The notes under the pieces: model-generated | Seen by the model: the letters and a program-made list of their open reading frames with translations, nothing else | What the model was told of the DNA's origin: nothing | Database searches by the model: none | Position numbers and translations under genes: made by a program | Shown here: positions 1 to 64,000 of the stretch, piece after piece | How the letters are laid out: each line of letters starts with the position of its first letter | How positions within the stretch are numbered: the stretch's first letter is position 1 | Source: Xanthobacter flavus | GTDB taxonomy: Bacteria; Pseudomonadota; Alphaproteobacteria; Rhizobiales; Xanthobacteraceae | DNA length: 64,000 nt | Assembly (NCBI RefSeq): GCF_017875275.1 | Contig: NZ_JAGGML010000001.1 | Span: 5,105,001 to 5,169,000, forward strand | Direction of reading: 5' to 3'

Positions 1-27
1 TTCCCGCGTGTCGATCACCGTGACCAT
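1..27 (-). CDS. 5' end of a gene, probably lipoyl synthase (partial)
   Basis: Only nine codons are inside the window (MVTVIDTRE), beginning at an ATG at 25-27 with a purine-rich GGAAG stretch just upstream. In related bacteria the gene after lpdA and a GlsB/YeaQ-type gene is often lipA, whose product starts with a similar Met-Val-x-Val-x-Asp-Thr segment. The identification rests on that position and this short N-terminus, so it is a guess. The product would insert sulfur into octanoyl groups on the lipoyl domains of the neighbouring E2 and E1-beta proteins. Confidence 0.4.
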
Positions 28-151
28 GTGCGAACTTCCATACCCGGCAGTGCGCCGTGACGGCGCCTGCATCCTTGCAACATAGTGGCCCGCGCCGCCG
101 CCCGGAAGGGACGGCGCCGCAGGGCCGGCATACCCCAGCGCGGACCGTCCG

Positions 152-430
152 TCAGCGCGACCTGATCGCCCGCCACACCCACAGCAGGATGATGGCACCG
201 ATGATGGCGGCGATCAGCGTGCGGAAGAAGCCGAGCACCGGCACCTCCAGCACGCCCGCCAGCTTGTCGCCGATGAAGGCACCGGCCACGCCGACGAGGA
301 GGTTCGTCAGCAGGCCGTGGTTGCTCGCCGTCACCCGTTCCGCCACCCAGCCGGCGATGATGCCGATGATGATGAGCGAGAAGAAGCCGACGCCCGGCTG
401 GCTCAGGAAGGCGTAGGTCTGCTGGTCCAT
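152..430 (-). CDS. GlsB/YeaQ/YmgE family small membrane protein
   Basis: A 92-residue protein with three hydrophobic stretches (about 13-30, 36-53 and 63-86) and the glycine-rich pattern of the transglycosylase-associated/YeaQ family: GIIAGWVAERV near the start and LLVGVAGAFIGDKLAG in the middle. Members are small inner-membrane proteins linked to stress responses, with no established biochemical role. The ATG at 430 is preferred over an upstream alternative at 478 because it begins at the conserved N-terminus. It lies between lpdA and the presumed lipA, facing the same way. Confidence 0.85.
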   Translation of the reverse strand: MDQQTYAFLSQPGVGFFSLIIIGIIAGWVAERVTASNHGLLTNLLVGVAGAFIGDKLAGVLEVPVLGFFRTLIAAIIGAIILLWVWRAIRSR

Positions 431-509
431 GATGGCCCCTCCGAAACGCCAGCGGCAGCGCGGGCGCCGCTGGATCATGCAGCGACTGGCTCAGCTTGGC
501 GAGACGCCC

Positions 510-1917
<1,408 letters not shown>

Positions 1918-1925
<8 letters not shown>

Positions 1926-2550
1926 GGAAGGTCTCCTCGCCGCGCGCTGTTGCGGCGGGCTCTGGTCGTGATGGGGATCGGGGCGTCGCGAGGCGGCCGC
2001 CGGCGTGGGCTTCGGCGAGGCGCACGAGCGCCTCCTCGAACAGGGACAGGTCGCGGAACGGATCGGAGGCCGGCGTCGCCGCCTGGATCACCGGCAGGCG
2101 GAAGGCATTGAGCGCCTCGGCCAGCATGAGATTGTCGAAATGGCCGAAGTCCTCCACATGGAGGCCGTCCGCCATGAGGCTGTCTGGCCCCTCCGGCGCG
2201 GCACCGATGGTGGCGCGGGCGCGGTGCTTCAGCTCGCCGGGATAGTTGGAATAGGCGGCCACCGGCTTGCCCAGCGCGAAGGCGAAGCCCAGCTCGAAGG
2301 CCGTGCCGGGATCGGCGCTGATGCCGCGGAACGGCGTGAGGTTTGCGAGCACCGCGTCGGCGGTCCGCATCATGCCGAGATTTGCGGCGAAGATCTCGGC
2401 GGAAACCCCGCCCGCCGCGTCGAGAGCGATCTCGCCATCGAGGGGAAACAGCCCCGTGAAGCCGTGGCGGGCGCAAAGCGCCACCTTGCGCCGGCCGATC
2501 TCGCGCGCATCGTCGAGGAACACCTCCGGGCCGGCGAGATAGAGCTTCAT
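1918..2550 (-). CDS. nucleoside 2-deoxyribosyltransferase family protein
   Basis: This 210-residue protein begins MKLYLAGPEVFL, the signature start of the nucleoside 2-deoxyribosyltransferase fold. DADAVLANLTPFRG-like and PGTAFELGFAFALGKPV segments follow, the latter containing the conserved catalytic-type Glu region. Family members exchange bases on deoxyribonucleosides or hydrolyse nucleotides, and the substrate here cannot be read from sequence. The ATG at 2550 is chosen because it starts the conserved core. The gene overlaps lpdA by 8 bases, yet it has no obvious functional link to pyruvate oxidation. A composite palindromic repeat lies directly upstream. Confidence 0.8.
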
Positions 2551-2584
2551 CGGGTGGGCTTGTCCTTCCGTTCCCACGAGCGCT

Positions 2585-2712
2585 CCCTCTCCCGCTTGCG
2601 GGAGAGGGTTGGGGAGGGGGCGACGGCCGGGCAGAAGCCCCGCAGCCGGAAGGCATCGAGGCCTTCCCCCTCCCTGCCCTCCACCGCAAGCGGGAGAGGG
2701 TTCACACCATGA
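2585..2712. repeat. composite palindromic intergenic repeat (copy 1)
   Basis: A perfect 9-bp inverted repeat, CCCTCTCCC (2585-2593) and GGGAGAGGG (2600-2608), opens the element, and an outer G-rich/C-rich pair follows. It closes with a CCGCAAGCGGGAGAGGGTT-type end at about 2685-2702. A matching composite lies at 63722-63854, where the closing sequence and the following TTC(A/G)CACC(A/G)TGAC are nearly the same. It occupies the gap upstream of the deoxyribosyltransferase-like gene. This looks like a dispersed palindromic repeat of the kind common in Hyphomicrobiales, and any role in termination or RNA processing is inference. Confidence 0.75.
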
Positions 2713-2730
2713 CAGGCCCCCCTCAGCCCC

Positions 2731-2967
2731 TCACTTGGTGAGGATGGCGTAGAGCTCATCCTTGAGGCGCATGCGCTCGCGGCGCATGGCTTCCATCTCC
2801 TCGTCGCCGGTGGGCTCCACATCGGTCTCGGCCCGGTGAACCTGCCGATTCACCTCGTGATAGGCCTCGTGGAGCTTGGCGAAATGCGCGTCGGACTGCT
2901 TCAGCGCCTGGATCTTCTCGGCATATTCCGGGAAGTCGGCGGCAAGCTCGTGGGGCGTGTGGCTCAT
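2731..2967 (-). CDS. YdcH/DUF465 family small protein
   Basis: This 78-residue acidic, helical protein starts MSHTPHELAADFPE and ends in the typical MRRERMRLKDELYAIL segment of the YdcH (DUF465) family. The pattern is consistent with a short coiled-coil or helical hairpin. The function of the family is not established. The ATG at 2967 has a good ribosome-binding site (AAAGGA) nine bases upstream, which decides the start over an earlier in-frame codon. It sits between pdhC and the deoxyribosyltransferase-like gene, in the same orientation. Confidence 0.88.
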   Translation of the reverse strand: MSHTPHELAADFPEYAEKIQALKQSDAHFAKLHEAYHEVNRQVHRAETDVEPTGDEEMEAMRRERMRLKDELYAILTK

Positions 2968-3029
2968 TGTTGTTCCTTTCTCAGGTCGAACGGCGCCGGG
3001 CACCGCTGTCCCGCAGCTACACTGCTCCG

Positions 3030-3055
3030 CTGCGGCAGGATTTGATCTGCCGCAG
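3030..3055 (-). terminator. hairpin after pdhC, possible weak terminator
   Basis: A perfect 9-bp inverted repeat (CTGCGGCAG, loop of 8, CTGCCGCAG) lies about 60 bases after the pdhC stop codon on the minus strand. No T-run follows, so this is either an attenuating or RNA-stabilising hairpin or a factor-dependent end, not a classical intrinsic terminator. Confidence 0.35.
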
Positions 3056-3117
3056 CCTGTGTCGGCCGGCCGGCGGAGGCGGTAGCCCCGCGTCGGCTCA
3101 GTTCACCCGCCGCGCGC

Positions 3118-4485
3118 TCACACCAGCATCGCCATGGGCTTCTCGATGAAGCCCTTGAACGCGCTGAGGAGTTCGGCGCCGAGCGCGCCGTCCATCACCC
3201 GGTGATCGCAGGTCATGGTGACGGTCATCTGGGTGACGACCTTCACCTCGCCGCCCTTCACCACCGCCCGCTGCTCCGAGGCGCCCACCGCGAGGATGGA
3301 GGACTGCGGGGCGTTGATGATGGCGGTGAAGTTGCGCATCCCCATCATGCCGAGGTTCGACACGGAGGTGGATCCGCCGGTGTATTCCTCCGGCTTCAGC
3401 TTCTTGGTGCGAGCGCGGCCGGCGAGGTCGCGCATCTCGTTGGAGATGGTGGAGAGGGTCTTCTGCTCGGCCTTCTTCACGATGGGCGCGTAGAGGCCGC
3501 CGTCGATGGCGACGGCGACGCCCACGTCCGAATGCTTCATGCGCAGGATGCGGTCCTCGGCCCACACGGCATTGGCCGCCGGCACCTTCTGGAGCGCGAG
3601 CGCCAGCGCCTTGATGATGAAGTCGTTGACCGAGACGCGGTAGGAGGGCTTGCCGTCCTTGTCCTTCGACGCATTGGCATTGACCTGCTCACGCAGGGCC
3701 ATGAGGTCGTCGAGGTCGCAATCCACCGTCAGGTAGAAGTGCGGGGTGAGCTGCTCGCTCTCCACCAGACGGCGTGCGATCGTCTTGCGCATGCCGTCGA
3801 GCTGGACTTCCTCATACGTTCCGGCCTCGAACATGGCCTTCACCTGGTCCGCCGTGGGACCGGTGAGAGCGGCCGCGGCCTTGGGCGCAGGAGCCGCAGC
3901 GGCGGGGGCCGAAGCTGCGGCTGCCGCCGGAGCGGGGGCCGCCGCCGGCTTCGCGCCGGGCTGGGCGCCGTCGAGGTCGCGGGCGACGATGCGCCCATGC
4001 GGACCGGAGCCCGAGAGGCTGCCGAGGTCGATGCCCTTGTCCTTGGCGATCCGGCGGGCGAGCGGCGAGGCGAACACGCGCCCCCCCTGCCCGTTCGACG
4101 CCGGAGCCGGAGCAGCCGCCACAGGGGCGGGAGCGGCAGCAGGGGCCGGGCTCACAGCCGGAGCAGCAGCGGCAGGCGCGGGAGCAGCGGCGGGGGCCGG
4201 AGCGGCCGCGCCCTTGCCGGCGGCAGCTGTCGCCACGTCCTCACCCTCGCCGGCGAGGATGGCGATGAGCTGGTTCACCGGCACGTCCTGCGAGCCTTCC
4301 GGCACCAGGATCTTGGCGAGCACACCCTCGTCGATGGACTCGACTTCCATGGTGGCCTTGTCGGTCTCGATCTCGGCGAGCACATCGCCGGACTTGACCT
4401 TATCGCCTTCCTTCTTGAGCCACTTGGCGAGGTTGCCCTTCTCCATGGTGGGAGACAGGGCCGGCATCAGGATCTCGATGGGCAT
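3118..4485 (-). CDS. pdhC: pyruvate dehydrogenase complex E2, dihydrolipoamide acetyltransferase
   Basis: This 455-residue acyltransferase forms the core of the pyruvate dehydrogenase complex. In order it has one lipoyl domain (1-80, with [11 protein letters not shown] carrying the lipoylated Lys), an Ala/Pro-rich flexible linker, a peripheral subunit-binding domain (about 137-173, [16 protein letters not shown]) and a second Ala/Pro linker. The catalytic domain ends in [12 protein letters not shown], where the His and Asp of HxxxDG are the active-site residues. It starts 12 bases after the pdhB stop. The linkers are strongly Ala/Pro-rich, as is usual for this family. Confidence 0.97.
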
Positions 4486-4497
4486 ATGTCTCCCTCC

Positions 4498-5895
4498 TCA
4501 CTTATAGGTGACGGCGCGCACAGCTTCGATCACCTCGGCGACCGACGGCAGGGCAAGCTTCTCGAGGTTGGCGGCGTAGGGCATCGGTACGTCCTTGCCC
4601 GTCACGCGCAGAACCGGCGCGTCAAGGTAATCAAACGCCTTGTCCATCAACTGGGCGGCGATCTCGGCACCGATGCCGGACTGCGGCCAGCCCTCTTCCA
4701 CCGTGACGCAGCGGCCGGTCTTCTTCACCGAGGCGACGATGGCGTCCACGTCCATTGGGCGGATGGTCCGCAGGTCGATGACCTCGGCGTCGATGCCTTG
4801 CTTGGCGAGTTCCTCAGCCGCCTTGAGGGCATAGGTCATGCCGATGGCGAAGGAGACCAGCGTCACGTCCTTGCCCGCCCGCGCGATCCGCGCCTTGCCG
4901 ATAGGCAGGACGTAATCATCCAGCTTCGGCACCTCGAACGAGTGGCCGTACAGGATCTCGTTCTCAAGGAAAATCACGGGGTTCGGGTCGCGGATGGCGG
5001 CCTTGAGCAGGCCCTTGGCATCGGCCGCGGAATAAGGCGCGATGACCTTGAGGCCGGGAATCTGGCTGTACCAGGCCGTGTAGTCCTGGCTGTGCTGGGC
5101 GGCAACGCGCGCCGCCGCACCGTTCGGGCCGCGGAAGACGATGGAGCACTGCACCTGACCGCCCGACATGTAGAGCGTCTTGGCGGCGGAGTTGATGATA
5201 TGGTCAATCGCCTGCATGGCGAAGTTGAACGTCATGAACTCCACGATGGGCTTCAGTCCCGCCATGGCCGCGCCGACGCCGACACCGGCAAAGCCGTGCT
5301 CGGTGATCGGGGTGTCGATCACGCGGCGGGCGCCGAATTCCTGCAGCAGGCCCTGAGTGATCTTGTAGGCACCCTGATACTCGGCCACTTCCTCGCCCAT
5401 GACGAAGACGTCGCCGTCGCGGCGCATCTCCTCCGCCATGGCGTCACGCAGGGCCTCGCGGACCGTCTGCGTGACGAATTCGGTGCCGGGCGGCACTTCC
5501 GGATCGGGCTGGGCGCTCACCTGCGGCGGGGACGCGACGGCGGAGGGCGCGGGTGTGACGGGCGCGACCGGAGCCGCAGCAGCGGCGGGAGACGGCGCGC
5601 TCTCGGCGGCCTTGGCGGAGGCGGCAGGCGCCGGCGTCGCGCTCGCATCCTCGCCCTCGGCCAGGATCGTGGCGATGGGCGTGTTCACCGCCACGTCCTG
5701 CGCGCCTTCCGGCACAAGAATCTTGCCGAGGATGCCCTCGTCGACGGCCTCCACCTCCATGGTGGCCTTGTCGGTCTCGATCTCGGCGAGCACGTCGCCC
5801 GACTTGACCGTGTCGCCTTCCTTTTTCACCCACTTGGTGAGATTGCCCTTCTCCATGGTGGGAGACAGGGCCGGCATGAGGATTTCGATGGCCAT
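4498..5895 (-). CDS. pdhB: pyruvate dehydrogenase E1 component, beta subunit with N-terminal lipoyl domain
   Basis: This 465-residue protein begins with a lipoyl domain (1-80, [11 protein letters not shown]) nearly identical in its first 25 residues to that of pdhC. An Ala/Pro linker to about residue 135 follows, then the transketolase-type E1-beta domain ([28 protein letters not shown] and the C-terminal transketolase region). It pairs with PdhA to decarboxylate pyruvate. The extra lipoyl domain on E1-beta is a known alphaproteobacterial variant. The gene lies 5 bases after the small membrane-protein gene and 12 bases before pdhC, and is clearly part of one operon. Confidence 0.97.
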
Positions 5896-5900
5896 GGCTG

Positions 5901-6257
5901 TCAGCTCTTGCTCGGCGCGGTGGCGGGGACAGACGGCGTGGCGCCGGCCGGGACCGCGTGGTCGCGCTTGAAGGTGAGGTTGGTGTAGGCGGAGAAGGCC
6001 GCGATGGCGACGGTGAGGGAAACGAAGAAGGCGATGGCCGCCTTGCCGGAGCGCACCCGGTCCGCATCCTCGGCGGCGCCGGAGCGGCCCACGGCAAAGG
6101 GCCAGAGCGCGAGCAGGAGGTAGCTTCCCGCGCCGACGGGGCGACCGGCCGCCCGCTCCGCGGCAAGGGCGGAGCGGCCGCCGCGCACGGCGACCACCCA
6201 GGCTCCGATGGCGGCAAACAGGGCCGCCCCGGCGATCACGTGGAAGAGTTCGGCCAC
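5901..6257 (-). CDS. small membrane protein of unknown function inside the pdh operon
   Basis: This 118-residue protein is not recognised as a named family. It has three hydrophobic stretches (about 5-24, 44-57 and 72-92) separated by a basic/polar loop ([14 protein letters not shown]) and an acidic one ([12 protein letters not shown]). The GTG start at 6257 has a GAGG ribosome-binding site eight bases upstream. The gene begins 10 bases after the pdhA stop and ends 5 bases before pdhB, so it must be translated from the pdh transcript. A soluble complex does not obviously need a membrane partner; tethering, a metabolite-related role or simple hitchhiking are all open. Confidence 0.75.
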
Positions 6258-6267
6258 GGGCCGGGCC

Positions 6268-7278
6268 TCAGCGCAGGATGTCCGTGTAGAGCTCGCTGAT
6301 ATCGGGCTCCGGATCGTTGCTGGCGAAATCTGCCGCGGCGTTGACGATCTCGCGGACCTCGGCGTCGATCTTCTTGAGATCGTCCTCGGTCACCTTGTGT
6401 CCGTCGAGGAGACGGGCGCGGACCTGCTCGATGGGATCGTGCTCCGTCCGCATCTTCTGCACCTCCTCCTTGGACCGGTATTTCGCCGGGTCCGACATGG
6501 AGTGGCCGCGATAGCGGTAGGTCTGCATCTCGAGGATGTAGGGGCCATTGCCCTCGCGGGCGAAGGCGAGTGCCCGCTCGCCGGCCGCCTTCACCGCCTG
6601 CACGTCCATGCCATCCACCTGCTCGCCGGGGATGTTGAAGGAGGTGCCGCGCTTGGAGAAATCCTGCTGCGCGGAGGCCCGGGACACCGAGGTGCCCATG
6701 GCGTACTTGTTGTTCTCGATCACGTACACGACCGGGAGCTTCCACAGCTCGGCCATGTTGAAGCTCTCGTAGACCTGGCCCTGGTTGGCCGCTCCGTCGC
6801 CGAAATAGGTGACCGAGACGTTGCCGTTCTCGCGATACCTGTCCGCAAAGGCGAGGCCGGTGCCGAGCGACACCTGCGCGCCGACGATGCCATGGCCGCC
6901 GAAGAACTGCTTCTCGATGCTGAACATGTGCATCGAGCCGCCCTTGCCCTTGGAGAGGCCGCCGCGGCGCCCGGTCAGCTCGGCCATGACACCCTTGGGG
7001 TCCATGCCGGTGGAGAGCATGTGGCCGTGGTCGCGATAGCCGGTGATGACTTGATCGCCCGGCTTCATCGCCATCTGCATGCCAACCACCACGGCCTCCT
7101 GGCCGATGTAGAGGTGGCAGAAACCCCCGATGAGGCCCATGCCGTACATCTGGCCGGCCTTCTCCTCGAAGCGGCGGATGAGCAGCATCTCGCGGTAGGC
7201 TTCGAGGTCCTGTTCCTTGGTGAAAGGTACCGGGCCGGACGGCACGGCGGTCCGGGGGGAAGTCTTCTTGGCGGCCAT
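6268..7278 (-). CDS. pdhA: pyruvate dehydrogenase E1 component, alpha subunit
   Basis: This 336-residue E1-alpha has GGFCHLYIGQEAVVVG near the start and the thiamine-diphosphate motif running from FGDGAANQG to ENNKYAMG. The regulatory-type serine region GHSMSDPAKYR lies near residue 270. With PdhB it decarboxylates pyruvate and transfers the acetyl group to lipoyl domains. The ATG at 7278 (MAAKKTS) is preferred to those at 7284 and 7380 because a TGAGGA ribosome-binding site is correctly spaced from it. It heads the pdhA-orf-pdhB-pdhC operon. Confidence 0.96.
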   Translation of the reverse strand: MAAKKTSPRTAVPSGPVPFTKEQDLEAYREMLLIRRFEEKAGQMYGMGLIGGFCHLYIGQEAVVVGMQMAMKPGDQVITGYRDHGHMLSTGMDPKGVMAELTGRRGGLSKGKGGSMHMFSIEKQFFGGHGIVGAQVSLGTGLAFADRYRENGNVSVTYFGDGAANQGQVYESFNMAELWKLPVVYVIENNKYAMGTSVSRASAQQDFSKRGTSFNIPGEQVDGMDVQAVKAAGERALAFAREGNGPYILEMQTYRYRGHSMSDPAKYRSKEEVQKMRTEHDPIEQVRARLLDGHKVTEDDLKKIDAEVREIVNAAADFASNDPEPDISELYTDILR

Positions 7279-7395
7279 CGGCATCCTCAGGAAGCGCTGG
7301 AACTGCGCCTCTCTAACGCACAGCAGAGCCGCCTGAAAGCACGAATTTTCCGATGCTGCATCGCAACACGTTGCAAACACTTACGCTTGAAGGAA

Positions 7396-7414
7396 TGAAC
7401 CAGTTAATGGTTCA
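7396..7414. promoter_or_regulatory. inverted repeat between ftsB and pdhA, candidate operator
   Basis: TGAACCA-N5-TGGTTCA is a perfect 7-bp inverted repeat in the AT-rich gap (7279-7439) upstream of pdhA. No T-run follows, so it is more likely an operator for the pdh operon than a terminator for ftsB. The binding protein is unknown. Confidence 0.4.
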
Positions 7415-7439
7415 ATCATGCTATGAATTAGATTTCAGT

Positions 7440-7754
7440 TCATTTTGTGCGAAGCAGCACGAGATCCTTGTTGTTGATGAAGTTCAGCTGCCGCCGCGCC
7501 TCCTCGTCCAGCATGTCCGGATCGAGCTGGCTCGGGGCCAGAAGGGAGACCTTGTTCTCCATCGCCTGCCGCTGCGCTTTCAGGCCCGCCAGTTCGGATT
7601 CGAGCGCCTTCATCTCCTGCTCGTAGTTGCGGCGCGCGAGCAGGCCGTGATCGCCAATATAGGCATGATACGCGAAGTAGCCGATGAGCGCGGCTGCCCC
7701 CACATGCAGGGCAAGCGTGGCGAGGATGGTCTGGAGTCGCGAGCGGCTTTGCAT
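7440..7754 (-). CDS. ftsB: septum formation initiator FtsB/DivIC family
   Basis: This 104-residue protein has one N-terminal membrane helix (about 9-30) followed by a coiled coil (about 40-75, [20 protein letters not shown]) and a short C-terminal tail with [11 protein letters not shown]. That architecture and position next to pdhA are typical of alphaproteobacterial FtsB/DivIC proteins, which form a periplasmic coiled-coil complex with FtsL and FtsQ at the division site. It is divergent from recO across a 115-bp gap that should hold both promoters. Confidence 0.88.
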
Positions 7755-7869
7755 GCGGCCATCCTCGCGTTTTTGGGTTTCCGTCCTGTTAAGACGCGCG
7801 CGCCGCCCGGTTGCGCCCGACGACGTGAGGGCCTCAAGTGCAGCGTGGAGATTCTGTGAGGGTCAGGTC

Positions 7870-8601
7870 TTGGAGTGGACCGACGAAGGCATTGTGCTGG
7901 GTGTCCGGCGGCATGGCGAGGGCAACGCCATCGTCGAGCTGCTGACCCGCCATCGCGGGCGCCATCTGGGAATGGTGCGCGGCGGCGCCTCGCGGCGCCT
8001 GGCGCCGGTGCTCCAGCCGGGCAATTCGGTGACCGCCACCTGGCGGGCCCGCCTCGACGAGCACATGGGCAATTACGCGTTGGAGCCCTCCACCGTTCGG
8101 GCCGCCTTGCTGATGGAAGCGCCCCACGCCGCGTTCGCCTTCACCCATATGGCGCAACTGCTTCATTTGCTGCCCGAGCGCGACCCCCATGAAGAGCTTT
8201 ACCTCACGCTCGGCGCCATTCTGGATGCGCTGGGCGAGCGGGAGGCTGCGGGCATGCTTCTGGCGCGGTTCGAGCTTGCGATGCTGACCGAGCTGGGTTT
8301 CGGGCTGGAGCTTGAGACTTGCGCGGCGACCGGCCGGCGGGATGATCTCGTCTACGTCTCGCCCAGGAGCGGACGGGCGGTCTGCCGCTCTGCGGGCGCC
8401 CCCTATCAGGACCGCCTCTTTCCGCTGCCGGCATTCCTTCTGACGGGCGCACGCCCCTCGGCGGACGACGTGGAAGCGGCGCTGGCCATAACGGGTCACT
8501 TCCTAATGGCTCGCGCGCTTGAGCCGCGCGGGCTCGGATTTTCCGAAACCCGCGCGTCATTCCTTACTGCCTGGCGACGGGTTACCGATCACCTGCGGTA
8601 G
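7870..8601 (+). CDS. recO: DNA repair protein RecO
   Basis: This 243-residue protein begins at a TTG codon ([19 protein letters not shown]), with GAGGGTCAGG just upstream as ribosome-binding site. No ATG fits the conserved N-terminus, which is the start of the OB-fold. The following helical domain contains [27 protein letters not shown], typical of RecO though with only one of the usual zinc-type cysteines obvious. RecO loads RecA on SSB-coated single strands together with RecR. Its last codons overlap the convergent small secreted-protein gene by 13 bases. Confidence 0.93.
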
Positions 8602-8840
8602 TAGCGGGGGGCAACCCAGACGTTGCGGCAGCGCGTCACCCAGTGGGGACGACCGTTCCACCAACGGCGCACCTGCCAGCACCGCCGCACCCAACGCACA
8701 TCTTGCACCTTGGCCTGCTCGTGCGCCGTACCGGCAAAGCTTCCCACGCCGCCGGCAAGTGATCCGGCAGATGCGGACGGCGCCGTGCCAAGAAGCGCCA
8801 ACGCAACCACTCCCCCCGCCGCAAGCATTGCAACCTTCAT
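8589..8840 (-). CDS. small secreted basic protein, unknown function
   Basis: This 83-residue protein has a clear signal peptide ([18 protein letters not shown], cleavage after about ASAG at 22-26). A short mature part is rich in Trp, Arg and Cys: [14 protein letters not shown] followed by [16 protein letters not shown]. Two cysteines could form a disulfide. Such Trp/Arg-rich exported proteins are common in Hyphomicrobiales and uncharacterised. It ends inside the 3' end of recO on the opposite strand. Confidence 0.7.
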
Positions 8841-9122
8841 GGGACCATCTCCTCTCCACGCGAACTAGAGAAGTGCTCGCAGTTCAATGCTGAAACGTCG
8901 CAGGGGCGGGAGTTTGTTCCGGACATGGAATTTTAAGCGTGTGCTTTGCCGCAGATTATGGCTGTTTCCGGTATTTTATTGAGGCTTTACGCTGCAGATT
9001 GCCCCGGAGTTGACGATCCATTCAGCCTTGCGGCGAAACCTCGCCGGACCCGTGTCCGGACCCGTTCGCGGCGGTGTCCGCCTCGGGCTTGTCCCGCGCC
9101 CGCGCGCGAGGTACTGCGGGGC

Positions 9123-11360
9123 ATGGCCACCCGCACACTTCCGCCCGGCGACGGGAACATCGAGAAAGTCACGCTGAAGGAGGCGCTGGAAGAGCGCTAC
9201 CTCGCGTATGCCCTCTCGACCATCATGCACCGCGCGCTGCCCGATGCGCGCGACGGACTGAAACCTGTCCACCGGCGCATTCTGCATGCCATGCGGCAGT
9301 TGCGGCTTGATCCCGGGCAGGGCTTCAAGAAGTCCGCCCGCGTGGTCGGCGACGTGATCGGCAAGTTCCATCCGCACGGTGACCAATCGGTCTATGACGC
9401 GCTGGTGCGCCTCGCGCAGGACTTCGCCCAACGGTATCCGCTGGTGGATGGTCAGGGCAATTTCGGCAATGTGGACGGCGATAACGCCGCCGCCATGCGA
9501 TACACCGAGGCCCGCCTCACCGAGACCGCCCGCCTGCTGCTGGACGGCATCGACGAGGACGCGGTGGACTTCCGCCCGACCTATGACGGGTCGGAGGAGG
9601 AGCCGGCGGTGCTGCCCGCCGCCTTCCCGAACCTGCTGGCGAACGGCTCGCAGGGCATCGCCGTGGGCATGGCGACGTCAATCCCGCCGCACAATGCGGC
9701 TGAGCTGCTGGATGCCGCGCTCCACCTCATCGACCATCCGGACGCCCTCGCCTTCGACCTGCTGAAGTTCGTGCCCGGCCCGGACTTCCCCACCGGCGGC
9801 GTGCTGGTGGAGGATCAGGTCGGCGTCGCCGAGGCCTATGCCACCGGGCGCGGCTCCTTCCGCGTCCGCGCGCGCTGGGAGAAGGAGGAGACCGGTCGCG
9901 GCAGCTATGTGGTGGTCGTCACCGAGATCCCCTACGGCGTTGCCAAATCCCGCCTCGTGGAAAAAATTGCCGAACTGCTCACCGACAAGAAGCTGCCGCT
10001 GCTCGCCGATGTTCGCGACGAGAGCGCCGAGGACATCCGTCTGGTTCTGGAGCCGCGCGCCCGCACCGTGGATGCCGAGGTGCTGATGGAGAGCCTGTTC
10101 AAGCTCACCGAGCTTGAGGCGCGCATCCCGCTCAACATGAACGTGCTGGTCAAGGGCCAGATCCCCAAGGTGCTGTCGCTGGCCGAGGCGCTGCGCGAGT
10201 GGCTGGATCACCGCCGCGACGTGCTGCTGCGCCGCTCGCGCTATCGGCTGAACCAGATCGCGCACCGGCTGGAGGTGCTCGGCGGCTACCTCATCGCCTA
10301 TCTCAACCTTGACGAGGTGATCCGTATCATCCGCGAGGAGGACGAGCCGAAGGTCTCGCTGATGCAGACCTTCGAACTGACGGACGTGCAGGCGGAAGCC
10401 ATCCTCAACATGCGCCTGCGCTCCCTGCGCCGCCTGGAGGAGATGGAGATCCGCAAGGAGCACGATGCCCTCTCCAAGGAGCAGGACGGGCTCAACCGCC
10501 TCGTCGCCTCGGAGACGGCGCAGTGGAAGGCGATCTCCAAGGAAATCCGGGAGACGCGCAAGACCTACGGCCCCGAGACCGCCATCGGCCGCCGCCGCAC
10601 CACCTTCGCGGTCGCGCCGACCGTTCACGAGGACGCCTTCACCGAGGCGCTGGTGGAGCGCGAGCCCATCACGGTCGTCGTGTCCGCCAAGGGCTGGATC
10701 CGCGCGCTGAAGGGGCATGTGGCGGATGTCTCGAACCTGCAGTTCAAGGGCGACGACAGCCACGGCCACGCCTTCTTCGCCGAGACCACGTCCAAGGTCA
10801 TGGTGTTCTGTTCCAACGGCCGCTTCTACACGCTCGATGCCTCCAAGCTCCCCGGCGGGCGGGGCCATGGCGAGCCGGTGCGCCTGATGATTGATCTTGA
10901 GCAGGAGGCGGAGATCGTCTCCGTCTTCGCCTACCAGGCCGGGCGCAAGCTGCTGGTGGCGTCGAAGCAGGGACGCGGCTTCGTGGTGCCGGAGGACGAT
11001 TGCCTCGCCAATACCCGCAAGGGCAAGCAGGTGCTCGTGACCGACCCGCCGGACGCGGCGCTGGCGGTGCGCTTCGTGGATGGCGACTGGGTGGCGGTCA
11101 TCGGTGAGAACCGCAAGATGCTGGTGTTCCCTCTGAACCAGATCCCCGAGATGTCGCGCGGACGGGGCGTGCGCCTGCAACGCTACAAGGACGGCGGCCT
11201 TTCCGACCTCAAGGTCTTCCCCATGGCCTCCGGCCTGACCTGGGAGGATACCTCGGGCCGGACCTGGACGGTCACCGATCTCATCGAGTGGCAGGGCGAA
11301 CGCGCCTCGGCGGGTCGCCTGCCGCCCAAGGGCTTCCCCCGCAGCAATACGTTCGGCTGA
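9123..11360 (+). CDS. parC: DNA topoisomerase IV subunit A
   Basis: This 745-residue type IIA topoisomerase A subunit starts [16 protein letters not shown] and runs into [15 protein letters not shown]. The breakage-reunion domain carries the DNA-cleaving Tyr in [11 protein letters not shown] (about residue 122) and the quinolone-region [12 protein letters not shown]. The C-terminal beta-pinwheel begins near residue 500. The spacing of motifs and the short C-terminal domain fit ParC rather than GyrA. The upstream in-frame extension to 8946 is low-complexity and is not counted. It decatenates daughter chromosomes with ParE, which is not in the window. Confidence 0.96.
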
Positions 11361-11363
11361 ACC

Positions 11364-13160
11364 ATGGACGCGCCCTCCCCCGACACCGGGCGCGCTCCGG
11401 CCCGCGCCGAACGCACGGCGCTGCGACGGCTCATCGATCAGGCGCAGTCCGCGGTGCGGGCACGGGAAGCCGCGCTCGTCATCATCGCGGCGATCATGGG
11501 GGTGCTGGCCGGAGTCGCGGCCAGCATCATGAGCGCCACCACCCAGTGGATGCATGAGGTGCTCTACTGGCTGGCGCCCGGCGAACGCCTGTCCTCCTCC
11601 CCTGCCCTCGCCTCGCCCTGGCTGATCCTCATACCCGCGATCGGCGGCGCGGCCATGGGGCTGATCGCCCTCGCTCTGAAGCGCTGGCGGCGGCATCCCT
11701 TCGTCGATCCCATCGAGGCCAATGCGCTGCATGGCGGGCGCATGTCGCTCACCGACAGCATCATCGTCGCACTCCAGACGATGGTCTCCAACGGCTTCGG
11801 CGCCTCGCTGGGGCTGGAGGCCGGCTATTCGCAGATCGGCTCGGGCATCGCCTCGCGGCTGGGATTGACCTTCAAGCTGCGGCGCAACGATCTGCGCATT
11901 CTGGTGGGCGCGGGCGCGGCGGCGGGCATCGGCGCGGCGTTCGATGCGCCGCTGATGGGGGCCTTCTACGGCTTCGAGATCGTCATAGGCTCCTATTCCA
12001 TCCCGGCCGCTGCCCCCGTGCTGGCGGGAACCATCGCGGCGGTGATGACGGCGCGGCTGCTGGGCGCGCATGTCGAGCCGCTGCATATGCCCCTCGACCC
12101 GAACCTCGGGCCGGTGGACATCCTCCCTATCCTCTTCCTCGGCCTCGCCGCGGCGGCCGTCGCCATCATCATCATGCGCCTTGTGACGACGGTGGAGACC
12201 CTGTTCGGCATGAGCCGCATTCCCGCGCCCCTGCGACCCATGGTGGCGGGTCTCGGGATCGGCGCGCTCGCGCTTTACAGCCCGCAGGTCCTGTCCGACG
12301 GCCATGGCGCGCTGCATGAGCAGGTGGGAAGCGCGGTGACGGCCTCCGTCGCCATCGTGTTCGGGCTCAAGATTCTCGCCTCAGCGCTGTCCATCGGCTC
12401 AGGATTCCGGGGCGGCCTGTTCTTCGCCTCGCTGTTCCTCGGCGCGCTGATGGGCAAACTCTATGGGGCGTTGCTGGCCATCGCATTTCCCGGCTTCCAT
12501 CTGGACCCCGCCGTGGCGGCGGTGGTGGGCATGGGCGCGCTGGCCGTGGGCGTCATCGGCGGGCCGCTCACCATGAGCTTTCTCGTGCTGGAGATGACGC
12601 GGGACATTTCCCTCTCCGGCTTCGTCATGGCGGCAGCCGTCGTCACCTCGCTGACGGTGCGGGAAACCTTCGGCTACTCCTTCTCCACCTGGCGCCTGCA
12701 CCTGCGCGGCGAGACCATCCGGGGGGCGCAGGATGTCGGCTGGATGCGCGATCTCACCGTCGCGAAGATGATGCGCACGGATTTCCCCACCTTCCCGCAG
12801 GAGGGGACCCTCGATGCCCTGCGGGCCCGCTACGCGCTCGGCTCCACCCGCATGGTGGTGCTTGTCACCGCGGCGGGCGGCTACGGCGGCCTGCTGCGCC
12901 TGTCGGAGGCCTACGCATCGCTCAATCCCGGCGATACATCCGTGGCCGACCTCGCCACCCAGCGCGACCATGTGCTGCTTCCGGCCATGAACGTGAAGGA
13001 AGCCGCCCTCGCCTTCGACGCCGCCAAGGCCGAAGACCTCGCCGTGGTGGACGAAACGGTCAACCGTCACCTCCTCGGCCTGCTTGGGGAATCCCATGTT
13101 CTGAAGCGCTATGCGGCGGAGCTGGAGCGGGCGCGGCGGGGCCTTGGCGCGGAAGACTGA
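11364..13160 (+). CDS. ClC family chloride channel/antiporter with C-terminal CBS domains
   Basis: This 598-residue membrane protein has about ten or more hydrophobic segments between residues 30 and 440. Conserved ClC regions include GLEAGYSQIGSG (about 152-163), AAFDAPLMGAFYGFE (about 193-207) and GSGFRGGLFFASLFLG (about 345-360). The usual GREGP reads GLEAG, which keeps the gating glutamate but changes its neighbours. Residues about 465-590 form a pair of CBS domains that probably sense nucleotides. It starts three bases after parC and may be cotranscribed with it. Whether it is a channel or a proton-coupled exchanger is not decidable here. Confidence 0.9.
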   Translation: MDAPSPDTGRAPARAERTALRRLIDQAQSAVRAREAALVIIAAIMGVLAGVAASIMSATTQWMHEVLYWLAPGERLSSSPALASPWLILIPAIGGAAMGLIALALKRWRRHPFVDPIEANALHGGRMSLTDSIIVALQTMVSNGFGASLGLEAGYSQIGSGIASRLGLTFKLRRNDLRILVGAGAAAGIGAAFDAPLMGAFYGFEIVIGSYSIPAAAPVLAGTIAAVMTARLLGAHVEPLHMPLDPNLGPVDILPILFLGLAAAAVAIIIMRLVTTVETLFGMSRIPAPLRPMVAGLGIGALALYSPQVLSDGHGALHEQVGSAVTASVAIVFGLKILASALSIGSGFRGGLFFASLFLGALMGKLYGALLAIAFPGFHLDPAVAAVVGMGALAVGVIGGPLTMSFLVLEMTRDISLSGFVMAAAVVTSLTVRETFGYSFSTWRLHLRGETIRGAQDVGWMRDLTVAKMMRTDFPTFPQEGTLDALRARYALGSTRMVVLVTAAGGYGGLLRLSEAYASLNPGDTSVADLATQRDHVLLPAMNVKEAALAFDAAKAEDLAVVDETVNRHLLGLLGESHVLKRYAAELERARRGLGAED

Positions 13161-13174
13161 TCGGCCCGCCGCCG

Positions 13175-14653
13175 TCAGGCCGCGAACGTCTCGAGCCGGG
13201 CGACCCGGTTCCGTCCGGCCCGCTTCGCCGTGTAAAGCGCCGTATCGCTCCGCGCGACCATATCGCCTGGCTGGTCCTCAGCCCGCGCGACGGCGATCCC
13301 GACGCTGACCGTGATCTCGACGGCGACACCATGGGTCACGACGGCGATGGCCGCGACGCTCGCCCGGATGCGCTCGGCCACCAGCTCCGCCCCCTGCGAT
13401 GGCGTTTCGGGAAGGATGACGACGAACTCCTCCCCGCCATAGCGGCACACGAAATCTCCCGGACGGCACGCGGCGCGCTGAATGCGATGGGCAATCTCGG
13501 CGAGCACGGCGTCACCAACGGCGTGACCGTGGGTGTCATTGACCCGCTTGAAGTGGTCGATGTCGATCATCAGCACCGCAAGCTCGCGCCGCTCCCGACG
13601 AGAGCGCCGCACCTCCACATCCAGCGTGAGGTCGAGCGCCCGACGGTTGGGAAGGCCGGTCAGGGAATCGGTGATCGCCATGCGCTCCAGCTGGCCCTCC
13701 ATCTCGCGGCTGCGCCGAAGGGAGCTGGCCAGCGCCGAGACCGTCAGCGCGAGCAGCAAAGACACGGTGAGAGTCAGCGCGAGGGTGATGGCCGCGCGCA
13801 GGTACCAGCCCGCGAACTGCCTGCGCGCCGACAGCCCCACAGTCACCGTCAATGGAAAGCCCTGCACGTAGGCGGTCCGCAGGTAGCGACGCTCACCGTC
13901 GAGCCGGGACGTTTGCACCCACCAGCCGTCGGCGGCTGTTATCGGTGGATGATCGGGCGCAACGCTGTCCCCCACATTGCCCCGCCCATCGGTGGAAGGA
14001 TAGCGCAGCACAACGGTGCCGTCCGTCCGTGTCAGGCGGATGATGCCGCCGGGCGGCAGCTTCACCCGCTCGAACAGCTGCCGGAAGTAGACAAGCCGGA
14101 CGGAGGCGACGACGACGCCGGCGAATGAGCCGTCAGGCGCGTTCAGCCTCTGGCTGATCCCGATGGCCCGCTCGGAGCTCGCGATCCGGGACACGAAGGG
14201 GCGGCTGACATAGACGCCGGCGCGCGGGTTGTCTTTCTGCACGCGGAAGTAGTCCCGATCGGCAAAATTGATCGCGCTCAGGTTATCTTCCGCGTCGTCG
14301 AAGACGACATTGCCGTCGGCGTCCAACACAAGCATGACGCCGAAGTCGTTGGCATCGCCCGCACGGCGAAACAACACGCGTTGACGTAGCGCCGGCGGAA
14401 GCGCCATCAGGGTTGGTTCGCGGAGCGCCTCCGCGAGCCCCGACAGGCTCGCTTCCACCAGAAGAAAGTCGCGCTCTATCGCTCCCGCGAGCACCGATAT
14501 GGTGTTCGCGGTATAGCGCTCGCCGTCGCGCCAGGTTTCCTGATAGGAGCGCCACAGAGCAAAGGACTGCATCCCCACGATTGCAAGGATGAGCGCACTC
14601 GTGACAAACCGGAGCAGACGGCCGGAGGAGAGGTGTTTGAGAACCTTGTCCAT
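13175..14653 (-). CDS. membrane diguanylate cyclase with periplasmic Cache-type sensor
   Basis: The protein is 492 residues long if it starts at the ATG at 14653, which has AAGG close upstream; a GTG at 14665 is possible. Two membrane helices (about 16-35 and 288-312) flank a periplasmic sensor of about 250 residues that resembles dCache/CHASE domains (FADRDYFRVQ, GVYVSRPF). The cytoplasmic GGDEF domain reads GGEEF, and RPGD lies five residues before it, so the inhibitory c-di-GMP site is present. It should make c-di-GMP from two GTP in response to an extracellular small molecule. It stands alone. Confidence 0.93.
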   Translation of the reverse strand: MDKVLKHLSSGRLLRFVTSALILAIVGMQSFALWRSYQETWRDGERYTANTISVLAGAIERDFLLVEASLSGLAEALREPTLMALPPALRQRVLFRRAGDANDFGVMLVLDADGNVVFDDAEDNLSAINFADRDYFRVQKDNPRAGVYVSRPFVSRIASSERAIGISQRLNAPDGSFAGVVVASVRLVYFRQLFERVKLPPGGIIRLTRTDGTVVLRYPSTDGRGNVGDSVAPDHPPITAADGWWVQTSRLDGERRYLRTAYVQGFPLTVTVGLSARRQFAGWYLRAAITLALTLTVSLLLALTVSALASSLRRSREMEGQLERMAITDSLTGLPNRRALDLTLDVEVRRSRRERRELAVLMIDIDHFKRVNDTHGHAVGDAVLAEIAHRIQRAACRPGDFVCRYGGEEFVVILPETPSQGAELVAERIRASVAAIAVVTHGVAVEITVSVGIAVARAEDQPGDMVARSDTALYTAKRAGRNRVARLETFAA

Positions 14654-14722
14654 CAGCCTTACCACGGAGGTATCTACACCATCCCGGCCGTCGATTTATT
14701 AGCAAAGATCAAAATGCGAAAA

Positions 14723-15874
14723 TTACTCTGCGGCCGGCCGGTCGGTGCGGCGATGCTCCACGGCGGGGCGAGCAGGCTCGGCCTCCAGCCAGTGCAGGAT
14801 GAGGGTGTAGCCCAGCGCCAGCACCACCGGCCCGACGAAAAGGCCCAGCACGCCCGATGACAGCAGTCCGCCGATGGCGCCGATGAACACGACCAGCATC
14901 GGCACGTCCACACCACGCCCCAGCATGATGGGGCGCAGGACATGCTCGATGAGCGAGACGCCGGTGCACCAGATGGCGAAGATCACGGCCGGCACCGGAT
15001 CTAGCAAAGTGAAGGCGTAGATCGCGACCGGCACCAGCACAATGGCCAGCGGCAGCTGGACGATGGCGATGATGAGACACAGCAGCGCCAGGAGGCCGGC
15101 GGCTGGAATGTCCGCCGCAAGAAAGCCGAGCCCCGCCAGCAGCGCCTGGATCAGCGCGACGCCGATGATGCCCTTGCTGACGCTGCGGATGGTGCGCACG
15201 GCAAGGTCCGAATAGCCGAGCCCGCCGGAACCCGCTAGGCGGGTGACGACATCGCCGGCGATGCGCTGACCGCTGGTTGCATTCGCCATCAGCACCGCCG
15301 CCACGAAGATGGCGACGACGAACTCCAGGATCCCGAGCAGCACGCCGGTCGCCGACCCGAGCATCCATTTCCCGGCCCAGGTGAGTTCGGACGCGATGGA
15401 GCTTATGGCCTGGTCGAGATTGGTCGAGGCCAGCATCCAGAAGCTGTAGAGCGGCTCCCCGACGAGGAACCAGCCCCGCACGGCGACCGGGGGCGGCGGC
15501 AGGCGCAGGGTCCCGTCCGCCATGTGATGGGCCAGAAGCTTCAGGCTGTTCACGAGGGTATCGGCGAGCAGCATCGCCGGCAGCACGAGCAACGCCAGCG
15601 CGAGAATCACGAACAGGCTGGCGGCGGCCGCCGTGCGGCCGTTGAGGGTCGCGCACAGGCGCGTGAAGAGCGGGTGGGAGGCGATGGCGATGATCAGCCC
15701 CCACAGGATGGAGGTCAGGAACGGCTGGACGATGGTGAAGCACCAGCCGAACAGGAGCGCCAGCGTGCCGAACCGCAGCGCCAGCTGGAGCACAGGGCCG
15801 AAGGTCTCGCTGCCGTCCCTTTCTGGCAAGCGATCCTGACGCCGTTCGTAATGCCGTTCCTGCGGTCGTTCCAT
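14723..15874 (-). CDS. AI-2E/PerM/TqsA family membrane permease
   Basis: This 383-residue protein has about eight hydrophobic segments and the AI-2E transporter family layout. An N-terminal pair of helices is followed by a long loop (about 120-190) and a C-terminal block with HVLRPIMLGRGVDVP and FIGAIGGLLSSGVLGLFVGPV, the most conserved stretch of the family. Members export autoinducer-2 or other solutes, or act as Na+(Li+)/H+ antiporters; the substrate here is unknown. The ATG at 15874 is preferred over an upstream GTG at 15910 that lacks a ribosome-binding site. Confidence 0.9.
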   Translation of the reverse strand: MERPQERHYERRQDRLPERDGSETFGPVLQLALRFGTLALLFGWCFTIVQPFLTSILWGLIIAIASHPLFTRLCATLNGRTAAAASLFVILALALLVLPAMLLADTLVNSLKLLAHHMADGTLRLPPPPVAVRGWFLVGEPLYSFWMLASTNLDQAISSIASELTWAGKWMLGSATGVLLGILEFVVAIFVAAVLMANATSGQRIAGDVVTRLAGSGGLGYSDLAVRTIRSVSKGIIGVALIQALLAGLGFLAADIPAAGLLALLCLIIAIVQLPLAIVLVPVAIYAFTLLDPVPAVIFAIWCTGVSLIEHVLRPIMLGRGVDVPMLVVFIGAIGGLLSSGVLGLFVGPVVLALGYTLILHWLEAEPARPAVEHRRTDRPAAE

Positions 15875-16050
15875 GGTCCTGTCCAACTGGCCGCTGCCCT
15901 GCGGCTCCACGGCCGCGCACCATCGGTGAGAGAACGCCTTATCCGCTCAGCTTGCAATGGCAGGGCTATTGCATTGCGCGGTCCGGGCGAGGGCCGGCTG
16001 CAGTCCGACCATCCGCCCCTGAAGCAACAAGGACAAGGCGAGGACATAAC

Positions 16051-16242
16051 ATGGCCGACCACAAGGTCACGGTCGAGCAATTGCCGAGCGGCAAGTGGGC
16101 GTGCTTCCTCCATGTGGACGGGCACGACGAACCCATCAATCTCGGGCGCGAATTCAAGAATGACGAGCAGGCGGAGAACTGGCTGAACGTATCCGAATCC
16201 GTCACGGCCATCGAAATGATGCTCCGGAAGGTCAAGAAATAG
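16051..16242 (+). CDS. small conserved hypothetical protein
   Basis: This 63-residue protein starts at an ATG preceded by AAGGCGAGGA. It begins MADHKVTVEQLPSGKWACFL and ends in a helical segment (WLNVSESVTAIEMMLRKVKK) with a basic tail. There is no signal peptide or membrane helix. The alternating short strands suggest a small beta domain plus one helix. No family is recognised and no function is assigned. It diverges from the AI-2E permease gene. Confidence 0.72.
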   Translation: MADHKVTVEQLPSGKWACFLHVDGHDEPINLGREFKNDEQAENWLNVSESVTAIEMMLRKVKK

Positions 16243-16344
16243 GGATCGGCGGAAAGCGACAGGCCGGCCCACGGTCTGGCCCGAAGACGACACGCCTGTC
16301 GCGCTTCACACAGCCTCTTTCCCAGCGGCCGCGCTCTGCGGTCG

Positions 16345-17142
16345 TCACTTGGTGCAGCCGGCGGACGCGGAGATGTTCTCCGGCTGGCCCCAATCGTTGT
16401 GGGGCAGGTTTTCATACGGCGGCCCAAACTCCTGCTTGATCATGGTGAAGGCCGACGGCAGCCCGGACTGCTGGTCGAAATCGATGATCCAGAAATAGTC
16501 GTAGGTGTCGCCCGGCCAGTCGTCCGGCATCCTGATGCCGGCAAGATCCATGAGGTCGAAGAGCGTCGTGGCCTTGGTGGGCACCGGCCGGCCCGGATGC
16601 TTCTCCTGCACCTTCGCCCGCTGCGCGGGCGTCAGCTCGATGTCGAGGCGGGGACGGGCGATGTGGTCGTGTTCCCAGTTCATGATGAGCGTGCCGCCCG
16701 CCCATTCGGGCTTGGTGAAGACATCGCGCACCGCCTGCCGGTTGCGCTCCGCCAGCTTGTCCTGGCGGATGATCAGCTTGCCGTCCACCATCTCCGGCAT
16801 CACCGAATAGAAGACGACCGGCTGCTCCCACGAATCGGCGACGTGATAGATGGTCTCCAGCGTGTGGAGCGAAAGTCCGAGGATGGCCGTCGGCACCTCG
16901 CCCGGCTTGAGAAGGGACTTCTTGGCGTTCTTTCCGAGGTAATAATCCACCAGCGCCCGCCCCCGCTCCTGGCCGACGCTGCAGAGCTGCAGAGGTCCGC
17001 CCTTCTCGCCGTGCCGCAGGAGAATGACACGCGCCGGCACCGCCGCGGCAGGCAGCGCCGCGACGAGGCTCGCGGAGAACATCGCCGCGAGCGCAAGGCC
17101 GCCGGCAAGAACCGTCCGCTTGAGGGATCTGAATGTCTGCAT
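16345..17142 (-). CDS. secreted histidine phosphatase superfamily protein
   Basis: This 265-residue protein has an N-terminal signal peptide (about 1-34, with a hydrophobic core around VLAGGLALAAMFSASLVAAL). It is followed directly by VILLRHGEKGG, the RHGE phosphohistidine motif of the histidine phosphatase branch. A second conserved region, TLIMNWEHDHIARPRL, may supply the distal His. The C-terminus is YDYFWIIDFD-type and Gly/Pro-rich. It is expected in the periplasm, substrate unknown. The ATG at 17142 is chosen because the signal peptide starts there. Confidence 0.78.
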   Translation of the reverse strand: MQTFRSLKRTVLAGGLALAAMFSASLVAALPAAAVPARVILLRHGEKGGPLQLCSVGQERGRALVDYYLGKNAKKSLLKPGEVPTAILGLSLHTLETIYHVADSWEQPVVFYSVMPEMVDGKLIIRQDKLAERNRQAVRDVFTKPEWAGGTLIMNWEHDHIARPRLDIELTPAQRAKVQEKHPGRPVPTKATTLFDLMDLAGIRMPDDWPGDTYDYFWIIDFDQQSGLPSAFTMIKQEFGPPYENLPHNDWGQPENISASAGCTK

Positions 17143-17317
17143 CACCGGAACTCCCAGATGACGGGACGCTAGCCGAGTCCTGCCGTGCGCGCCAATGCGG
17201 CGGCATGGCCGACCGGGCGCGCCAGCGGCCAGCGCAGGCCCCTTCACACACAGCCGCGAACATGCTTCAAGGCGGCAGCTGGAGATTTGCGATCCGGCGG
17301 TTATGCGGGGCGCTGCG

Positions 17318-17650
17318 ATGGCAGAGATGGGCTTCAGGACGGATGGGCTGGCGGGCGGCGTGCTGCTTGCGCTCATCGCCATGGCGGGTGCCCAGGCGCT
17401 GGCTCAGAGCTCGCAGCAGCGCATCGTGGTGACGCCGCGCGTCATCCAGCTGCCTGTCATTCCCCAGGGCAATTACCTCGACCCCGGTCCCGGCCCGGCC
17501 ATCCGTCCCGATGTGAAGATCGGCGACGATCGCAACGAAGACTACGTGTTTCCGCCCGACCTCACCGGCGGCTATGGCTCCGGCCCTCCCGGCGACCCGA
17601 CCAACAACGGTCAGTGGAGCCCGCTGGACGGCGACACACCGAGCTTCTGA
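17318..17650 (+). CDS. exported hypothetical protein, proline/glycine rich
   Basis: This 110-residue protein has a signal peptide-like N-terminus (GGVLLALIAMAGAQALAQ, cleavage near residue 30). The mature part is acidic and rich in Pro, Gly and Asp: VTPRVIQLPVIPQGNYLDPG then VFPPDLTGGYGSGPPGDP. No family is recognised. Starts at 17303 and 17318 are both possible, and the latter has GGGG seven bases upstream. A strong intrinsic terminator follows 22 bases after the stop. Confidence 0.65.
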   Translation: MAEMGFRTDGLAGGVLLALIAMAGAQALAQSSQQRIVVTPRVIQLPVIPQGNYLDPGPGPAIRPDVKIGDDRNEDYVFPPDLTGGYGSGPPGDPTNNGQWSPLDGDTPSF

Positions 17651-17672
17651 ACGCATCGCGATGACAGATTAT

Positions 17673-17702
17673 GGCCGGGCTTCGTCCCGGCCTTTGTCGT
17701 TT
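17673..17702 (+). terminator. intrinsic terminator
   Basis: A 7-bp GC stem (GGCCGGG / CCCGGCC) with a six-base loop is followed by TTTGTCGTTT. It lies 22 bases downstream of the exported-protein stop codon on the same strand. Confidence 0.75.
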
Positions 17703-17810
17703 GGTGAGCGTGGCAGGTTTGACGCCGGACGATCGCGGCCGTTACTTCTGGTGGGCAAGGCTGGAGCACGCAGCCGGACGCCGCACCGGGCGTCGCCCAG
17801 GGAGCCCGCC

Positions 17811-18182
17811 ATGAGCACGCCAAGCAAAAGCCAGGGCAACGCGCCGAACTACATGATCTCGCACCTCGACGAGATCCCCGCCGTGCCCTGCCCTTGCGGC
17901 TTCGCCCGCCGCGCCTTCGGGACGGACGACAACAAGCTGGCGACCGTGCACCTCACCGACATCACCGAGGACGCGCGGGTGCACTACCACAAGCACATGA
18001 CCGAGATTTACGTGATCCTCGAAGGCGAAGGGGAGATGGAGCTCGACGGCGAGCGCGTGCCGGTCTCGCCGCTCACGTCCATCTTCATCAAGCCGGGCTG
18101 CCGGCATCGCGCCATCGGCCGCCTGCGCATCCTGAACATCCCGATCCCGGCCTTCGACCCGCATGACGAGTGGTTCGACTGA
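17811..18182 (+). CDS. cupin domain protein
   Basis: This 123-residue single-domain cupin starts at an ATG with AGGGAG eight bases upstream. The first cupin motif (HYHKHMTEIYVILEGEG) supplies two His and a Glu for metal binding, and the second (KPGCRHRAIG) supplies the third His. Single-domain cupins of this size are usually metal-dependent dioxygenases, isomerases or binding proteins, and the substrate cannot be told. Cysteines in PCPCGFARRAF near residue 30 are unusual for the fold. It converges on the rpsI terminator. Confidence 0.85.
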   Translation: MSTPSKSQGNAPNYMISHLDEIPAVPCPCGFARRAFGTDDNKLATVHLTDITEDARVHYHKHMTEIYVILEGEGEMELDGERVPVSPLTSIFIKPGCRHRAIGRLRILNIPIPAFDPHDEWFD

Positions 18183-18220
18183 TCGCTGCGGACGCGCGAG
18201 GCACAAAAAGCCGGGACACA

Positions 18221-18252
18221 AAAAGAAAGCGGCGGGGAAATCCCCGCCGCTT
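18221..18252 (-). terminator. intrinsic terminator of the rplM-rpsI operon
   Basis: On the minus strand, 30 bases after the rpsI stop, a perfect 12-bp stem (AAGCGGCGGGGA paired with TCCCCGCCGCTT, two-base loop) is followed by TCTTTTT. This is one of the strongest terminators in the window. Confidence 0.9.
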
Positions 18253-18282
18253 CCAAAAACATCGAACCTGAAACCGAAGCGA

Positions 18283-18762
18283 TCAGCGCTTCGAGAACTG
18301 GAACGAACGGCGGGCCTTGGCGCGGCCGTACTTCTTGCGCTCGACCACGCGGCTGTCGCGGGTCAGGAAGCCGCCCTTCTTGAGGGGGCTGCGCAGCTCG
18401 GGCTCGTAATAGGTGAGCGCCTTGGAAAGGCCGTGACGCAGCGCGCCGGCCTGGCCGGACAGACCGCCGCCGGACACGGTGGCGACCACGTCATACTGGC
18501 CTTCGCGGGCCGCGACCTGGAACGGCTGGTTGATCATCAGGCGCAGCACGGGACGGGCGAAATACACCTCGATGTCCCGGTCATTGACGGTGATCTTGCC
18601 GGTGCCGGGGCGAACCCACACGCGCGCCACGGCGTCCTTGCGCTTGCCGGTGGCATAGGCGCGGCCGAACTTGTCCAGCTTCTGGACATGGACGGGGGCT
18701 TCGGGCTGGGCCGAGACGGTCGCTGCGCCGAGCGCGTCGAGGGACTGGAGAACCTCGGCCAT
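18283..18762 (-). CDS. rpsI: 30S ribosomal protein S9
   Basis: This 159-residue protein has the S9 core from [15 protein letters not shown] to the diagnostic C-terminus RRSFQFSKR, whose basic tail reaches the P-site tRNA in the small subunit. The N-terminal extension of about 30 residues ([12 protein letters not shown]...) is usual in alphaproteobacteria. It starts one base after the rplM stop codon, the conserved rplM-rpsI operon, and ends at a strong terminator. Confidence 0.98.
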
Positions 18763-18763
18763 G

Positions 18764-19225
18764 TCAGTTCCTCACGTTCTTGCGGTTGAGAGCCGCCACG
18801 TCGAGGGCGACCGGCTGCTGGGCCTCGTGCGGGTGGGCAGGGCCCTTGTAGACGCGCAGGTTGCCCATGATCTTGCGGCCGAGCGGGCCGCGAGCGAGCA
18901 TGCGCTCCACCGCCTTCTCGATGACGCGCTCCGGGAAGCGGCCCTCGAGAATGAACTTCGCGGTGCGTTCCTTGATGCCGCCCGCATAGCCGGTGTGATG
19001 GTAGTAGACCTTCTGGTCCTTCTTGCGGCCCGTGAACACCGCCTTCTCGGCGTTGACCACGACGACATTGTCGCCGCAATCCACGTGGGGGGTGTAGATG
19101 GGCAGGTGCTTGCCCTTCAGGCGCATGGCGATGATGGTCGCGAGCCGGCCGACAACAAGGCCGCTGGCGTCGATCACCACCCACTTCTTCTCGATTTCGG
19201 CGGGCTTGGCCGAATACGTCGTCAT
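18764..19225 (-). CDS. rplM: 50S ribosomal protein L13
   Basis: This 153-residue protein starts [20 protein letters not shown] and has the L13 core: [35 protein letters not shown] and [18 protein letters not shown]. It is an early-assembling large-subunit protein. The ATG at 19225 fits the family start better than an upstream codon at 19264. It heads the rplM-rpsI operon. A sigma70-type promoter is visible about 70 bases upstream. Confidence 0.98.
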
Positions 19226-19294
19226 GGGATCATTCCGAATGAGAAGTCGGACGGCCCAACCCATGAGGACCGAGCGGCGTCCGACGATGGGGTG

Positions 19295-19323
19295 CTTCTA
19301 GAGGAGCACGGCGCGGGCGTCAA
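19295..19323 (-). promoter_or_regulatory. promoter of rplM-rpsI
   Basis: On the minus strand TTGACG (19323-19318) and TAGAAG (19300-19295) are separated by exactly 17 bases, with an AT-rich stretch upstream. About 65 bases of leader separate the -10 from the rplM start codon. In that leader GTCGGAC and GTCCGAC form a 7-bp inverted repeat, so a structured leader is possible. Confidence 0.6.
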
Positions 19324-19423
19324 CGCAGAGCCACAATGAAAAGCATAGCGAAAACATATGGTTATAAAAATGGTGCAATAACACCACTAAAATTCCCGCG
19401 TTTTCGCATTGCCTTGGCCTCCA

Positions 19424-19870
19424 TCACGCCTTCGGCTGATCCGGGATCGAGTAGGTCGCAACGCAGTGCGCGACCAGTTCGTCGTCCCCCGGCCCGCGGA
19501 TGCCCACCTCGCCGACCGCGAGCCGCTTGCCGAGCTTGATGATGCGGGCATCGCCAAACAGCGGGCCGGGCGCGGGCTTGCGCAGGAAATTGATGGAGAG
19601 GTTCGTCGTCACCGCCAGCGCCACCGGGCCGATCTGCGCGAGGAGCGCCACATAGACCGCCACGTCCGCGAGCGCCATCATGGCCGGCCCCGAGATGGTG
19701 CCGCCCGGCCGCAGGTGGCTCTCATCAGCATCGAGGCGCACCGTCGCGGTCTTGAGGCCCACGCGCTCCACATGGTGGGCGCGGCCCGGCCCGAAGGCCT
19801 GGGGAAATTCGGCCGCGAGGAAGGCGTCGAGTTCCTTCACCGTCATCACCACATCCCGCGCCGCAGTCAT
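19424..19870 (-). CDS. PaaI-family acyl-CoA thioesterase (hotdog fold)
   Basis: This 148-residue hotdog-fold protein has LRPGGTISGPAMMALADVAVYVALLA, the conserved region around the catalytic Asp of PaaI/YbgC-type thioesterases, and NLSINFLRKPAPGPLFGDARI as the second conserved strand pair. It should hydrolyse an acyl-CoA, substrate unknown. The ATG at 19870 has AGGAGA upstream at suitable distance. It reads toward rplM and is separated from it by the rplM promoter region; the divergent gene is a crotonase-family protein. Confidence 0.88.
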   Translation of the reverse strand: MTAARDVVMTVKELDAFLAAEFPQAFGPGRAHHVERVGLKTATVRLDADESHLRPGGTISGPAMMALADVAVYVALLAQIGPVALAVTTNLSINFLRKPAPGPLFGDARIIKLGKRLAVGEVGIRGPGDDELVAHCVATYSIPDQPKA

Positions 19871-19969
19871 CCCGCACTGTCTCCTGCCCTGCCCCGGCTC
19901 GCGCCGGACGCCGCTTGTGAATAGGATAGCGGTCGGAACGTCAAATCCGGAACCACCAAGGGAAATATC

Positions 19970-20791
19970 GTGCCCGCGACAGCCGCCGTGAATGCCGCCC
20001 AGCCATCGCCCGTCACGCGCTTCGACGATGCCGGGGTCGTGACGCTGACCCTCTCGCGGCCAGCGCAGCGCAATTCCCTGTCGGAGGCCATGATGGCAGC
20101 GCTCACGGTCACGCTGGCCGAGGTGGCAGCCGATCCATCCGCGCGCGCCGTGGTACTCGCGGCAGAAGGGCCAGTCTATTCCGCCGGACATGACCTGAAG
20201 GAGATCCAGACGCATCGTTCGGACCCGGATCGCGGCCGCGCCTATTTCGAGGATGTTCTGAAGCGCTGCGCCACGCTGATGACGGCCATCGTCCGCCTGC
20301 CCCAGCCGGTCATCGCGGCCGTGGAGGGCATGGCGACCGCCGCCGGTTGCCAGCTGGTGGCGAGCTGTGATCTCGCGGTCGCCGGCGACAAGGCGCGCTT
20401 CTGCACACCGGGCGTCAACATCGGCCTGTTCTGCCACACGCCCATGGTGGCGCTCTCGCGCAACCTCTCCCGCAAGCACGCCATGGAGATGCTGCTGCTC
20501 GGCGACTGGACCGAGGCGGACGACGCCCTGCGCATGGGCCTCGTCAACCGCGTCGTGCCGGCCGGCGACGCGCTGACGACCGCCCAGGCCCTCGCCCGCA
20601 AGATCGCGGAGAAGTCACAGGTGCCGGTGAAGCTCGGCAAGGCGGCCTTCTACGCGCAGGTCGAGCTGGGCCTCGACGACGCTTATGCCTATGCGTCGCG
20701 CGTCATGGCCGAGAACATGCTGGCCCGCGACGCGGACGAAGGCATCTCGGCGGTTCTCGCCAAGCGCCCTGCCCAATGGGAAGATCGCTGA
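19970..20791 (+). CDS. enoyl-CoA hydratase/isomerase family protein (ECHDC3-like)
   Basis: This 273-residue crotonase-fold protein starts at a GTG with AAGGGA upstream. The CoA/oxyanion-hole segment VYSAGHDLKEI is present, and TPGVNIGLFCHTPMVAL is typical of ECHDC3-like members. The two glutamates used for hydration in classical enoyl-CoA hydratase are replaced: the first region reads AGCQLVASCD (Gln) and the second TPGVNIG (Gly). It probably does not hydrate enoyl-CoA in the usual way, and another crotonase-fold reaction or binding role is likely. Confidence 0.87.
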   Translation: MPATAAVNAAQPSPVTRFDDAGVVTLTLSRPAQRNSLSEAMMAALTVTLAEVAADPSARAVVLAAEGPVYSAGHDLKEIQTHRSDPDRGRAYFEDVLKRCATLMTAIVRLPQPVIAAVEGMATAAGCQLVASCDLAVAGDKARFCTPGVNIGLFCHTPMVALSRNLSRKHAMEMLLLGDWTEADDALRMGLVNRVVPAGDALTTAQALARKIAEKSQVPVKLGKAAFYAQVELGLDDAYAYASRVMAENMLARDADEGISAVLAKRPAQWEDR

Positions 20792-20875
20792 TTCCCGTTT
20801 ACATTCCATAAACCATGATCTGGCTCTCTGTATGAGACTGGCGCGTCGTGCGCCCGAGTCGCGGGAGGGCGGCGC

Positions 20876-22399
20876 ATGTCTCATCTGGAGACGACGCACC
20901 TTGAGATGACCGATGCGGCCGGCTCCGATGCCGGTCTCGCACCTGTCCGGCTGGCATGGCGCCCGAGCGTCTGGCAGGCGGCGTGGATCGTCTTCGCCCT
21001 CATCGCACTCGCCTCCTTCCTTCCCTTGCGGTTTTCGGCCACCACCATCCTGGCCTTCGAGGTCGGCACCCAGCCGCCCGCCGGCGCCATGCGCGGGGTG
21101 GCGCAGATGCTGGGCTCGCGTGAACTCGCCTACGACGCCGTGCGCCAGCTGCCGGACACGGATGTCCGACGGATCGCGGCCGGCGGTCTGGCCGGCTGGC
21201 TGGGCATCACTCGCGCCGGAACGGAAGGGCGCTCGGAGGCCGTCGCCGCCGCATGGCGCCTCATGGAAAATCTCGACGTGGCGCCGGCCCAGGGCGGGCG
21301 GGCGCTGCGGATCACCGTCTCCGCCGCAACGCCCGGCCTCGCCGTCCGGGTCGCCGATGCCTACGTCTCCGCCTTTCTCTCGCTGGACCGCGATACGCGG
21401 GTCGGACAGGAAGAGCCCTCACTGCTCCCGGTCGCCCGGCGGGGCGAAGCGGGGCGGGCCTCGTTCGTGCCGGAGCCGCCTGGTCCCCTCGCGCTTGGTC
21501 TTCTGGGCGTCGCGGCCGCTTTGCTCCTGATCGCCCATCGCACCCTGAACCGCCCCGCCGAGGTGGAAGGGGTGGTAGACGGCGCCGTTCTTCCGGTCGA
21601 GCTGACCGACAGCCATCGCATCACCTGGATCGGCGGTCCCGAAGGCGCGGGGCTCGATGCCGAGGCGGCCGTCGGGCGCCTGGTCGCCCACCTCGCCTCG
21701 CCGACCGGCACCGCGCGCCTCATTCTCCTGACCTCCGAGGACCTTCCGGAATCTTCCGCGACCTGCGCGGTCTCGCTGGCGCGCCGCCTGTCGGAAGAGG
21801 CCGGCGTGGCGCTTGTGGCCCTCGACGGCAGCGCCGAGAGTCTGGCCGCCCTGGTCTCCGACCCTTGGGCGCCGGGGATGAGCGAGCTTCTGTTCGGCGT
21901 CGCCGGATTCGGAGAGACGATCCATCGCGACGCCCGCTCGCGCGCCCACGTCATCCCGCCCGGCCGCGACGTGTTGTCCGGGTCCGCCGTGGTGGGCGCA
22001 GAGCGCCTCGCGCTGGTGCTCGAAGCCCTCAAGCGGACCTATGATTTCGTCGTGGTCGCCGCCCCCAGCCTGTCCGCGGCCCGCGGCGGACGCCGGCTCG
22101 CCGGCCTCGATCCGCTCGTCGTCTGCCTCAATGCCGATGATGCGCCCCCGACGGCAGCCGTCGAGACCTTCGATGCGCTCGCCGACAAGAAGTTCGGGCG
22201 GGTGGTGATGATGTGCCTCGCCGCCGGGCCGCAACAGCAAGAGACACCGGATGGTGAGGAGCGCCTCACCGTGCCGAGCATCGACGCCGAACGGCCTGAG
22301 CCGCCGACAGTCGCGCCGCACAGCCGTCCGAATGTCACGTCTCAGGCCTTGCCCGAAGCTCCGCCGCTGCCGCCGGAGCGCCTGGCCGGCGCCGCCTGA
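20876..22399 (+). CDS. Wzz/BY-kinase-like polysaccharide co-polymerase with degenerate ATPase domain
   Basis: This 507-residue protein has membrane helices at about 34-52 and 203-221, enclosing a periplasmic region of about 150 residues as in polysaccharide co-polymerases. The cytoplasmic part (about 240-430) has the layout of a bacterial tyrosine kinase, but its motifs are lost. The expected P-loop reads LTSEDLPESSATCA (no GxGKS), the second Walker-type strand reads VALVALDGS, and the Walker B-like strand YDFVVVAAPS has Ala for Asp. The C-terminus is Pro/Glu-rich with no tyrosine cluster. It is a single gene with its own terminator, and no glycosyltransferases are nearby. Confidence 0.75.
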   Translation: MSHLETTHLEMTDAAGSDAGLAPVRLAWRPSVWQAAWIVFALIALASFLPLRFSATTILAFEVGTQPPAGAMRGVAQMLGSRELAYDAVRQLPDTDVRRIAAGGLAGWLGITRAGTEGRSEAVAAAWRLMENLDVAPAQGGRALRITVSAATPGLAVRVADAYVSAFLSLDRDTRVGQEEPSLLPVARRGEAGRASFVPEPPGPLALGLLGVAAALLLIAHRTLNRPAEVEGVVDGAVLPVELTDSHRITWIGGPEGAGLDAEAAVGRLVAHLASPTGTARLILLTSEDLPESSATCAVSLARRLSEEAGVALVALDGSAESLAALVSDPWAPGMSELLFGVAGFGETIHRDARSRAHVIPPGRDVLSGSAVVGAERLALVLEALKRTYDFVVVAAPSLSAARGGRRLAGLDPLVVCLNADDAPPTAAVETFDALADKKFGRVVMMCLAAGPQQQETPDGEERLTVPSIDAERPEPPTVAPHSRPNVTSQALPEAPPLPPERLAGAA

Positions 22400-22421
22400 G
22401 TTTCACGATTGCAGCGATGAA

Positions 22422-22447
22422 AGGCCCGGCCCAGCCGGGTCTTTTTT
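22422..22447 (+). terminator. intrinsic terminator
   Basis: An 8-bp GC stem (GGCCCGGC / GCCGGGTC, one G-T pair) is followed by six T residues. It begins 23 bases after the stop codon of the Wzz-like gene. Confidence 0.85.
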
Positions 22448-22516
22448 CGTTCACGACCGCAATCAAGATGACGGGTCATGTGATGTTTCAAAACATTGGA
22501 ATAAGCATCTACGGTA

Positions 22517-22729
22517 TCACGGATTTTTATCGGGTCGCTCCATCCAGCGAATGATGAGCGCCGCTGGCAGAACCCACAGGCTGCCGAGGAGGACATAGCA
22601 GACGGTCTGGAGCGCCCAGTGCAGCTCCGTCACACGGCCTTGGGCGAGCGCCATGGCCATCAGCGCCCAGACGACGACCAGCACCAGCATCAGGACGGTA
22701 CCGAAAAGCTTGCGCAGGCGTTGGGGCAT
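22517..22729 (-). CDS. DUF2842 family small membrane protein
   Basis: This 70-residue protein has two membrane helices (about 9-29 and 38-60) and the conserved [15 protein letters not shown]-type segment of DUF2842, an alphaproteobacterial family of unknown function. In many relatives it lies beside heme A synthase or related genes, as here, where the divergent neighbour is ctaA. The start ATG at 22729 matches the family start ([11 protein letters not shown]). Confidence 0.82.
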
Positions 22730-22873
22730 TCTCGATCACTCCCTGGCCGCTGGGTCGCCTGCTTGCCGAAGGGGCATGCGGCACCCGCTCCCTTGCGCGG
22801 CACACAGGCTCTCTATAACGGATCGATCCGGAGGGGCCACGCAGCAAGACCGCGCACGCGGAGTCGAAATCAC

Positions 22874-23956
22874 ATGTCGCACGCCGAAGCCGTTACCCTG
22901 ATCGCCGACCGCCCCCGCCCCGGGCTCAGGGCCGTCCGCCTGTGGCTCTATTTCGTCGCGGCGCTGATCGTGGCCATGGTCGTCGTGGGTGGCGCCACGC
23001 GCCTCACCGAATCCGGCCTCTCCATTACCGAATGGAAGCCTGTCACCGGCACCCTGCCGCCCCTGTCGCAGGCCGACTGGCAGGCGGAATTCGACCGCTA
23101 CAAGTCCATTCCCCAGTACGAGATCCTGAACAAGGGCATGGGTCTGGAGGCGTTCAAGCGCATCTATTGGTGGGAATGGGGCCACCGGCTGCTCGGCCGT
23201 GTCATCGGCTTCGCCTTCCTCCTGCCCTTCCTCTATTTCGCCGTCCGGGGGGTGCTGCGCGGATCATTGCTCGCGAAGTGCCTCGGGCTGTTCGCCCTCG
23301 GCGGGCTGCAGGGCGCGGTCGGCTGGTGGATGGTGGCGTCTGGCCTGACGGAGCGGGTCTCCGTCAGCCAGTATCGCCTGGCCGTCCATCTCACCCTCGC
23401 ATGCGTGATCCTCGCAGCCATCGTCGCCGTCGCCCGATCTCTCGCCGGTGAGGAGCGGCAGGCGGTCACCGGCCGCGTGCGGCTGACGGCACGCGTCCTC
23501 GTGGGGCTCGTGCTGGTGCAGATCTTTGCCGGTGGACTGGTGGCCGGGCTCGACGCCGGCATGGCCTACAATACCTGGCCCCTGATGGATGGACGCTTCA
23601 TCCCCGGAGGCGAGCAGCTTGGCGCCATGTCGCCCTTCTGGCGCAACCTGTTCGAGAATGCGCTGACGGTGCAGTTCGATCACCGCATGATGGCCTACGC
23701 CTTGTGGGCGCTCAGCCTGCTCCACGCGCTCAACGCCATGCGCGACGGCGGCCGGGCGGCGAAGCGGGCGTGGATCCTGTTCGCGCTTGTCACGGCGCAG
23801 GCGGCGCTCGGCATCCTGACGCTGATCCATCAGGTGCCCATCGACATCGCACTGGCGCACCAGTTCGGCGCGACGATCGTGCTGATTTACGCCGTGGTGC
23901 ATGTGAGCGGCCTCGCTGATCCGGAGGCCGCCCGGACGATAAAGGCCGCCGCCTAG
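22874..23956 (+). CDS. ctaA: heme A synthase (Cox15/CtaA)
   Basis: This 360-residue protein with eight membrane helices oxidises the C8 methyl of heme O to give heme A for aa3-type oxidases. The four conserved heme-ligand histidines are visible in [32 protein letters not shown] and [30 protein letters not shown] is the diagnostic N-terminal stretch (residues about 35-55). Length and motifs fit the alphaproteobacterial type 2 family. The ATG at 22874 fits the usual start, since no conserved sequence precedes it. Confidence 0.95.
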
Positions 23957-23964
23957 AGCGCGAT

Positions 23965-23991
23965 CCGATAAGATTGAATCAATCTGATCGG
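23965..23991. terminator. inverted repeat between convergent ctaA and lrgB
   Basis: Two 13-base arms (CCGATAAGATTGA and TCAATCTGATCGG, one mismatch) surround a single base in the 43-bp gap between two convergent genes. It could act as a bidirectional terminator. It also resembles AT-containing palindromic repeats spread through Hyphomicrobiales genomes. Confidence 0.5.
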
Positions 23992-23999
23992 TGCGTGCT

Positions 24000-24695
24000 C
24001 TAGACCAGCGCCGCGACGAGCGGCGCGATCATCACATTGAACAGACCGGCCAGCACCATCACGAGACCGGCGATGGAGCCTTCCTCCCCGCCTATCTGGT
24101 GCGCCCGGGCGACCCCCGCGCCATGGGCACCCATGCCGAACAGCGCCCCGCGGGCCAGCGAAGAGCGCAGCGGCATCACCTTCAGCACCACCTCGCCCAG
24201 CGCCGCACCGCAAATGCCGGTGAGGATGACGAACACGGCGGTGAGGTCCGGCACGCCGCCGATGTCGCTGGAAACCGCCATCGCGAAGGGGGTGGAGGTG
24301 GAGCGCGGCATCAGGCTGAGGCCGATGGAATCGCTCAGTCCCAAAAGATGCGCGAGGGCCAGCGCCGTCCCCATGGCGAGGGTGCTCCCCACCGCGACTC
24401 CGACCAGCAGCACCGGCCAGTAGCGGCGGATCAGCGCGCGCTGCTCATAGATGGGAATGGCGAAGGCGACCGTGGCCGGCCCCATCATCAGCAGCAGCCA
24501 GCGGGTGCCGGCGATGTATTCGCCGTAGCCGGCATGCAGGCTGAGCGCTACGGCGCCGACACCGATGGGTGTCAGCAGCAGCGGAGACGTCCACCAGAAG
24601 CGCCAGCGCTGGCCGATGGCTCGCGCAATGAGGTAGGAGCCGATGGTGACGGCGGACCACAACAGTGTCGCGAAAAGCGGATCATGCATCGGCAT
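24000..24695 (-). CDS. lrgB: LrgB/CidB family membrane protein
   Basis: This 231-residue protein has six to eight hydrophobic segments and the LrgB signature SLMPRSTSTPFAMAVSSDIGGVPDL, followed by AHGAGVARAHQIGGEEGSIAGL near the C-terminus (shown here only in part as conserved blocks). LrgA/LrgB pairs modulate murein hydrolase export or transport of pyruvate and glycolate-like acids in other organisms. The start at 24695 has GGGAGG upstream and overlaps lrgA by 14 bases. Confidence 0.9.
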   Translation of the reverse strand: MPMHDPLFATLLWSAVTIGSYLIARAIGQRWRFWWTSPLLLTPIGVGAVALSLHAGYGEYIAGTRWLLLMMGPATVAFAIPIYEQRALIRRYWPVLLVGVAVGSTLAMGTALALAHLLGLSDSIGLSLMPRSTSTPFAMAVSSDIGGVPDLTAVFVILTGICGAALGEVVLKVMPLRSSLARGALFGMGAHGAGVARAHQIGGEEGSIAGLVMVLAGLFNVMIAPLVAALV

Positions 24696-25122
24696 GGCAC
24701 GCCTCCCGCGACAGGCGCTGGGTCCAGCGCCAGCACAGGTCGACGGCGAGAGCCGTACCGCCCATCACCATCACGGTGCCGAGCAGGATCACCGCCGCGA
24801 TCTTCAGGCCGTCGAGGCCGATGAGTTCCTTGTGATCCAGCACGGCCATGACGGCGGGGACGAAGAACAGCAGCATCTCCGCCAGAAGCCAGGAGGCTCC
24901 GCGCCGCACGCTGGCCGGACGCAGCCAGCCGCTCGCCAGCAGGGCGAGGACGACCACCATGCCCACGATGCCGCCCGGAACCGGCAGCTTCACCAGCCGA
25001 ACCACAGCCTCTCCCGCCACCCAGAAGGCGGCCAGCACGGCGAGCTGCGCCACCATGCTGCGGTGCAGCGCGAAGCGGATGGTGCGGAGAAGAGGCTTGG
25101 GGGCAGTGCGAATCTGGGACAT
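24682..25122 (-). CDS. lrgA: LrgA/CidA family membrane protein
   Basis: This 146-residue holin-like protein has four hydrophobic stretches. LPVPGGIVGMVVVLALLASG and LLFFVPAVMAVLDHKELIG are the conserved CidA/LrgA segments. It acts with LrgB, encoded next and overlapping by 14 bases. The start at 25122 (MSQIRTAPKP) precedes the conserved part by a short cytoplasmic tail, and an upstream in-frame codon at 25203 lies inside the shared promoter. It is divergent from a LysR regulator that probably controls it. Confidence 0.88.
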   Translation of the reverse strand: MSQIRTAPKPLLRTIRFALHRSMVAQLAVLAAFWVAGEAVVRLVKLPVPGGIVGMVVVLALLASGWLRPASVRRGASWLLAEMLLFFVPAVMAVLDHKELIGLDGLKIAAVILLGTVMVMGGTALAVDLCWRWTQRLSREACHADA

Positions 25123-25202
25123 GGCTGGCACCTCCAGTGCCGATGCCAGTAAGATAGTATGCACCGCAGCATGATGAAAATGAATTGATTGCATAAAGAC
25201 CA

Positions 25203-25225
25203 TTCCATATAGGCATCATATGGAA
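25203..25225. promoter_or_regulatory. palindrome overlapping the LysR start codon, probable operator
   Basis: TTCCATAT-N7-ATATGGAA is a perfect 8-bp inverted repeat that contains a T-N11-A LysR box (25208-25220). The ATG of the divergent LysR gene lies inside its right arm. A second imperfect site, ATGC-N6-GCAT, is at 25159-25172, nearer lrgA. This layout fits autorepression of the regulator and activation of lrgA. Confidence 0.6.
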
Positions 25226-26110
25226 CTTCGCACGCTGAGGGCTTTCGTCGAGGTGGTGCGGCAGGGCGGGTTCTCGCCGGCCGCCAAGGTGCTCAATGCC
25301 ACCCAACCCACCATCTCCAAGGCCGTGAAGCAGCTGGAGGACGAATTGGGCGTGCCGCTGCTCGACCGCATCGGCCATCGCAGCCAGCTCACCGCCGCTG
25401 GCGAGATCGTCTACCGCCGCGCCTTGACCTTGCTGGCCGAACGCGAGGGGCTCGTCGCCGAACTGGAGGATCTCAGGGGCCTCCGGCGCGGCAGCCTGCG
25501 GCTTGGCCTTCCCCCGCTTGGGGCAAGCACGCTGTTCGCGCCCCTGTTCGCGGTCTTCCGCTCGCGCTACCCGGGCATCGAGATCCGCCTCACCGAGCAC
25601 GGCTCCAAGCGGCTGGAGGAAATGCTTCTGGAAGGCGAAGTGGAACTCGCCGGGTCCCTCCTCCCCGCCAAGGACGGCTTCGACGGTCAGGGCGTGCGCC
25701 GCGAGCCGCTGATGGCCGTGCTGCCCTTGAGCCACCCTCTTGCAGGGCGGGATCGGGTGACGATCGCCGATCTTGCGGCCTCCCCCTTCATCCTGTTCGA
25801 AGGCGGCTTCGCGCTGAATCAGGTGCTGGAGGACGCCTGCGCCCGCAACGGCTTCGCGCCGCAGGTGGCAGCAAGGAGCGGGCAGATCGACTTCATCGTG
25901 GAGATCGCGGGCGCGGGACTCGGGGTGGCATTCCTGCCAAAGACCATTGCCTACCAGCGCCGCACGCCGGCGGTGCGCCTGTCCGAACTCGCGGAGCCCG
26001 GCACCGAATGGCACATGGCCATCGTCTGGCGGAAGGGCAGCTATCTGTCCCATGCCGCCCGCGCCTGGCTGGAGCTGACGCGGGAGGTCTATGGCGACGG
26101 GAACGGCTGA
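25220..26110 (+). CDS. LysR family transcriptional regulator, likely of lrgAB
   Basis: This 296-residue protein has an N-terminal winged helix-turn-helix (residues 1-60, GGFSPAAKVLNATQPTISKA) and a C-terminal effector-binding domain (about 90-290). It is divergent from lrgA, a common arrangement for CidR-like regulators that sense acetate or related overflow metabolites. The ATG at 25220 is certain because MELRTLRAFVEVVR is the canonical start of the DNA-binding domain, even though it overlaps a palindrome. It converges on metY. Confidence 0.93.
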   Translation: MELRTLRAFVEVVRQGGFSPAAKVLNATQPTISKAVKQLEDELGVPLLDRIGHRSQLTAAGEIVYRRALTLLAEREGLVAELEDLRGLRRGSLRLGLPPLGASTLFAPLFAVFRSRYPGIEIRLTEHGSKRLEEMLLEGEVELAGSLLPAKDGFDGQGVRREPLMAVLPLSHPLAGRDRVTIADLAASPFILFEGGFALNQVLEDACARNGFAPQVAARSGQIDFIVEIAGAGLGVAFLPKTIAYQRRTPAVRLSELAEPGTEWHMAIVWRKGSYLSHAARAWLELTREVYGDGNG

Positions 26111-26157
26111 ATGCTTCGCGCCCAAGAAGCCGGGGGAAAGAAACCGGGGGGCCGAAA

Positions 26158-26185
26158 CCGCGCGGACTCGAGGGAGCCCGCGCGG
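26158..26185 (-). terminator. GC hairpin after metY
   Basis: CCGCGCGG-N12-CCGCGCGG forms a perfect 8-bp stem 8 bases after the metY stop, followed on the minus strand by only three T residues. It may end transcription of metY weakly or protect its mRNA 3' end. Confidence 0.4.
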
Positions 26186-26193
26186 AAGGAAGA

Positions 26194-27498
26194 TCAGATC
26201 TTCGCCAGCGCCTGATCGAGGTCGCCGATGATGTCCGCCGCGTCCTCGATGCCGATGGACAGGCGCACGACCTCGGGCCCCGCGCCCGCCGCCGTCTTGC
26301 CGTCGTCGGTGAGCTGGCGATGGGTGGTCGAGGCGGGATGGATGATGAGCGAGCGGGTGTCACCGATGTTGGCGAGGTGCGAGAACAGCTCGACGTTCGA
26401 CACCAGCTTCACGCCCGCCTCGTAGCCGCCCTTGAGGCCGAAGGTGAACACCGCGCCGGCGCCCTTGGGCAGGTATTTCTGCGCCAGCGCGTGGTATTTG
26501 TCGCTCGCAAGGCCGGGATAGCTCACCCAGGACACCTTGGGGTGCGCGGCGAGCCACTCGGCCACCTTCTGCGCATTCTCGCTGTGCCGCTGCATGCGCA
26601 GGGCCAGCGTCTCGATACCGGTCAGGATCAGGAAGGCATTGAACGGCGAGAGCGCCGGCCCGAGATCGCGCAAGCCCAGCACGCGCGCGGCGATGGCGAA
26701 GGCGAAGTTACCGAACGTCTCATGCAGCACCATGCCGGAATATTCCGGCCGCGGCTCGCTCAGGAACGGATAGCGGCCCGACGCCGACCAGTCGAACGTG
26801 CCCGCATCCACGATCACGCCGCCGATGGAATTGCCGTGACCGCCCAGGAACTTGGTGGCGGAGTGCACGACAATGTCGGCACCGTCCTTGATGGGCTGCC
26901 AGAGGTACGGCGTCGCCAGGGTGTTGTCGACGATGAGCGGCACGCCCGCCTTCTTCGCGATGGCGGAGATGGCCGCGACATCGGTCACCACGCCGCCCGG
27001 ATTGGCGATGGACTCGATGAAGATCGCCTTGGTCTTCGGCGTCACCGCACGCTCGAAGGACGACACGTCATCCGGATCAGCCCAGACCACGTTCCAGCCG
27101 AAGCTCTTGAAGGCATGAGAGAACTGGTTGATCGAGCCGCCATAGAGCTTGCGCGAGGCGATGAACTCGTCCCCGGGCGTCAGCAGCGTGTGGAACACGA
27201 GGTGCTGGGCCGCATGGCCGGAGGCGACCGCAAGGGCCGCGGTGCCGCCCTCCAGCGCCGCGACGCGCTCTTCCAGCACCGCATTGGTGGGGTTGGTGAT
27301 GCGGGTATAGATGTTGCCGAACGCCTGCAGGCCGAACAGCGAGGCCGCATGATCCACGTCGTCGAACACGAACGAGGTGGTCTGGTAGATTGGTGTCGCG
27401 CGCGCGCCCGTGGTCGGATCGGGCTGGGCGCCGGCGTGGATGGCGAGGGTTGAAAAACCAGGCTCGTGCGGGGCCGCGGGGGTGTTGTCGTCGGACAT
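26194..27498 (-). CDS. metY: O-acetylhomoserine aminocarboxypropyltransferase (sulfhydrylase)
   Basis: This 434-residue PLP enzyme of the Cys/Met metabolism family starts MSDDNTPAAPHEPGFSTLAI. It has YTRITNPTNAVLEERVAALEGG and the PLP-lysine motif HSATKFLGGHGNSIGG. The length (about 430, longer than cystathionine enzymes) is typical of O-acetylhomoserine sulfhydrylase, which makes homocysteine from O-acetylhomoserine and sulfide. It follows a CoA-binding protein gene in the same orientation, a pairing seen in many alphaproteobacteria. No SAM riboswitch is visible in the 71-base gap upstream. Confidence 0.93.
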   Translation of the reverse strand: MSDDNTPAAPHEPGFSTLAIHAGAQPDPTTGARATPIYQTTSFVFDDVDHAASLFGLQAFGNIYTRITNPTNAVLEERVAALEGGTAALAVASGHAAQHLVFHTLLTPGDEFIASRKLYGGSINQFSHAFKSFGWNVVWADPDDVSSFERAVTPKTKAIFIESIANPGGVVTDVAAISAIAKKAGVPLIVDNTLATPYLWQPIKDGADIVVHSATKFLGGHGNSIGGVIVDAGTFDWSASGRYPFLSEPRPEYSGMVLHETFGNFAFAIAARVLGLRDLGPALSPFNAFLILTGIETLALRMQRHSENAQKVAEWLAAHPKVSWVSYPGLASDKYHALAQKYLPKGAGAVFTFGLKGGYEAGVKLVSNVELFSHLANIGDTRSLIIHPASTTHRQLTDDGKTAAGAGPEVVRLSIGIEDAADIIGDLDQALAKI

Positions 27499-27569
27499 GG
27501 GCGCTCTCTCCGTTAGTGCCAACCTTCTATGCCGGCGGGCTTGGATCGATAATTCCGTACTTCTACCGA

Positions 27570-28109
27570 TCAACTTGATTTTGGTCCACGCGGTGCGATG
27601 GAAAGCCGCTGCACCCCGCTGCCCAGCCGCTGCGGCCGGCGCGCCGAGATGGTGCGGGAATTCACCCCCGTCCAGCCGATCTCACCCGAAAGACGGCCAT
27701 ACTCGATCTTCGGGCAGCGGTTCATCACCACCTTGAGGCCCGCCGCCTCGGCGCGCGCCGCCGCCTCATCGTTGCGAACGCCGAGCTGCGTCCATAGCAC
27801 CTTCGGCAGCGGATCGAGCGCCAGAACCTCGTCCAGAACCGCGGGCACATGCTCCGGCGCGCGGAACACGTCCACCATGTCGATGGGCTCCGGCACATCC
27901 TTCAATGAGGCGACGAACGTCAGCCCCACCACGGTCTTGCCCGCCTGCCCCGGATTGACCGGATAGACGCGATAGCCCCGCTCCGACAGATACTTCATTA
28001 CGAAATAGGACGGCCGCGCGGCGTTGGCGCTGGCGCCGACGATGGCGATGGTCTTCACCTCGGACAGGACGGCGCGAATGTAGGCGTCGTCGTAGCGATC
28101 GTGGTTCAC
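27570..28109 (-). CDS. CoA-binding domain protein
   Basis: This 179-residue protein with a Rossmann-type CoA-binding fold (CoA_binding_2) has TIAIVGASANAARPSYFVMKYL near the start and VDVFRAPEHVPAVLDEVL in the middle. The C-terminal portion contains VVMNRCPKIEYGRLSGEIGW, a very conserved stretch of this family. Its biochemical role is unknown. It sits upstream of metY and downstream of a TatD-type gene, all reading leftward, and is probably cotranscribed with metY. Confidence 0.9.
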   Translation of the reverse strand: MNHDRYDDAYIRAVLSEVKTIAIVGASANAARPSYFVMKYLSERGYRVYPVNPGQAGKTVVGLTFVASLKDVPEPIDMVDVFRAPEHVPAVLDEVLALDPLPKVLWTQLGVRNDEAAARAEAAGLKVVMNRCPKIEYGRLSGEIGWTGVNSRTISARRPQRLGSGVQRLSIAPRGPKSS

Positions 28110-28139
28110 CGCGTCTCCTCCCTCCCTCGGCGCGGCCGT

Positions 28140-28916
28140 TCAGCGGCGGGCCTTGGAGAACAAAGTGTAGAAATTCCGCGTGGTTGCGGCCGCGAAATCC
28201 TCGAACGGCTCGCCGCGTGCCCCCGCCAGCACCTTCGCCGTCTCGCGCACGAAGGAAGGCTCGTTGCGCTTGCCGCGATGGGGCGTCGGCGCGAGGAAGG
28301 GGGAATCGGTCTCCACCAGAATGCGGTCGGCCGGCACGTCGCAAGCAATGGCGCGCAGATCCTCGCTCTTCTTGAAGGTCACGACGCCGGAGAAGGAGAT
28401 GTAGCCGCCCAGCGCAAGCGCGCGGCGGGCGAGGTCCGGCCCGGCGGTGAAGCAGTGGAGCACGAAAGGAAAGGCGCCCTTGGCGGTCTCTTCCTCCAGA
28501 ATCGCGGCCACGTCCTCGTCCGCCTCGCGGGCATGAATCACCAGCGGCAGGCCCGTCTCCCGCGCGGCCGCGATATGGGTGCGGAAGCCGTGCTCCTGCG
28601 CCTCCCGAGGGCCGAGATCGTAATGATAGTCAAGCCCAACCTCGCCAATCGCCACCACCTTGGGATGGCGGGAGAGATCCACCAGTTCCTTCACCGTCAC
28701 GTCGGTTTCCTCGCCCGCCTGATGCGGGTGGGTGCCCACCGAGCAGCTCACGCTCTCGAACCGTTCGGCGATGGCGAGGATCTCGTTGAAGCGGCGAACT
28801 CGCGTGGAGATGGTCACGAGATGCGAGACGCCGGCGGCCTCTGCGCGCGCCACCACCTCCGGCAGCTCGGCGGCGAAGTCGGGGAAATCGAGGTGGCAAT
28901 GGCTGTCGACGAGCAT
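28140..28916 (-). CDS. TatD family metal-dependent hydrolase
   Basis: This 258-residue TIM-barrel hydrolase begins MLVDSHCHLDF, where the HxH metal pair sits, and continues with GTHPHQAGE, GEVGLDYHY, VIHAREADEDV, LHCFTAGPD and VETDSPFLAP. All metal and active-site motifs of TatD deoxyribonucleases are present. In related genomes it follows metG; here bioY and a lipoprotein gene lie between them. The ATG at 28916 is fixed by the conserved start. Confidence 0.94.
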   Translation of the reverse strand: MLVDSHCHLDFPDFAAELPEVVARAEAAGVSHLVTISTRVRRFNEILAIAERFESVSCSVGTHPHQAGEETDVTVKELVDLSRHPKVVAIGEVGLDYHYDLGPREAQEHGFRTHIAAARETGLPLVIHAREADEDVAAILEEETAKGAFPFVLHCFTAGPDLARRALALGGYISFSGVVTFKKSEDLRAIACDVPADRILVETDSPFLAPTPHRGKRNEPSFVRETAKVLAGARGEPFEDFAAATTRNFYTLFSKARR

Positions 28917-29078
28917 GGTGATCCTGCGGACGGTGCGCGCTTCACATAAGCGCATCGCTCCGCGACGTCGAGGCGTCGACCCTGCGCTCCGGCCTCGGTT
29001 GGGCTTGCCGCGCTGCACCTGCACAGGTATCGCGGGCATGACACGGGCCCGGACGGCCCCACTGATGCCAGGACCGAC

Positions 29079-29660
29079 ATGCTCAAGACCCCGCCTCCGT
29101 TCCGCCCTGCCCTCGCCCGTCTGGCGGATGCGTCCAACCTCTGGGCTATCGCGGGCCTGGTGGTGGGCGTGGCCCTGCTGGCGTGGAGCGCCCAGCTCTC
29201 CATCCCGATCCAGCCGGTGCCGATCACCCTGCAAAGCTATGTCCTGATTAGCCTGGCCGCCCTCATGGGCTGGCAGTTCGGCGGGCTCACCGTCGCGATC
29301 TATCTCCTCGCCGGCCTGATGGGCCTGCCGGTGTTCTCGGGCGGGCGTAGCGGGCTCGCCATGCTCACAGGCACCTCTGGCGGGTTCATCGTCGGATTTC
29401 TGGTGACGGCGCTACTGGTGGGCTGGCTTCAGGAAACCTGGGCGCGGCTGCGGCCGTTGCCGCTGCTCGGGGTGCTCGCCTTGGGCCATCTGGTGCTGAT
29501 GGTGATGGGCGCCGGCTGGCTCGCGACCAAGATGGGCCCGATGTTCGCGCTCGAGCGGGGCTTCCTGCCCTTCCTGCCCGGCGCAGTGGTGAAGACGATC
29601 GCCGCTCTCGCCACGGTCATCGCGGTGGAGCGCCTCACCGGCACCCCGCGCCAGCGTTGA
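29079..29660 (+). CDS. bioY: biotin transporter BioY
   Basis: This 193-residue membrane protein has six hydrophobic segments and the BioY hallmarks IPIQPVPITLQSYVLI and YLLAGLMGLPVFSGGRSG in the first half. BioY is the substrate-binding S component of ECF-type biotin uptake and can work alone when BioM and BioN are missing, as appears here. AGGA precedes the ATG at correct spacing. No BioR-type operator was recognised in the 160-base upstream gap. Confidence 0.93.
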   Translation: MLKTPPPFRPALARLADASNLWAIAGLVVGVALLAWSAQLSIPIQPVPITLQSYVLISLAALMGWQFGGLTVAIYLLAGLMGLPVFSGGRSGLAMLTGTSGGFIVGFLVTALLVGWLQETWARLRPLPLLGVLALGHLVLMVMGAGWLATKMGPMFALERGFLPFLPGAVVKTIAALATVIAVERLTGTPRQR

Positions 29661-29669
29661 AGAGCCCGG

Positions 29670-30185
29670 CTACTGGGCCGCGCTGATCTCTTCCTTGAGC
29701 GCGTCCGCGTCCGGCCCCGGCATGGTGATGGGCTGCACGCGCTCGCCGGGGCGGCCGGGGTTGGTGACGATGGAGGCTTCCAGCGACACGGTCACGTTGC
29801 CGCCCGAGGTGTTGAAGATGTAGTCGAGCCGGAAGGCGGCATCCTGGCTCTGGCCGTTTGTGCGCCGCATCGCCTCGTCGGGCGGAAGGCGTTTTTCCGC
29901 AATGAGTTGGGCCGGCTGATCGACCGTGATGTTGTACTGGCGAGCGCGGCGGGACGTGGCGATGCGGGCGCGCACGAGGGTGGCGTCGGCACCGGCGAGC
30001 TTCACTTCGATCCGCGGAACGGCGGGACCTTCCGGCACCGCCGGCGGCATTTCGGTGGGCATGGCCGGGGGGATGGGATCATAGGTGGCGGAAGGCGCCG
30101 GAGCGCGGTCGTAGCTGCTGGAGCAGCCGGCCAGTGCCAGCGCCACCGCGGCCACCGAAACCCATCTCACGCCCGTCATTCCCAC
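29670..30185 (-). CDS. putative lipoprotein
   Basis: This 171-residue protein has a lipoprotein signal (VAAVALALAGCSSSY, Cys at about residue 21). A Pro-rich linker (about 30-60) and a compact domain with EVKLAGADATLVRARIATSR and FRLDYIFNTSGGNVTVSLEASI follow. It is predicted to be anchored in a membrane facing the periplasm. The family is not recognised. It follows metG by 86 bases in the same direction and converges with bioY nine bases away. Confidence 0.72.
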   Translation of the reverse strand: MGMTGVRWVSVAAVALALAGCSSSYDRAPAPSATYDPIPPAMPTEMPPAVPEGPAVPRIEVKLAGADATLVRARIATSRRARQYNITVDQPAQLIAEKRLPPDEAMRRTNGQSQDAAFRLDYIFNTSGGNVTVSLEASIVTNPGRPGERVQPITMPGPDADALKEEISAAQ

Positions 30186-30271
30186 CGCTCCAGTTCCCCC
30201 AGCCCCGCGTGCTGTAAACTACAAAACCCTAGCAAGGTTAAGATATTTCCGGTCCCTGCACACCCCTTCGC

Positions 30272-31825
30272 TCAGGTGGCGGCTTCCGGCTCCACATAGC
30301 GCGGGAACACGCCGACGGGGGTCGGAAGGGCGAGGCCGGCGGCCAGGCGGAGGGCCGGATCGAGCCGGTCGAAGCCCCGCTCCCCCGCAGGAATCGCCAC
30401 CAGATCCAACAACTTGGCGGCGCTCTCCGGCATCACCGGCTGGGCGAGGATGGCGACCTGCCGGATCACCTCGGCGGTGACCCAGAGGACCGTCTCCATC
30501 CGGGCGGGATCGGTCTTGCGCAGGGCCCAGGGGGCCTGGGCGGCGAAGTAGCGGTTGGCTTCGGCGACCACAGCCCAAACTGCGTTGAGATACAAATGGA
30601 TAGCCTGAGATTCCATGGCCTCCCGGCTCTTCGCCAGCATCCCGTCGGCGAGCGCCAGCATGGCTTCGTCCTCCGCCGAGAGGGGGCCCGGGGTGGGCAC
30701 CAAGCCATTGAGATTCTTGGAGATCATCGACAGCGAGCGCTGGGCGAGGTTGCCGAGGTCGTTGGCGAGGTCGGCGTTCATGCGGTTGACGATCGCCTCG
30801 TGGCTGTAGGAGCCATCCTGGCCGAACGCCACCTCCCGCAGGAAGAAATATCTAATGGCATCAACGCCATAGGTGGCGGCAAGGTCGAAGGGGTCGATGA
30901 CGTTGCCGACCGACTTCGACATCTTCTCTCCGCGGTTGAAGAGAAAGCCGTGGCCGAACACCCTCTTCGGCGCCTCCAGCCCGGCCGACCAGAGAAACGC
31001 CGGCCAGTACACCGCGTGAAAGCGGATGATGTCCTTGCCGATGACATGGACGTCCGCCGGCCAATACTTGGCGAAGTCGCCATCCACATCCGGATAACCG
31101 AGCGCGGTGATGTAATTGGTCAGCGCATCCACCCACACATACATGATGTGCTTGGGATCACCTGGAACCGGGATGCCCCAGTCGAACGTGGTGCGGGAGA
31201 TGGAGAGGTCCTGAAGACCACCCGAAACGAAGCTGACAACCTCGTTTCGACGGCTGTCAGGCGCAATAAAACCGGGGTGTTCGGCATAGTACGAGAGGAG
31301 TCGATCCTGGTATGCCGAGAGGCGGAAGAAGTAGCTCTCCTCCTCCACCCATTCCACAGGCGTGCCCTGTGGCCCAAGCCGGACACCGGTTTCGTTCAGT
31401 GTTGTTTCGCTTTCCGCGTAATAGGCCTCATCGCGAACCGAATACCAACCCGCATACGTGGATTTATAGATATCCCCGTTCGCCGCCATCTTTTCCCAGA
31501 TGGCTTGCGTGGAAATGCGGTGCCGCTCCTCGGTGGTGCGGATGAAGTCGTCGATGGAGAGGTTGAATGTCTCCACCATCGCCTGGAAGCGGGGGACGTT
31601 CCGGTCCAGCAGCTCGCGCGGGGTCAGGCCGGCCTTCTGGGCCGTCTGCAGCATCTTGATGCCGTGCTCGTCCGTGCCGGTGAGAAAGCGCACGTCATAG
31701 CCATCCAGTCGCTTGAACCGGGCGATGCAGTCGGTCGCGATGGCCTCGTAGGCGTGGCCCATGTGGGGCACGCCGTTCGGGTAGGCGATGGCGGTGGTGA
31801 TGTAGAACGGCGGCTTGACGGACAT
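30272..31825 (-). CDS. metG: methionyl-tRNA synthetase
   Basis: This 517-residue class I synthetase charges tRNA-Met. The HIGH-type motif is [12 protein letters not shown] (residues about 16-27), the ATP loop is [14 protein letters not shown] (about 300), and [12 protein letters not shown] lies between. It ends near residue 515 and so lacks the C-terminal tRNA-binding extension found in some bacteria. The ATG at 31825 ([18 protein letters not shown]) is the family start. It follows holB by 44 bases in the tmk-holB-metG cluster. Confidence 0.97.
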
Positions 31826-31869
31826 CGAAAGGCTCGGACGATTTCCCCGATCCCCGCGAAGGGGCGGCT

Positions 31870-32901
31870 TCAGCGCACGGCCTCGGCCAGATCGGCAAAG
31901 ATGCGGAACACCAGCGCCTTGCGATCGAGATTGAAGACATCCGCCTCGGCCGCGCTGCGCCGCACCTTCTCCCACACCTCGCCGAGGCGGACAAGGCGAT
32001 GGCGGGGCACGTCCGCGTCAGTGGCCTGCGCGGCCACATAGTCGCTCACCGCCTCGACGAAGAGATCGAGCCCGTCCGCCCGGTCGCCCTGGAGCCGCGT
32101 GCCCAGCGCGTGAAGGTCTTCCGGGCGCGGGCGGGGCAACTGGCCCAAGGCCTTGAGGGTGGCGAGGCGCACCTCCATCCCCTCCCCCCGCGCCAGCGTC
32201 ACGGCGCGGCGCACGCTGCCGCCCGAGGCCTGCGCGGCGGCGGGAAGCTCGGCGGCGTTCAGGTCGCCGATCTCGGTGGAAAGATGATCCAGCGCCGCCA
32301 GCACGTCGCCTTCCGCGAGCGCCCTAAGCCGCAGCAGGCGCGAGCGCGAGCGGATGGTGGCCAGCACCTTGCCGGGGGCGTGGGTGATGAGCAGGAACAG
32401 CGCGCGCGGGGGCGGCTCCTCCAGCGTCTTCAGCAAGGCATTGGCGCCGAAGGCGTTCAGCTCGTCCACGGCATCGACGATGCACACCCGCCAGCCGCCG
32501 GCCGCCGCCGTGGCGCCGAAGAAGCTGCGCACCCGCCGCACCATCTCGGCCGGGATGACGGTGGGGATCTTCTCCTCCCCCGCCTCCGGCGCGCGGCGCA
32601 GCACCAGCATGTCGGGGTGACTCATGGAGGCCACCTGCCGGAACACCGGATGGCTCGGCGGCAGGCTGAGATCGTGCGCGCCCGGCTCCGGCCCGCCGGC
32701 CAGCACCACGCGGGCCAGGCGATAGGCCAGCGTCGCCTTGCCGATACCCTCCGGCCCGCCGATGAGCAGGGCATGAGGCAGGCGCCCGGCGCGGAAGTCG
32801 CCCAGCAGGTCAGCCTCCACCGCCGCATGGCCGAACAGGCGGGTCTGCTCGCGCGGATGCGGCGCGCCCGGCAGGACGTCCCCGGCGATCTCGCCGCTCA
32901 T
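31870..32901 (-). CDS. holB: DNA polymerase III subunit delta'
   Basis: This 343-residue AAA+ clamp-loader subunit has a Walker A-like [10 protein letters not shown] (about 48-57) and the sensor-type [20 protein letters not shown]. These fit delta' proteins, whose ATP site is usually inactive. It forms part of the replisome clamp loader with the gamma/tau and delta subunits. It overlaps tmk by four bases and precedes metG, the common bacterial order tmk-holB. Confidence 0.93.
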
Positions 32902-33575
32902 GCGCCCGCCATGGCGTAGGTGTCGGCGATTTCGCGCGGACCAAGCCCGAGGCGGGTGGCCACCGCGTCGGCGATGGCGGCCGCGACCGCATCGGCGTCG
33001 GCCGACGCATCAATGAGCACGCAGCGCCCGGGCTCCGCCTCCGCCCGCGCGAGGAAGGCGGCGCGCACCGCGGCGTGATAATCCCCGCCTTCCTTCTCGA
33101 ACCGGTCCGCCGCGGCCCCCGCCGCCCGCTTCGCAGCGCGGGCGAGGCCGATCTCCGGCGGCACGTCGAGCATCAGGGTGAGGTCGGGCCGCACGGTGCC
33201 GACCGAAAGCGCTTCCAGCGCATCGAGAAGCCCCGGCGCCACGGCGCCGACCGCGCCCTGATAGACGCGGGTGGAATCGATGAAGCGGTCACACACCACG
33301 ATCTTGCCGGCCGCGAGCGCGGGCGCGATGAGCCCCGCCACATGGTCCGCCCGCGCGGCGGCGAAGAGCATCGCCTCGGCCGTGGGGCCGAACGGTTCGG
33401 CCGCGCCGGAGAGGATGACATGGCGCAGGGCCTCCGCACCGGGCGTGCCACCGGGCTCGCGGGTTTCCACCACCTCGCGGCCGAGCGCCCGCAGATGCTG
33501 CGCCAGACGCCGCGCCTGCGTGGACTTGCCAGTGCCCTCCCCGCCTTCGAGGGTGATGAACCGCCCGCCGCTCAT
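32898..33575 (-). CDS. tmk: thymidylate kinase
   Basis: This 225-residue P-loop kinase starts MSGGRFITLEGGEGTGKSTQA, has the acceptor motif ETREPGGTPGAE and the DRFIDSTRVYQG segment that replaces the DRY motif, and carries the LID region around AKRAAGAAADRFE. It phosphorylates dTMP to dTDP. It overlaps holB and the upstream DacF-like gene by four bases each, so the three are translationally coupled. Confidence 0.96.
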   Translation of the reverse strand: MSGGRFITLEGGEGTGKSTQARRLAQHLRALGREVVETREPGGTPGAEALRHVILSGAAEPFGPTAEAMLFAAARADHVAGLIAPALAAGKIVVCDRFIDSTRVYQGAVGAVAPGLLDALEALSVGTVRPDLTLMLDVPPEIGLARAAKRAAGAAADRFEKEGGDYHAAVRAAFLARAEAEPGRCVLIDASADADAVAAAIADAVATRLGLGPREIADTYAMAGA

Positions 33576-34810
33576 TTGCCGACCTTCGCGAGGGCCTTCT
33601 TCATCAGGTCGCGCACGCTGTCGCCCATCAGCGTCATGCCGCCGTCGAGGGCACGGTCCACGAGCGAGCCCACCGGCACGTCCTCCGCCGTGTAGAGCGG
33701 AATGTCCAGGGCCTTCACCTGCCCGCGCGTCACCTGCATGCGCCCCACCTCCGTGCCCTTGGCGACAGGAGCCCGAAGCGGTCCGGTGTAGACCACGCGG
33801 GCGGTGACGCGCTCATTTCCCGAGCGCGGGGTGAGGATGGAGACCGGCCCCTTCGCCACGAGCCCGACCGACCCTTGCGAACCGCCGAACACCTGGGCCC
33901 GGCCGATCTCCTGATCCGCCGTGAAGATCTGCCGCTGGCGGAAGGACTGGAAGCCCCATTCCAGCAGCTTGCGCGTCTCATCCAGCCGCTCCTTCTCGCT
34001 CCGCGCGCCGAGGGTGGCGACGATGAGGCGCTGGCCGTTCTGCACCGCCGAGCCGAGGGCGTGGTAGCCCACATCCTTCACCCAGCCCACCTGAAGGCCA
34101 TCGGCACCGAGGCCGGCATCCAGCAGCACATTGCGATTGCGCTGCTTGATGCGGCTCCATTCGATGTTGGGGCGGGCGAACACGGGGTAATAGGTGGGAT
34201 AGGTGCGGATGATGTGGGCGGCGAGCAGTCCGAGGTCGCGCGCCGTGGAATATTGGCCAGAATCGGCGAAGCCGGTGGCGTTGTGGAACTCGGAATTGGC
34301 CATGCCGATGGCCTTGGCCTCGGCATTCATCATCTGGGAAAACTCGCTCTCGGTGTTGGCGACGCCCTCGGCCAGCGCGATGGCCGCATCATTGCCCGAC
34401 ACCACCAGCGCGCCCGCCAGCAGCTCGCCCACCGGGGCCGGCTTGTTCACCTCGGCGAACATGGCCGCACCGCCCGAGGGGCCGCCGCCGCGCTTCCAGG
34501 CGTTCACGCTCACCATGAACGGCGTGTCGAGGGCGATCTTGCCGGCCTTGAGCTGGGCGAAGACCACATCCGCGGTCATCACCTTGGTGAGCGTGCCGGG
34601 GGCGAAGCGCTTGTCCGCATCCTTCTCGTACAGGATCGTGCCGGTCTCGAAATCGATCAGCGCGGCGGCGGGAACCGAGGTCTGGAAGCCCTGCGCCTGC
34701 TGGGCGGACGCCGGCAGGGGCGCACACGCGATGGCGATCAGCGCCAGCGCGACGGCGGGACGGGTGAGCGCGGCGAAAAGGCGGGAGGCGAAGCGGGAGG
34801 GCACGGACAT
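33572..34810 (-). CDS. DacF/DacC-like D-Ala-D-Ala carboxypeptidase homologue with altered active-site motifs
   Basis: This 412-residue exported protein has a signal peptide (about 1-37, ending ASAQQ) and the low-molecular-mass penicillin-binding protein fold with a C-terminal beta-rich domain. The SxxK motif reads PGTLTKVMT, so the nucleophile position (residue 73) is Thr, with Lys76 kept. The SxN motif is present (SGN, 128-130). The KTG motif reads QVG (240-242) in DGLQVGWVKDVGY. Two of three catalytic motifs are therefore changed, and it may be a non-catalytic or weakly active homologue. It overlaps tmk by four bases and follows rlpA. Confidence 0.85.
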   Translation of the reverse strand: MSVPSRFASRLFAALTRPAVALALIAIACAPLPASAQQAQGFQTSVPAAALIDFETGTILYEKDADKRFAPGTLTKVMTADVVFAQLKAGKIALDTPFMVSVNAWKRGGGPSGGAAMFAEVNKPAPVGELLAGALVVSGNDAAIALAEGVANTESEFSQMMNAEAKAIGMANSEFHNATGFADSGQYSTARDLGLLAAHIIRTYPTYYPVFARPNIEWSRIKQRNRNVLLDAGLGADGLQVGWVKDVGYHALGSAVQNGQRLIVATLGARSEKERLDETRKLLEWGFQSFRQRQIFTADQEIGRAQVFGGSQGSVGLVAKGPVSILTPRSGNERVTARVVYTGPLRAPVAKGTEVGRMQVTRGQVKALDIPLYTAEDVPVGSLVDRALDGGMTLMGDSVRDLMKKALAKVGK

Positions 34811-34980
34811 CAGGCTCCACCGGATACGGCACGCGGGGTGCCGTGCGCTGGCCATGGGTGCGGCTGGAGCTGGCGGTTCCCCTTCGGCCGGATCATCGCG
34901 AAGCGCCGGCTTCGGGTAAAGCCCTGTGGGAACCGGGACGGGTGGATATCTTCAGCCCAGGCGTTTTACGCCTCAGCGCT

Positions 34981-35889
34981 TCAGCGTTCTCCCGGCACCC
35001 CGGCGAAGCCGAGGCCGGAGACGGGCGCGGAGCCCTGCGACCAGCCGGCGCTGGCCACCACCTGCCCGGAGCTTCCCGCCTGGCCGAGATCGTAGGGCCG
35101 CGACGGCGGCACCGGCGCCTCGCCCGTCGGAACCGCGGCAGCGGCGACGCTGCGGATGGAGGGGCCTTCCGGCACGAAGGGCTTGGCCGAGGCCACGCGC
35201 ACCGGCGAGCCCTCGATCAGGTCGGCCGGGGTGCCATCGGTGCGCAGGGTGGAGGCGAGCTTGATGTCGTCGTCGTCGTCCAGCGGCGCGCGGCCGAGAT
35301 ACTGCACACGCACCCGCGCGACGCCGTTCTTGGCGAAGCCGAGCAGTTCGGCCGTCTTGTAGGACACGTCGATGAGGCGGTCGCCCACATAGGGCCCGCG
35401 ATTGTTGACGCGCACCACGATGGAGCGGTCGTTGGACAGGTTCGTCACCCGCACGTAGGACGGCATGGGCAGCGTCTTGTGGGCGGCGGAGATGGACGCC
35501 ATGTCGAAGATCTCGCCATTGGCGGTCTTCCGGCCGTGGAAATCCTTGCCGTACCAGGACGCCTGCCCTTCGGCCACGTAATTGGGGTTTTCCGCCGGGA
35601 AATAGGTGCGCCCGCCGATGGTGTAGGGCTTGCCCACCTTGTAGCCGCCACCGCCGCGCGGCACGGGATCACCCTCCGCGACCACGCGCGGGCTGGTGGA
35701 CACGCCCCAGATGGGATCGATCTTGCTGCCGAGGGATTCGACCGAGCCGCAGCCCGCGACCGCGACGAGGGAGGAGAGCACCGCCAAGGTCCGCAGCCTG
35801 CGGATGGATGGCGCCGCCCCCGCGCCTGCGACGGCGCGCACGAGGTGACTGATCCTGTTCCGCTGCGTCCCCGCCGATCCCGTCATCAT
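34981..35889 (-). CDS. rlpA: RlpA-like septal ring lipoprotein (double-psi beta-barrel)
   Basis: This 302-residue predicted lipoprotein (VAVAGCGSVES, Cys near residue 47) has a double-psi beta-barrel with the RlpA motifs GQASWYGKDFHGRKTANGE and VVRVNNRGPYVGDRLIDVS. RlpA proteins cleave denuded glycan strands in the septum or bind there. No SPOR domain follows; instead the C-terminal third is low-complexity. Adjacent starts at 35889 and 35886 are equivalent. It is upstream of the DacF-like gene, so the pair forms an envelope unit. Confidence 0.9.
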   Translation of the reverse strand: MMTGSAGTQRNRISHLVRAVAGAGAAPSIRRLRTLAVLSSLVAVAGCGSVESLGSKIDPIWGVSTSPRVVAEGDPVPRGGGGYKVGKPYTIGGRTYFPAENPNYVAEGQASWYGKDFHGRKTANGEIFDMASISAAHKTLPMPSYVRVTNLSNDRSIVVRVNNRGPYVGDRLIDVSYKTAELLGFAKNGVARVRVQYLGRAPLDDDDDIKLASTLRTDGTPADLIEGSPVRVASAKPFVPEGPSIRSVAAAAVPTGEAPVPPSRPYDLGQAGSSGQVVASAGWSQGSAPVSGLGFAGVPGER

Positions 35890-36193
35890 CCGTGCCCGGT
35901 TCCCCGCTTTTGCTGCCGCCGGCAGAGACAGAACGCATCGCGCCGCGATCAGCAAGGACCCCGGCAGATTGCGCCAACAGGGGGTCCAATGACGGCGAAA
36001 ATGGGGCGCCGCCGCGGCCATGGTTAACGATCGGCAATAATGACACCCATTCGGATACCGCGCCCGGCATCCTCCGGAGCCCTTGGACCGCTCTCGCCCG
36101 CCTATCCCCGCCTCCCGCGCCCGCACCTCTCGACGCGCCCGCGCACCTGCTCTAGATGGAACCGTCAAGCGTCCCGCCCCGCACGCGGGACCT

Positions 36194-36283
36194 GGAAGGG
36201 TGGCCGAGTGGTTTAAGGCAGCGGTCTTGAAAACCGCCGTGGGGGCAACCCCACCGTGGGTTCGAATCCCACCCCTTCCGCCA
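36194..36283 (+). tRNA. tRNA-Ser (anticodon TGA)
   Basis: A complete 90-base tRNA has acceptor stem GGAAGGG/CCCTTCC, D-loop GGCCGAGTGGTTTAAGG, anticodon TGA in CTTGAAAAC, a long class II variable arm (TGGGGGCAACCCCA) and T-arm GGTTCGAATCC. CCA is encoded at 36281-36283. It reads UCN serine codons. The adjacent gene to the right is a serine recombinase reading toward it, so its 3' end is the likely integration site of the island. Confidence 0.98.
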
Positions 36284-37773
36284 TTTGAGTCCCTGAGTGG
36301 GCACTGCGTTTACGCCATTCCCCGATACCAGCGTCTGAAGCAGCCGGGATTTTGATCCCATGATCCGAACCTCGCCCTCGGCAACCTCGACGCGCTGGGC
36401 GAGCGCGCGGAGGTGGTCGCGGCGATAGCCGCCGCCTTCTAGTCGGATGCGCTGACGCGCGGCCTTCGCGAATTTGCTCAGCATCTCCGGCGTAACGGCC
36501 TTGCTCCCGGCGTTCTGGAGCATGGCCTGGGCGCGTTCGGCGTCAGCCTTGGCCTGATCGCGGATAGCTTTGAGGCCGACGATGCGGTCCTTCAGCGCCG
36601 GGTCGTCCAGATCGGCGACGCCGGCCTCTATGGCGTCATAAAGCCGCCTGAGGCGGGCTTCAGACTCGGCTGCACGCCTGTTCAACTCGGCGATATGCTC
36701 GCGCTGGCGCTCGGATCGCTCCTGCCGCCGGTCGAGCACTGTGGCGAGAATCGTTTCCAATCGTTCGGGCTGTAGCAGGCGTAGTAACGGTAGCGTCCGC
36801 CCTTGCCGGTGCGGATGGTCATGGCGCCGCCGCACTTGGCGCAATGGATAAGCCCGGTCAGCATGGTCGGGCCGCTGGTCACGGCGGATGGCGTCACCCT
36901 GGGATGTCGCGCCTTGAGGAGCGTCTGCACGGTGTCGAAGGTCTCGCGGCTGATGATCGGCGGCACGGGCACGACAACGATCTCGCTGACCGGCTTCAGC
37001 TCCTTGGTCTTGGACCGCTTATTGAACTCATGTTCGCCCATATAGGTGCGCCGGGTCAGGATGCGGTGAACCTGTCCGATGCCCCAACGCCCGCCGTCGC
37101 GCGTGAAGATGCGGCGTTTGTTCAGATAGGACACGATGTTCTTGACGCCCATCTGGCCGGTGGTGCCGTCGCCTTCAAGGGCGAGCCGATAGATCAGCCG
37201 CACGGTCTCGGCGTGGAGCGGGTCGATCTCCAGCTTCTTCTTGGTCTTCGCCCCGCGCTGCTCGGCCGCGACGATGCGATAGCCGATCGGCGGCAGGGCG
37301 CCATTCCAGAAGCCTTGCCGGGCATTCTCCTTCAAGGCCCGCATCACATGCTTGGCGTTCTCCTTCGACTGATACTCGTCGAACAGCGCCATGATCTGCC
37401 GCATCATGACGTGCATGGGGTCATCCCCCATTTCCTGCGTGATCGAGACGAGCTTGACGCCGTTCTTCGCCAGCTTGCGGACGTAGAATTCCAGCTCGAA
37501 GTGATCACGGAAGAAGCGGCTGAACGAGTGGACGATCACCACGTCGAAGGGCGCGGGCTTGGACGTGCCCGCTTCGATCATCCGCTGGAACTCGGGGCGG
37601 CGATCATTGGTGGCCGATGCGCCCGGCTCCACATAGGTCTCAAACAGCTGGTAGCCTCGCGCGGCGCACCAGGCTTCCCCCTGGCGTCTCTGGTCGGGGA
37701 TGGAGACATCGTGCTCGGCCTGGCGCACCGTCGAGACGCGCAGATAGAGGGCGGCGCGCAAAGGTGCGGTCAT
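36284..37773 (-). pseudogene. large serine recombinase, broken by deletion and frameshift
   Basis: The first 335 or so codons encode a resolvase/invertase catalytic domain (YLRVSTVRQAEHDVSIPDQR, Ser in LRVST; then VHSFSRFFRDHFE) and a recombinase domain. Near 36765-36785 the frame breaks, just after the zinc-ribbon start (CAKCGG, YRYYAC). The remainder (LQPERLETILATVLDRRQER, then a coiled coil and C-terminal domain) continues in another frame. About 30-35 residues expected between these parts are missing, so this is a deletion that also changed frame. The C-terminal frame stays open through the antisense of the tRNA. It probably integrated the island and is now inactive. Confidence 0.85.
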
Positions 37774-37794
37774 GACTGGTATCTCCCGAGAGGA

Positions 37795-38019
37795 TCAGGT
37801 GTCCGGGCCGGGCAGATCATCGTACAGGTCGCCGAACCAGCGCTCGAAAACGTTGATCTCGGCCTCTGTGACCGGCACAGCTTCGGGCCAGTCATCGCTG
37901 ACGATCCAGGTTGCGGGATCGTGCTTCGGCAGTCGGCCCGCAAACGGCCACGGATAACCCAGCAGGGCCTCAAGCTCGGCGGATGCGCCGGAAGGGGGAG
38001 GTCGTCTCGCTCTCGCCAT
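37795..38019 (-). CDS. small conserved island protein of unknown function
   Basis: This 74-residue acidic protein starts MARARRPPPSGASAELEALL and ends FGDLYDDLPGPDT, with WIVSDDWPEAVPVTEAEINV in the middle. No domain is recognised. It lies 21 bases upstream of the recombinase gene in the same direction, and genes of this type often accompany serine recombinases, so it may be a recombination accessory factor. That role is inference from position only. Confidence 0.6.
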   Translation of the reverse strand: MARARRPPPSGASAELEALLGYPWPFAGRLPKHDPATWIVSDDWPEAVPVTEAEINVFERWFGDLYDDLPGPDT

Positions 38020-38128
38020 GACGCCAGCTTCGCCCGGGACCGCGCTCGGACGAAGGGCCGATATCCACGCCACAGCCCACCGTTTCGCCCCGCGTCGCGT
38101 GACGCTCGAACAGCGGGGGCGACGCGCA

Positions 38129-38491
38129 TCATGGCCCACTCCCTTTCCGGCCTGCCCGTGGCGACGCGGCCAGCCCGAGGAAGACGATCAACGCCTGATT
38201 GAGCCGGACCATGTCCTCGTCGTCGAGGCGACCGACCTTCTGCCCGAACTTCGCCTTCCGAACGGTCGTGATCTTGTCGACCATCAGGCGGCAGACCGCG
38301 CGCAGGCCATTTCTCTCGTTCGGCTGGACTACCAGCCGGAATAGCGGGGCCTCCGTCTCATCGGTTGTGAAGGCGCAGATGGTGAGGGACTCCGTTCCAT
38401 CGAAACTGTCGTCCTGCACGATGACCACCGGGCGCGGCTTTCCGGCGTAGTCCTGCCCTCCGGCAACGGTCCACACTTCGCCGCGCCTCAT
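38129..38491 (-). CDS. MazF/PemK family toxin (endoribonuclease)
   Basis: This 120-residue protein starts MRRGEVWTVAGGQDYAGKPR and carries RPVVIVQDDSFDGTESLTIC, the MazF/PemK core fold with its conserved Arg in RPVVIVQ. SRDKITTVRKAKFG-like (VDKITTVRKAKFGQ) is the C-terminal conserved segment. Such toxins cut mRNA at short sequences. It overlaps the upstream antitoxin gene by four bases, typical of toxin-antitoxin operons. The stop lies in the island, 110 bases before the small conserved gene. Confidence 0.9.
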   Translation of the reverse strand: MRRGEVWTVAGGQDYAGKPRPVVIVQDDSFDGTESLTICAFTTDETEAPLFRLVVQPNERNGLRAVCRLMVDKITTVRKAKFGQKVGRLDDEDMVRLNQALIVFLGLAASPRAGRKGSGP

Positions 38492-38712
38492 TCGTCGCTC
38501 CAGTCGGACGCGGCATCGATGAAGGCCTGGTCATCGCCGGCCTGCGCGCTCGACGCGACGGCCAGCGACTGGCGCCGCGCTTCCGCCCGGAAGGCGGGTG
38601 CCCGCACATCCGGCACCCAGATCTGGATCGGCCGAAGCCCCTGGGCGCGCAGTCGCGCGCGATGCTCGCCGACCTTCACGCGCGAAGGCTTGGGCCTAGA
38701 TGCGGATGACAT
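38488..38712 (-). CDS. MazE-type antitoxin (DUF3018 family)
   Basis: This 74-residue basic protein has VGEHRARLRAQGLRPIQIWV near the N-terminus, the signature of the DUF3018/antitoxin MazE family, and an acidic tail (AFIDAASDWSDE) that would bind the toxin. AGGAGG lies seven bases before the ATG at 38712. It is translated first and overlaps the toxin gene by four bases. A 14-bp perfect palindrome sits 16 bases upstream. Confidence 0.88.
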   Translation of the reverse strand: MSSASRPKPSRVKVGEHRARLRAQGLRPIQIWVPDVRAPAFRAEARRQSLAVASSAQAGDDQAFIDAASDWSDE

Positions 38713-38727
38713 GGCAGCCTCCTCATG

Positions 38728-38741
38728 AGTTACATGTAACT
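38728..38741. promoter_or_regulatory. palindromic operator of the toxin-antitoxin pair
   Basis: AGTTACATGTAACT is a perfect 14-bp palindrome located 16 bases upstream of the antitoxin start codon, just before its ribosome-binding site. Antitoxins of this kind usually bind such sites with their N-terminal domain and repress their own operon. Confidence 0.6.
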
Positions 38742-39286
38742 AGCACATGGAGACCCGTCTGCCCAGTCCATTCGGATGGAAAGCGGTTCCTGCGGGGCTC
38801 CTGAAGGCTGAGAGCCATGGCGCACATTCGGCGGAACGCACCTTTTGGACATCTCATTGAATTTGCAACGAAAAATGATTTTTACTTGCCTCAGACTACG
38901 TTGGGAAATCTCCGCGCACATTGCCCATGCGAACCCTAACCCATTGAAACGCCAACAACCGACCCAACGCGCAATGTGTGGGCTTTTATCCTGCACTCAA
39001 GCCCCTACGCCGGTACCCTACGAAATCGCCGCCGACCGCCCTAAGGGAAATCCGCCTTACGGCCCCACTGGCGCGGGGGTGGATCGTCGCGATACCTTCA
39101 ACACATGCACGGATGACATGCCGGCTGTTGAAGGGACTTCATGCGGACCTGGATGCGTTGCGGGTGCAGAATGTGCGCTCTTCCACCGCACCGCGCGCAG
39201 CGATGTGGCGGCGGAAAATGTGCGGCCGACGCGCCGAGTCGGTGCATGAGAAACGCTATGCAACAGGAGATCGGGGCGACACGGAA
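38742..39286. other. 545-bp region between antitoxin and hsdR without a supported gene
   Basis: No conserved protein is seen on either strand. A frame continuous with hsdR runs back to 38978, but its translation is low-complexity and resembles no HsdR N-terminus. The part at about 38845-38915 is distinctly AT-rich (for example GAAAAATGATTTTTACTTG) and may hold the hsdR promoter. No inverted repeats of note were found. Confidence 0.5.
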
Positions 39287-41431
39287 TTGACCAACGAGGC
39301 GTTCGCCCGGATCAAGATCGACCAGCTCCTCAAGGATGCCGCATGGCGCCTGACGGATGGTCGCAGCGTCAGATATGAATACCCGCTCGATGACGGCGGC
39401 CGGGCGGACTATGTGCTGTTCGATCGCCTCGGCCGTGCGGTTGCCGTGCTGGAGGCGAAGAGCACGAGTGTCAGCCTGACGGCGGGCGAGGCGCAGGGGC
39501 GGCGCTATGCCGATCTGCTCGGCGTGCCCTTTATCTTTCTCTCGAACGGCGAAGAAATCTGGTTCTGCGACAAGGGGCAGGATGCGCACTTCCGCCGGGT
39601 GGAGACCCTTTTCAGTCAGGATGATCTCGTGCGCCGAAAGGCAGCGCGCGACATCCGTCGCAATCCGCTCGACATCCCGATCGACAGCCGCATCGCTGGC
39701 GGCGGCGGGCGCCACCATCAAAGCGCCTGCATCGAAACCCTCTGCCGAGGGATCGTCAGCGGCCGGCGGAAAATGCTGGTTGAGATGGCGACCGGCACCG
39801 GAAAGACGCGCATGGCGGCCGCGTTGATCAAGCGCCTGTTCGATGCCAATTGGTCAACGCGCGCGCTGTTCGTCGTTGATCGCAACACCCTCGCCATCCA
39901 GGCGGAGGACGCTTTTGCCGAGCATCTGCCGCATCTTCCGTGCTACCGCGTGCCGCGCACCGGGCGCCGCTTTCAGGATGAAAAGCGGGTGACGATTGTC
40001 ACGCTCCAGACGCTCGTGAATGAGTATGAGAAATATTCGGCCGGCTATTTCGATCTCATCCTCATCGATGAATGCCACCGCAGCATCTACGGCCAGTGGC
40101 GGCGCGCGCTGGACCATTTCGACGGCATCAAGATCGGCCTCACCGCCACGCCCTGCGTCATGCGGGACGCGCCGGATGTGGACGAGGAGGACCGCACCGC
40201 GATCCGCGACACGTTGCGCTTCTTCGAGGTGGACCGCCCGACCTACAGCTACAGCATGGCCGAGGCGATCGCGGACGGCCATCTCGTTCCCTATGAAATC
40301 TACCGGGCAATGACCGCTCGCACGGCGGCCACCGACGGGTTCACTGTTGCGCGCACCGACATTGATTGGGGCGCACTGGATGCGGAAACCCGCGCCGAAC
40401 TGGAAGCGCTGTTTGCGGATCATGATCCGCTCACCGTCGATCCCACCGCGCTTGAGCGGAAGTTCACCATCCCCGAGCGCAACCGTGCCATGGTGCGTGA
40501 GTTTCGCGAGGTACTGGAGAACGGCTATACCGCGCCGAGCGGGATTCGCCGTGCGCCGGAATGGGGCAAGACCATCGTGTTCGCGGTCACCAAACGCCAT
40601 GCGGAGACGCTGGCGCGCATGTTTGATGATGTCTTCGCCGACAAGAAGCCGAGCCCCACCACGCGCTATGCCGACTTCGTCGTGTCAGGCATGGGGCCGG
40701 ACGACAGCGTGGACGGCAACGCCAAGATCAAGCGGTTCAAGAATGAGCCGTTCCCGCAGATCCTGGTCAGCGTGAACATGCTGGACACCGGGTTCGATTG
40801 CCCGGAGGTGCGCAATCTGGTGATGGCGCGCTTCACCCATTCGTCGATCCTCTACCAGCAGATGCGCGGCCGGGGCACGCGGCAGGCGCCGGGGAAGGAT
40901 CGCTTCACTTTGTGGGATTTCACCGGCGTCACCCTGCGCCATGGTGATGACGAGGCGCCGGGCGAAGGCGGGGCGGTTGTGGTGCGCCCTGCGGAACGGC
41001 CGCAGGGCCAGCCGCGCCGTATGCTGACGCTGGATGTGCATGATGAGATCGACCCCGCCACCCGCGAATGGGTGACGGTGGATGAAACCGGGCGCGCTTT
41101 CATGGACCCGGAGGAAGCCCGCGCCGAAGCCTTGGGAGCGGCGTTCGAGACCTGGCTGGACGGCCAGTCGTTCGACACCGACCAGTTGCGGCTGCTGCAT
41201 CTCATCAAGGAGCAGATCAAGGCCAATGCGGCCGAACTCACCAGCTTCGAAAGCTGGCGCTTTGACCAGCCGCCCCTTGCCATGAATAGCGGGTTCGCCC
41301 GCGGCTGTGCGGTGTTCGGCGGCGAGAGCGAACTGGAGCAGGTGCTCGCCAGCCTGAACAGGAGTGTGTTCGGCATCGCCAGCACGGGCAGCACGCCCGA
41401 TCCGGAAAACCCAGACCAACCCGCCAATTGA
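39287..41431 (+). CDS. hsdR: type I restriction enzyme, R subunit
   Basis: This is a 714-residue EcoEI-type HsdR if it starts at the TTG at 39287 (LTNEAFARIKIDQLLKDAAW), the first residue of the conserved part; GTG at 39242 is an alternative. The PD-(D/E)xK nuclease motif is GRADYVLF...VLEAK (about 40-65). The helicase motifs are ATGTGKTRMA (about 165), LIDECHRS (DEAD box), GLTATP and QMRGRGTR. With HsdM and HsdS it would cleave unmodified DNA after translocation. It looks intact, but its partners are truncated or missing, so it is probably non-functional. hsdM follows at once. Confidence 0.9.
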   Translation: MTNEAFARIKIDQLLKDAAWRLTDGRSVRYEYPLDDGGRADYVLFDRLGRAVAVLEAKSTSVSLTAGEAQGRRYADLLGVPFIFLSNGEEIWFCDKGQDAHFRRVETLFSQDDLVRRKAARDIRRNPLDIPIDSRIAGGGGRHHQSACIETLCRGIVSGRRKMLVEMATGTGKTRMAAALIKRLFDANWSTRALFVVDRNTLAIQAEDAFAEHLPHLPCYRVPRTGRRFQDEKRVTIVTLQTLVNEYEKYSAGYFDLILIDECHRSIYGQWRRALDHFDGIKIGLTATPCVMRDAPDVDEEDRTAIRDTLRFFEVDRPTYSYSMAEAIADGHLVPYEIYRAMTARTAATDGFTVARTDIDWGALDAETRAELEALFADHDPLTVDPTALERKFTIPERNRAMVREFREVLENGYTAPSGIRRAPEWGKTIVFAVTKRHAETLARMFDDVFADKKPSPTTRYADFVVSGMGPDDSVDGNAKIKRFKNEPFPQILVSVNMLDTGFDCPEVRNLVMARFTHSSILYQQMRGRGTRQAPGKDRFTLWDFTGVTLRHGDDEAPGEGGAVVVRPAERPQGQPRRMLTLDVHDEIDPATREWVTVDETGRAFMDPEEARAEALGAAFETWLDGQSFDTDQLRLLHLIKEQIKANAAELTSFESWRFDQPPLAMNSGFARGCAVFGGESELEQVLASLNRSVFGIASTGSTPDPENPDQPAN

Positions 41432-41440
41432 AGGCCGAGT

Positions 41441-42580
41441 ATGCCCTTTACGCCCGATATGCGCCGCAAGGTCGATCAGATCCGCGACTATCTTTATGGT
41501 GGCGGCTATCCCGACCCGCTGTCCAACGCCGAGCAGCTCAGCTTCCTGTTCTTCTTCTACATGATCGAGGGCATCGACGCCGCCAATGTGCGCCAGTCCA
41601 AGGCCACGGGGCGCGGCCACACCTCGCTGTTCTCTGGCGACTGGACCCTGCGCAACCCGCTGAACGCCCCGGCCAAGGGGGTGGAGACCATTCCGCGCGA
41701 ACGCATGCGCTGGTCGAGCTGGGCCAATGCCATGTCGGGGGAACCACTCGTCACTTTCGTCCGCGACGAGGTGTTTCCCTTCTTCGCCGCCATTGGCGAT
41801 GAGTTCGGCCTCAGCTTCATGGCGCAGGCGCGTCTGGCCATCGACGAGCCCACCGTCCTCACCCAGATCGTGACGCTGGTGAACGAGCTGCGTCTGGAGA
41901 CTGCGGACCCCGACACCAAGGGCGACCTGTTCGAGCATGTGCTGCGCCAGATCAAGCAGGCGGGCGAGCTGGGCCAGTTCCGCACCCCGCGCCACATCAT
42001 CCGCGCCATCGTCGATCTGGTGGACCCGAAGATCGGCGAGACGGTCTATGATCCCGCCGCCGGCACCGCCGGCTTTCTGGTGGCGGCCTACGAGCATATC
42101 CGCCTCGCCAACTCCTCAACCAATGCAAGGGCGGTAGCGCAGTTCGACGGCAAGAGTTTCGAGCGCGGGCTCGGTGATCGGCTGAACGACGCGCAGTGGC
42201 GCAAGCTCAAGGCCGAAACCTTCTACGGCAATGACGTCGACCCGAAGATGGTTAGCCTCGCCAGCATGAATCTGGCGCTGCGCGGCCTGCCGGACGTGCG
42301 CATCTTGAAACGCAACGTGCTCACCTCCTCCTTCGACCGGCAGGCGAAGATGGAGCGCAATTTGCCGCTCGACGGCTATGACGTGGTCCTCGCCAACCCG
42401 CCCTTCTCCGGCCGGATCGACCGTGACCGCATTGTCGATGACGTGCGGATCGGCAGCAGCACCGCCACCGAACTGCTGTTCGTGAAATACATGATCGACA
42501 ATCTGAAGCCGGGCGGGCGCTGCGGCGTCATCGTGCCGGAGGGTGTTCTGTTCGGCTCCACCGGTGCGCATAAGGAATTG
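41441..42580 (+). pseudogene. hsdM: type I restriction modification M subunit, 3'-truncated
   Basis: About 380 codons encode an N-6 adenine methyltransferase: an HsdM N-terminal helical domain (DYLYGGGYPDPLSNAEQLSF), SAM motif I (DPAAGTAGFLV, about 208-218) and catalytic motif IV (LANPPFSG, about 310). After PEGVLFGSTGAHKEL the protein should go on for over 100 residues; instead the reading passes into IS110 transposase sequence at about 42572-42590. Both catalytic motifs are intact, but the C-terminal part that contacts HsdS is gone. No hsdS gene is present. Confidence 0.88.
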
Positions 42581-43510
42581 CCCAGGTGGTCAGGGCTGGT
42601 TGGTACAAGGTCGTGCACGTGAAGAGCATCGGCAGCCAGCACGCGCGAACGTTGGTGGCGGCGCGCAAGCACCTGATCCGCTCCATTGCCGCGTCGGAGC
42701 AGACACTTCGCGGATTGCTCCGTCCCTTCGGCTTGAAGGTCGGCATCGTGTCGCGGGCCGGATTTGCCTCTCGTGTCCGAGATCTGGTTGGCAACAACGC
42801 CATCCTGGCTGAGGTGATGGCTCCCCTATTGGCAGCCCGGGACGCACTGATGCAGGAGTACCAGCGCCTTCATCGCCTGGTCGTCCAGGCTGTCCGGAAT
42901 GATCCGGTCTGCCGCCTGTTGACGACCATGCCCGGAATCGGGCCGGTTTCCGCTCTGACGTTCAGAGCAACGATCGATGCGCCCGAGCGTTTCGCCCGCT
43001 CCCGGTCCGTCGGGGCTTATCTCGGGCTCACACCTCGGCGGTATCAATCGGGCGAGATCGATCGGACCGGACGGATCACCAAAGTGGGCGACGGGGAGAC
43101 GCGAACTGCGCTGTTCGAGGCCGCCAACGTCATCCTGCGACCGAGCACACGCTGGTCACCGATGAAGGCCTGGGCGGTGCGCATTGCTCAGCGTCAGGGA
43201 AGTAAGCGGGCGAAGGTCGCTCTGGCTCGCAAGATGGCGGTCGTTCTTCACAGCATGTGGCGGAACGGCACGGAATTCCGATGGACTGCGGCCGCGGCGT
43301 GATCGACCCGGCTGTGGTTCCCTGAACGCCCGTCGCGGGGCGCGGGATGATTGAGTTCGCATGATCTGTCGTCGCAGCCGCTGACGCGGCCGAGCACGCC
43401 GAAGAGCTTGAACCGGTCATTCCATCGAACACCATCATGTGGCGATCCTCGACCACGGACAGAAGCAAAGAACCCGCGACGTGCCATCATCGGGGTTGAC
43501 GACACCGGAC
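42574..43510 (+). mobile_element. IS110-family element, left part deleted
   Basis: The element begins inside the transposase coding sequence at the hsdM junction and continues past the transposase stop (43302) for about 200 non-coding bases to the IS3 orfA region. The left end and the first half of its gene are missing. IS110-type elements have no inverted repeats, so the right end cannot be fixed by eye; 43510 is where IS3-like coding starts. Confidence 0.6.
42586..43302 (+). pseudogene. IS110-family transposase, N-terminal half missing
   Basis: The remaining 238 residues start in the middle of the protein (VVRAGWYKVVHVKSIGS; the frame stays open slightly further left as GIAQ). They cover the central coiled region and the C-terminal transposase_20 domain (MPGIGPVSALTFRATIDAPE, then YLGLTPRRYQSGEIDRTGR). 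Full-length relatives have about 110-120 more residues with the DEDD RuvC-like catalytic domain, so this copy cannot be active. The GTG at 42586 is merely the first start-like codon. The fusion to hsdM shows a deletion after insertion. Confidence 0.85.
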
Positions 43511-43762
43511 CGAATACAGAAGCAGATCATCGGCATCCTGAAGGAGCACGAGGCCGGGGTGCCGGTCTCGGACCTGTGTCGCAAGCACGGGGTCAGTGAC
43601 GCCAGCATCTACAAGTGGAAGGCGCGTTTCGGCGGGATGGACGTATCGGAGGCCAAACGGCTGCGGGCGCTCGAGGATGAGAACGCCAAGCTCAAGCGCA
43701 TGCTCGCCGACGCCATGCTGGACAACGTCGCGCTGAAGGATCTCCTGGGAAAGAAGTGGTGA
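43439..43762 (+). CDS. IS3-family (IS407-like) transposase OrfA
   Basis: From about residue 28 on, this protein ([20 protein letters not shown], then [20 protein letters not shown]) is a standard IS407-group OrfA: a helix-turn-helix followed by a leucine-zipper-like tail ending LLGKKW. The first 25 residues do not match the usual MKRSRF(S/T)EE start, so the 5' end of the gene may have been replaced when the element's left end was lost. OrfB begins in the -1 frame seven bases before its stop, where programmed frameshifting would normally occur. Confidence 0.85.
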
Positions 43763-44704
43763 CGTCCGCTGCCGAGCGCAGGGCTGTCGCCCACCTCATG
43801 GAAGCCCATGGGATGAGCGAACGGCGGGCGTGTAAAGCCACCGGCTTCTGCCGCATGACCATGAGATACAGAGCCACGCGCGGGAATGACGCCTCGCTGC
43901 GTGAGCGCATGAAGGCCATCGCCCGGGAGCGACGGCGGTTCGGCTATCGCCGTCTCCACGTCCTGCTCAGGCGGGAGGGCTTCCGGGTCAACCACAAGCG
44001 GCTGTTCCGGCTCTACCGTGAGGAACGGCTGATGGTCCGCCGGCGGGGTGGCCGCAAGCGGGCCATCGGAACGCGGGCACCGATGATGATCCCGATGCGA
44101 CCGAACGAGCGCTGGTCACTCGACTTCGTCGCCGACCAGATGACCGATGGCCGCCGCTTCCGGATGCTGGCCATCGTGGACGACTGCACTCGCGAGTGCC
44201 TGGCGCTGGTGGCGGACACGTCGCTGTCCGGGGTCAGGGTCGCTCGCGAACTCGACAGGCTTCTGGCAGAGCGCGGCCGGCCCAAGATGATCGTCAGCGA
44301 CAATGGCAGCGAGTTCACCTCCAATGCCATTCTGGCCTGGACCGACGCGGCTCGGGTCGAATGGCACTACATCGCGCCCGGCAAGCCGATGCAGAATGGC
44401 TTCATCGAGAGCTTCAACGGCCGCCTGCGGGACGAGCTGTTGAACGAGACGCTGTTCTCCAGCCTGTCCCAGGCCAGGGCCGCCCTCGCCCGATGGCAGG
44501 TCGATTACAACACCGACCGGCCGCACTCGAAGCTCGGATGGCAGACGCCAAGCGCCTTCGCCTCGACGTTCCACCCGCGGCGGGATCAGACGCTCCGCAA
44601 CATGAACGGCTCCGCATCTGCCCCCGCCGCCCAGCACGCCCGACAGGGCAAATCCAACCGCCAGAACGAACTCACCGCTGGATAGAAGTTGGGGGCAACG
44701 TCAC
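43515..44704 (+). mobile_element. IS3-family (IS407-like) insertion sequence, left end not found
   Basis: It comprises the orfA/orfB pair and a right end after the orfB stop with AAGTTGGGGGCAACGTCA (44687-44704). The matching left inverted repeat (TGACGTTGCCCCCAACTT) is absent upstream of orfA, so the left terminus appears truncated. It directly follows the IS110 remnant and abuts another IS3 fragment on its right. Confidence 0.65.
43756..44685 (+). CDS. IS3-family (IS407-like) transposase OrfB
   Basis: This 309-residue integrase-core protein has an HTH_21 region ([19 protein letters not shown]) and a DDE domain: Asp in [11 protein letters not shown], Asp in [12 protein letters not shown], and Glu in [17 protein letters not shown]. 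All three catalytic residues are present. In active elements it is made as an OrfAB fusion by -1 frameshifting. The gene is full length and in frame, but the element seems to lack one end and may be immobile by itself. Confidence 0.93.
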
Positions 44705-44840
44705 TCAGTCGGCCTGGATTTCCAGTGCGATTGTTGCGGCGAACTCGGCCGGGGATCGATTGCCGAGAGCAGAATGAGGGCGGTTCAGGTTGTAGTCCTC
44801 CTTCCATGAGGCGATGGCGGTGACGTGCTCCAACGCTGAC
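44705..44840 (-). pseudogene. C-terminal fragment of another IS3-family transposase
   Basis: On the minus strand about 44 codons end SWKEDYNLNRPHSALGNRSP followed by AEFAATIALEIQAD and a stop at 44705-44707. This is the last part of an IS3-type OrfB (the usual NxxRPHxxLG motif) and belongs to a different element from the one just to the left, in the opposite orientation. The rest of that gene is missing. Confidence 0.8.
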
Positions 44841-45156
44841 GGGGCGTAAAGTCCAAAAGCGGGCTTTAGAGGGCTATAGCGTAGACGTAGTTCTCATCTG
44901 GCTCTGACGCGGCCCGCCATTTCTTTCCCATCCGCGCAAGAGCTAAAGCTTGCGAACGTAGATGAGGATGAAAGCAATCAGCCCTATGGCAAGCAGAGCC
45001 ATAAGGGCGGTCTGGCCTCCATTGGTCCAAAACGGGATCTGATCGAAGCGATGGACGATCAACGGCTCAGCCTCGATTGACCTACGGCGAAACGTTATCT
45101 CACATCACCGCAGGCGTCAGGCCTTTTTACAGCTGGAGGGAACGGATCGCGCCCCC
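44841..45156. other. right end of the island, non-coding apart from a possible gene remnant
   Basis: The sequence is less GC-rich than its surroundings. It contains a short frame for a membrane segment (44943-45062, minus strand). No tRNA-like repeat, insertion-sequence end or promoter was recognised, and the chromosomal TIGR03032-type gene ends at its right edge. Confidence 0.5.
44943..45062 (-). pseudogene. possible remnant: short membrane-anchor peptide
   Basis: From a TTG at 45062 a 39-residue frame reads FDQIPFWTNGGQTALMALLA then IGLIAFILIYVRKL and a stop. One strong membrane helix is followed by a basic end, as in the C-terminus of a tail-anchored or single-pass protein. The frame is open 14 codons further upstream without a start. 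It may be the 3' end of a gene destroyed when the island was rearranged. It could also be chance. Confidence 0.3.
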
Positions 45157-46263
45157 TCACCCCAGCGCCCCATCCGGCGCCTCGATCGTCAGCAGGTTCG
45201 ACAGGTCCGCCCCGCTCTCCGGCGCGGCCATGGGGCAGGTGGTGCCGGGCAGGACGGCCACGTCGAACAGTTCGCGGATGGCGCCTTCGAGGCGGATCCA
45301 TTCCACCACGTCGCCGGTGGCGAGCTTGATGATCTGGACGCCGCACCAGGGCGTGCCGCCGCGTCGGGCGATCTCCTCTTCCAGCGGCAGGCCGGAGAAG
45401 GAGAGGTTGCGCGGCAGGGAAAGCGTGACCACCGCGTGGCCGGCGTGGATGGAGAGGCCGCGCAGGAAGCCCGGGCAGAAGGCCACATCCTGCTTCGCGC
45501 CGGTGACGGGATCGACCCGCACCAGATAGCCCCGCGCGGAATCGAGCAGCCAGATCCAGCCGTCATGGACACGCGGCGAATGGGGCATGGAGAAGCCGCC
45601 GGCGATCACAGCGTGGTCGTCCACCCGGATGAGCAGCCCGCCGCCGACCCGGTGCTCGCGCCAGCCGTCCACCACATCGGTGGCGGAGACGGCGGTGACA
45701 TAACGCACGCGCCCGTTCTCCACCGCGAGGCCGTTGAGATGGCAGCGATCCTCGGCGGCGAGGCGGGAGATGAATTTCGGCTTCCACACCGGCTTGAAGG
45801 AGTGGGTGGCGCTCACCGTCGCGAGGCAGCTGAACTTGGTGTTCACGAACACGATGCGGCCGCTCGCCTCAACCGCGATCTCGTGGGCGTCCACGTCGCC
45901 GGTGACGAAGGCGGTGCGCGGCACGTAGAGGCGGTCGAAATTCTGGTTCGCCCGCTCGTCCGGGCCGAGCACGTTGGCGAAGCGCCAGATCTGGTTCAGC
46001 GAGGCGAGATAAAGCTCGTCGCCGCGCGGGGCGAGCCCCATGGCGCGCACGAAATTGCGCTGGTGGAAGGAGAGGTTGTCGTTGCCGAACTGGCCGACGA
46101 GGAAGAGCTGCCCGCTCTGGTAGGACGAGAAGGCGAGGCCCACCCGATGCTGCGCCAGCCACGTGGCGAAGCTGCGCGAGCAGGTGATCTGGGTCTGGTC
46201 CTCCGCCAGCGACGGCGGGGCTGCCGCCCCCCGTGTCACGTCTGCCGCGTGCGCCTCCCCCAT
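45157..46263 (-). CDS. TIGR03032/DUF4915 family protein
   Basis: This 368-residue protein matches the TIGR03032 family, with a beta-propeller-like pattern of repeated strands: FATWLAQHRVGLAFSSYQSG, GQFGNDNLSFHQRNFVRAMG, LNQIWRFANVL, SATDVVDGWREHRVGGGLLI and GFSMPHSPRVHDGWIWLLDS. It has no signal peptide. The family's function is unknown. It starts at an ATG at 46263 with weak ribosome-binding features and may be translationally coupled to a short frame ending at 46266. It follows the sugar-acid operon in the same orientation. Confidence 0.82.
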   Translation of the reverse strand: MGEAHAADVTRGAAAPPSLAEDQTQITCSRSFATWLAQHRVGLAFSSYQSGQLFLVGQFGNDNLSFHQRNFVRAMGLAPRGDELYLASLNQIWRFANVLGPDERANQNFDRLYVPRTAFVTGDVDAHEIAVEASGRIVFVNTKFSCLATVSATHSFKPVWKPKFISRLAAEDRCHLNGLAVENGRVRYVTAVSATDVVDGWREHRVGGGLLIRVDDHAVIAGGFSMPHSPRVHDGWIWLLDSARGYLVRVDPVTGAKQDVAFCPGFLRGLSIHAGHAVVTLSLPRNLSFSGLPLEEEIARRGGTPWCGVQIIKLATGDVVEWIRLEGAIRELFDVAVLPGTTCPMAAPESGADLSNLLTIEAPDGALG

Positions 46264-46265
46264 GC

Positions 46266-46447
46266 TCACCACCCGCTCCGGATATGGGGGCTCGCCGCCC
46301 CCAGGGCGAAGAATTGAACCCGCTTTTTCGAGCTGAGGCCAGACCGCCAGGAGCCGAAGGCGACGCCGCTGCCGACCGCCGTGTCTCCGACGATCACCTC
46401 GCCCTCGTTGCCCAGACCATCCGCTCCAACGACGAGGGCCGCGCGGA
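46266..46447 (-). other. orphan short coding-like frame between dgoA and the TIGR03032 gene
   Basis: About 59 codons directly after the dgoA stop read IRAALVVGADGLGNEGEVIV then GDTAVGSGVAFGSWRSG and end IRSGW with a stop that overlaps the next gene's start region (TGAGCATG). The composition looks protein-like, but there is no good start codon except internal GTGs and no family is recognised. It may be the 3' remnant of a gene that once preceded the TIGR03032 gene. Confidence 0.3.
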
Positions 46448-46448
46448 T

Positions 46449-47078
46449 CTAGCGCCCGAACACCGCCCGCACCGCCGCCACCAGCCCATGCGCGTCCGCC
46501 GCGATGGCTTCCACCGACTTGCCCGGCTTGAACAAGGCCGAGCCGATGCCGAAGCCCTCGGCGCCGGCCGCGCGGTAGGCGGCCATGTTGGTGGTGTCGA
46601 TTCCGCCCACGGGCAGGAGCGGGATGTCGGTGAGCACCGCGCGCCACGCCTTCACGAGATGGGGCGGGATGCCTTCGGCCGGGAACAGCTTCAGGGCGTC
46701 GGCGCCGGCGGCGCGGGCGGCGAAGGCTTCGGTGGGGGTGGCGACGCCCGGCGTGCAGACGAGGCCGGCCGCCTTGGCGGCGCGGATCACCGCCACGTCC
46801 GCATGGGGCATGACGATGAGTTCGCCCCCCGCCGCCTTCACGGCCGCCACATCCTCCGGCGTCAGCACCGTGCCTGCGCCGATCAGCGCGCGGTCGCCGA
46901 AGGCGTCGGCGAGGATGCGGATGGAGGCCAGCGGCTGGGGCGAGTTGAGCGGCACCTCGATGATGGTGAAGCCCGCCCCCACCAGCGCCGCGCCGATGTC
47001 CAGAGCCTCCTCCGGCTTCAGCCCGCGCAGGATGGCGACGAGGGGGCAGGCGGCAAGGGCGTCCTTGAAGGTGGGCAT
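46449..47078 (-). CDS. dgoA: 2-dehydro-3-deoxy-6-phosphogalactonate aldolase
   Basis: This 209-residue KDPG/KDPGal aldolase has ACPLVAILRGLKPEEALDIG, the Glu in FTIIEVPLNSPQP, GAGTVLTPEDVAAV, and the Schiff-base Lys in ADALKLFPAEGI. It cleaves 2-keto-3-deoxy-6-phosphogalactonate to pyruvate and glyceraldehyde-3-phosphate. LNSP is the form typical of the galactonate enzyme rather than Entner-Doudoroff Eda, and the adjacent dgoK supports this. It starts 17 bases after dgoK. Confidence 0.92.
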   Translation of the reverse strand: MPTFKDALAACPLVAILRGLKPEEALDIGAALVGAGFTIIEVPLNSPQPLASIRILADAFGDRALIGAGTVLTPEDVAAVKAAGGELIVMPHADVAVIRAAKAAGLVCTPGVATPTEAFAARAAGADALKLFPAEGIPPHLVKAWRAVLTDIPLLPVGGIDTTNMAAYRAAGAEGFGIGSALFKPGKSVEAIAADAHGLVAAVRAVFGR

Positions 47079-47095
47079 GGATCGCACTCCTGAAA

Positions 47096-48016
47096 TCAGA
47101 TGAAACCCGCCGCGCGCGCCACCGCGTGCTGTCCGGCCGGGCCGCAGCCCTCCGGCGCGCTGGCGTGGGGCAGGCCGAGGAGGGTCGCGGCTTCGGCATA
47201 GCGCGCGGCAAGCGCGGGGTTGGCCACCAGCGTGAACGGTTCGCCGGCCGAGGCATCGCGCAGTTCGGCACCGATGAGGAGGCCGGAGAGCATGTCCGCG
47301 CTGTCCGCCCCGTCGAGCCGCCCGGTGAGGCCGAGCGTGCGCAGCGAGAACAGGCGTCCGAGCAGCGCCCCCGGCCCTTCGAGCGCCGCCGCCGCGTCCA
47401 CACCCCGGCGGAAGCCTGCGGCGGAAAAGGTCCCCTCCTCCATCATACGGCCGAGGATGGTGTGGCCCCTGAGCGCGGCGAAGACCTCGCCCGTCATGTA
47501 GGTGGCGAAGGTGGTGATGCGGCCGGCTTCGACACGCACCCATTTGGAATGCGTGCCCGGCAGCACGAACAGCCCGTCCGATATGCCGAGGCGCGCGAGG
47601 GCGCCGAGCACCTCCACCTCCTCGCCGCGGATCACGTCCGGCGCTTTGTCGTCGTCCTTCAGCACGCCGGGGACGATGGCGATGGGGCCGAAGCCGGGTT
47701 GCCCCGGCACTTCGGCGATGGTGGCGGCGAGGTCGGGAAGGCCGGCGGGGCAGCGCGCATAGGGCGCCTCCATCCAGCCCTGGCGGCTCCCCACCATGCC
47801 GGAGAGCAGCACTGGCAGGGGACCATGCTCGCGCGCCCAGTCGCCGGCGATGGCGGCCAGAACCTCGGGGAAGCTCGCGCCGCCCAGCGCCATGATGCCC
47901 TGCCCGCTCGCCCGGCTGGCGAGCACCTGCCCATCCGCCGCCATGAGATAGGCGCGGAGCGCGGAGGTGCCCCAGTCACAGGTGATGAGCACGGGCGTGA
48001 TCGGCGCGGAGGTCAT
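47096..48016 (-). CDS. dgoK: 2-dehydro-3-deoxygalactonokinase
   Basis: This 306-residue sugar kinase of the DgoK family has ITCDWGTSALRAYL at the start (phosphate-binding region), LLSGMVGSRQGWMEAPY, and FVLPGTHSKWVRVEAGRI. The latter includes the conserved PGTHSKW of the family. It phosphorylates 2-keto-3-deoxygalactonate at C6, giving the substrate of DgoA. It follows the ABC ATPase gene by seven bases in the same direction, tying sugar-acid catabolism to that transporter. Confidence 0.94.
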   Translation of the reverse strand: MTSAPITPVLITCDWGTSALRAYLMAADGQVLASRASGQGIMALGGASFPEVLAAIAGDWAREHGPLPVLLSGMVGSRQGWMEAPYARCPAGLPDLAATIAEVPGQPGFGPIAIVPGVLKDDDKAPDVIRGEEVEVLGALARLGISDGLFVLPGTHSKWVRVEAGRITTFATYMTGEVFAALRGHTILGRMMEEGTFSAAGFRRGVDAAAALEGPGALLGRLFSLRTLGLTGRLDGADSADMLSGLLIGAELRDASAGEPFTLVANPALAARYAEAATLLGLPHASAPEGCGPAGQHAVARAAGFI

Positions 48017-48023
48017 TTTGGCG

Positions 48024-48806
<783 letters not shown>

Positions 48807-48863
48807 GGCGAGGCCCTTCTCGTGTCTGTCGATGTCAGCGTTGGATGCCGGACTTGACCTGTG

Positions 48864-48976
48864 CCGTCATGCCCCGGCTTGTCCGGGGCATCCACTTGGC
48901 CGCTGGCCCGGCACTCCGATGGTTAGAACCGGCCCGGCCGAACCGTGGATCCCCCGGACAAGCCGGGGGATGACGG
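48864..48976. repeat. REP/BIME-like inverted repeat pair inside the ABC operon
   Basis: A 32-base unit at 48864-48895 (core CCCCGGCTTGTCCGGGG) and its near-perfect reverse complement at 48945-48976 (core CCCCGGACAAGCCGGGG) surround about 50 bases. Each core is itself palindromic. It lies between the binding-protein and ATPase genes. The motif is characteristic of abundant repeats in Hyphomicrobiales. It may stabilise the upstream mRNA. Confidence 0.75.
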
Positions 48977-49012
48977 TTCTGAAGGCCGAGGGAAGGCGAC
49001 GGACCCGGCCCC

Positions 49013-49828
49013 TCAGAACGTCGGCATGGTCGGCAGCGGTTCCTTGAACCACTTCTGGTTGATGGCGTCGAGCTCGCCGTTGTTCTTCACGAAATAAAGA
49101 AAGGTGTTGATCCACTGCAGGAAATCGGTGGAACCCCGGCGCACGGTGATGCCGTTATACTGGCTGCGCAGGGTGATCTTCCTCTCGATGCCCATGTCCG
49201 GATTGGCCTGGGCGATGTTGGCGCCGATGAGGTTGTTGGCGCCCAGCAGGTCCACCTGGCCGGAGAGGAAGGCCTGCACGGCGGTGGCGTCGTCATCGAA
49301 GCGCATGATGGTGGCGCCCTTCGGTACGGCGGCGGTGAGCGCCGTGTCCTGGGTGGAGGCGCGGGCCACCGCGATCTTCTTGCCCACCGTCTGGTCCAGG
49401 CTCTTGATCTCGGTCTTCTTGGGGCCGATCAGCTGGATCTCGATGGTGGAATAGGGGATGGAGAACATCACCTGCTTGGCGCGCTCGGGGGTGATGCCGA
49501 ACACCGCCACCAGCACGTCCACCTTGTTGGTGAGCAGATAGGGGATGCGGTTCGGCCCGGTCACGGGAACCAGCTCCACCTCGACGCCGAGATACTTGCC
49601 CATGAGGCGGGCGACGTCGGCGTCATAGCCTTCCGGCTTGCCCTGGGTGTCGAGCAGGCCGAAGGGGGCCACGTCCACCAGCATGCCGACGGTGAGCTTC
49701 TTCTTCGACAGGATGTCGTCGATGCTCTGCGCCGAGGCGCCGTGGGAGAGGCCGGTGGCGGCCAGCGCCGCAAGGCCCAGCGCGGCGACGGCGCCGCGCG
49801 CGCTCTTCAGAATGGTGCCGAAAGTCAT
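49013..49828 (-). CDS. ABC transporter substrate-binding protein (polar amino acid family)
   Basis: This 271-residue periplasmic binding protein has a signal peptide (1-33, with ALGLAALAATGLSHGASAQ). The bacterial extracellular solute-binding family 3 fold follows: KLTVGMLVDVAPFGLLDTQG, GYDADVARLMGKYLGVEVEL, TPERAKQVMFSIPY and a C-terminal INQKWF. GGAGGAAG precedes the ATG at 49828. The family usually binds amino acids, but the operon context (dgoK, dgoA) suggests a sugar acid. The ligand cannot be inferred from residues alone. Confidence 0.93.
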   Translation of the reverse strand: MTFGTILKSARGAVAALGLAALAATGLSHGASAQSIDDILSKKKLTVGMLVDVAPFGLLDTQGKPEGYDADVARLMGKYLGVEVELVPVTGPNRIPYLLTNKVDVLVAVFGITPERAKQVMFSIPYSTIEIQLIGPKKTEIKSLDQTVGKKIAVARASTQDTALTAAVPKGATIMRFDDDATAVQAFLSGQVDLLGANNLIGANIAQANPDMGIERKITLRSQYNGITVRRGSTDFLQWINTFLYFVKNNGELDAINQKWFKEPLPTMPTF

Positions 49829-49891
49829 CGTCTCTTCCTCCGTCTGCGCCGCGTGCGGGGCGGCCTTGGTCTTGAGGGTCAAATCGAGGCG

Positions 49892-50545
49892 TCACCGGGA
49901 CACGGTGCCGAAACGCTTTTCGAGGTGGCGGGCATAGAGCGAGAGCGGCCAGCACAGGGCGAAGTAGAGGGCCGCCACGATGCCGAACACGAGGAATGGC
50001 CGGAAGGTCGCGTTGTTCACGATCTGCCCGGCGCGGGTCAGTTCCACGAAGCCGATGATGGAGGCGAGCGACGTGCTCTTCACCAGCATCACCAGGAAGC
50101 CGACCGTGGGCGCCACCGCGATCTTCGCCGCCTGGGGCAGGATGATCTCGCGCATCCGCGTCACGTAATGCAGGCCGAGGGCTGTGGAGGCCTCCCACTG
50201 GCCCTTGGGGATGGCCTGGATGCAGCCGCGCCAGATCTCGCCGAGGAAGGCGGCGGCGTTCAGCGTGAGGCCGATGGCGGCGGCGGCCAGCGGGTCCACC
50301 GAGGCGCCTACCATGGTGGCGCCGAAGAAGACGAGGAAGAGCTGCATCAAGAGCGGCGTGCCCTGGAAGACGAGGATGTAGGCCCCCGCCGTCGCCCGCA
50401 GCCACGCCCACGGGGCGGTGCGCGCCAGCGCGATGATGAGCCCGAGCGTCGCTCCGCCCACGAAGGCGATGGCCGAGAGCAGCAGCGTCCAGCGCACGGC
50501 GGAAATGAGGAAGAGGAATTCGGCGGAGGTGAACTGGCGGATCAT
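49892..50545 (-). CDS. ABC transporter permease (polar amino acid type)
   Basis: This 217-residue inner-membrane permease has five or six hydrophobic segments. TLGLIIALARTAPWAWLRAT lies in the first half, and the EAA loop reads EASTALGLHYVTRMREIILPQA (conserved EA..G....I.LPQA). It forms a heterodimer with the permease encoded just upstream. The stop lies 63 bases before the binding-protein start. The start at 50545 is preceded by GAGGGGAG. Confidence 0.93.
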   Translation of the reverse strand: MIRQFTSAEFLFLISAVRWTLLLSAIAFVGGATLGLIIALARTAPWAWLRATAGAYILVFQGTPLLMQLFLVFFGATMVGASVDPLAAAAIGLTLNAAAFLGEIWRGCIQAIPKGQWEASTALGLHYVTRMREIILPQAAKIAVAPTVGFLVMLVKSTSLASIIGFVELTRAGQIVNNATFRPFLVFGIVAALYFALCWPLSLYARHLEKRFGTVSR

Positions 50546-50559
50546 GTCGCTCCCCTCCT

Positions 50560-51234
50560 TCAGCGTGCGGCATCTGTCCGCGCGAACACCGCGCGGTAGA
50601 TGAGGGCGAAGGTGCCCGCGAACATCAGCGACATGGCGAAGTACATGCCCGTCACCACGATGTAGATCTCGAACGAGCGGAAGGTCTGAGATTGCAGGTT
50701 GTTCGCCACCGCCGTCAGCTCTTCAGCCGAGATGGCGGAGACCACGGAGGAGGTCAGCATCAAAAGGATGAACTGGCTGGTGAGCGCCGGATAGATCGCC
50801 TTCAGCGCCGGGAACAGCACGATATCCTTGAAGATCTGCAAGGGCTTGAGCCCGAGCGCCAGCCCGGCCTCGATCTGCCCCCGGTGGATGGTCTCGATGC
50901 CGGCGCGCACGATCTCGGTGCAATAGGCGCCGGCATTGATGACCATGGCGAGCAGCGCCGCCTCGTTGGCATCGAGCCTGATGCCGGCGCGCGGCAGGCC
51001 GAAGAAGATGAGGAAGATCTGCACCAGGAAGGGTGTGTTGCGGATCACCTCCACATAGACATCCACCAGCCAGCGCACCGGGCGCGGCCCCTGCGTCTTG
51101 CCCAGCGCGCAGAGGACCGCGACGGCGAGGCCGAGGATCATGGCGAGGCCGGAGAGGCGGATCGTCAGCCACGCGCCGAGCAGCAGTTCGGGCCAGGCGT
51201 TGAAGACGTCTCCGAACTGGAAGACGTAGTTCAT
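50560..51234 (-). CDS. ABC transporter permease (polar amino acid type)
   Basis: This 224-residue permease starts MNYVFQFGDVFNAWPELLLG and carries the EAA-type loop IEAGLALGLKPLQIFKDIVL with VIRNTPFLVQIFLIFFGLP in the third helix. That helix segment is the strongest mark of the HisM/GlnP subfamily. Its start codon overlaps the lacI-type gene's stop by four bases, so transport and regulation are translationally coupled. It partners the permease encoded next. Confidence 0.93.
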   Translation of the reverse strand: MNYVFQFGDVFNAWPELLLGAWLTIRLSGLAMILGLAVAVLCALGKTQGPRPVRWLVDVYVEVIRNTPFLVQIFLIFFGLPRAGIRLDANEAALLAMVINAGAYCTEIVRAGIETIHRGQIEAGLALGLKPLQIFKDIVLFPALKAIYPALTSQFILLMLTSSVVSAISAEELTAVANNLQSQTFRSFEIYIVVTGMYFAMSLMFAGTFALIYRAVFARTDAAR

Positions 51235-52364
51235 CTCGCGCCTCCTGTCGGGCGTTTGGCAACCGTCCCCGCGCCGCACGACTGGCGGATGACGAGGCGG
51301 GGCGGAATGATGATCTCCTCGCGCGGACGCTCCGGATGGGCGATGCGGCGCAGCAGCAGCCGCGCGGCCTCGCGCCCGACTACGCGGGGATCGGTGGTGA
51401 AGATGGTGAGCGCGGGGCGGTGCAGGCCCGCCTCGTCCACGTCGTCGCAGCCGACCACGGCCACGTCCCGGCCCGGCACGAGGCCGCGCTCGTCGAGGGC
51501 GAGCATGACGCCGAAAGCCACCACGTCGTTGTAGCAGACGATGGCCGAGGGGATGTCCCCCTTGGCCAGAAGCTCGCGCGCCGCGGTATAGCCCGACGAG
51601 CGGTCGATGACCGCGCAGGGCACCACAGCGCCGCTCTTCAGCTTGTGGCGGCGCAGCGCGCGGTGAAAGCCGGCCATGCGCTCCGCCAGCGGCGCGATGC
51701 GGCGCACGCCGCCGATGAAGGCGATGTTGCGATGTCCGAGCGCGATCAGGTGCTCGGTGATCAGCTCCATGCCGGCGCCGTAGTCCGGGCCGACATAATC
51801 GGCGGGAAAGCCCTCCACGCGACGCTGCGCCAGCACGCAGGGCATGCGCGCGCAGGCCCCCTCCTCCAGCGCGTCGGCGCGGGTGTTCTCGGAGGCCACC
51901 ACCACCAGCCCGTCGACGCCATGCTCCTGCATCCGCACCAGCACCTCGCGCTGGCGGGCGGCGTCCTCGGCGGCGTTGCCGATGAAGGCCATGTAGCCTT
52001 CGGTGCCCAGCACCTCGTCGATGCCGGCGGTGAGCTGGGCGAAGTTGGGGGTGGTGATCTCGCACAGAACGAGGCCCACCGTGCGCGAGGCGCCGGAGCG
52101 CAAATTGGCGGCGCTGCGATTATAGACATAGCCGAGGCCGGCCATGGCCTCCTCGACCTTGGCGCGGGTCTCCGCCTTCACCAGCGGGCTCTTGCGCAGG
52201 ACGAGGGAGACCGTGGCGCGGGAGACGCCGGCATGGGCCGCCACGTCCTTCAGCCGCACCCGGATGCCGCCGGCAAGCGGCGCCTCGTCCGGCAGATCGG
52301 CCGGTTCGGCAGCATCGCGGGCGGCCGGCAAGCGGCGGCCCTGCGGCCCCTTGGCACCCTCCAC
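51231..52364 (-). CDS. LacI family transcriptional regulator of the sugar-acid operon
   Basis: This 377-residue repressor has an N-terminal helix-turn-helix (about 38-85: VRLKDVAAHAGVSRATVSLV with hinge YNRSAANLRSG). A periplasmic-binding-like effector domain follows (RTVGLVLCEITTPNFAQLTA, then AIVCYNDVVAFGVMLALDER). The GTG at 52364 is chosen because AGGAGG lies six bases upstream; a GTG at 52370 touches that site. About 35 poorly conserved residues precede the DNA-binding domain. It is the first gene of the operon, so it is probably autoregulated. Confidence 0.93.
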   Translation of the reverse strand: MEGAKGPQGRRLPAARDAAEPADLPDEAPLAGGIRVRLKDVAAHAGVSRATVSLVLRKSPLVKAETRAKVEEAMAGLGYVYNRSAANLRSGASRTVGLVLCEITTPNFAQLTAGIDEVLGTEGYMAFIGNAAEDAARQREVLVRMQEHGVDGLVVVASENTRADALEEGACARMPCVLAQRRVEGFPADYVGPDYGAGMELITEHLIALGHRNIAFIGGVRRIAPLAERMAGFHRALRRHKLKSGAVVPCAVIDRSSGYTAARELLAKGDIPSAIVCYNDVVAFGVMLALDERGLVPGRDVAVVGCDDVDEAGLHRPALTIFTTDPRVVGREAARLLLRRIAHPERPREEIIIPPRLVIRQSCGAGTVAKRPTGGAR

Positions 52365-52450
52365 GCGCACCCTCCTTGCCGGTAACGGGTTCTTAACGAA
52401 CCTCTCGACGGCCCATGTCTAGGAGAGAGCGCGGGGTGGGGTCAACGAAA

Positions 52451-52468
52451 ATTTAGATCGATCTAAAT
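52451..52468. promoter_or_regulatory. perfect 18-bp palindrome upstream of lacI-type gene, probable operator
   Basis: ATTTAGATCGATCTAAAT is a perfect 18-bp palindrome in an otherwise GC-rich gap, 87 bases upstream of the LacI-family start codon. Its length and symmetry, with a central CG, match LacI-family operators. All following genes to dgoA lie in one direction without a clear internal terminator, so one site could control the whole cluster. Confidence 0.7.
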
Positions 52469-52527
52469 GCTGCGCCGCAACGGTCGCGGCCCGAAAGCCG
52501 GAGCGTTACCCGAGCTTTGCCGGAGGG

Positions 52528-53004
52528 TCAGGCGATGGCGATGACTTCCACGTCGCGCCCCGCCACCATGGCCACGTCCCCCACCGCCTTGCCCATTACG
52601 GCGGCGGCAAGCGGCGAGACGTAGGACACCGAGCCCTTCGCCGGGTCGGCCTCGTCCTCGCCGACGATGCGGAAGGTCTGGCGGCGGCCGTCCTCGCGGT
52701 CGAGGGTCACGGTGGTGCCGAACTGGACGGTCTCGGGATGGGGCGGGGTCTCGATGAGCTGGGCGCTGGCCCGGCGCGCTCCGTAATAGCGCAGGTCGCG
52801 CGTTGCCCGCGCCATCGCCGTCCGGTCCGCCTGCACGTCGCCGGTTTGCGCTTCGGCATAGGCGGCGCGCGCCTCGGCCAGCGCTACATCGAGCGCGGCA
52901 AGGCCGCTCGCCGTCACGAGGTTCGGATGCGGCGAGATGGGCCGGTCCGGAAGATCGGCGGCGGTGGCTTCGAGGTCGTTCTCACGCGTGAAGGCAACGG
53001 ACAT
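52528..53004 (-). CDS. GreA/GreB-type transcription elongation factor family protein
   Basis: This 158-residue protein has an N-terminal helical region (about 30-75) that corresponds to the Gre coiled coil and a C-terminal FKBP-like domain (VQFGTTVTLDREDGRRQTFR, then FVSPLAAAVMGKAVGD-like YVSPLAAAVMGKAVGDVAM). The C-terminal domain is a good Gre match. The N-terminal coiled coil is shorter than usual and its acidic tip is not obvious, so it may be a Gre paralogue that binds RNA polymerase without stimulating cleavage. Confidence 0.82.
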   Translation of the reverse strand: MSVAFTRENDLEATAADLPDRPISPHPNLVTASGLAALDVALAEARAAYAEAQTGDVQADRTAMARATRDLRYYGARRASAQLIETPPHPETVQFGTTVTLDREDGRRQTFRIVGEDEADPAKGSVSYVSPLAAAVMGKAVGDVAMVAGRDVEVIAIA

Positions 53005-53116
53005 TCAAAAGCAAATCCCGGAGCTTGAGGCATCTCCCCGAACAGCGGGGAAAGTTGACCTAAGCATCCGGGATCAAGCTTTCAACCGGCCGCCGCCCTG
53101 CGACGGCCGGGCCGGC

Positions 53117-53611
53117 TCACTTGAGCTGGGATTCGACCTTGGCGATGGCGGCGACAGCACAGGCCTCGTCCAGATGGCCGCCGGGGGCGCCGCCGATGCC
53201 GACCGCACCGATGGTCTCGTTGCCCACCTTCACCGGCACGCCTCCACCCAGCACCAGGAAGCCGTCGATGGCCACGAGCTGCGCAGAGGCGGGGTTCTTC
53301 TGCACGTTCTCGACGATCACGGTGGTCGGGGTGCGGGTGGAGGCGGAGGTGAAGGCCTTGCGGCGCGCCGCCTCGACCGTGTGCGGGCCGGCATTGTCGG
53401 CGCGGGCGAAGGCCCTCAGGACGCCGGCGCGGTCCACGACCGCCACCGACACGTTGTAGCCCTGCGCCGCGCAGGCCGCGACACCCTCGCGGGCGATGTC
53501 GAGGGCGATGGCCAGCGGCATGTTCCGCTCCTGCAGCGCCTGGGCCGCGACGGGGCCGGCGAGCGTGGCGAAGGTGGCGGACACGGCGGCGGCGAGGAGG
53601 AGGCGGTTCAT
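53117..53611 (-). CDS. secreted GlcG/HbpS-family (heme-binding-like) protein
   Basis: This 164-residue exported protein has a signal peptide (MNRLLLAAAVSATFATLAGP, about 1-24) followed by a GlcG/HbpS domain: ALDIAREGVAACAAQGYNVS, VVDRAGVLRAFARADNAGPH and the C-terminal GAVGIGGAPGGHLDEACAVA. Relatives bind heme or cobalamin breakdown products or accompany glycolate use. The role here is not known. The ATG at 53611 starts the signal peptide. It follows the two-component regulator pair on the same strand's left side. Confidence 0.83.
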   Translation of the reverse strand: MNRLLLAAAVSATFATLAGPVAAQALQERNMPLAIALDIAREGVAACAAQGYNVSVAVVDRAGVLRAFARADNAGPHTVEAARRKAFTSASTRTPTTVIVENVQKNPASAQLVAIDGFLVLGGGVPVKVGNETIGAVGIGGAPGGHLDEACAVAAIAKVESQLK

Positions 53612-53719
53612 TCTTGGCCCTTTCCCTGGGGTCTCGGCCATTCGGCCGGAATTCTTCCGCGCCGGGCGATGGCGCAGAGCCTGTCTAGGCCAGGGTGGGA
53701 ATGGCCTCCATCCGTCGCC

Positions 53720-54340
53720 TCACCGGGCGAGATCGGTAGAACTACCGAGCGCGCGGGCATTGAGTGTCATGCGCACGAAATCGGCGACGGAGGAGGTGCC
53801 GAGCTTCTCGCCGATGTTGGCCCTGTGCGCATCGATGGTGCGGGGGGAGATGCTGAGGGCGGCGGCGATCTCCTTCGTCGCCCAGCCGCGGCACACCATG
53901 TCCAGCACTTCCCGCTCGCGTTCCGTGAGGCTGGCGAGGAGGGCGGCCGCCTCCCGCCGCTCCATGAGCGCGTCGAGGGCGCGGGCGGCGACGCCGAGGG
54001 CGTCGAGCAGCACCTGCTCGTCCACCGGCTTGGTCAGGAAGTCCACCACCCCGGCGCGAAAGGCCCGGCGGCAGGCGTTCACGTCGCCATGGCCGGTGAT
54101 CATCACCGCCGGCCAGTCGATGCCCCGCGCGGCGAGCTTCTCCTTGAGCTGGATGCCCGAGATCATCGGCATCCGCAGATCCAGCAGCAGGCAGCCGGGG
54201 CGGTCCTCATCCACATGGGCGAGAAAGGTCTCGGGATCGGCGAAGGCCTCAACCGTCATGCCGTAGGTGGAGAGCAGCAGGGAGAGGGCCTGCCGCACGG
54301 CGGCATCGTCATCGACGAGATAGACGCGGGGCGCGCTCAC
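53720..54340 (-). CDS. FixJ-family response regulator
   Basis: This 206-residue two-domain regulator has a receiver domain (residues 4-115) with Asp in CLLLDLRMP and Lys in FLTKPVDE, and a LuxR-type helix-turn-helix (EREREVLDMVCRGWATKEIA, then SPRTIDAHRANIGEKL). It starts at a GTG that overlaps the sensor kinase stop (GTGA), so the pair is translationally coupled. It should be phosphorylated by the kinase encoded upstream. The target genes are unknown. Confidence 0.94.
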   Translation of the reverse strand: MSAPRVYLVDDDAAVRQALSLLLSTYGMTVEAFADPETFLAHVDEDRPGCLLLDLRMPMISGIQLKEKLAARGIDWPAVMITGHGDVNACRRAFRAGVVDFLTKPVDEQVLLDALGVAARALDALMERREAAALLASLTEREREVLDMVCRGWATKEIAAALSISPRTIDAHRANIGEKLGTSSVADFVRMTLNARALGSSTDLAR

Positions 54341-55914
54341 TGGGCCGCTATCTGCCGTTCCGGCAAGGCGGGAAGGCTGATGACGAAGGACGCCCCCTCT
54401 CCCGGCTTGGCCTCGGCCTCGATGGTGCCGCCCGCCCGCTCCACCAGCGTGGCGCACAGGGACAGGCCCAGCCCCATGCCCTCGCTCTTGGTGGAGAAGA
54501 AGGGCTCGAACAGCCGGGGCATCACATCCGCCGGAATGCCCTTGCCGGTATCGCTGACGCGGATGGCCACCATGTCGCCGGCATCGAAGGTGCGGATCAG
54601 GATGCGCTTTTCCCGCCCGTCGCGCTCCTGCAGGCTGTCGGCGGCGTTGCGGATGAGATTGTGCAGCACCTGCTCAAGTTCCACCGGGTCCGCATTGGCG
54701 CGGGGCATGGGCCGCTCCAGGTCCAGCTCCAGCGTGATGTCCCGCCTTGCGAGGTCGGCGCGGGCGAGGGTCGCCGCGTCGTCCACCACGTCATTCACGT
54801 CCACGGCGACGCGCTCGCTGGCGCGGCGGGCGATGTAGTCGCGCATCCGCCGCAGGATCTCGCCGGCCCGGCGCGCCTCACGCACGTTGGCGTCGAGCGC
54901 CTCGGACAGTCGGGCGGGATCGCCGTCCGGCCCGGACAGGCGCAGCGCGGCCTGGCTCTGGCTCAGCAAGGCGGTGAGCGGCTGGGTCAGCTCGTGGGCG
55001 ATGCCCGAGGCGAGCTCGCCCAGCGAATTGACCCGCGCGGCGTGGGCGAGCTGCGTCTCGCGTTCCAGAAGCCGGCTTCGCTCCTCCGCCAGCGCCGCGA
55101 GCTGCCGGGAGCGGCGGGCCTCGTGCCGCTGGATGAGCGTGTAGCGCCCCGCGAACAGGACGAGCAGCGACACCAGTGCGAAGGCGGCGAGCGGCACCGG
55201 CGCGATGGCCTTGTAGAGGGTCATCGGCCGCTCGATGCCGAGGTTCACCGGCTGGGTGGCGCTGTCGGCGGCGCGGAAAAAGGTGAGGGTCGCGAATGCG
55301 CCGGGCTCCACCGCCGGCGGCTGGCCGTTCAGCGGGTGCGGCCCGAGGCTCATGGCGAGGCGATCACTGGAGAGCCGATCCTCGGCCATCAGCAGGCCGC
55401 CCGAGTCGATCTCCAGGATGATGGCCAGACGTCGGCCGCTGCCGGCGCGCTTGCCGAGAAAATAGCGATCGGCGGAGGCGGCCTCCACATAATAGCGTGC
55501 CTCGCCCGTTCTCTGCCCGAACACCAGCTGGGCGAACATGGGCAAGGGTCTGCGGGCCAGATCGGCGGGGACGGCCACGACGGTCTCGATGGCCCCCGCG
55601 TCGGTCAGCTCCAGCACCCGGATGGAGAGGATGCGCTTGTAATAGCGCATGATCCCGGCGGCCACCTGCCGGATGGTCTCCACCGGCGGCGGATCGGTCG
55701 CCTGCACGAGGGCGGCGAGGCTGGTGAGATGGGCGTCGTGCTGGGCCACGCGCTGGGACAGGAGCCGGTGCAGGGCGACGCCCTCGGCCTGAACATCCGC
55801 ATCGGCGCGAGACAGATTATTCCGGATGGCGAGCGTCGCGAAAGCCGCGACGAGACCGACCCAGATCACGAGGAGCACGGCGACGGACCTGACGGCAAAG
55901 GTACGCCGGATCAC
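54337..55914 (-). CDS. membrane sensor histidine kinase (DctB/FixL-type)
   Basis: This 525-residue kinase has membrane helices at about 11-30 and 232-253 enclosing a periplasmic sensor of about 200 residues, which resembles DctB/PhoQ-like PDC domains (YVEAASADRYFLGKRAGSGR). The cytoplasmic part carries the H-box ELASGIAHELTQPLTALLSQ, N-box EQVLHNLIRNAADSL, and G-boxes VSDTGKGIP and GMGLGLSLC. It starts at a GTG at 55914, before the first helix. It is cotranscribed with the FixJ-like regulator. The ligand is unknown. Confidence 0.92.
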   Translation of the reverse strand: MIRRTFAVRSVAVLLVIWVGLVAAFATLAIRNNLSRADADVQAEGVALHRLLSQRVAQHDAHLTSLAALVQATDPPPVETIRQVAAGIMRYYKRILSIRVLELTDAGAIETVVAVPADLARRPLPMFAQLVFGQRTGEARYYVEAASADRYFLGKRAGSGRRLAIILEIDSGGLLMAEDRLSSDRLAMSLGPHPLNGQPPAVEPGAFATLTFFRAADSATQPVNLGIERPMTLYKAIAPVPLAAFALVSLLVLFAGRYTLIQRHEARRSRQLAALAEERSRLLERETQLAHAARVNSLGELASGIAHELTQPLTALLSQSQAALRLSGPDGDPARLSEALDANVREARRAGEILRRMRDYIARRASERVAVDVNDVVDDAATLARADLARRDITLELDLERPMPRANADPVELEQVLHNLIRNAADSLQERDGREKRILIRTFDAGDMVAIRVSDTGKGIPADVMPRLFEPFFSTKSEGMGLGLSLCATLVERAGGTIEAEAKPGEGASFVISLPALPERQIAAQ

Positions 55915-56059
55915 GGATTCGACCTCCCCCCGGGGGCTTATTTGCCGGCTCGAGCCGGAACGTTTTAGCACCGCTTGAACGGCGCGGAAATCGGTGCGCG
56001 GGGTCCGCGCGCAAATTTCATCGTATCCATAAGCTGTTACCGCAACGGCAGGGGTCGGA

Positions 56060-56968
56060 TCAGTGGCGCGCGGCCAGCAGCTCGTCCGGCAGACCGCGGC
56101 AGATGTCGGCCACCTGATGCAGCAATTGCCCCAGCGCCGAGGTCTTGCGCCAGAGCAGCGCGATCTGCCGGCTGGGGCGGGAATCGGTAAACGCCAGCAG
56201 GTGGATGTTCTGCGCCGGCGGCACCGGGTGTCGCGTCGCCAGCATGGGCAGGAGGGTGATGCCGACACCCGCCGCCACCATCTGGCGCAGGGTTTCGAGG
56301 CTGGTGGCGCGGAATTCGGATTTCTCCCGCGCGCCGGTCTGGTGGCACACGTCCAGCGCCTGGTCGCGCAGGCAGTGCCCCTCCTCCAGCAGCATCAGAT
56401 TCTGCCCAGCCAGCTCCGCCACCTCCAGCGTATCGCGCCGGGCGAGGCTGTGGCTGCCGGGCACGGCGAGGAGGAAGGGCTCCTCGAACAGGAACTCGCT
56501 GTGGAAATGGGTGTCGTGCACCGGCAGCGCGAGAAAGGCCGCGTCCAGCGTGCCGACGTTCAGCCGCTGGATGAGATTGGCGCTCTTCTCCTCGAACAGC
56601 AACAGTTCCAGCTCGGGAAACCGCTGGCGGATGAGCGGCACGACGTGGGGCAATAGATACGGCCCGAGGGTGGGAAACACGCCCAACTTCAGTGCCCCGC
56701 CCTCGGCATGGCGGCTGCGGCGGGCCGCCTCCTTCAGCTGGTCCACCTCGGTGAGGATGCGCCGCGCCCGCTCCACCGCATCGCGGCCAGCGGGGGTGAG
56801 CATGGCTTTCCTCGGCGTGCGCTCGATGAGCGCGACGCCCAGTTCCTCCTCCAGCTTGCGGATCTGGGTGGAGAGGGTCGGCTGGCTCACGCTGCACAGC
56901 TCCGCCGCGCGGCGGAAGCTGCGGGTGTCGGCGAGGGCGATGAGATATTGCAGCTCGCGCAGGGTCAT
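56060..56968 (-). CDS. oxyR: hydrogen peroxide-sensing regulator OxyR
   Basis: This 302-residue LysR-type regulator has an N-terminal helix-turn-helix (1-60) and the redox pair Cys199 and Cys208 in EEGHCLRDQALDVC, exactly at the E. coli positions. Peroxide forms a disulfide between them and turns it into an activator of antioxidant genes. It is the last gene of an ahpC-ahpF-oxyR cluster, 25 bases after ahpF, so it is induced with its own targets. The matching palindrome lies upstream of ahpC. Confidence 0.95.
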   Translation of the reverse strand: MTLRELQYLIALADTRSFRRAAELCSVSQPTLSTQIRKLEEELGVALIERTPRKAMLTPAGRDAVERARRILTEVDQLKEAARRSRHAEGGALKLGVFPTLGPYLLPHVVPLIRQRFPELELLLFEEKSANLIQRLNVGTLDAAFLALPVHDTHFHSEFLFEEPFLLAVPGSHSLARRDTLEVAELAGQNLMLLEEGHCLRDQALDVCHQTGAREKSEFRATSLETLRQMVAAGVGITLLPMLATRHPVPPAQNIHLLAFTDSRPSRQIALLWRKTSALGQLLHQVADICRGLPDELLAARH

Positions 56969-56993
56969 GATGTCCGCCCCGCGGCCGGCCCGA

Positions 56994-58583
56994 TCAGGCT
57001 GCCCTAACGGCCGCCTCCTTGTCCTCGGCGGGAGCGCTTGAGCGGATCAGGTGATCGAACGCGGCGAGCGAGGCCTTCGCCCCTTCGCCCAGCGCGATCA
57101 CGATCTGCTTGTAGGGCACGGTGGTGCAGTCGCCGGCCGCGAACACGCCGGGGACCGAGGTCTGGCCGTGGGCGTCCACGATGATCTCGCCGCGCGGGGA
57201 GAGATCGACCACGCCCTTCAGCCATTCGGTGTTGGGCAGGAGGCCGATCTGCACGAAGATCCCTTCCAGCTCCACCTTGTGGATGTCGCCGGTGCTGCGG
57301 TTCTCATAGGTGAGGCCCGAGACCTTCTGCCCATCACCGAGCACTTCCGTCGTGCGGGCGGAGGTGAGGATGGTGACGTTGGGAAGGCTCTTCAGCTTGC
57401 GCTGCAGCACGTCGTCGGCGCGCAGCTGGCCGTCAAACTCGATCAGCGTGACATGGGCGACGATGCCGGCGAGGTCGATGGCCGCTTCCACGCCGGAATT
57501 GCCGCCGCCGACCACCGCCACGCGCTTGCCCTTGAACAGCGGGCCGTCGCAATGGGGGCAGTAGGCCACGCCCTTGTTGCGATAGGCATCCTCGCCGGGC
57601 ACGTTCATCTGCCGCCAGCGGGCGCCGGTGGCGAGGATGACGGTGCGCGAGCGCAGGCTGGCGCCATTGGCGAACTCCACCTCCACCACGTCCTTGCCGG
57701 GCACGAGCTTCACGGCACGCTGGAGGTTCATGATCTCCACCTCATGCTCGCGCACGTGCTGCTCCAGCGCGGCGGCGAGCTTCGGCCCCTCGGTGTAGGG
57801 GACGGAGATGAAATTCTCGATGGCCATGGTGTCCAGCACCTGCCCGCCGAAGCGCTCGGCGGCGACGCCGGTGCGGATGCCCTTGCGGGCGGCATAGATG
57901 GCCGCCGTGGCGCCGGCCGGGCCACCGCCCACCACCAGCACGTCGAAGCGGTTCATCTCGCCCATGCGCCTGGCGTCGCGGGCGGCGGCGCCGGTGTCGA
58001 GCTTGGCGACGATCTCCTCGATGCCCATGCGGCCCTGGCCGAAGACTTCGCCGTTGAGATAGACGGTGGGCACGCTCATCACCTGCCGCGCATCCACCTC
58101 GCTCTGGAACAGCGCGCCGTCGACGGCGACATGCTTCACCCGCGGGTTCAGCACCGCCATCAGGTTCAGCGCCTGCACCACGTCCGGGCAGTTCTGGCAG
58201 GACTGGGAGAAATAGGTCTCGAACACGAAGTCGCCGTCCAGCGCCTTCACCTGCTCGATGACCGCCTCCTCCACCTTGGGCGGATAGCCGCCCACCTGCA
58301 GCAGCGCCAGCACGAGGGAGGTGAATTCGTGCCCCATGGGCAGGCCGGCGAAGGTGAGGGAAATGTCGTGGCCGGGGCTCGACAGGGAGAAGGACGGCAC
58401 GCGCGCGCCCGGCTCCTGGTGCTCCCGCACGGTAATCTTGTCGGAAAGCTCGGCGATGTCGGCGAGAAGCGCGCTCATTTCCTGCGACTTCGGCCCGCCA
58501 TCCACCGCGGCGGTGATTTCGACGGGACGGACCAGACGCTCCAGATAGGCCTTGAGCTGGGTCTTCATGGCGGAATCGAGCAC
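56994..58583 (-). CDS. ahpF: alkyl hydroperoxide reductase subunit F
   Basis: This 529-residue flavoprotein has an N-terminal thioredoxin-like pair with CxxC at 129-132 ([10 protein letters not shown]), an FAD domain ([17 protein letters not shown]) and a thioredoxin-reductase-like NADH domain with its own redox pair CPHC near residue 350. It reduces AhpC with NADH. The GTG at 58583 is chosen because GGAGGA lies six bases upstream; an ATG at 58568 also fits. It follows ahpC by about 210 bases. Confidence 0.95.
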
Positions 58584-58793
58584 GGCAATCCTCCGGCAGA
58601 AATGCGGGGCCGGACCAGGGATCCGGCTGGAAATAAGTCGGCCGCGGCAAACGGGCCACGGGAGACGGGCTACGGGTTCAGAAGCCACGTCCGCCGCAGG
58701 CGAAAAGCCGCGGCGGACGGTCGGGGCGCCTCCCTTTCGGGAGCCGGTGGGGCCTTGAGACGACAGCCTCAAGGCCGGATCGGGGGTAAAACC

Positions 58794-59357
58794 TCAGATC
58801 TTGCCGACGAGATCGAGGGAGGGCGCCAGCGTCTTCTCGCCTTCCTGCCACTTGGCAGGGCAGACCTCGCCAGGATGGGCGGCGACGTACTGGGCGGCCT
58901 TGATCTTCCGCAACAGGTCGGCGGCGTCACGGCCGATGCCCTCGGCGGTGACTTCCACGGCCTGGATGATGCCGTTCGGGTCCACCACGAAGGTGCCGCG
59001 GTCGGCGAGGCCCTGGCCTTCGCGCATCACGCCGAAGTTGTTGGTGATCACGCCCGCCGGGTCGCCGAGCATGGTGTACTTCACCTTGCCGATGGTCTCG
59101 GAGGAATCGTGCCACGCCTTGTGGGTGAAGTGGGTGTCGGTGGAGACCGAGTAGATCTCGACGCCGAGCTTCTGGAACTCACCGTAGTGATCGGCCAGAT
59201 CGCCCAGCTCGGTCGGGCAGACGAAGGTGAAGTCGGCAGGGTAGAAGAAGAAAACGGCCCACTTGCCGGCAAGGTCGGTGTCCGAAACCTGGATGAACTT
59301 GCCATCCTTGAAAGCCTGCGTCGTGAAAGGCTTGATCTTAGTATTGACGAGCGACAT
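58794..59357 (-). CDS. ahpC: alkyl hydroperoxide reductase subunit C (peroxiredoxin)
   Basis: This 187-residue typical 2-Cys peroxiredoxin has the peroxidatic Cys47 in FTFVCPTE and the resolving Cys166 in EVCPAKW. It reduces hydrogen peroxide and organic peroxides and is itself reduced by AhpF, encoded next. The ATG at 59357 starts the conserved [11 protein letters not shown]. It is first in the ahpC-ahpF-oxyR cluster behind an OxyR-type site about 100 bases upstream. Confidence 0.97.
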
Positions 59358-59660
59358 GGCAATTCCTCGATGCGGTGTTGCGCTGCGACGGGCCGAAGCC
59401 ATCGCAATGCAACATAGGTATCGGCAGGGCATAAGTGAAATAGATAAGATTTCCGATATCGATAGAGCCAGTCTATCGATATGCCGAGGCAAACCCCGAT
59501 TTTGCGCGGGAAACAAGAGGTTGACGGCCATCCGGCCCATGGCCGCGCTGGCGTTGACGCACTGCGACAGAAGCGCGCATTTTACCATCGGCAAGGCACA
59601 TCGGAGCACCTCCGGCCGTTGTGGAAACGGGCGGATCGCTCCCGAGGCGGGATCGGGACG
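59358..59660. other. ahpC promoter region, non-coding
   Basis: About 300 bases without a supported gene separate ahpC from the marR gene. The half next to ahpC is AT-rich and holds the OxyR-type palindrome (59456-59482). The half next to marR contains nothing recognised. The frames seen there are antisense or low-complexity. Confidence 0.6.
59456..59482. promoter_or_regulatory. OxyR-type binding site upstream of ahpC
   Basis: ATATCGATAG-N7-CTATCGATAT is a perfect inverted repeat with 10-bp arms. It contains the ATAG-N7-CTAT core known for OxyR, including a LysR T-N11-A spacing. It lies about 100 bases upstream of the ahpC start codon, consistent with activation of ahpC-ahpF-oxyR by the regulator encoded in the same cluster. 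Confidence 0.8.
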
Positions 59661-60236
59661 CTACCGAATCCGGTCCAGCAGCTTCAGCAGCATGGCGCGC
59701 TCGGCGGCATCGAGCGGCGCCAGCGTCTCCTCGGTGATGGCGAAGGCGTTCACGCTGGCGCGTGCGACGGCCTCCTCACCGGCCGGGGTGAGCACCACCA
59801 CGAGCAGGCGGCCATCCTCCGTATCGGGCCGCGTCACCACGAAGCCGCGCCGCACGAGGCGGTCCACGACGCCCTTGATGGTCGCGGCATCCATGGCCGT
59901 CAGGCGCCCCAGCAGGTTCTGCGAGCACGGGCCGGTCTCGGTGAGCTTCGCCAGCGCAGCCCACTGGGTCATGGTCAAATCGTCGCCGATGCGGGCCGCG
60001 AAGATGGCGGCATGGCGCTGGCCGACCTGCCGAAGGATGAAGCCGACCTGATCGTCCAGCACATAGGGCGTATTCGCCCGTGAACGCCGCACCGGGCGGC
60101 GCACCTGCATCGGCGGCGTCGCCTGGGGAGGCGCGGATTTGGGAGGCGCAGATTTGGGAGGCGCGGCTGCCGCCTCGGGCGTGGCCGTCTTCCGGGGCGC
60201 GCGGGACGCCCGCAGGGCCTTGGGCTCCGACGCCAT
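59661..60236 (-). CDS. MarR family transcriptional regulator
   Basis: This 191-residue protein has a long low-complexity N-terminus (1-50, with a PPKSA repeat) followed by a MarR winged helix domain (QVGFILRQVGQRHAAIFAAR, LTMTQWAALAKL, then the wing RRGFVVTRPDTEDGRLLVVV). The helical ends would form the dimer interface. The start at 60236, three bases after livF, may be replaced by Met43. It is probably cotranscribed with the Liv-type transporter and may sense its substrate. Confidence 0.88.
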   Translation of the reverse strand: MASEPKALRASRAPRKTATPEAAAAPPKSAPPKSAPPQATPPMQVRRPVRRSRANTPYVLDDQVGFILRQVGQRHAAIFAARIGDDLTMTQWAALAKLTETGPCSQNLLGRLTAMDAATIKGVVDRLVRRGFVVTRPDTEDGRLLVVVLTPAGEEAVARASVNAFAITEETLAPLDAAERAMLLKLLDRIR

Positions 60237-60239
60237 GGC

Positions 60240-60944
60240 TCAGACCGCCAGATAGGCGTCGCGGATTTCCGGATTGGCTTCCAGATCCGCGATGGTGCCG
60301 GAAAAGCGGATGCGCCCCTTCTCGATGATGTAGGCGCGATCCGAGATCAGCTTGGCGAAGTGCAGATTCTGCTCGGAGATGACCACCGAGAGCCCTTCCC
60401 GCTTCATGGCCAGGATGGCGTCCGCCATCTGCTCCACGATCTTGGGCGCGAGTCCTTCCGAGGGCTCGTCCAGCAGCACGAGGGAGGGGTTCCCCATCAG
60501 GGTGCGGCCGATGGTGAGCATCTGCTGCTCGCCGCCGCTCATCTGCCCGCCGGGGCGCTTCTTCATCTCGCCGAGGTTGGGAAAGAGCTTGTAGAGCATG
60601 TCCGGCGTCCAGGTGGCGACGCCCGGGCGCGGCGCCTGCCGGCCCACCTCGAAATTCTCCTCCACCGTCAGATGGCTGAAGATGCGCCGGTCCTCCGGCA
60701 CATAGCCGAGGCCCCGCCGCACGATCTCATAGGTCGGCAGGCGCGAGACATCGGCGCCGTCGAACATCACCGTGCCGGCGCGCTGGGGCACGAGGCCGAC
60801 GATGGAGCGGAAGGTCGTGCTCTTGCCCGCCCCGTTGCGGCCGAGCAGCGCCACCACCTCGCCGGCGCCGATCTCGAGGCCCACGTCGTAGAGGATGTGG
60901 GCGGGGCCGTAGTGGCTGTTGAGGTTCGAAACCTGTAGTTTCAT
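60240..60944 (-). CDS. livF: branched-chain amino acid-type ABC transporter ATP-binding protein (LivF)
   Basis: This 234-residue ATPase of the LivF subfamily has Walker A GRNGAGKST, the LivF-type signature MSGGEQQMLTIGRTL, Walker B LVLLDEPSEGLAP and His-loop ISEQNLHFA. It pairs with LivG, whose stop it overlaps by four bases. The operon includes fused permeases and a binding protein. The natural substrate may be a branched-chain amino acid or an aromatic or amide compound, which sequence alone does not tell. Confidence 0.95.
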   Translation of the reverse strand: MKLQVSNLNSHYGPAHILYDVGLEIGAGEVVALLGRNGAGKSTTFRSIVGLVPQRAGTVMFDGADVSRLPTYEIVRRGLGYVPEDRRIFSHLTVEENFEVGRQAPRPGVATWTPDMLYKLFPNLGEMKKRPGGQMSGGEQQMLTIGRTLMGNPSLVLLDEPSEGLAPKIVEQMADAILAMKREGLSVVISEQNLHFAKLISDRAYIIEKGRIRFSGTIADLEANPEIRDAYLAV

Positions 60945-61723
60945 GCCGCAGTCCCCTCGCGGTGCCGTGCGTCGTAGAGCAGCCCTTCGCCGAGATAGAT
61001 GGCGCGCACCTGCGGGTCGCGCCGCACCTCGGCCGGGGTGCCACGGGCGATGAGCTGGCCGCGGTTCAGCACCATCACTTCGTCGGCGTGCTCGAACACC
61101 ACGTCCATGTCGTGCTCGGTGAAGAGCACGCCGATACCCTTGGCGCGGGCGATCTCCGCGGTGAGACGCATCAGTTCCACCCGCTCGCGCGGGGCCATGC
61201 CGGCGGTGGGCTCGTCCATCAGCAGGAGGCGCGGCTGGTTGGCCAGCGCCACCGCCAGTTCCAGCCGCTTGAGGTCGCCATAGGCCAGTTCCCCGCACGG
61301 GCGCTCCGCCTGGGTGGTGAGGCCGACGAGGGCGAGCAGCGCATCCGCCTCCGCCCGGCAGGCCGCGCCGGCAAAGCCGAACACGCGGGAAATGAGCCCG
61401 TGGAAGGAGAGCAGCGCCACCTGCACATTCTCGCGCACTGTCATGGAGGCGAAGGTGGCGGTGATCTGGAAGGTGCGGCCGACGCCGAGCCGCCACACGG
61501 CGCGCGGCGGCAGGCCCTTGATGTCCTTGCCCTCGATGCGCACCGTGCCGGCATCGGGCGGGATCTGCCCGTTCAGCATGTTGAAGCAGGTGCTCTTGCC
61601 GGCGCCGTTGGGGCCGATGAGGGCGAGCATCTGCCCCGCCTCCACCGTGAAGGACACGCCCCGCACGGCATGGACGCCGCCATAGGACTTCATCAGGTCT
61701 TTGACTTCGAGCAGCGGGCTCAT
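60941..61723 (-). CDS. livG: branched-chain amino acid-type ABC transporter ATP-binding protein (LivG)
   Basis: This 260-residue ATPase of the LivG subfamily has Walker A GPNGAGKST, the FxITATFASMTVREN region, signature LAYGDLKRLELAVAL and Walker B LLLMDEPTAGMAP, and ends LGEGLLYDA. The long segment between Walker A and signature is typical of LivG. Its ATG overlaps the permease stop by one base (TGATG), so the two are translationally coupled. Confidence 0.95.
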   Translation of the reverse strand: MSPLLEVKDLMKSYGGVHAVRGVSFTVEAGQMLALIGPNGAGKSTCFNMLNGQIPPDAGTVRIEGKDIKGLPPRAVWRLGVGRTFQITATFASMTVRENVQVALLSFHGLISRVFGFAGAACRAEADALLALVGLTTQAERPCGELAYGDLKRLELAVALANQPRLLLMDEPTAGMAPRERVELMRLTAEIARAKGIGVLFTEHDMDVVFEHADEVMVLNRGQLIARGTPAEVRRDPQVRAIYLGEGLLYDARHREGTAA

Positions 61724-63606
61724 CACGCGGCCTCCGCTTTGGTGGCGCCAACGGTTGCGCCGTTGCCCTTGCGGGGCCAGCGATGGCGCAGGTCCTCGAT
61801 GAAGCCCACCACGCCTTTCGGGAAGGCGAGCACGATGACGACGATGACGCCGCCCAGCACCAGCTTGGAGAGGTCGGTCTGGCTCATCAGCCAGATGGCC
61901 AGCGCCTTGTAGAGCACCGCGCCGACCACCGCGCCGGAGACCGTCTCGACACCGCCGAGCAGCACCATCACGAGCCCGTCCACCGAGGTGGGGATGGCCA
62001 TGTAGTCCGGAAACACCGAGCCCTTGAGGAAGGCGAACATCGCGCCCGCAAGCCCCGCGAAGGTGCCGGCGACGATGAAGGCCGCCCATTGCATCCGTTG
62101 CCGGTTCAGGCCGATGGCCTCGGAGCGCAGCACGCTGTCGCGCACTGCCCGGAGCCCGTAGCCGAACGGCGAGAACACCAGCATCCTGAGCAGGCCGACG
62201 CCCACCACCGCGATGCCCAGCGCCAGCCAGAAGAAGCCGGCCGGGCGCGAGGCCCAGGTCGCCGGCCAGATGCCGAGCAGGCCGTTGTCGCCGCCCGTCA
62301 CGTCCACCCACTGGAAGGCGATGGACCAGGCGATCTGCGCGAAGGCCAGCGTCAGCATGGCGAAATAGACGCCTGAGAGCCGCACGCAGAACCAGCCGAA
62401 CACCACCGCTCCGGCGAGGCCCAGCAGCGGGCCGACGATGAGCGCCGCCTCCATGGGCGCGCCCATGTATTTGACGAGGAAGGCCGCGCCATAGGCGCCG
62501 AGGCCGAAATAGGCGGCGTGGCCGAAGGAGGCGAGGCCGCCCACCGTCATCATGAAATGCAGGCTGGCGGCGAACAGCACGTAGATGAGGATTTCCGCGC
62601 CCACCGTCAGCGCATAATTGCCGAGGAGGAACGGCAGCGTCGCCGCGGCCAGCACCGCCACCGTCACCGCGACGCGCTCGACCTGCGTGAACGGCCGCCA
62701 GGGCCGGATGGTGAGGCCGGCGGCGGCGCGGGGCGCGCTCTCCGGCTTGCCGAACAGTCCCCAGGGCCGCACCACCAGCACCACCGCCATCACCAGGAAC
62801 ACGGTGATGAGCGAGATCTGCGGCAGGATGAGAATGCCGAAGGCGTTCAGCTCCGCGACGATGATGGCCGCCACGAAGGCGCCGAACACCGAGCCGAGCC
62901 CGCCGATCACCACCACCACGAACACTTCCACGATGATGGAGAGGTCCATCGCATGGGTGACGGTGGTGCGCGGGATCTGCAGCGCGCCGCCGAACGCGGC
63001 GAGGAAGACGCCCAGCGCGAACACGCCGGTGAACAGCCATTTCTGGTTCACGCCCAGCGCCGCGACCATCTCGCGGTCCTGCGTCGCCGCACGCACCAGC
63101 ACGCCCCAGCGGGTCTTGTGGAACAGGAGCCAGAGAATGCCGAGCACCACCGGGCCGAGGGTCATCATGAACAGGTCATAGGTCGGCACCATGCGGCCGA
63201 ACAGGCTGATGGCGCCGGTGAAGCCGGGGGCGCGCGGGCCAAGGAGATCTTCCGGCCCCCAGATCACCACCACGAGGTCCTGCACCATCAGCGTCACGCC
63301 GAAGGTGGCGAGCAGCTGGAAGAGTTCGGGCGCCTGATAGATGCGCCGCAGCAGCACCATCTCCATCAGCGCGCCAAGGATCGCGACGATGATCGCCGCC
63401 GCGACGATGGCGCCCCAGAAGCCGAGGGGGCCGGCGAAGCGCGTCGTCAGCGTGTAGGCCACATAGGCGCCCAGCATGTAGAAGGCGCCATGGGCGAAGT
63501 TCACGATGCGCGTGACGCCGAAGATGATCGACAGCCCCGACGCCACCAGAAACAGCGACGCGGCGCTGGCGAGCCCGCTCAGGGCCTGGACCAGAAGAAA
63601 TTCCAC
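61723..63606 (-). CDS. fused ABC transporter permease (LivH-LivM type)
   Basis: This 627-residue membrane protein combines two permeases. Residues 1-290 are LivH-like (GLSIIFGVTRIVNFAHGAFY, LVRAATQDREMVAALGVN) and residues about 315-605 are LivM-like (GGLASFGHAAYFGLGAYGAA, LRAVRDSVLRSEAIGLNRQR). A short linker (GKPESAPRAAAGLTIRPWRP) joins them. Each half carries its own EAA-type loop. In most operons these are two genes, so the fusion is a useful trait. It lies 265 bases after the binding protein, across a repeat. Confidence 0.93.
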   Translation of the reverse strand: MEFLLVQALSGLASAASLFLVASGLSIIFGVTRIVNFAHGAFYMLGAYVAYTLTTRFAGPLGFWGAIVAAAIIVAILGALMEMVLLRRIYQAPELFQLLATFGVTLMVQDLVVVIWGPEDLLGPRAPGFTGAISLFGRMVPTYDLFMMTLGPVVLGILWLLFHKTRWGVLVRAATQDREMVAALGVNQKWLFTGVFALGVFLAAFGGALQIPRTTVTHAMDLSIIVEVFVVVVIGGLGSVFGAFVAAIIVAELNAFGILILPQISLITVFLVMAVVLVVRPWGLFGKPESAPRAAAGLTIRPWRPFTQVERVAVTVAVLAAATLPFLLGNYALTVGAEILIYVLFAASLHFMMTVGGLASFGHAAYFGLGAYGAAFLVKYMGAPMEAALIVGPLLGLAGAVVFGWFCVRLSGVYFAMLTLAFAQIAWSIAFQWVDVTGGDNGLLGIWPATWASRPAGFFWLALGIAVVGVGLLRMLVFSPFGYGLRAVRDSVLRSEAIGLNRQRMQWAAFIVAGTFAGLAGAMFAFLKGSVFPDYMAIPTSVDGLVMVLLGGVETVSGAVVGAVLYKALAIWLMSQTDLSKLVLGGVIVVIVLAFPKGVVGFIEDLRHRWPRKGNGATVGATKAEAA

Positions 63607-63721
63607 GGCTTCAGCCTCTCGTTCACCTGCTGGAAGTTTTGGTCTTTTTGGGCCACCTGCCGTCTAGGACCGGGGCCGGATGCGGGGGCGGCCGACTGGA
63701 ACCGCCTGCACTTCATCGCCT

Positions 63722-63854
63722 CCCCTCTCCCCTCGCGGGAGAGGGGTAGAGGGTGAGGGGGCTGGTGCCGGACGGAAGAACGGCGCCGGAAATCCGAGAC
63801 CCATCCCCCCTCACCCTGCCCTCTCCCGCAAGGGGAGAGGGTTCGCACCGTGAC
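63722..63854. repeat. composite palindromic intergenic repeat (copy 2)
   Basis: It opens with CCCCTCTCCC and its complement GGGAGAGGGG at 63723-63745 and closes with CCCTCTCCCGCAAGGGGAGAGG at about 63819-63840 (22 bases, two arms of a hairpin). The closing half and the next bases match copy 1 at 2585-2712. It sits between the binding-protein and permease genes of the Liv-type operon, where it may lower expression of the downstream genes. Confidence 0.75.
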
Positions 63855-63871
63855 AAGCGGAAAAGTCCGCC

Positions 63872-64000
63872 TCAGTTCGCCGGGCGCAGCTTCGCGGCTT
63901 CGGCTTCCGGCGGCAGGTAGTCGGCGCCGGGGCGGAACTGGAAGTTCACCATGATGCCCTGCCCGTCCTTCTGCGAGGTCGTGCCGATATAGGCGCCCAT
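63872..64000 (-). CDS. ABC transporter substrate-binding protein, 3' end (partial)
   Basis: The last 42 codons of a gene that continues beyond the window read IGTTSQKDGQGIMVNFQFRP and end PPEAEAAKLRPAN before the stop at 63872. Position upstream of the fused permease and the C-terminal pattern fit a Liv-type periplasmic binding protein. Nothing can be said about its ligand. Confidence 0.7.
   Translation of the reverse strand: MGAYIGTTSQKDGQGIMVNFQFRPGADYLPPEAEAAKLRPAN

Follow-up and report, generated by a model that had tools for sequence, protein, structure and literature searches.

The dac gene of a Xanthobacter genome on one contig codes for a protein that is a PBP5-family member by descent but, judged by its sequence, has lost residues on which catalysis in this family depends, and it very probably lacks carboxypeptidase activity. 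From alignments and trees, losses of catalytic residues appear to have occurred many separate times within the order Hyphomicrobiales. In Xanthobacter the degenerate gene is under strong purifying constraint, with dN/dS far below 1, and a selected, non-catalytic role for degenerate Dac is likely. PBP5 is the standard example of a D,D-carboxypeptidase, and it has long been unclear whether it does anything besides trimming D-Ala; a non-catalytic PBP5 role now becomes directly testable in tractable, non-pathogenic bacteria (Xanthobacter, Azorhizobium). Furthermore, the annotation "D-alanyl-D-alanine carboxypeptidase" is probably functionally wrong for many loci of the order (81 of the 216 read, a non-random sample). 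Our gradings of the activity loss, the non-catalytic role and the scaffold mechanism are judgements, not computed values.

The dac locus and the active site of its product

The window, by which we mean the whole stretch of 64,000 nucleotides that was analysed, contains a minus-strand run of rlpA, dac, tmk and a holB-like gene. Residues of Dac were placed by alignment to E. coli PBP5, and the features are as follows.

34981-35838, minus strand: rlpA, DPBB_1 lytic transglycosylase domain (Pfam; limits are those of the stretch scanned, not of a start codon)
35401-35403, minus strand: AAT, Asn in the RlpA motif N-D-R-G-P, here NNRGP (alignment)
33572-34810, minus strand: dac, degenerate PBP5-type protein of 412 aa, with Peptidase_S11 at residues 43-270 and PBP5_C at 290-379
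34592-34594, minus strand: ACG, Thr73 at the catalytic serine position (PBP5 Ser44)
34583-34585, minus strand: AAG, Lys76, the SxxK lysine, kept (PBP5 Lys47)
34466-34468, minus strand: GCG, Ala115 at PBP5 Ser87
34391-34399, minus strand: Ser138-Gly139-Asn140, SGN kept
34085-34093, minus strand: CAG GTG GGC, Gln240-Val241-Gly242 in place of PBP5 Lys213-Thr214-Gly215 (KTG)
34082-34084, minus strand: TGG, Trp243 at PBP5 His216
32898-33575, minus strand: tmk, thymidylate kinase, its ATG overlapping the dac stop by 4 bp (33572-33575)
31870-32901, minus strand: holB-like gene, DNA polymerase III delta subunit domain (PF13177), the next gene of the run

The dac frame is translated without any inner stop; its start was taken as 34810, with an in-frame ATG 45 bp upstream (34855) as a possible alternative. 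The full length of the gene and its coupling to tmk, both claimed in a preliminary description of this DNA, were confirmed. The description had also called the product DacF-like, which proved a loose label for a protein with the domain architecture of PBP5/DacA. Pfam gave Peptidase_S11 (PF00768, E 3.2e-55), the PBP5_C stem domain (PF07943, E 5.4e-19) and Beta-lactamase2 only, with no LytM domain; for PBP5_C, this protein is the sole match in its own genome at E <= 1. The AlphaFold2 model has a mean pLDDT of 85.2, dropping below 50 at residues 1-38 and in the final four, its best Foldseek match is P. aeruginosa PBP5 4k91 with a TM of 0.87 (target length), and a PBP5 fold is predicted with fair confidence. 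The N-terminus, judged by eye, is hydrophobic and ends in ASA, and the C-terminal tail forms helices 383-394 and 397-410 in the model, with low confidence there.

PBP5-type D,D-carboxypeptidases need the serine of SxxK and the KTG motif, and here these are replaced by Thr73 and by QVG at 240-242, respectively; the SxxK lysine and SGN, which they also need, are present, and PBP5 Arg198 is kept at position 226. Both replacements and both retained elements had been described before and hold after alignment, to which the changes at Ser87 (Ala115) and His216 (Trp243) are now added. Under the established serine mechanism, formation of an acyl-enzyme would have been lost, since the serine and the KTG lysine are both gone. 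A sequencing error or a mutation of one strain was excluded, because the KTG lysine is also absent from the 13 other Xanthobacter genomes read.

Distribution and routes of the losses

Among 61 genomes surveyed, all 14 of Xanthobacter lack the KTG lysine, and their serine position holds T in 9, S in 4 and A in 1. The wider clade comprises 22 members, from Xanthobacter, genus label g14 (which we take to be Azorhizobium), Aquabacter (g19) and genus labels g2 and g7. A clade comparison of Thr73 and Gln240 had been proposed in the preliminary description, and it gave a divided answer: absence of the KTG lysine is general (22/22, with Q in 18 and H in 4), but Thr itself is not conserved, the position being T, S, G or A. 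Trp occupies the PBP5 His216 position in 22/22 clade members and in 0/56 intact family members. In addition, 66 of the 81 columns that are near-invariant among the 56 intact members are kept in the clade and 15 are changed. Catalytic motif columns are over-represented among the changed ones (5/9 vs 10/72, Fisher p 0.009), in a test whose motif columns were hand-picked after the table was viewed and whose columns are not independent. Trp243, Ala115 and other new residues have reached fixation, or nearly so, in the clade.

These comparisons bear on whether the protein could still be an active carboxypeptidase that works in a different way, Thr73 serving as nucleophile and some other residue standing in for the KTG lysine. 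Thr is a chemically possible nucleophile, selection is strong in Xanthobacter, and Lys76, Asn140 and arginines 226 and 275 are kept in 22/22 clade members, with Ser138 in 20/22. However, close relatives carry Gly or Ala at the Thr73 position (7/22), the KTG threonine position varies (V, A, I, Q, T, E or M), and all 22 have Ala at PBP5 Ser87, where the 56 intact members have Ser in 55 and Thr in 1. Moreover, E. coli PBP5 S44G shows neither penicillin binding nor activity in the accessible part of PMC2909392. We regard such an enzyme as highly improbable.

At the level of the order, the serine, the SxxK lysine and the KTG lysine are not all present in 81 of the 216 loci that could be read, a proportion that is not a frequency because sampling favoured the window's family and high scorers. 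The affected loci fall into 27 of 109 genus labels and 12 of 43 family labels, counted as search-tool codes plus one NCBI name (L080). All three residues are kept at the other 135 of the 216 loci, so catalysis still matters in many lineages. In 66/66 alphaproteobacterial loci from outside the order, the eight motif positions examined (Ser, Lys, Ser87, Ser and Asn of SGN, and KTG) are all intact; tmk follows in 63 of these loci and rlpA precedes in 57. The searches used the GTDB order, whose borders may differ slightly from those of Hyphomicrobiales, the order of Xanthobacter. Matches were found in 284/291 genomes of the family search, 143/159 of the order search and 68/77 of the class search; not all were read, but in the class outside the order all 66 matched genomes were. 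The counts leave out named loci L081-L092 and L094-L138, duplicates (L003, L064, L065, L070-L079, L093, L232 and L239), a 20-base stub (L062), matches below 150 bits (paralogues and L061, the sole match of genome G053) and L053, where the contig ends before the motif.

The 81 degenerate loci were reached by unequal routes: the KTG lysine alone is lost in 43, together with the serine in 28, and the serine alone in 0; the SxxK lysine is lost with the KTG lysine kept in 7, and both lysines in 3. Every serine-less protein therefore also lacks the KTG lysine (28/28), and the reactive serine was not the first to go, since serine-only losses number none against 43 for the KTG lysine only. It has to be asked here whether loss of reactivity was itself selected, as a penicillin-insensitive version of an essentially structural protein that soil beta-lactams would otherwise jam. 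Such selection would explain why reactivity was lost repeatedly with the body of the protein kept, and it is compatible with a scaffold; the order of loss speaks against it, however, as do the paralogues in the same genomes, which keep reactive motifs where read, and we give it very little credence. A KTG-lysine mutant of PBP5 reportedly retained penicillin binding. The serine is still present in 53/81 degenerate proteins, and some of these may still acylate beta-lactams.

A further explanation takes its support from what is retained, namely that the degenerate protein binds D-Ala-D-Ala stems without cutting them and so protects pentapeptides for transpeptidation. Groove residues are mostly kept (Lys at 76 in 71/81, Asn at 140 in 76/81, Arg at 275 in 81/81), and a protective binding role has been proposed for E. 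coli PBP6a in the text available from PMC5596342. Against this, the KTG stretch is altered more than any other part, Ser at 138 survives in only 50/81, and PBP5 S44G is reported in the same partial text not to bind substrate (PMC5596342). By analogy, the S44G work, as far as the portions available go, argues against ordinary binding of pentapeptides by a protein that has lost the serine (PMC2909392, PMC5596342). Substrate protection is thus unlikely, though less so than the two explanations above.

A FastTree tree of 246 rows, computed without the active-site columns, requires at least 14 changes of state, and gives 17 all-lost clades when rooted on paralogue L001 if loss is irreversible; a maximum-likelihood tree of 110 representatives, likewise without these columns, requires a minimum of 13 changes. 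The number of losses is approximate, because support is patchy (24 starred and 44 open among 107 inner branches), some of the degenerate rows are long-branched, and minimum counts cannot separate loss from regain, genus g23 mixing intact and degenerate members. The losses look old, since every member read is degenerate in 25/27 affected genus labels, many of them single-member. As separate observations, four loci of family f33, genus g75 (L214, L215, L235 and L268) have Thr for the SxxK lysine and SGGD for SGND with KTG intact; and Asn stands at the catalytic serine in L188, L189, L151, L161, L060 and L327, which belong to genera g24 and g23 and family f11 and form three separate tree groups.

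Selective constraint and other S11 proteins

The YN00 estimates of dN/dS for Xanthobacter pairs were 0.024-0.055 for dac and 0.036-0.069 for tmk (8/9 pairs computable for each), compared with 0.027-0.062 for intact dac of other genera (5/10 pairs). By NG86, the nine Xanthobacter pairs gave 0.071-0.151 for dac and 0.103-0.234 for tmk; the pairs share branches and are not independent. For the three degenerate pairs outside Xanthobacter, where only NG86 gave dac values, dac vs tmk was 0.231/0.168, 0.183/0.174 and 0.052/0.098, dac being less constrained than tmk in two pairs and more in one. All 81 degenerate proteins read as a single full frame of 384-430 aa (median 415, start estimated), and tmk follows in 81/81 loci.

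In one representative genome for each of the 27 affected genus labels, the degenerate Dac is the only PBP5_C match (27/27), and a compensating second PBP5_C protein was found in none of them. These genomes hold 3 to 5 S11 matches each, 91 in total and 64 besides the dac locus. We read 22 of the 64, from 20/27 genomes, and all 22 have SxxK, S(A/G)N and KTG, so that D-Ala trimming can occur elsewhere. The window genome has two further S11 proteins, one with a SPOR domain. This one (L001, 361-2397, minus strand) has intact motifs, and its product is a candidate active enzyme at the denuded septal wall.

The paralogues also lend themselves to another interpretation, that relaxed selection is turning a redundant carboxypeptidase into a pseudogene while other S11 enzymes suffice. 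At least two other S11 matches occur in each of the 27 genomes, those read are intact, and the changes fall in the active site. Yet dac and the neighbouring tmk have similar dN/dS in Xanthobacter, the frame is full-size throughout, the losses look old and the new residues Trp243 and Ala115 are fixed; coupling to tmk, while it could preserve an open frame, would not preserve the amino-acid sequence. The dN/dS values and full length disfavour a pseudogene, and we consider decay quite improbable. Because the changes concentrate in catalytic motifs and new residues became fixed, the sequence pattern looks like repurposing, not decay.

RlpA, the proposed role and comparison with known systems

The preliminary description had placed rlpA just upstream of dac, which is correct and on the same strand, and had suggested RlpA as a partner. 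Part of this stands: rlpA is upstream of dac in 74/81 degenerate loci, but it also lies beside intact dac, E. coli included. A Dac-RlpA partnership is plausible, because P. aeruginosa RlpA binds the carboxypeptidase-class PBPs PBP4 and PBP7 according to the available part of PMC9712689. It is unproven, and we keep it tentative because in two Xanthobacter genomes (L346 and L347, genomes G003 and G013) rlpA is elsewhere in the genome and dac stays with tmk.

NNRGP in place of NDRGP was found in 12/220 RlpA rows adjoining dac, 11 from Xanthobacter and one from genus g7. It occurs only beside degenerate dac (12/74 rows, vs 0/146 beside intact dac, 4 of the 146 being unreadable there) and also in both Xanthobacter rlpA copies located away from dac; no correlation with degenerate dac is claimed, because possibly as few as two events are involved. 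The catalytic Asp of P. aeruginosa RlpA (D168) is Ser in E. coli RlpA, as stated in the accessible text of PMC9712689. D168 was placed through E. coli RlpA alone, at the IDVS stretch, because this protein has Ser there and keeps NDRGP. The window RlpA retains Asp at this stretch, and the idea that RlpA is dead too, with NNRGP as loss of the catalytic Asp, was dropped. The window RlpA may be altered, a conserved Asp of its DPBB domain aligning with Asn; loss of activity is not claimed. S. meliloti LppA (SMc00067, with a locus tag adjoining that of the putative carboxypeptidase SMc00068) was set aside, as the portion of text available does not link it to RlpA.

Beyond rlpA, a serine recombinase gene (Resolvase and Recombinase) lies at 36152-37773 on the minus strand, its C-terminal part seeming to continue in a second overlapping frame. 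It adjoins a tRNA-Ser (36194-36283), and a restriction-enzyme-like gene is at 38978-41431. Together these may represent an integrated island next to rlpA-dac-tmk.

Residue loss, recurrence, conservation, gene order, the single PBP5_C copy and intact paralogues (where read) can be taken from the sequences directly. The pseudo-enzyme of the preliminary description is well supported on these grounds and would extend far beyond a single gene. We lean towards degenerate Dac being a non-catalytic scaffold or regulator of cell-wall enzymes that is attached to the membrane and has arisen from PBP5 repeatedly; for a scaffold or regulator mechanism taken by itself, the chances are about even. A PBP5-type D,D-carboxypeptidase ancestor would have become a pseudoenzyme, keeping the fold, the PBP5_C stem and the C-terminal helical tail. 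The exported protein would sit on the inner membrane and oligomerise with, position or restrain other cell-wall enzymes, with RlpA, the two intact S11 carboxypeptidases and PBPs as candidate partners. Its former active-site groove may have been remodelled (Trp243, Ala115) to make a different contact, D-Ala trimming would be left to other S11 proteins, and the same conversion would have happened many times within Hyphomicrobiales. A scaffold role alone leaves the clustering of losses in this order unexplained. Members of the order are described as growing unipolarly in the part of PMC7327166 available.

A broader account, possible but with somewhat less than an even chance, is that the PBP5-type protein of rlpA-dac-tmk in Hyphomicrobiales fulfils a conserved, and possibly essential, task other than catalysis, one older than the losses. 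Carboxypeptidase activity would have been optional and discarded about a dozen times or more, the pseudo-PBPs would be scaffolds of growth and division, and the Xanthobacter RlpA may have begun to follow. Among the matches listed in our literature searches, no published account of such degenerate PBP5 proteins was found, a weak negative with subscription papers thinly covered.

The window Dac shares its domains and fold with E. coli PBP5 (DacA) and PBP6 (DacC) and with P. aeruginosa PBP5, and E. coli dacA adjoins rlpA as the window dac does. Compared with PBP5, it replaces the SxxK serine, Ser87, the KTG Lys and Thr, and His216. E. coli RlpA likewise lost a catalytic residue in the rlpA-dacA neighbourhood and is described as structural instead of catalytic in the partial text of PMC9712689; unlike in the window, the change there is in the other gene, at the Asp of the IDVS stretch.

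For A. tumefaciens, the text available from PMC9790009 names two genes with neighbouring locus tags, those of the D,D-carboxypeptidase Atu1499 and of RlpA (Atu1500), as each synthetically detrimental when the peptidoglycan-recycling transporter is lost. An Agrobacterium gene called dac, its locus unspecified in the accessible part, is synthetically lethal with loss of an LD-transpeptidase group (PMC11527210).

In Caulobacter, degenerate LytM proteins serve as hydrolase regulators, and in Agrobacterium they have a part in division and polarity, according to the parts available of PMC10336132 and PMC8416486. Degenerate Dac matches the pattern of non-catalytic hydrolase regulators, in which catalytic residues are lost, the fold is kept and the gene is under selection. 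It resembles EnvC, NlpD and DipM as a cell-wall peptidase fold without catalysis, DipM binding and stimulating autolysins in the text available. It differs in that the family is unrelated and that regulation, shown for those proteins, is inferred for Dac.

The closest laboratory parallel is E. coli PBP5 S44G, in which the catalytic serine is gone and the protein is made. In the portions of both sources available, this inactive protein changes cell shape by its presence, while absence of PBP5 hardly does (PMC2909392, PMC5596342). These results hint at a PBP5 role beyond trimming. In the partial text of PMC2909392, PBP5 placement depends on its own active site. Because S44G avoids midcell and fails to complement (PMC2909392, PMC5596342), a PBP5 without activity need not work as a scaffold. 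The S44G state, Gly at the serine position, occurs naturally in 6/22 clade members. Unlike the S44G mutation, the state seen in the window is natural, clade-wide, subject to selection and accompanied by loss of the KTG lysine.
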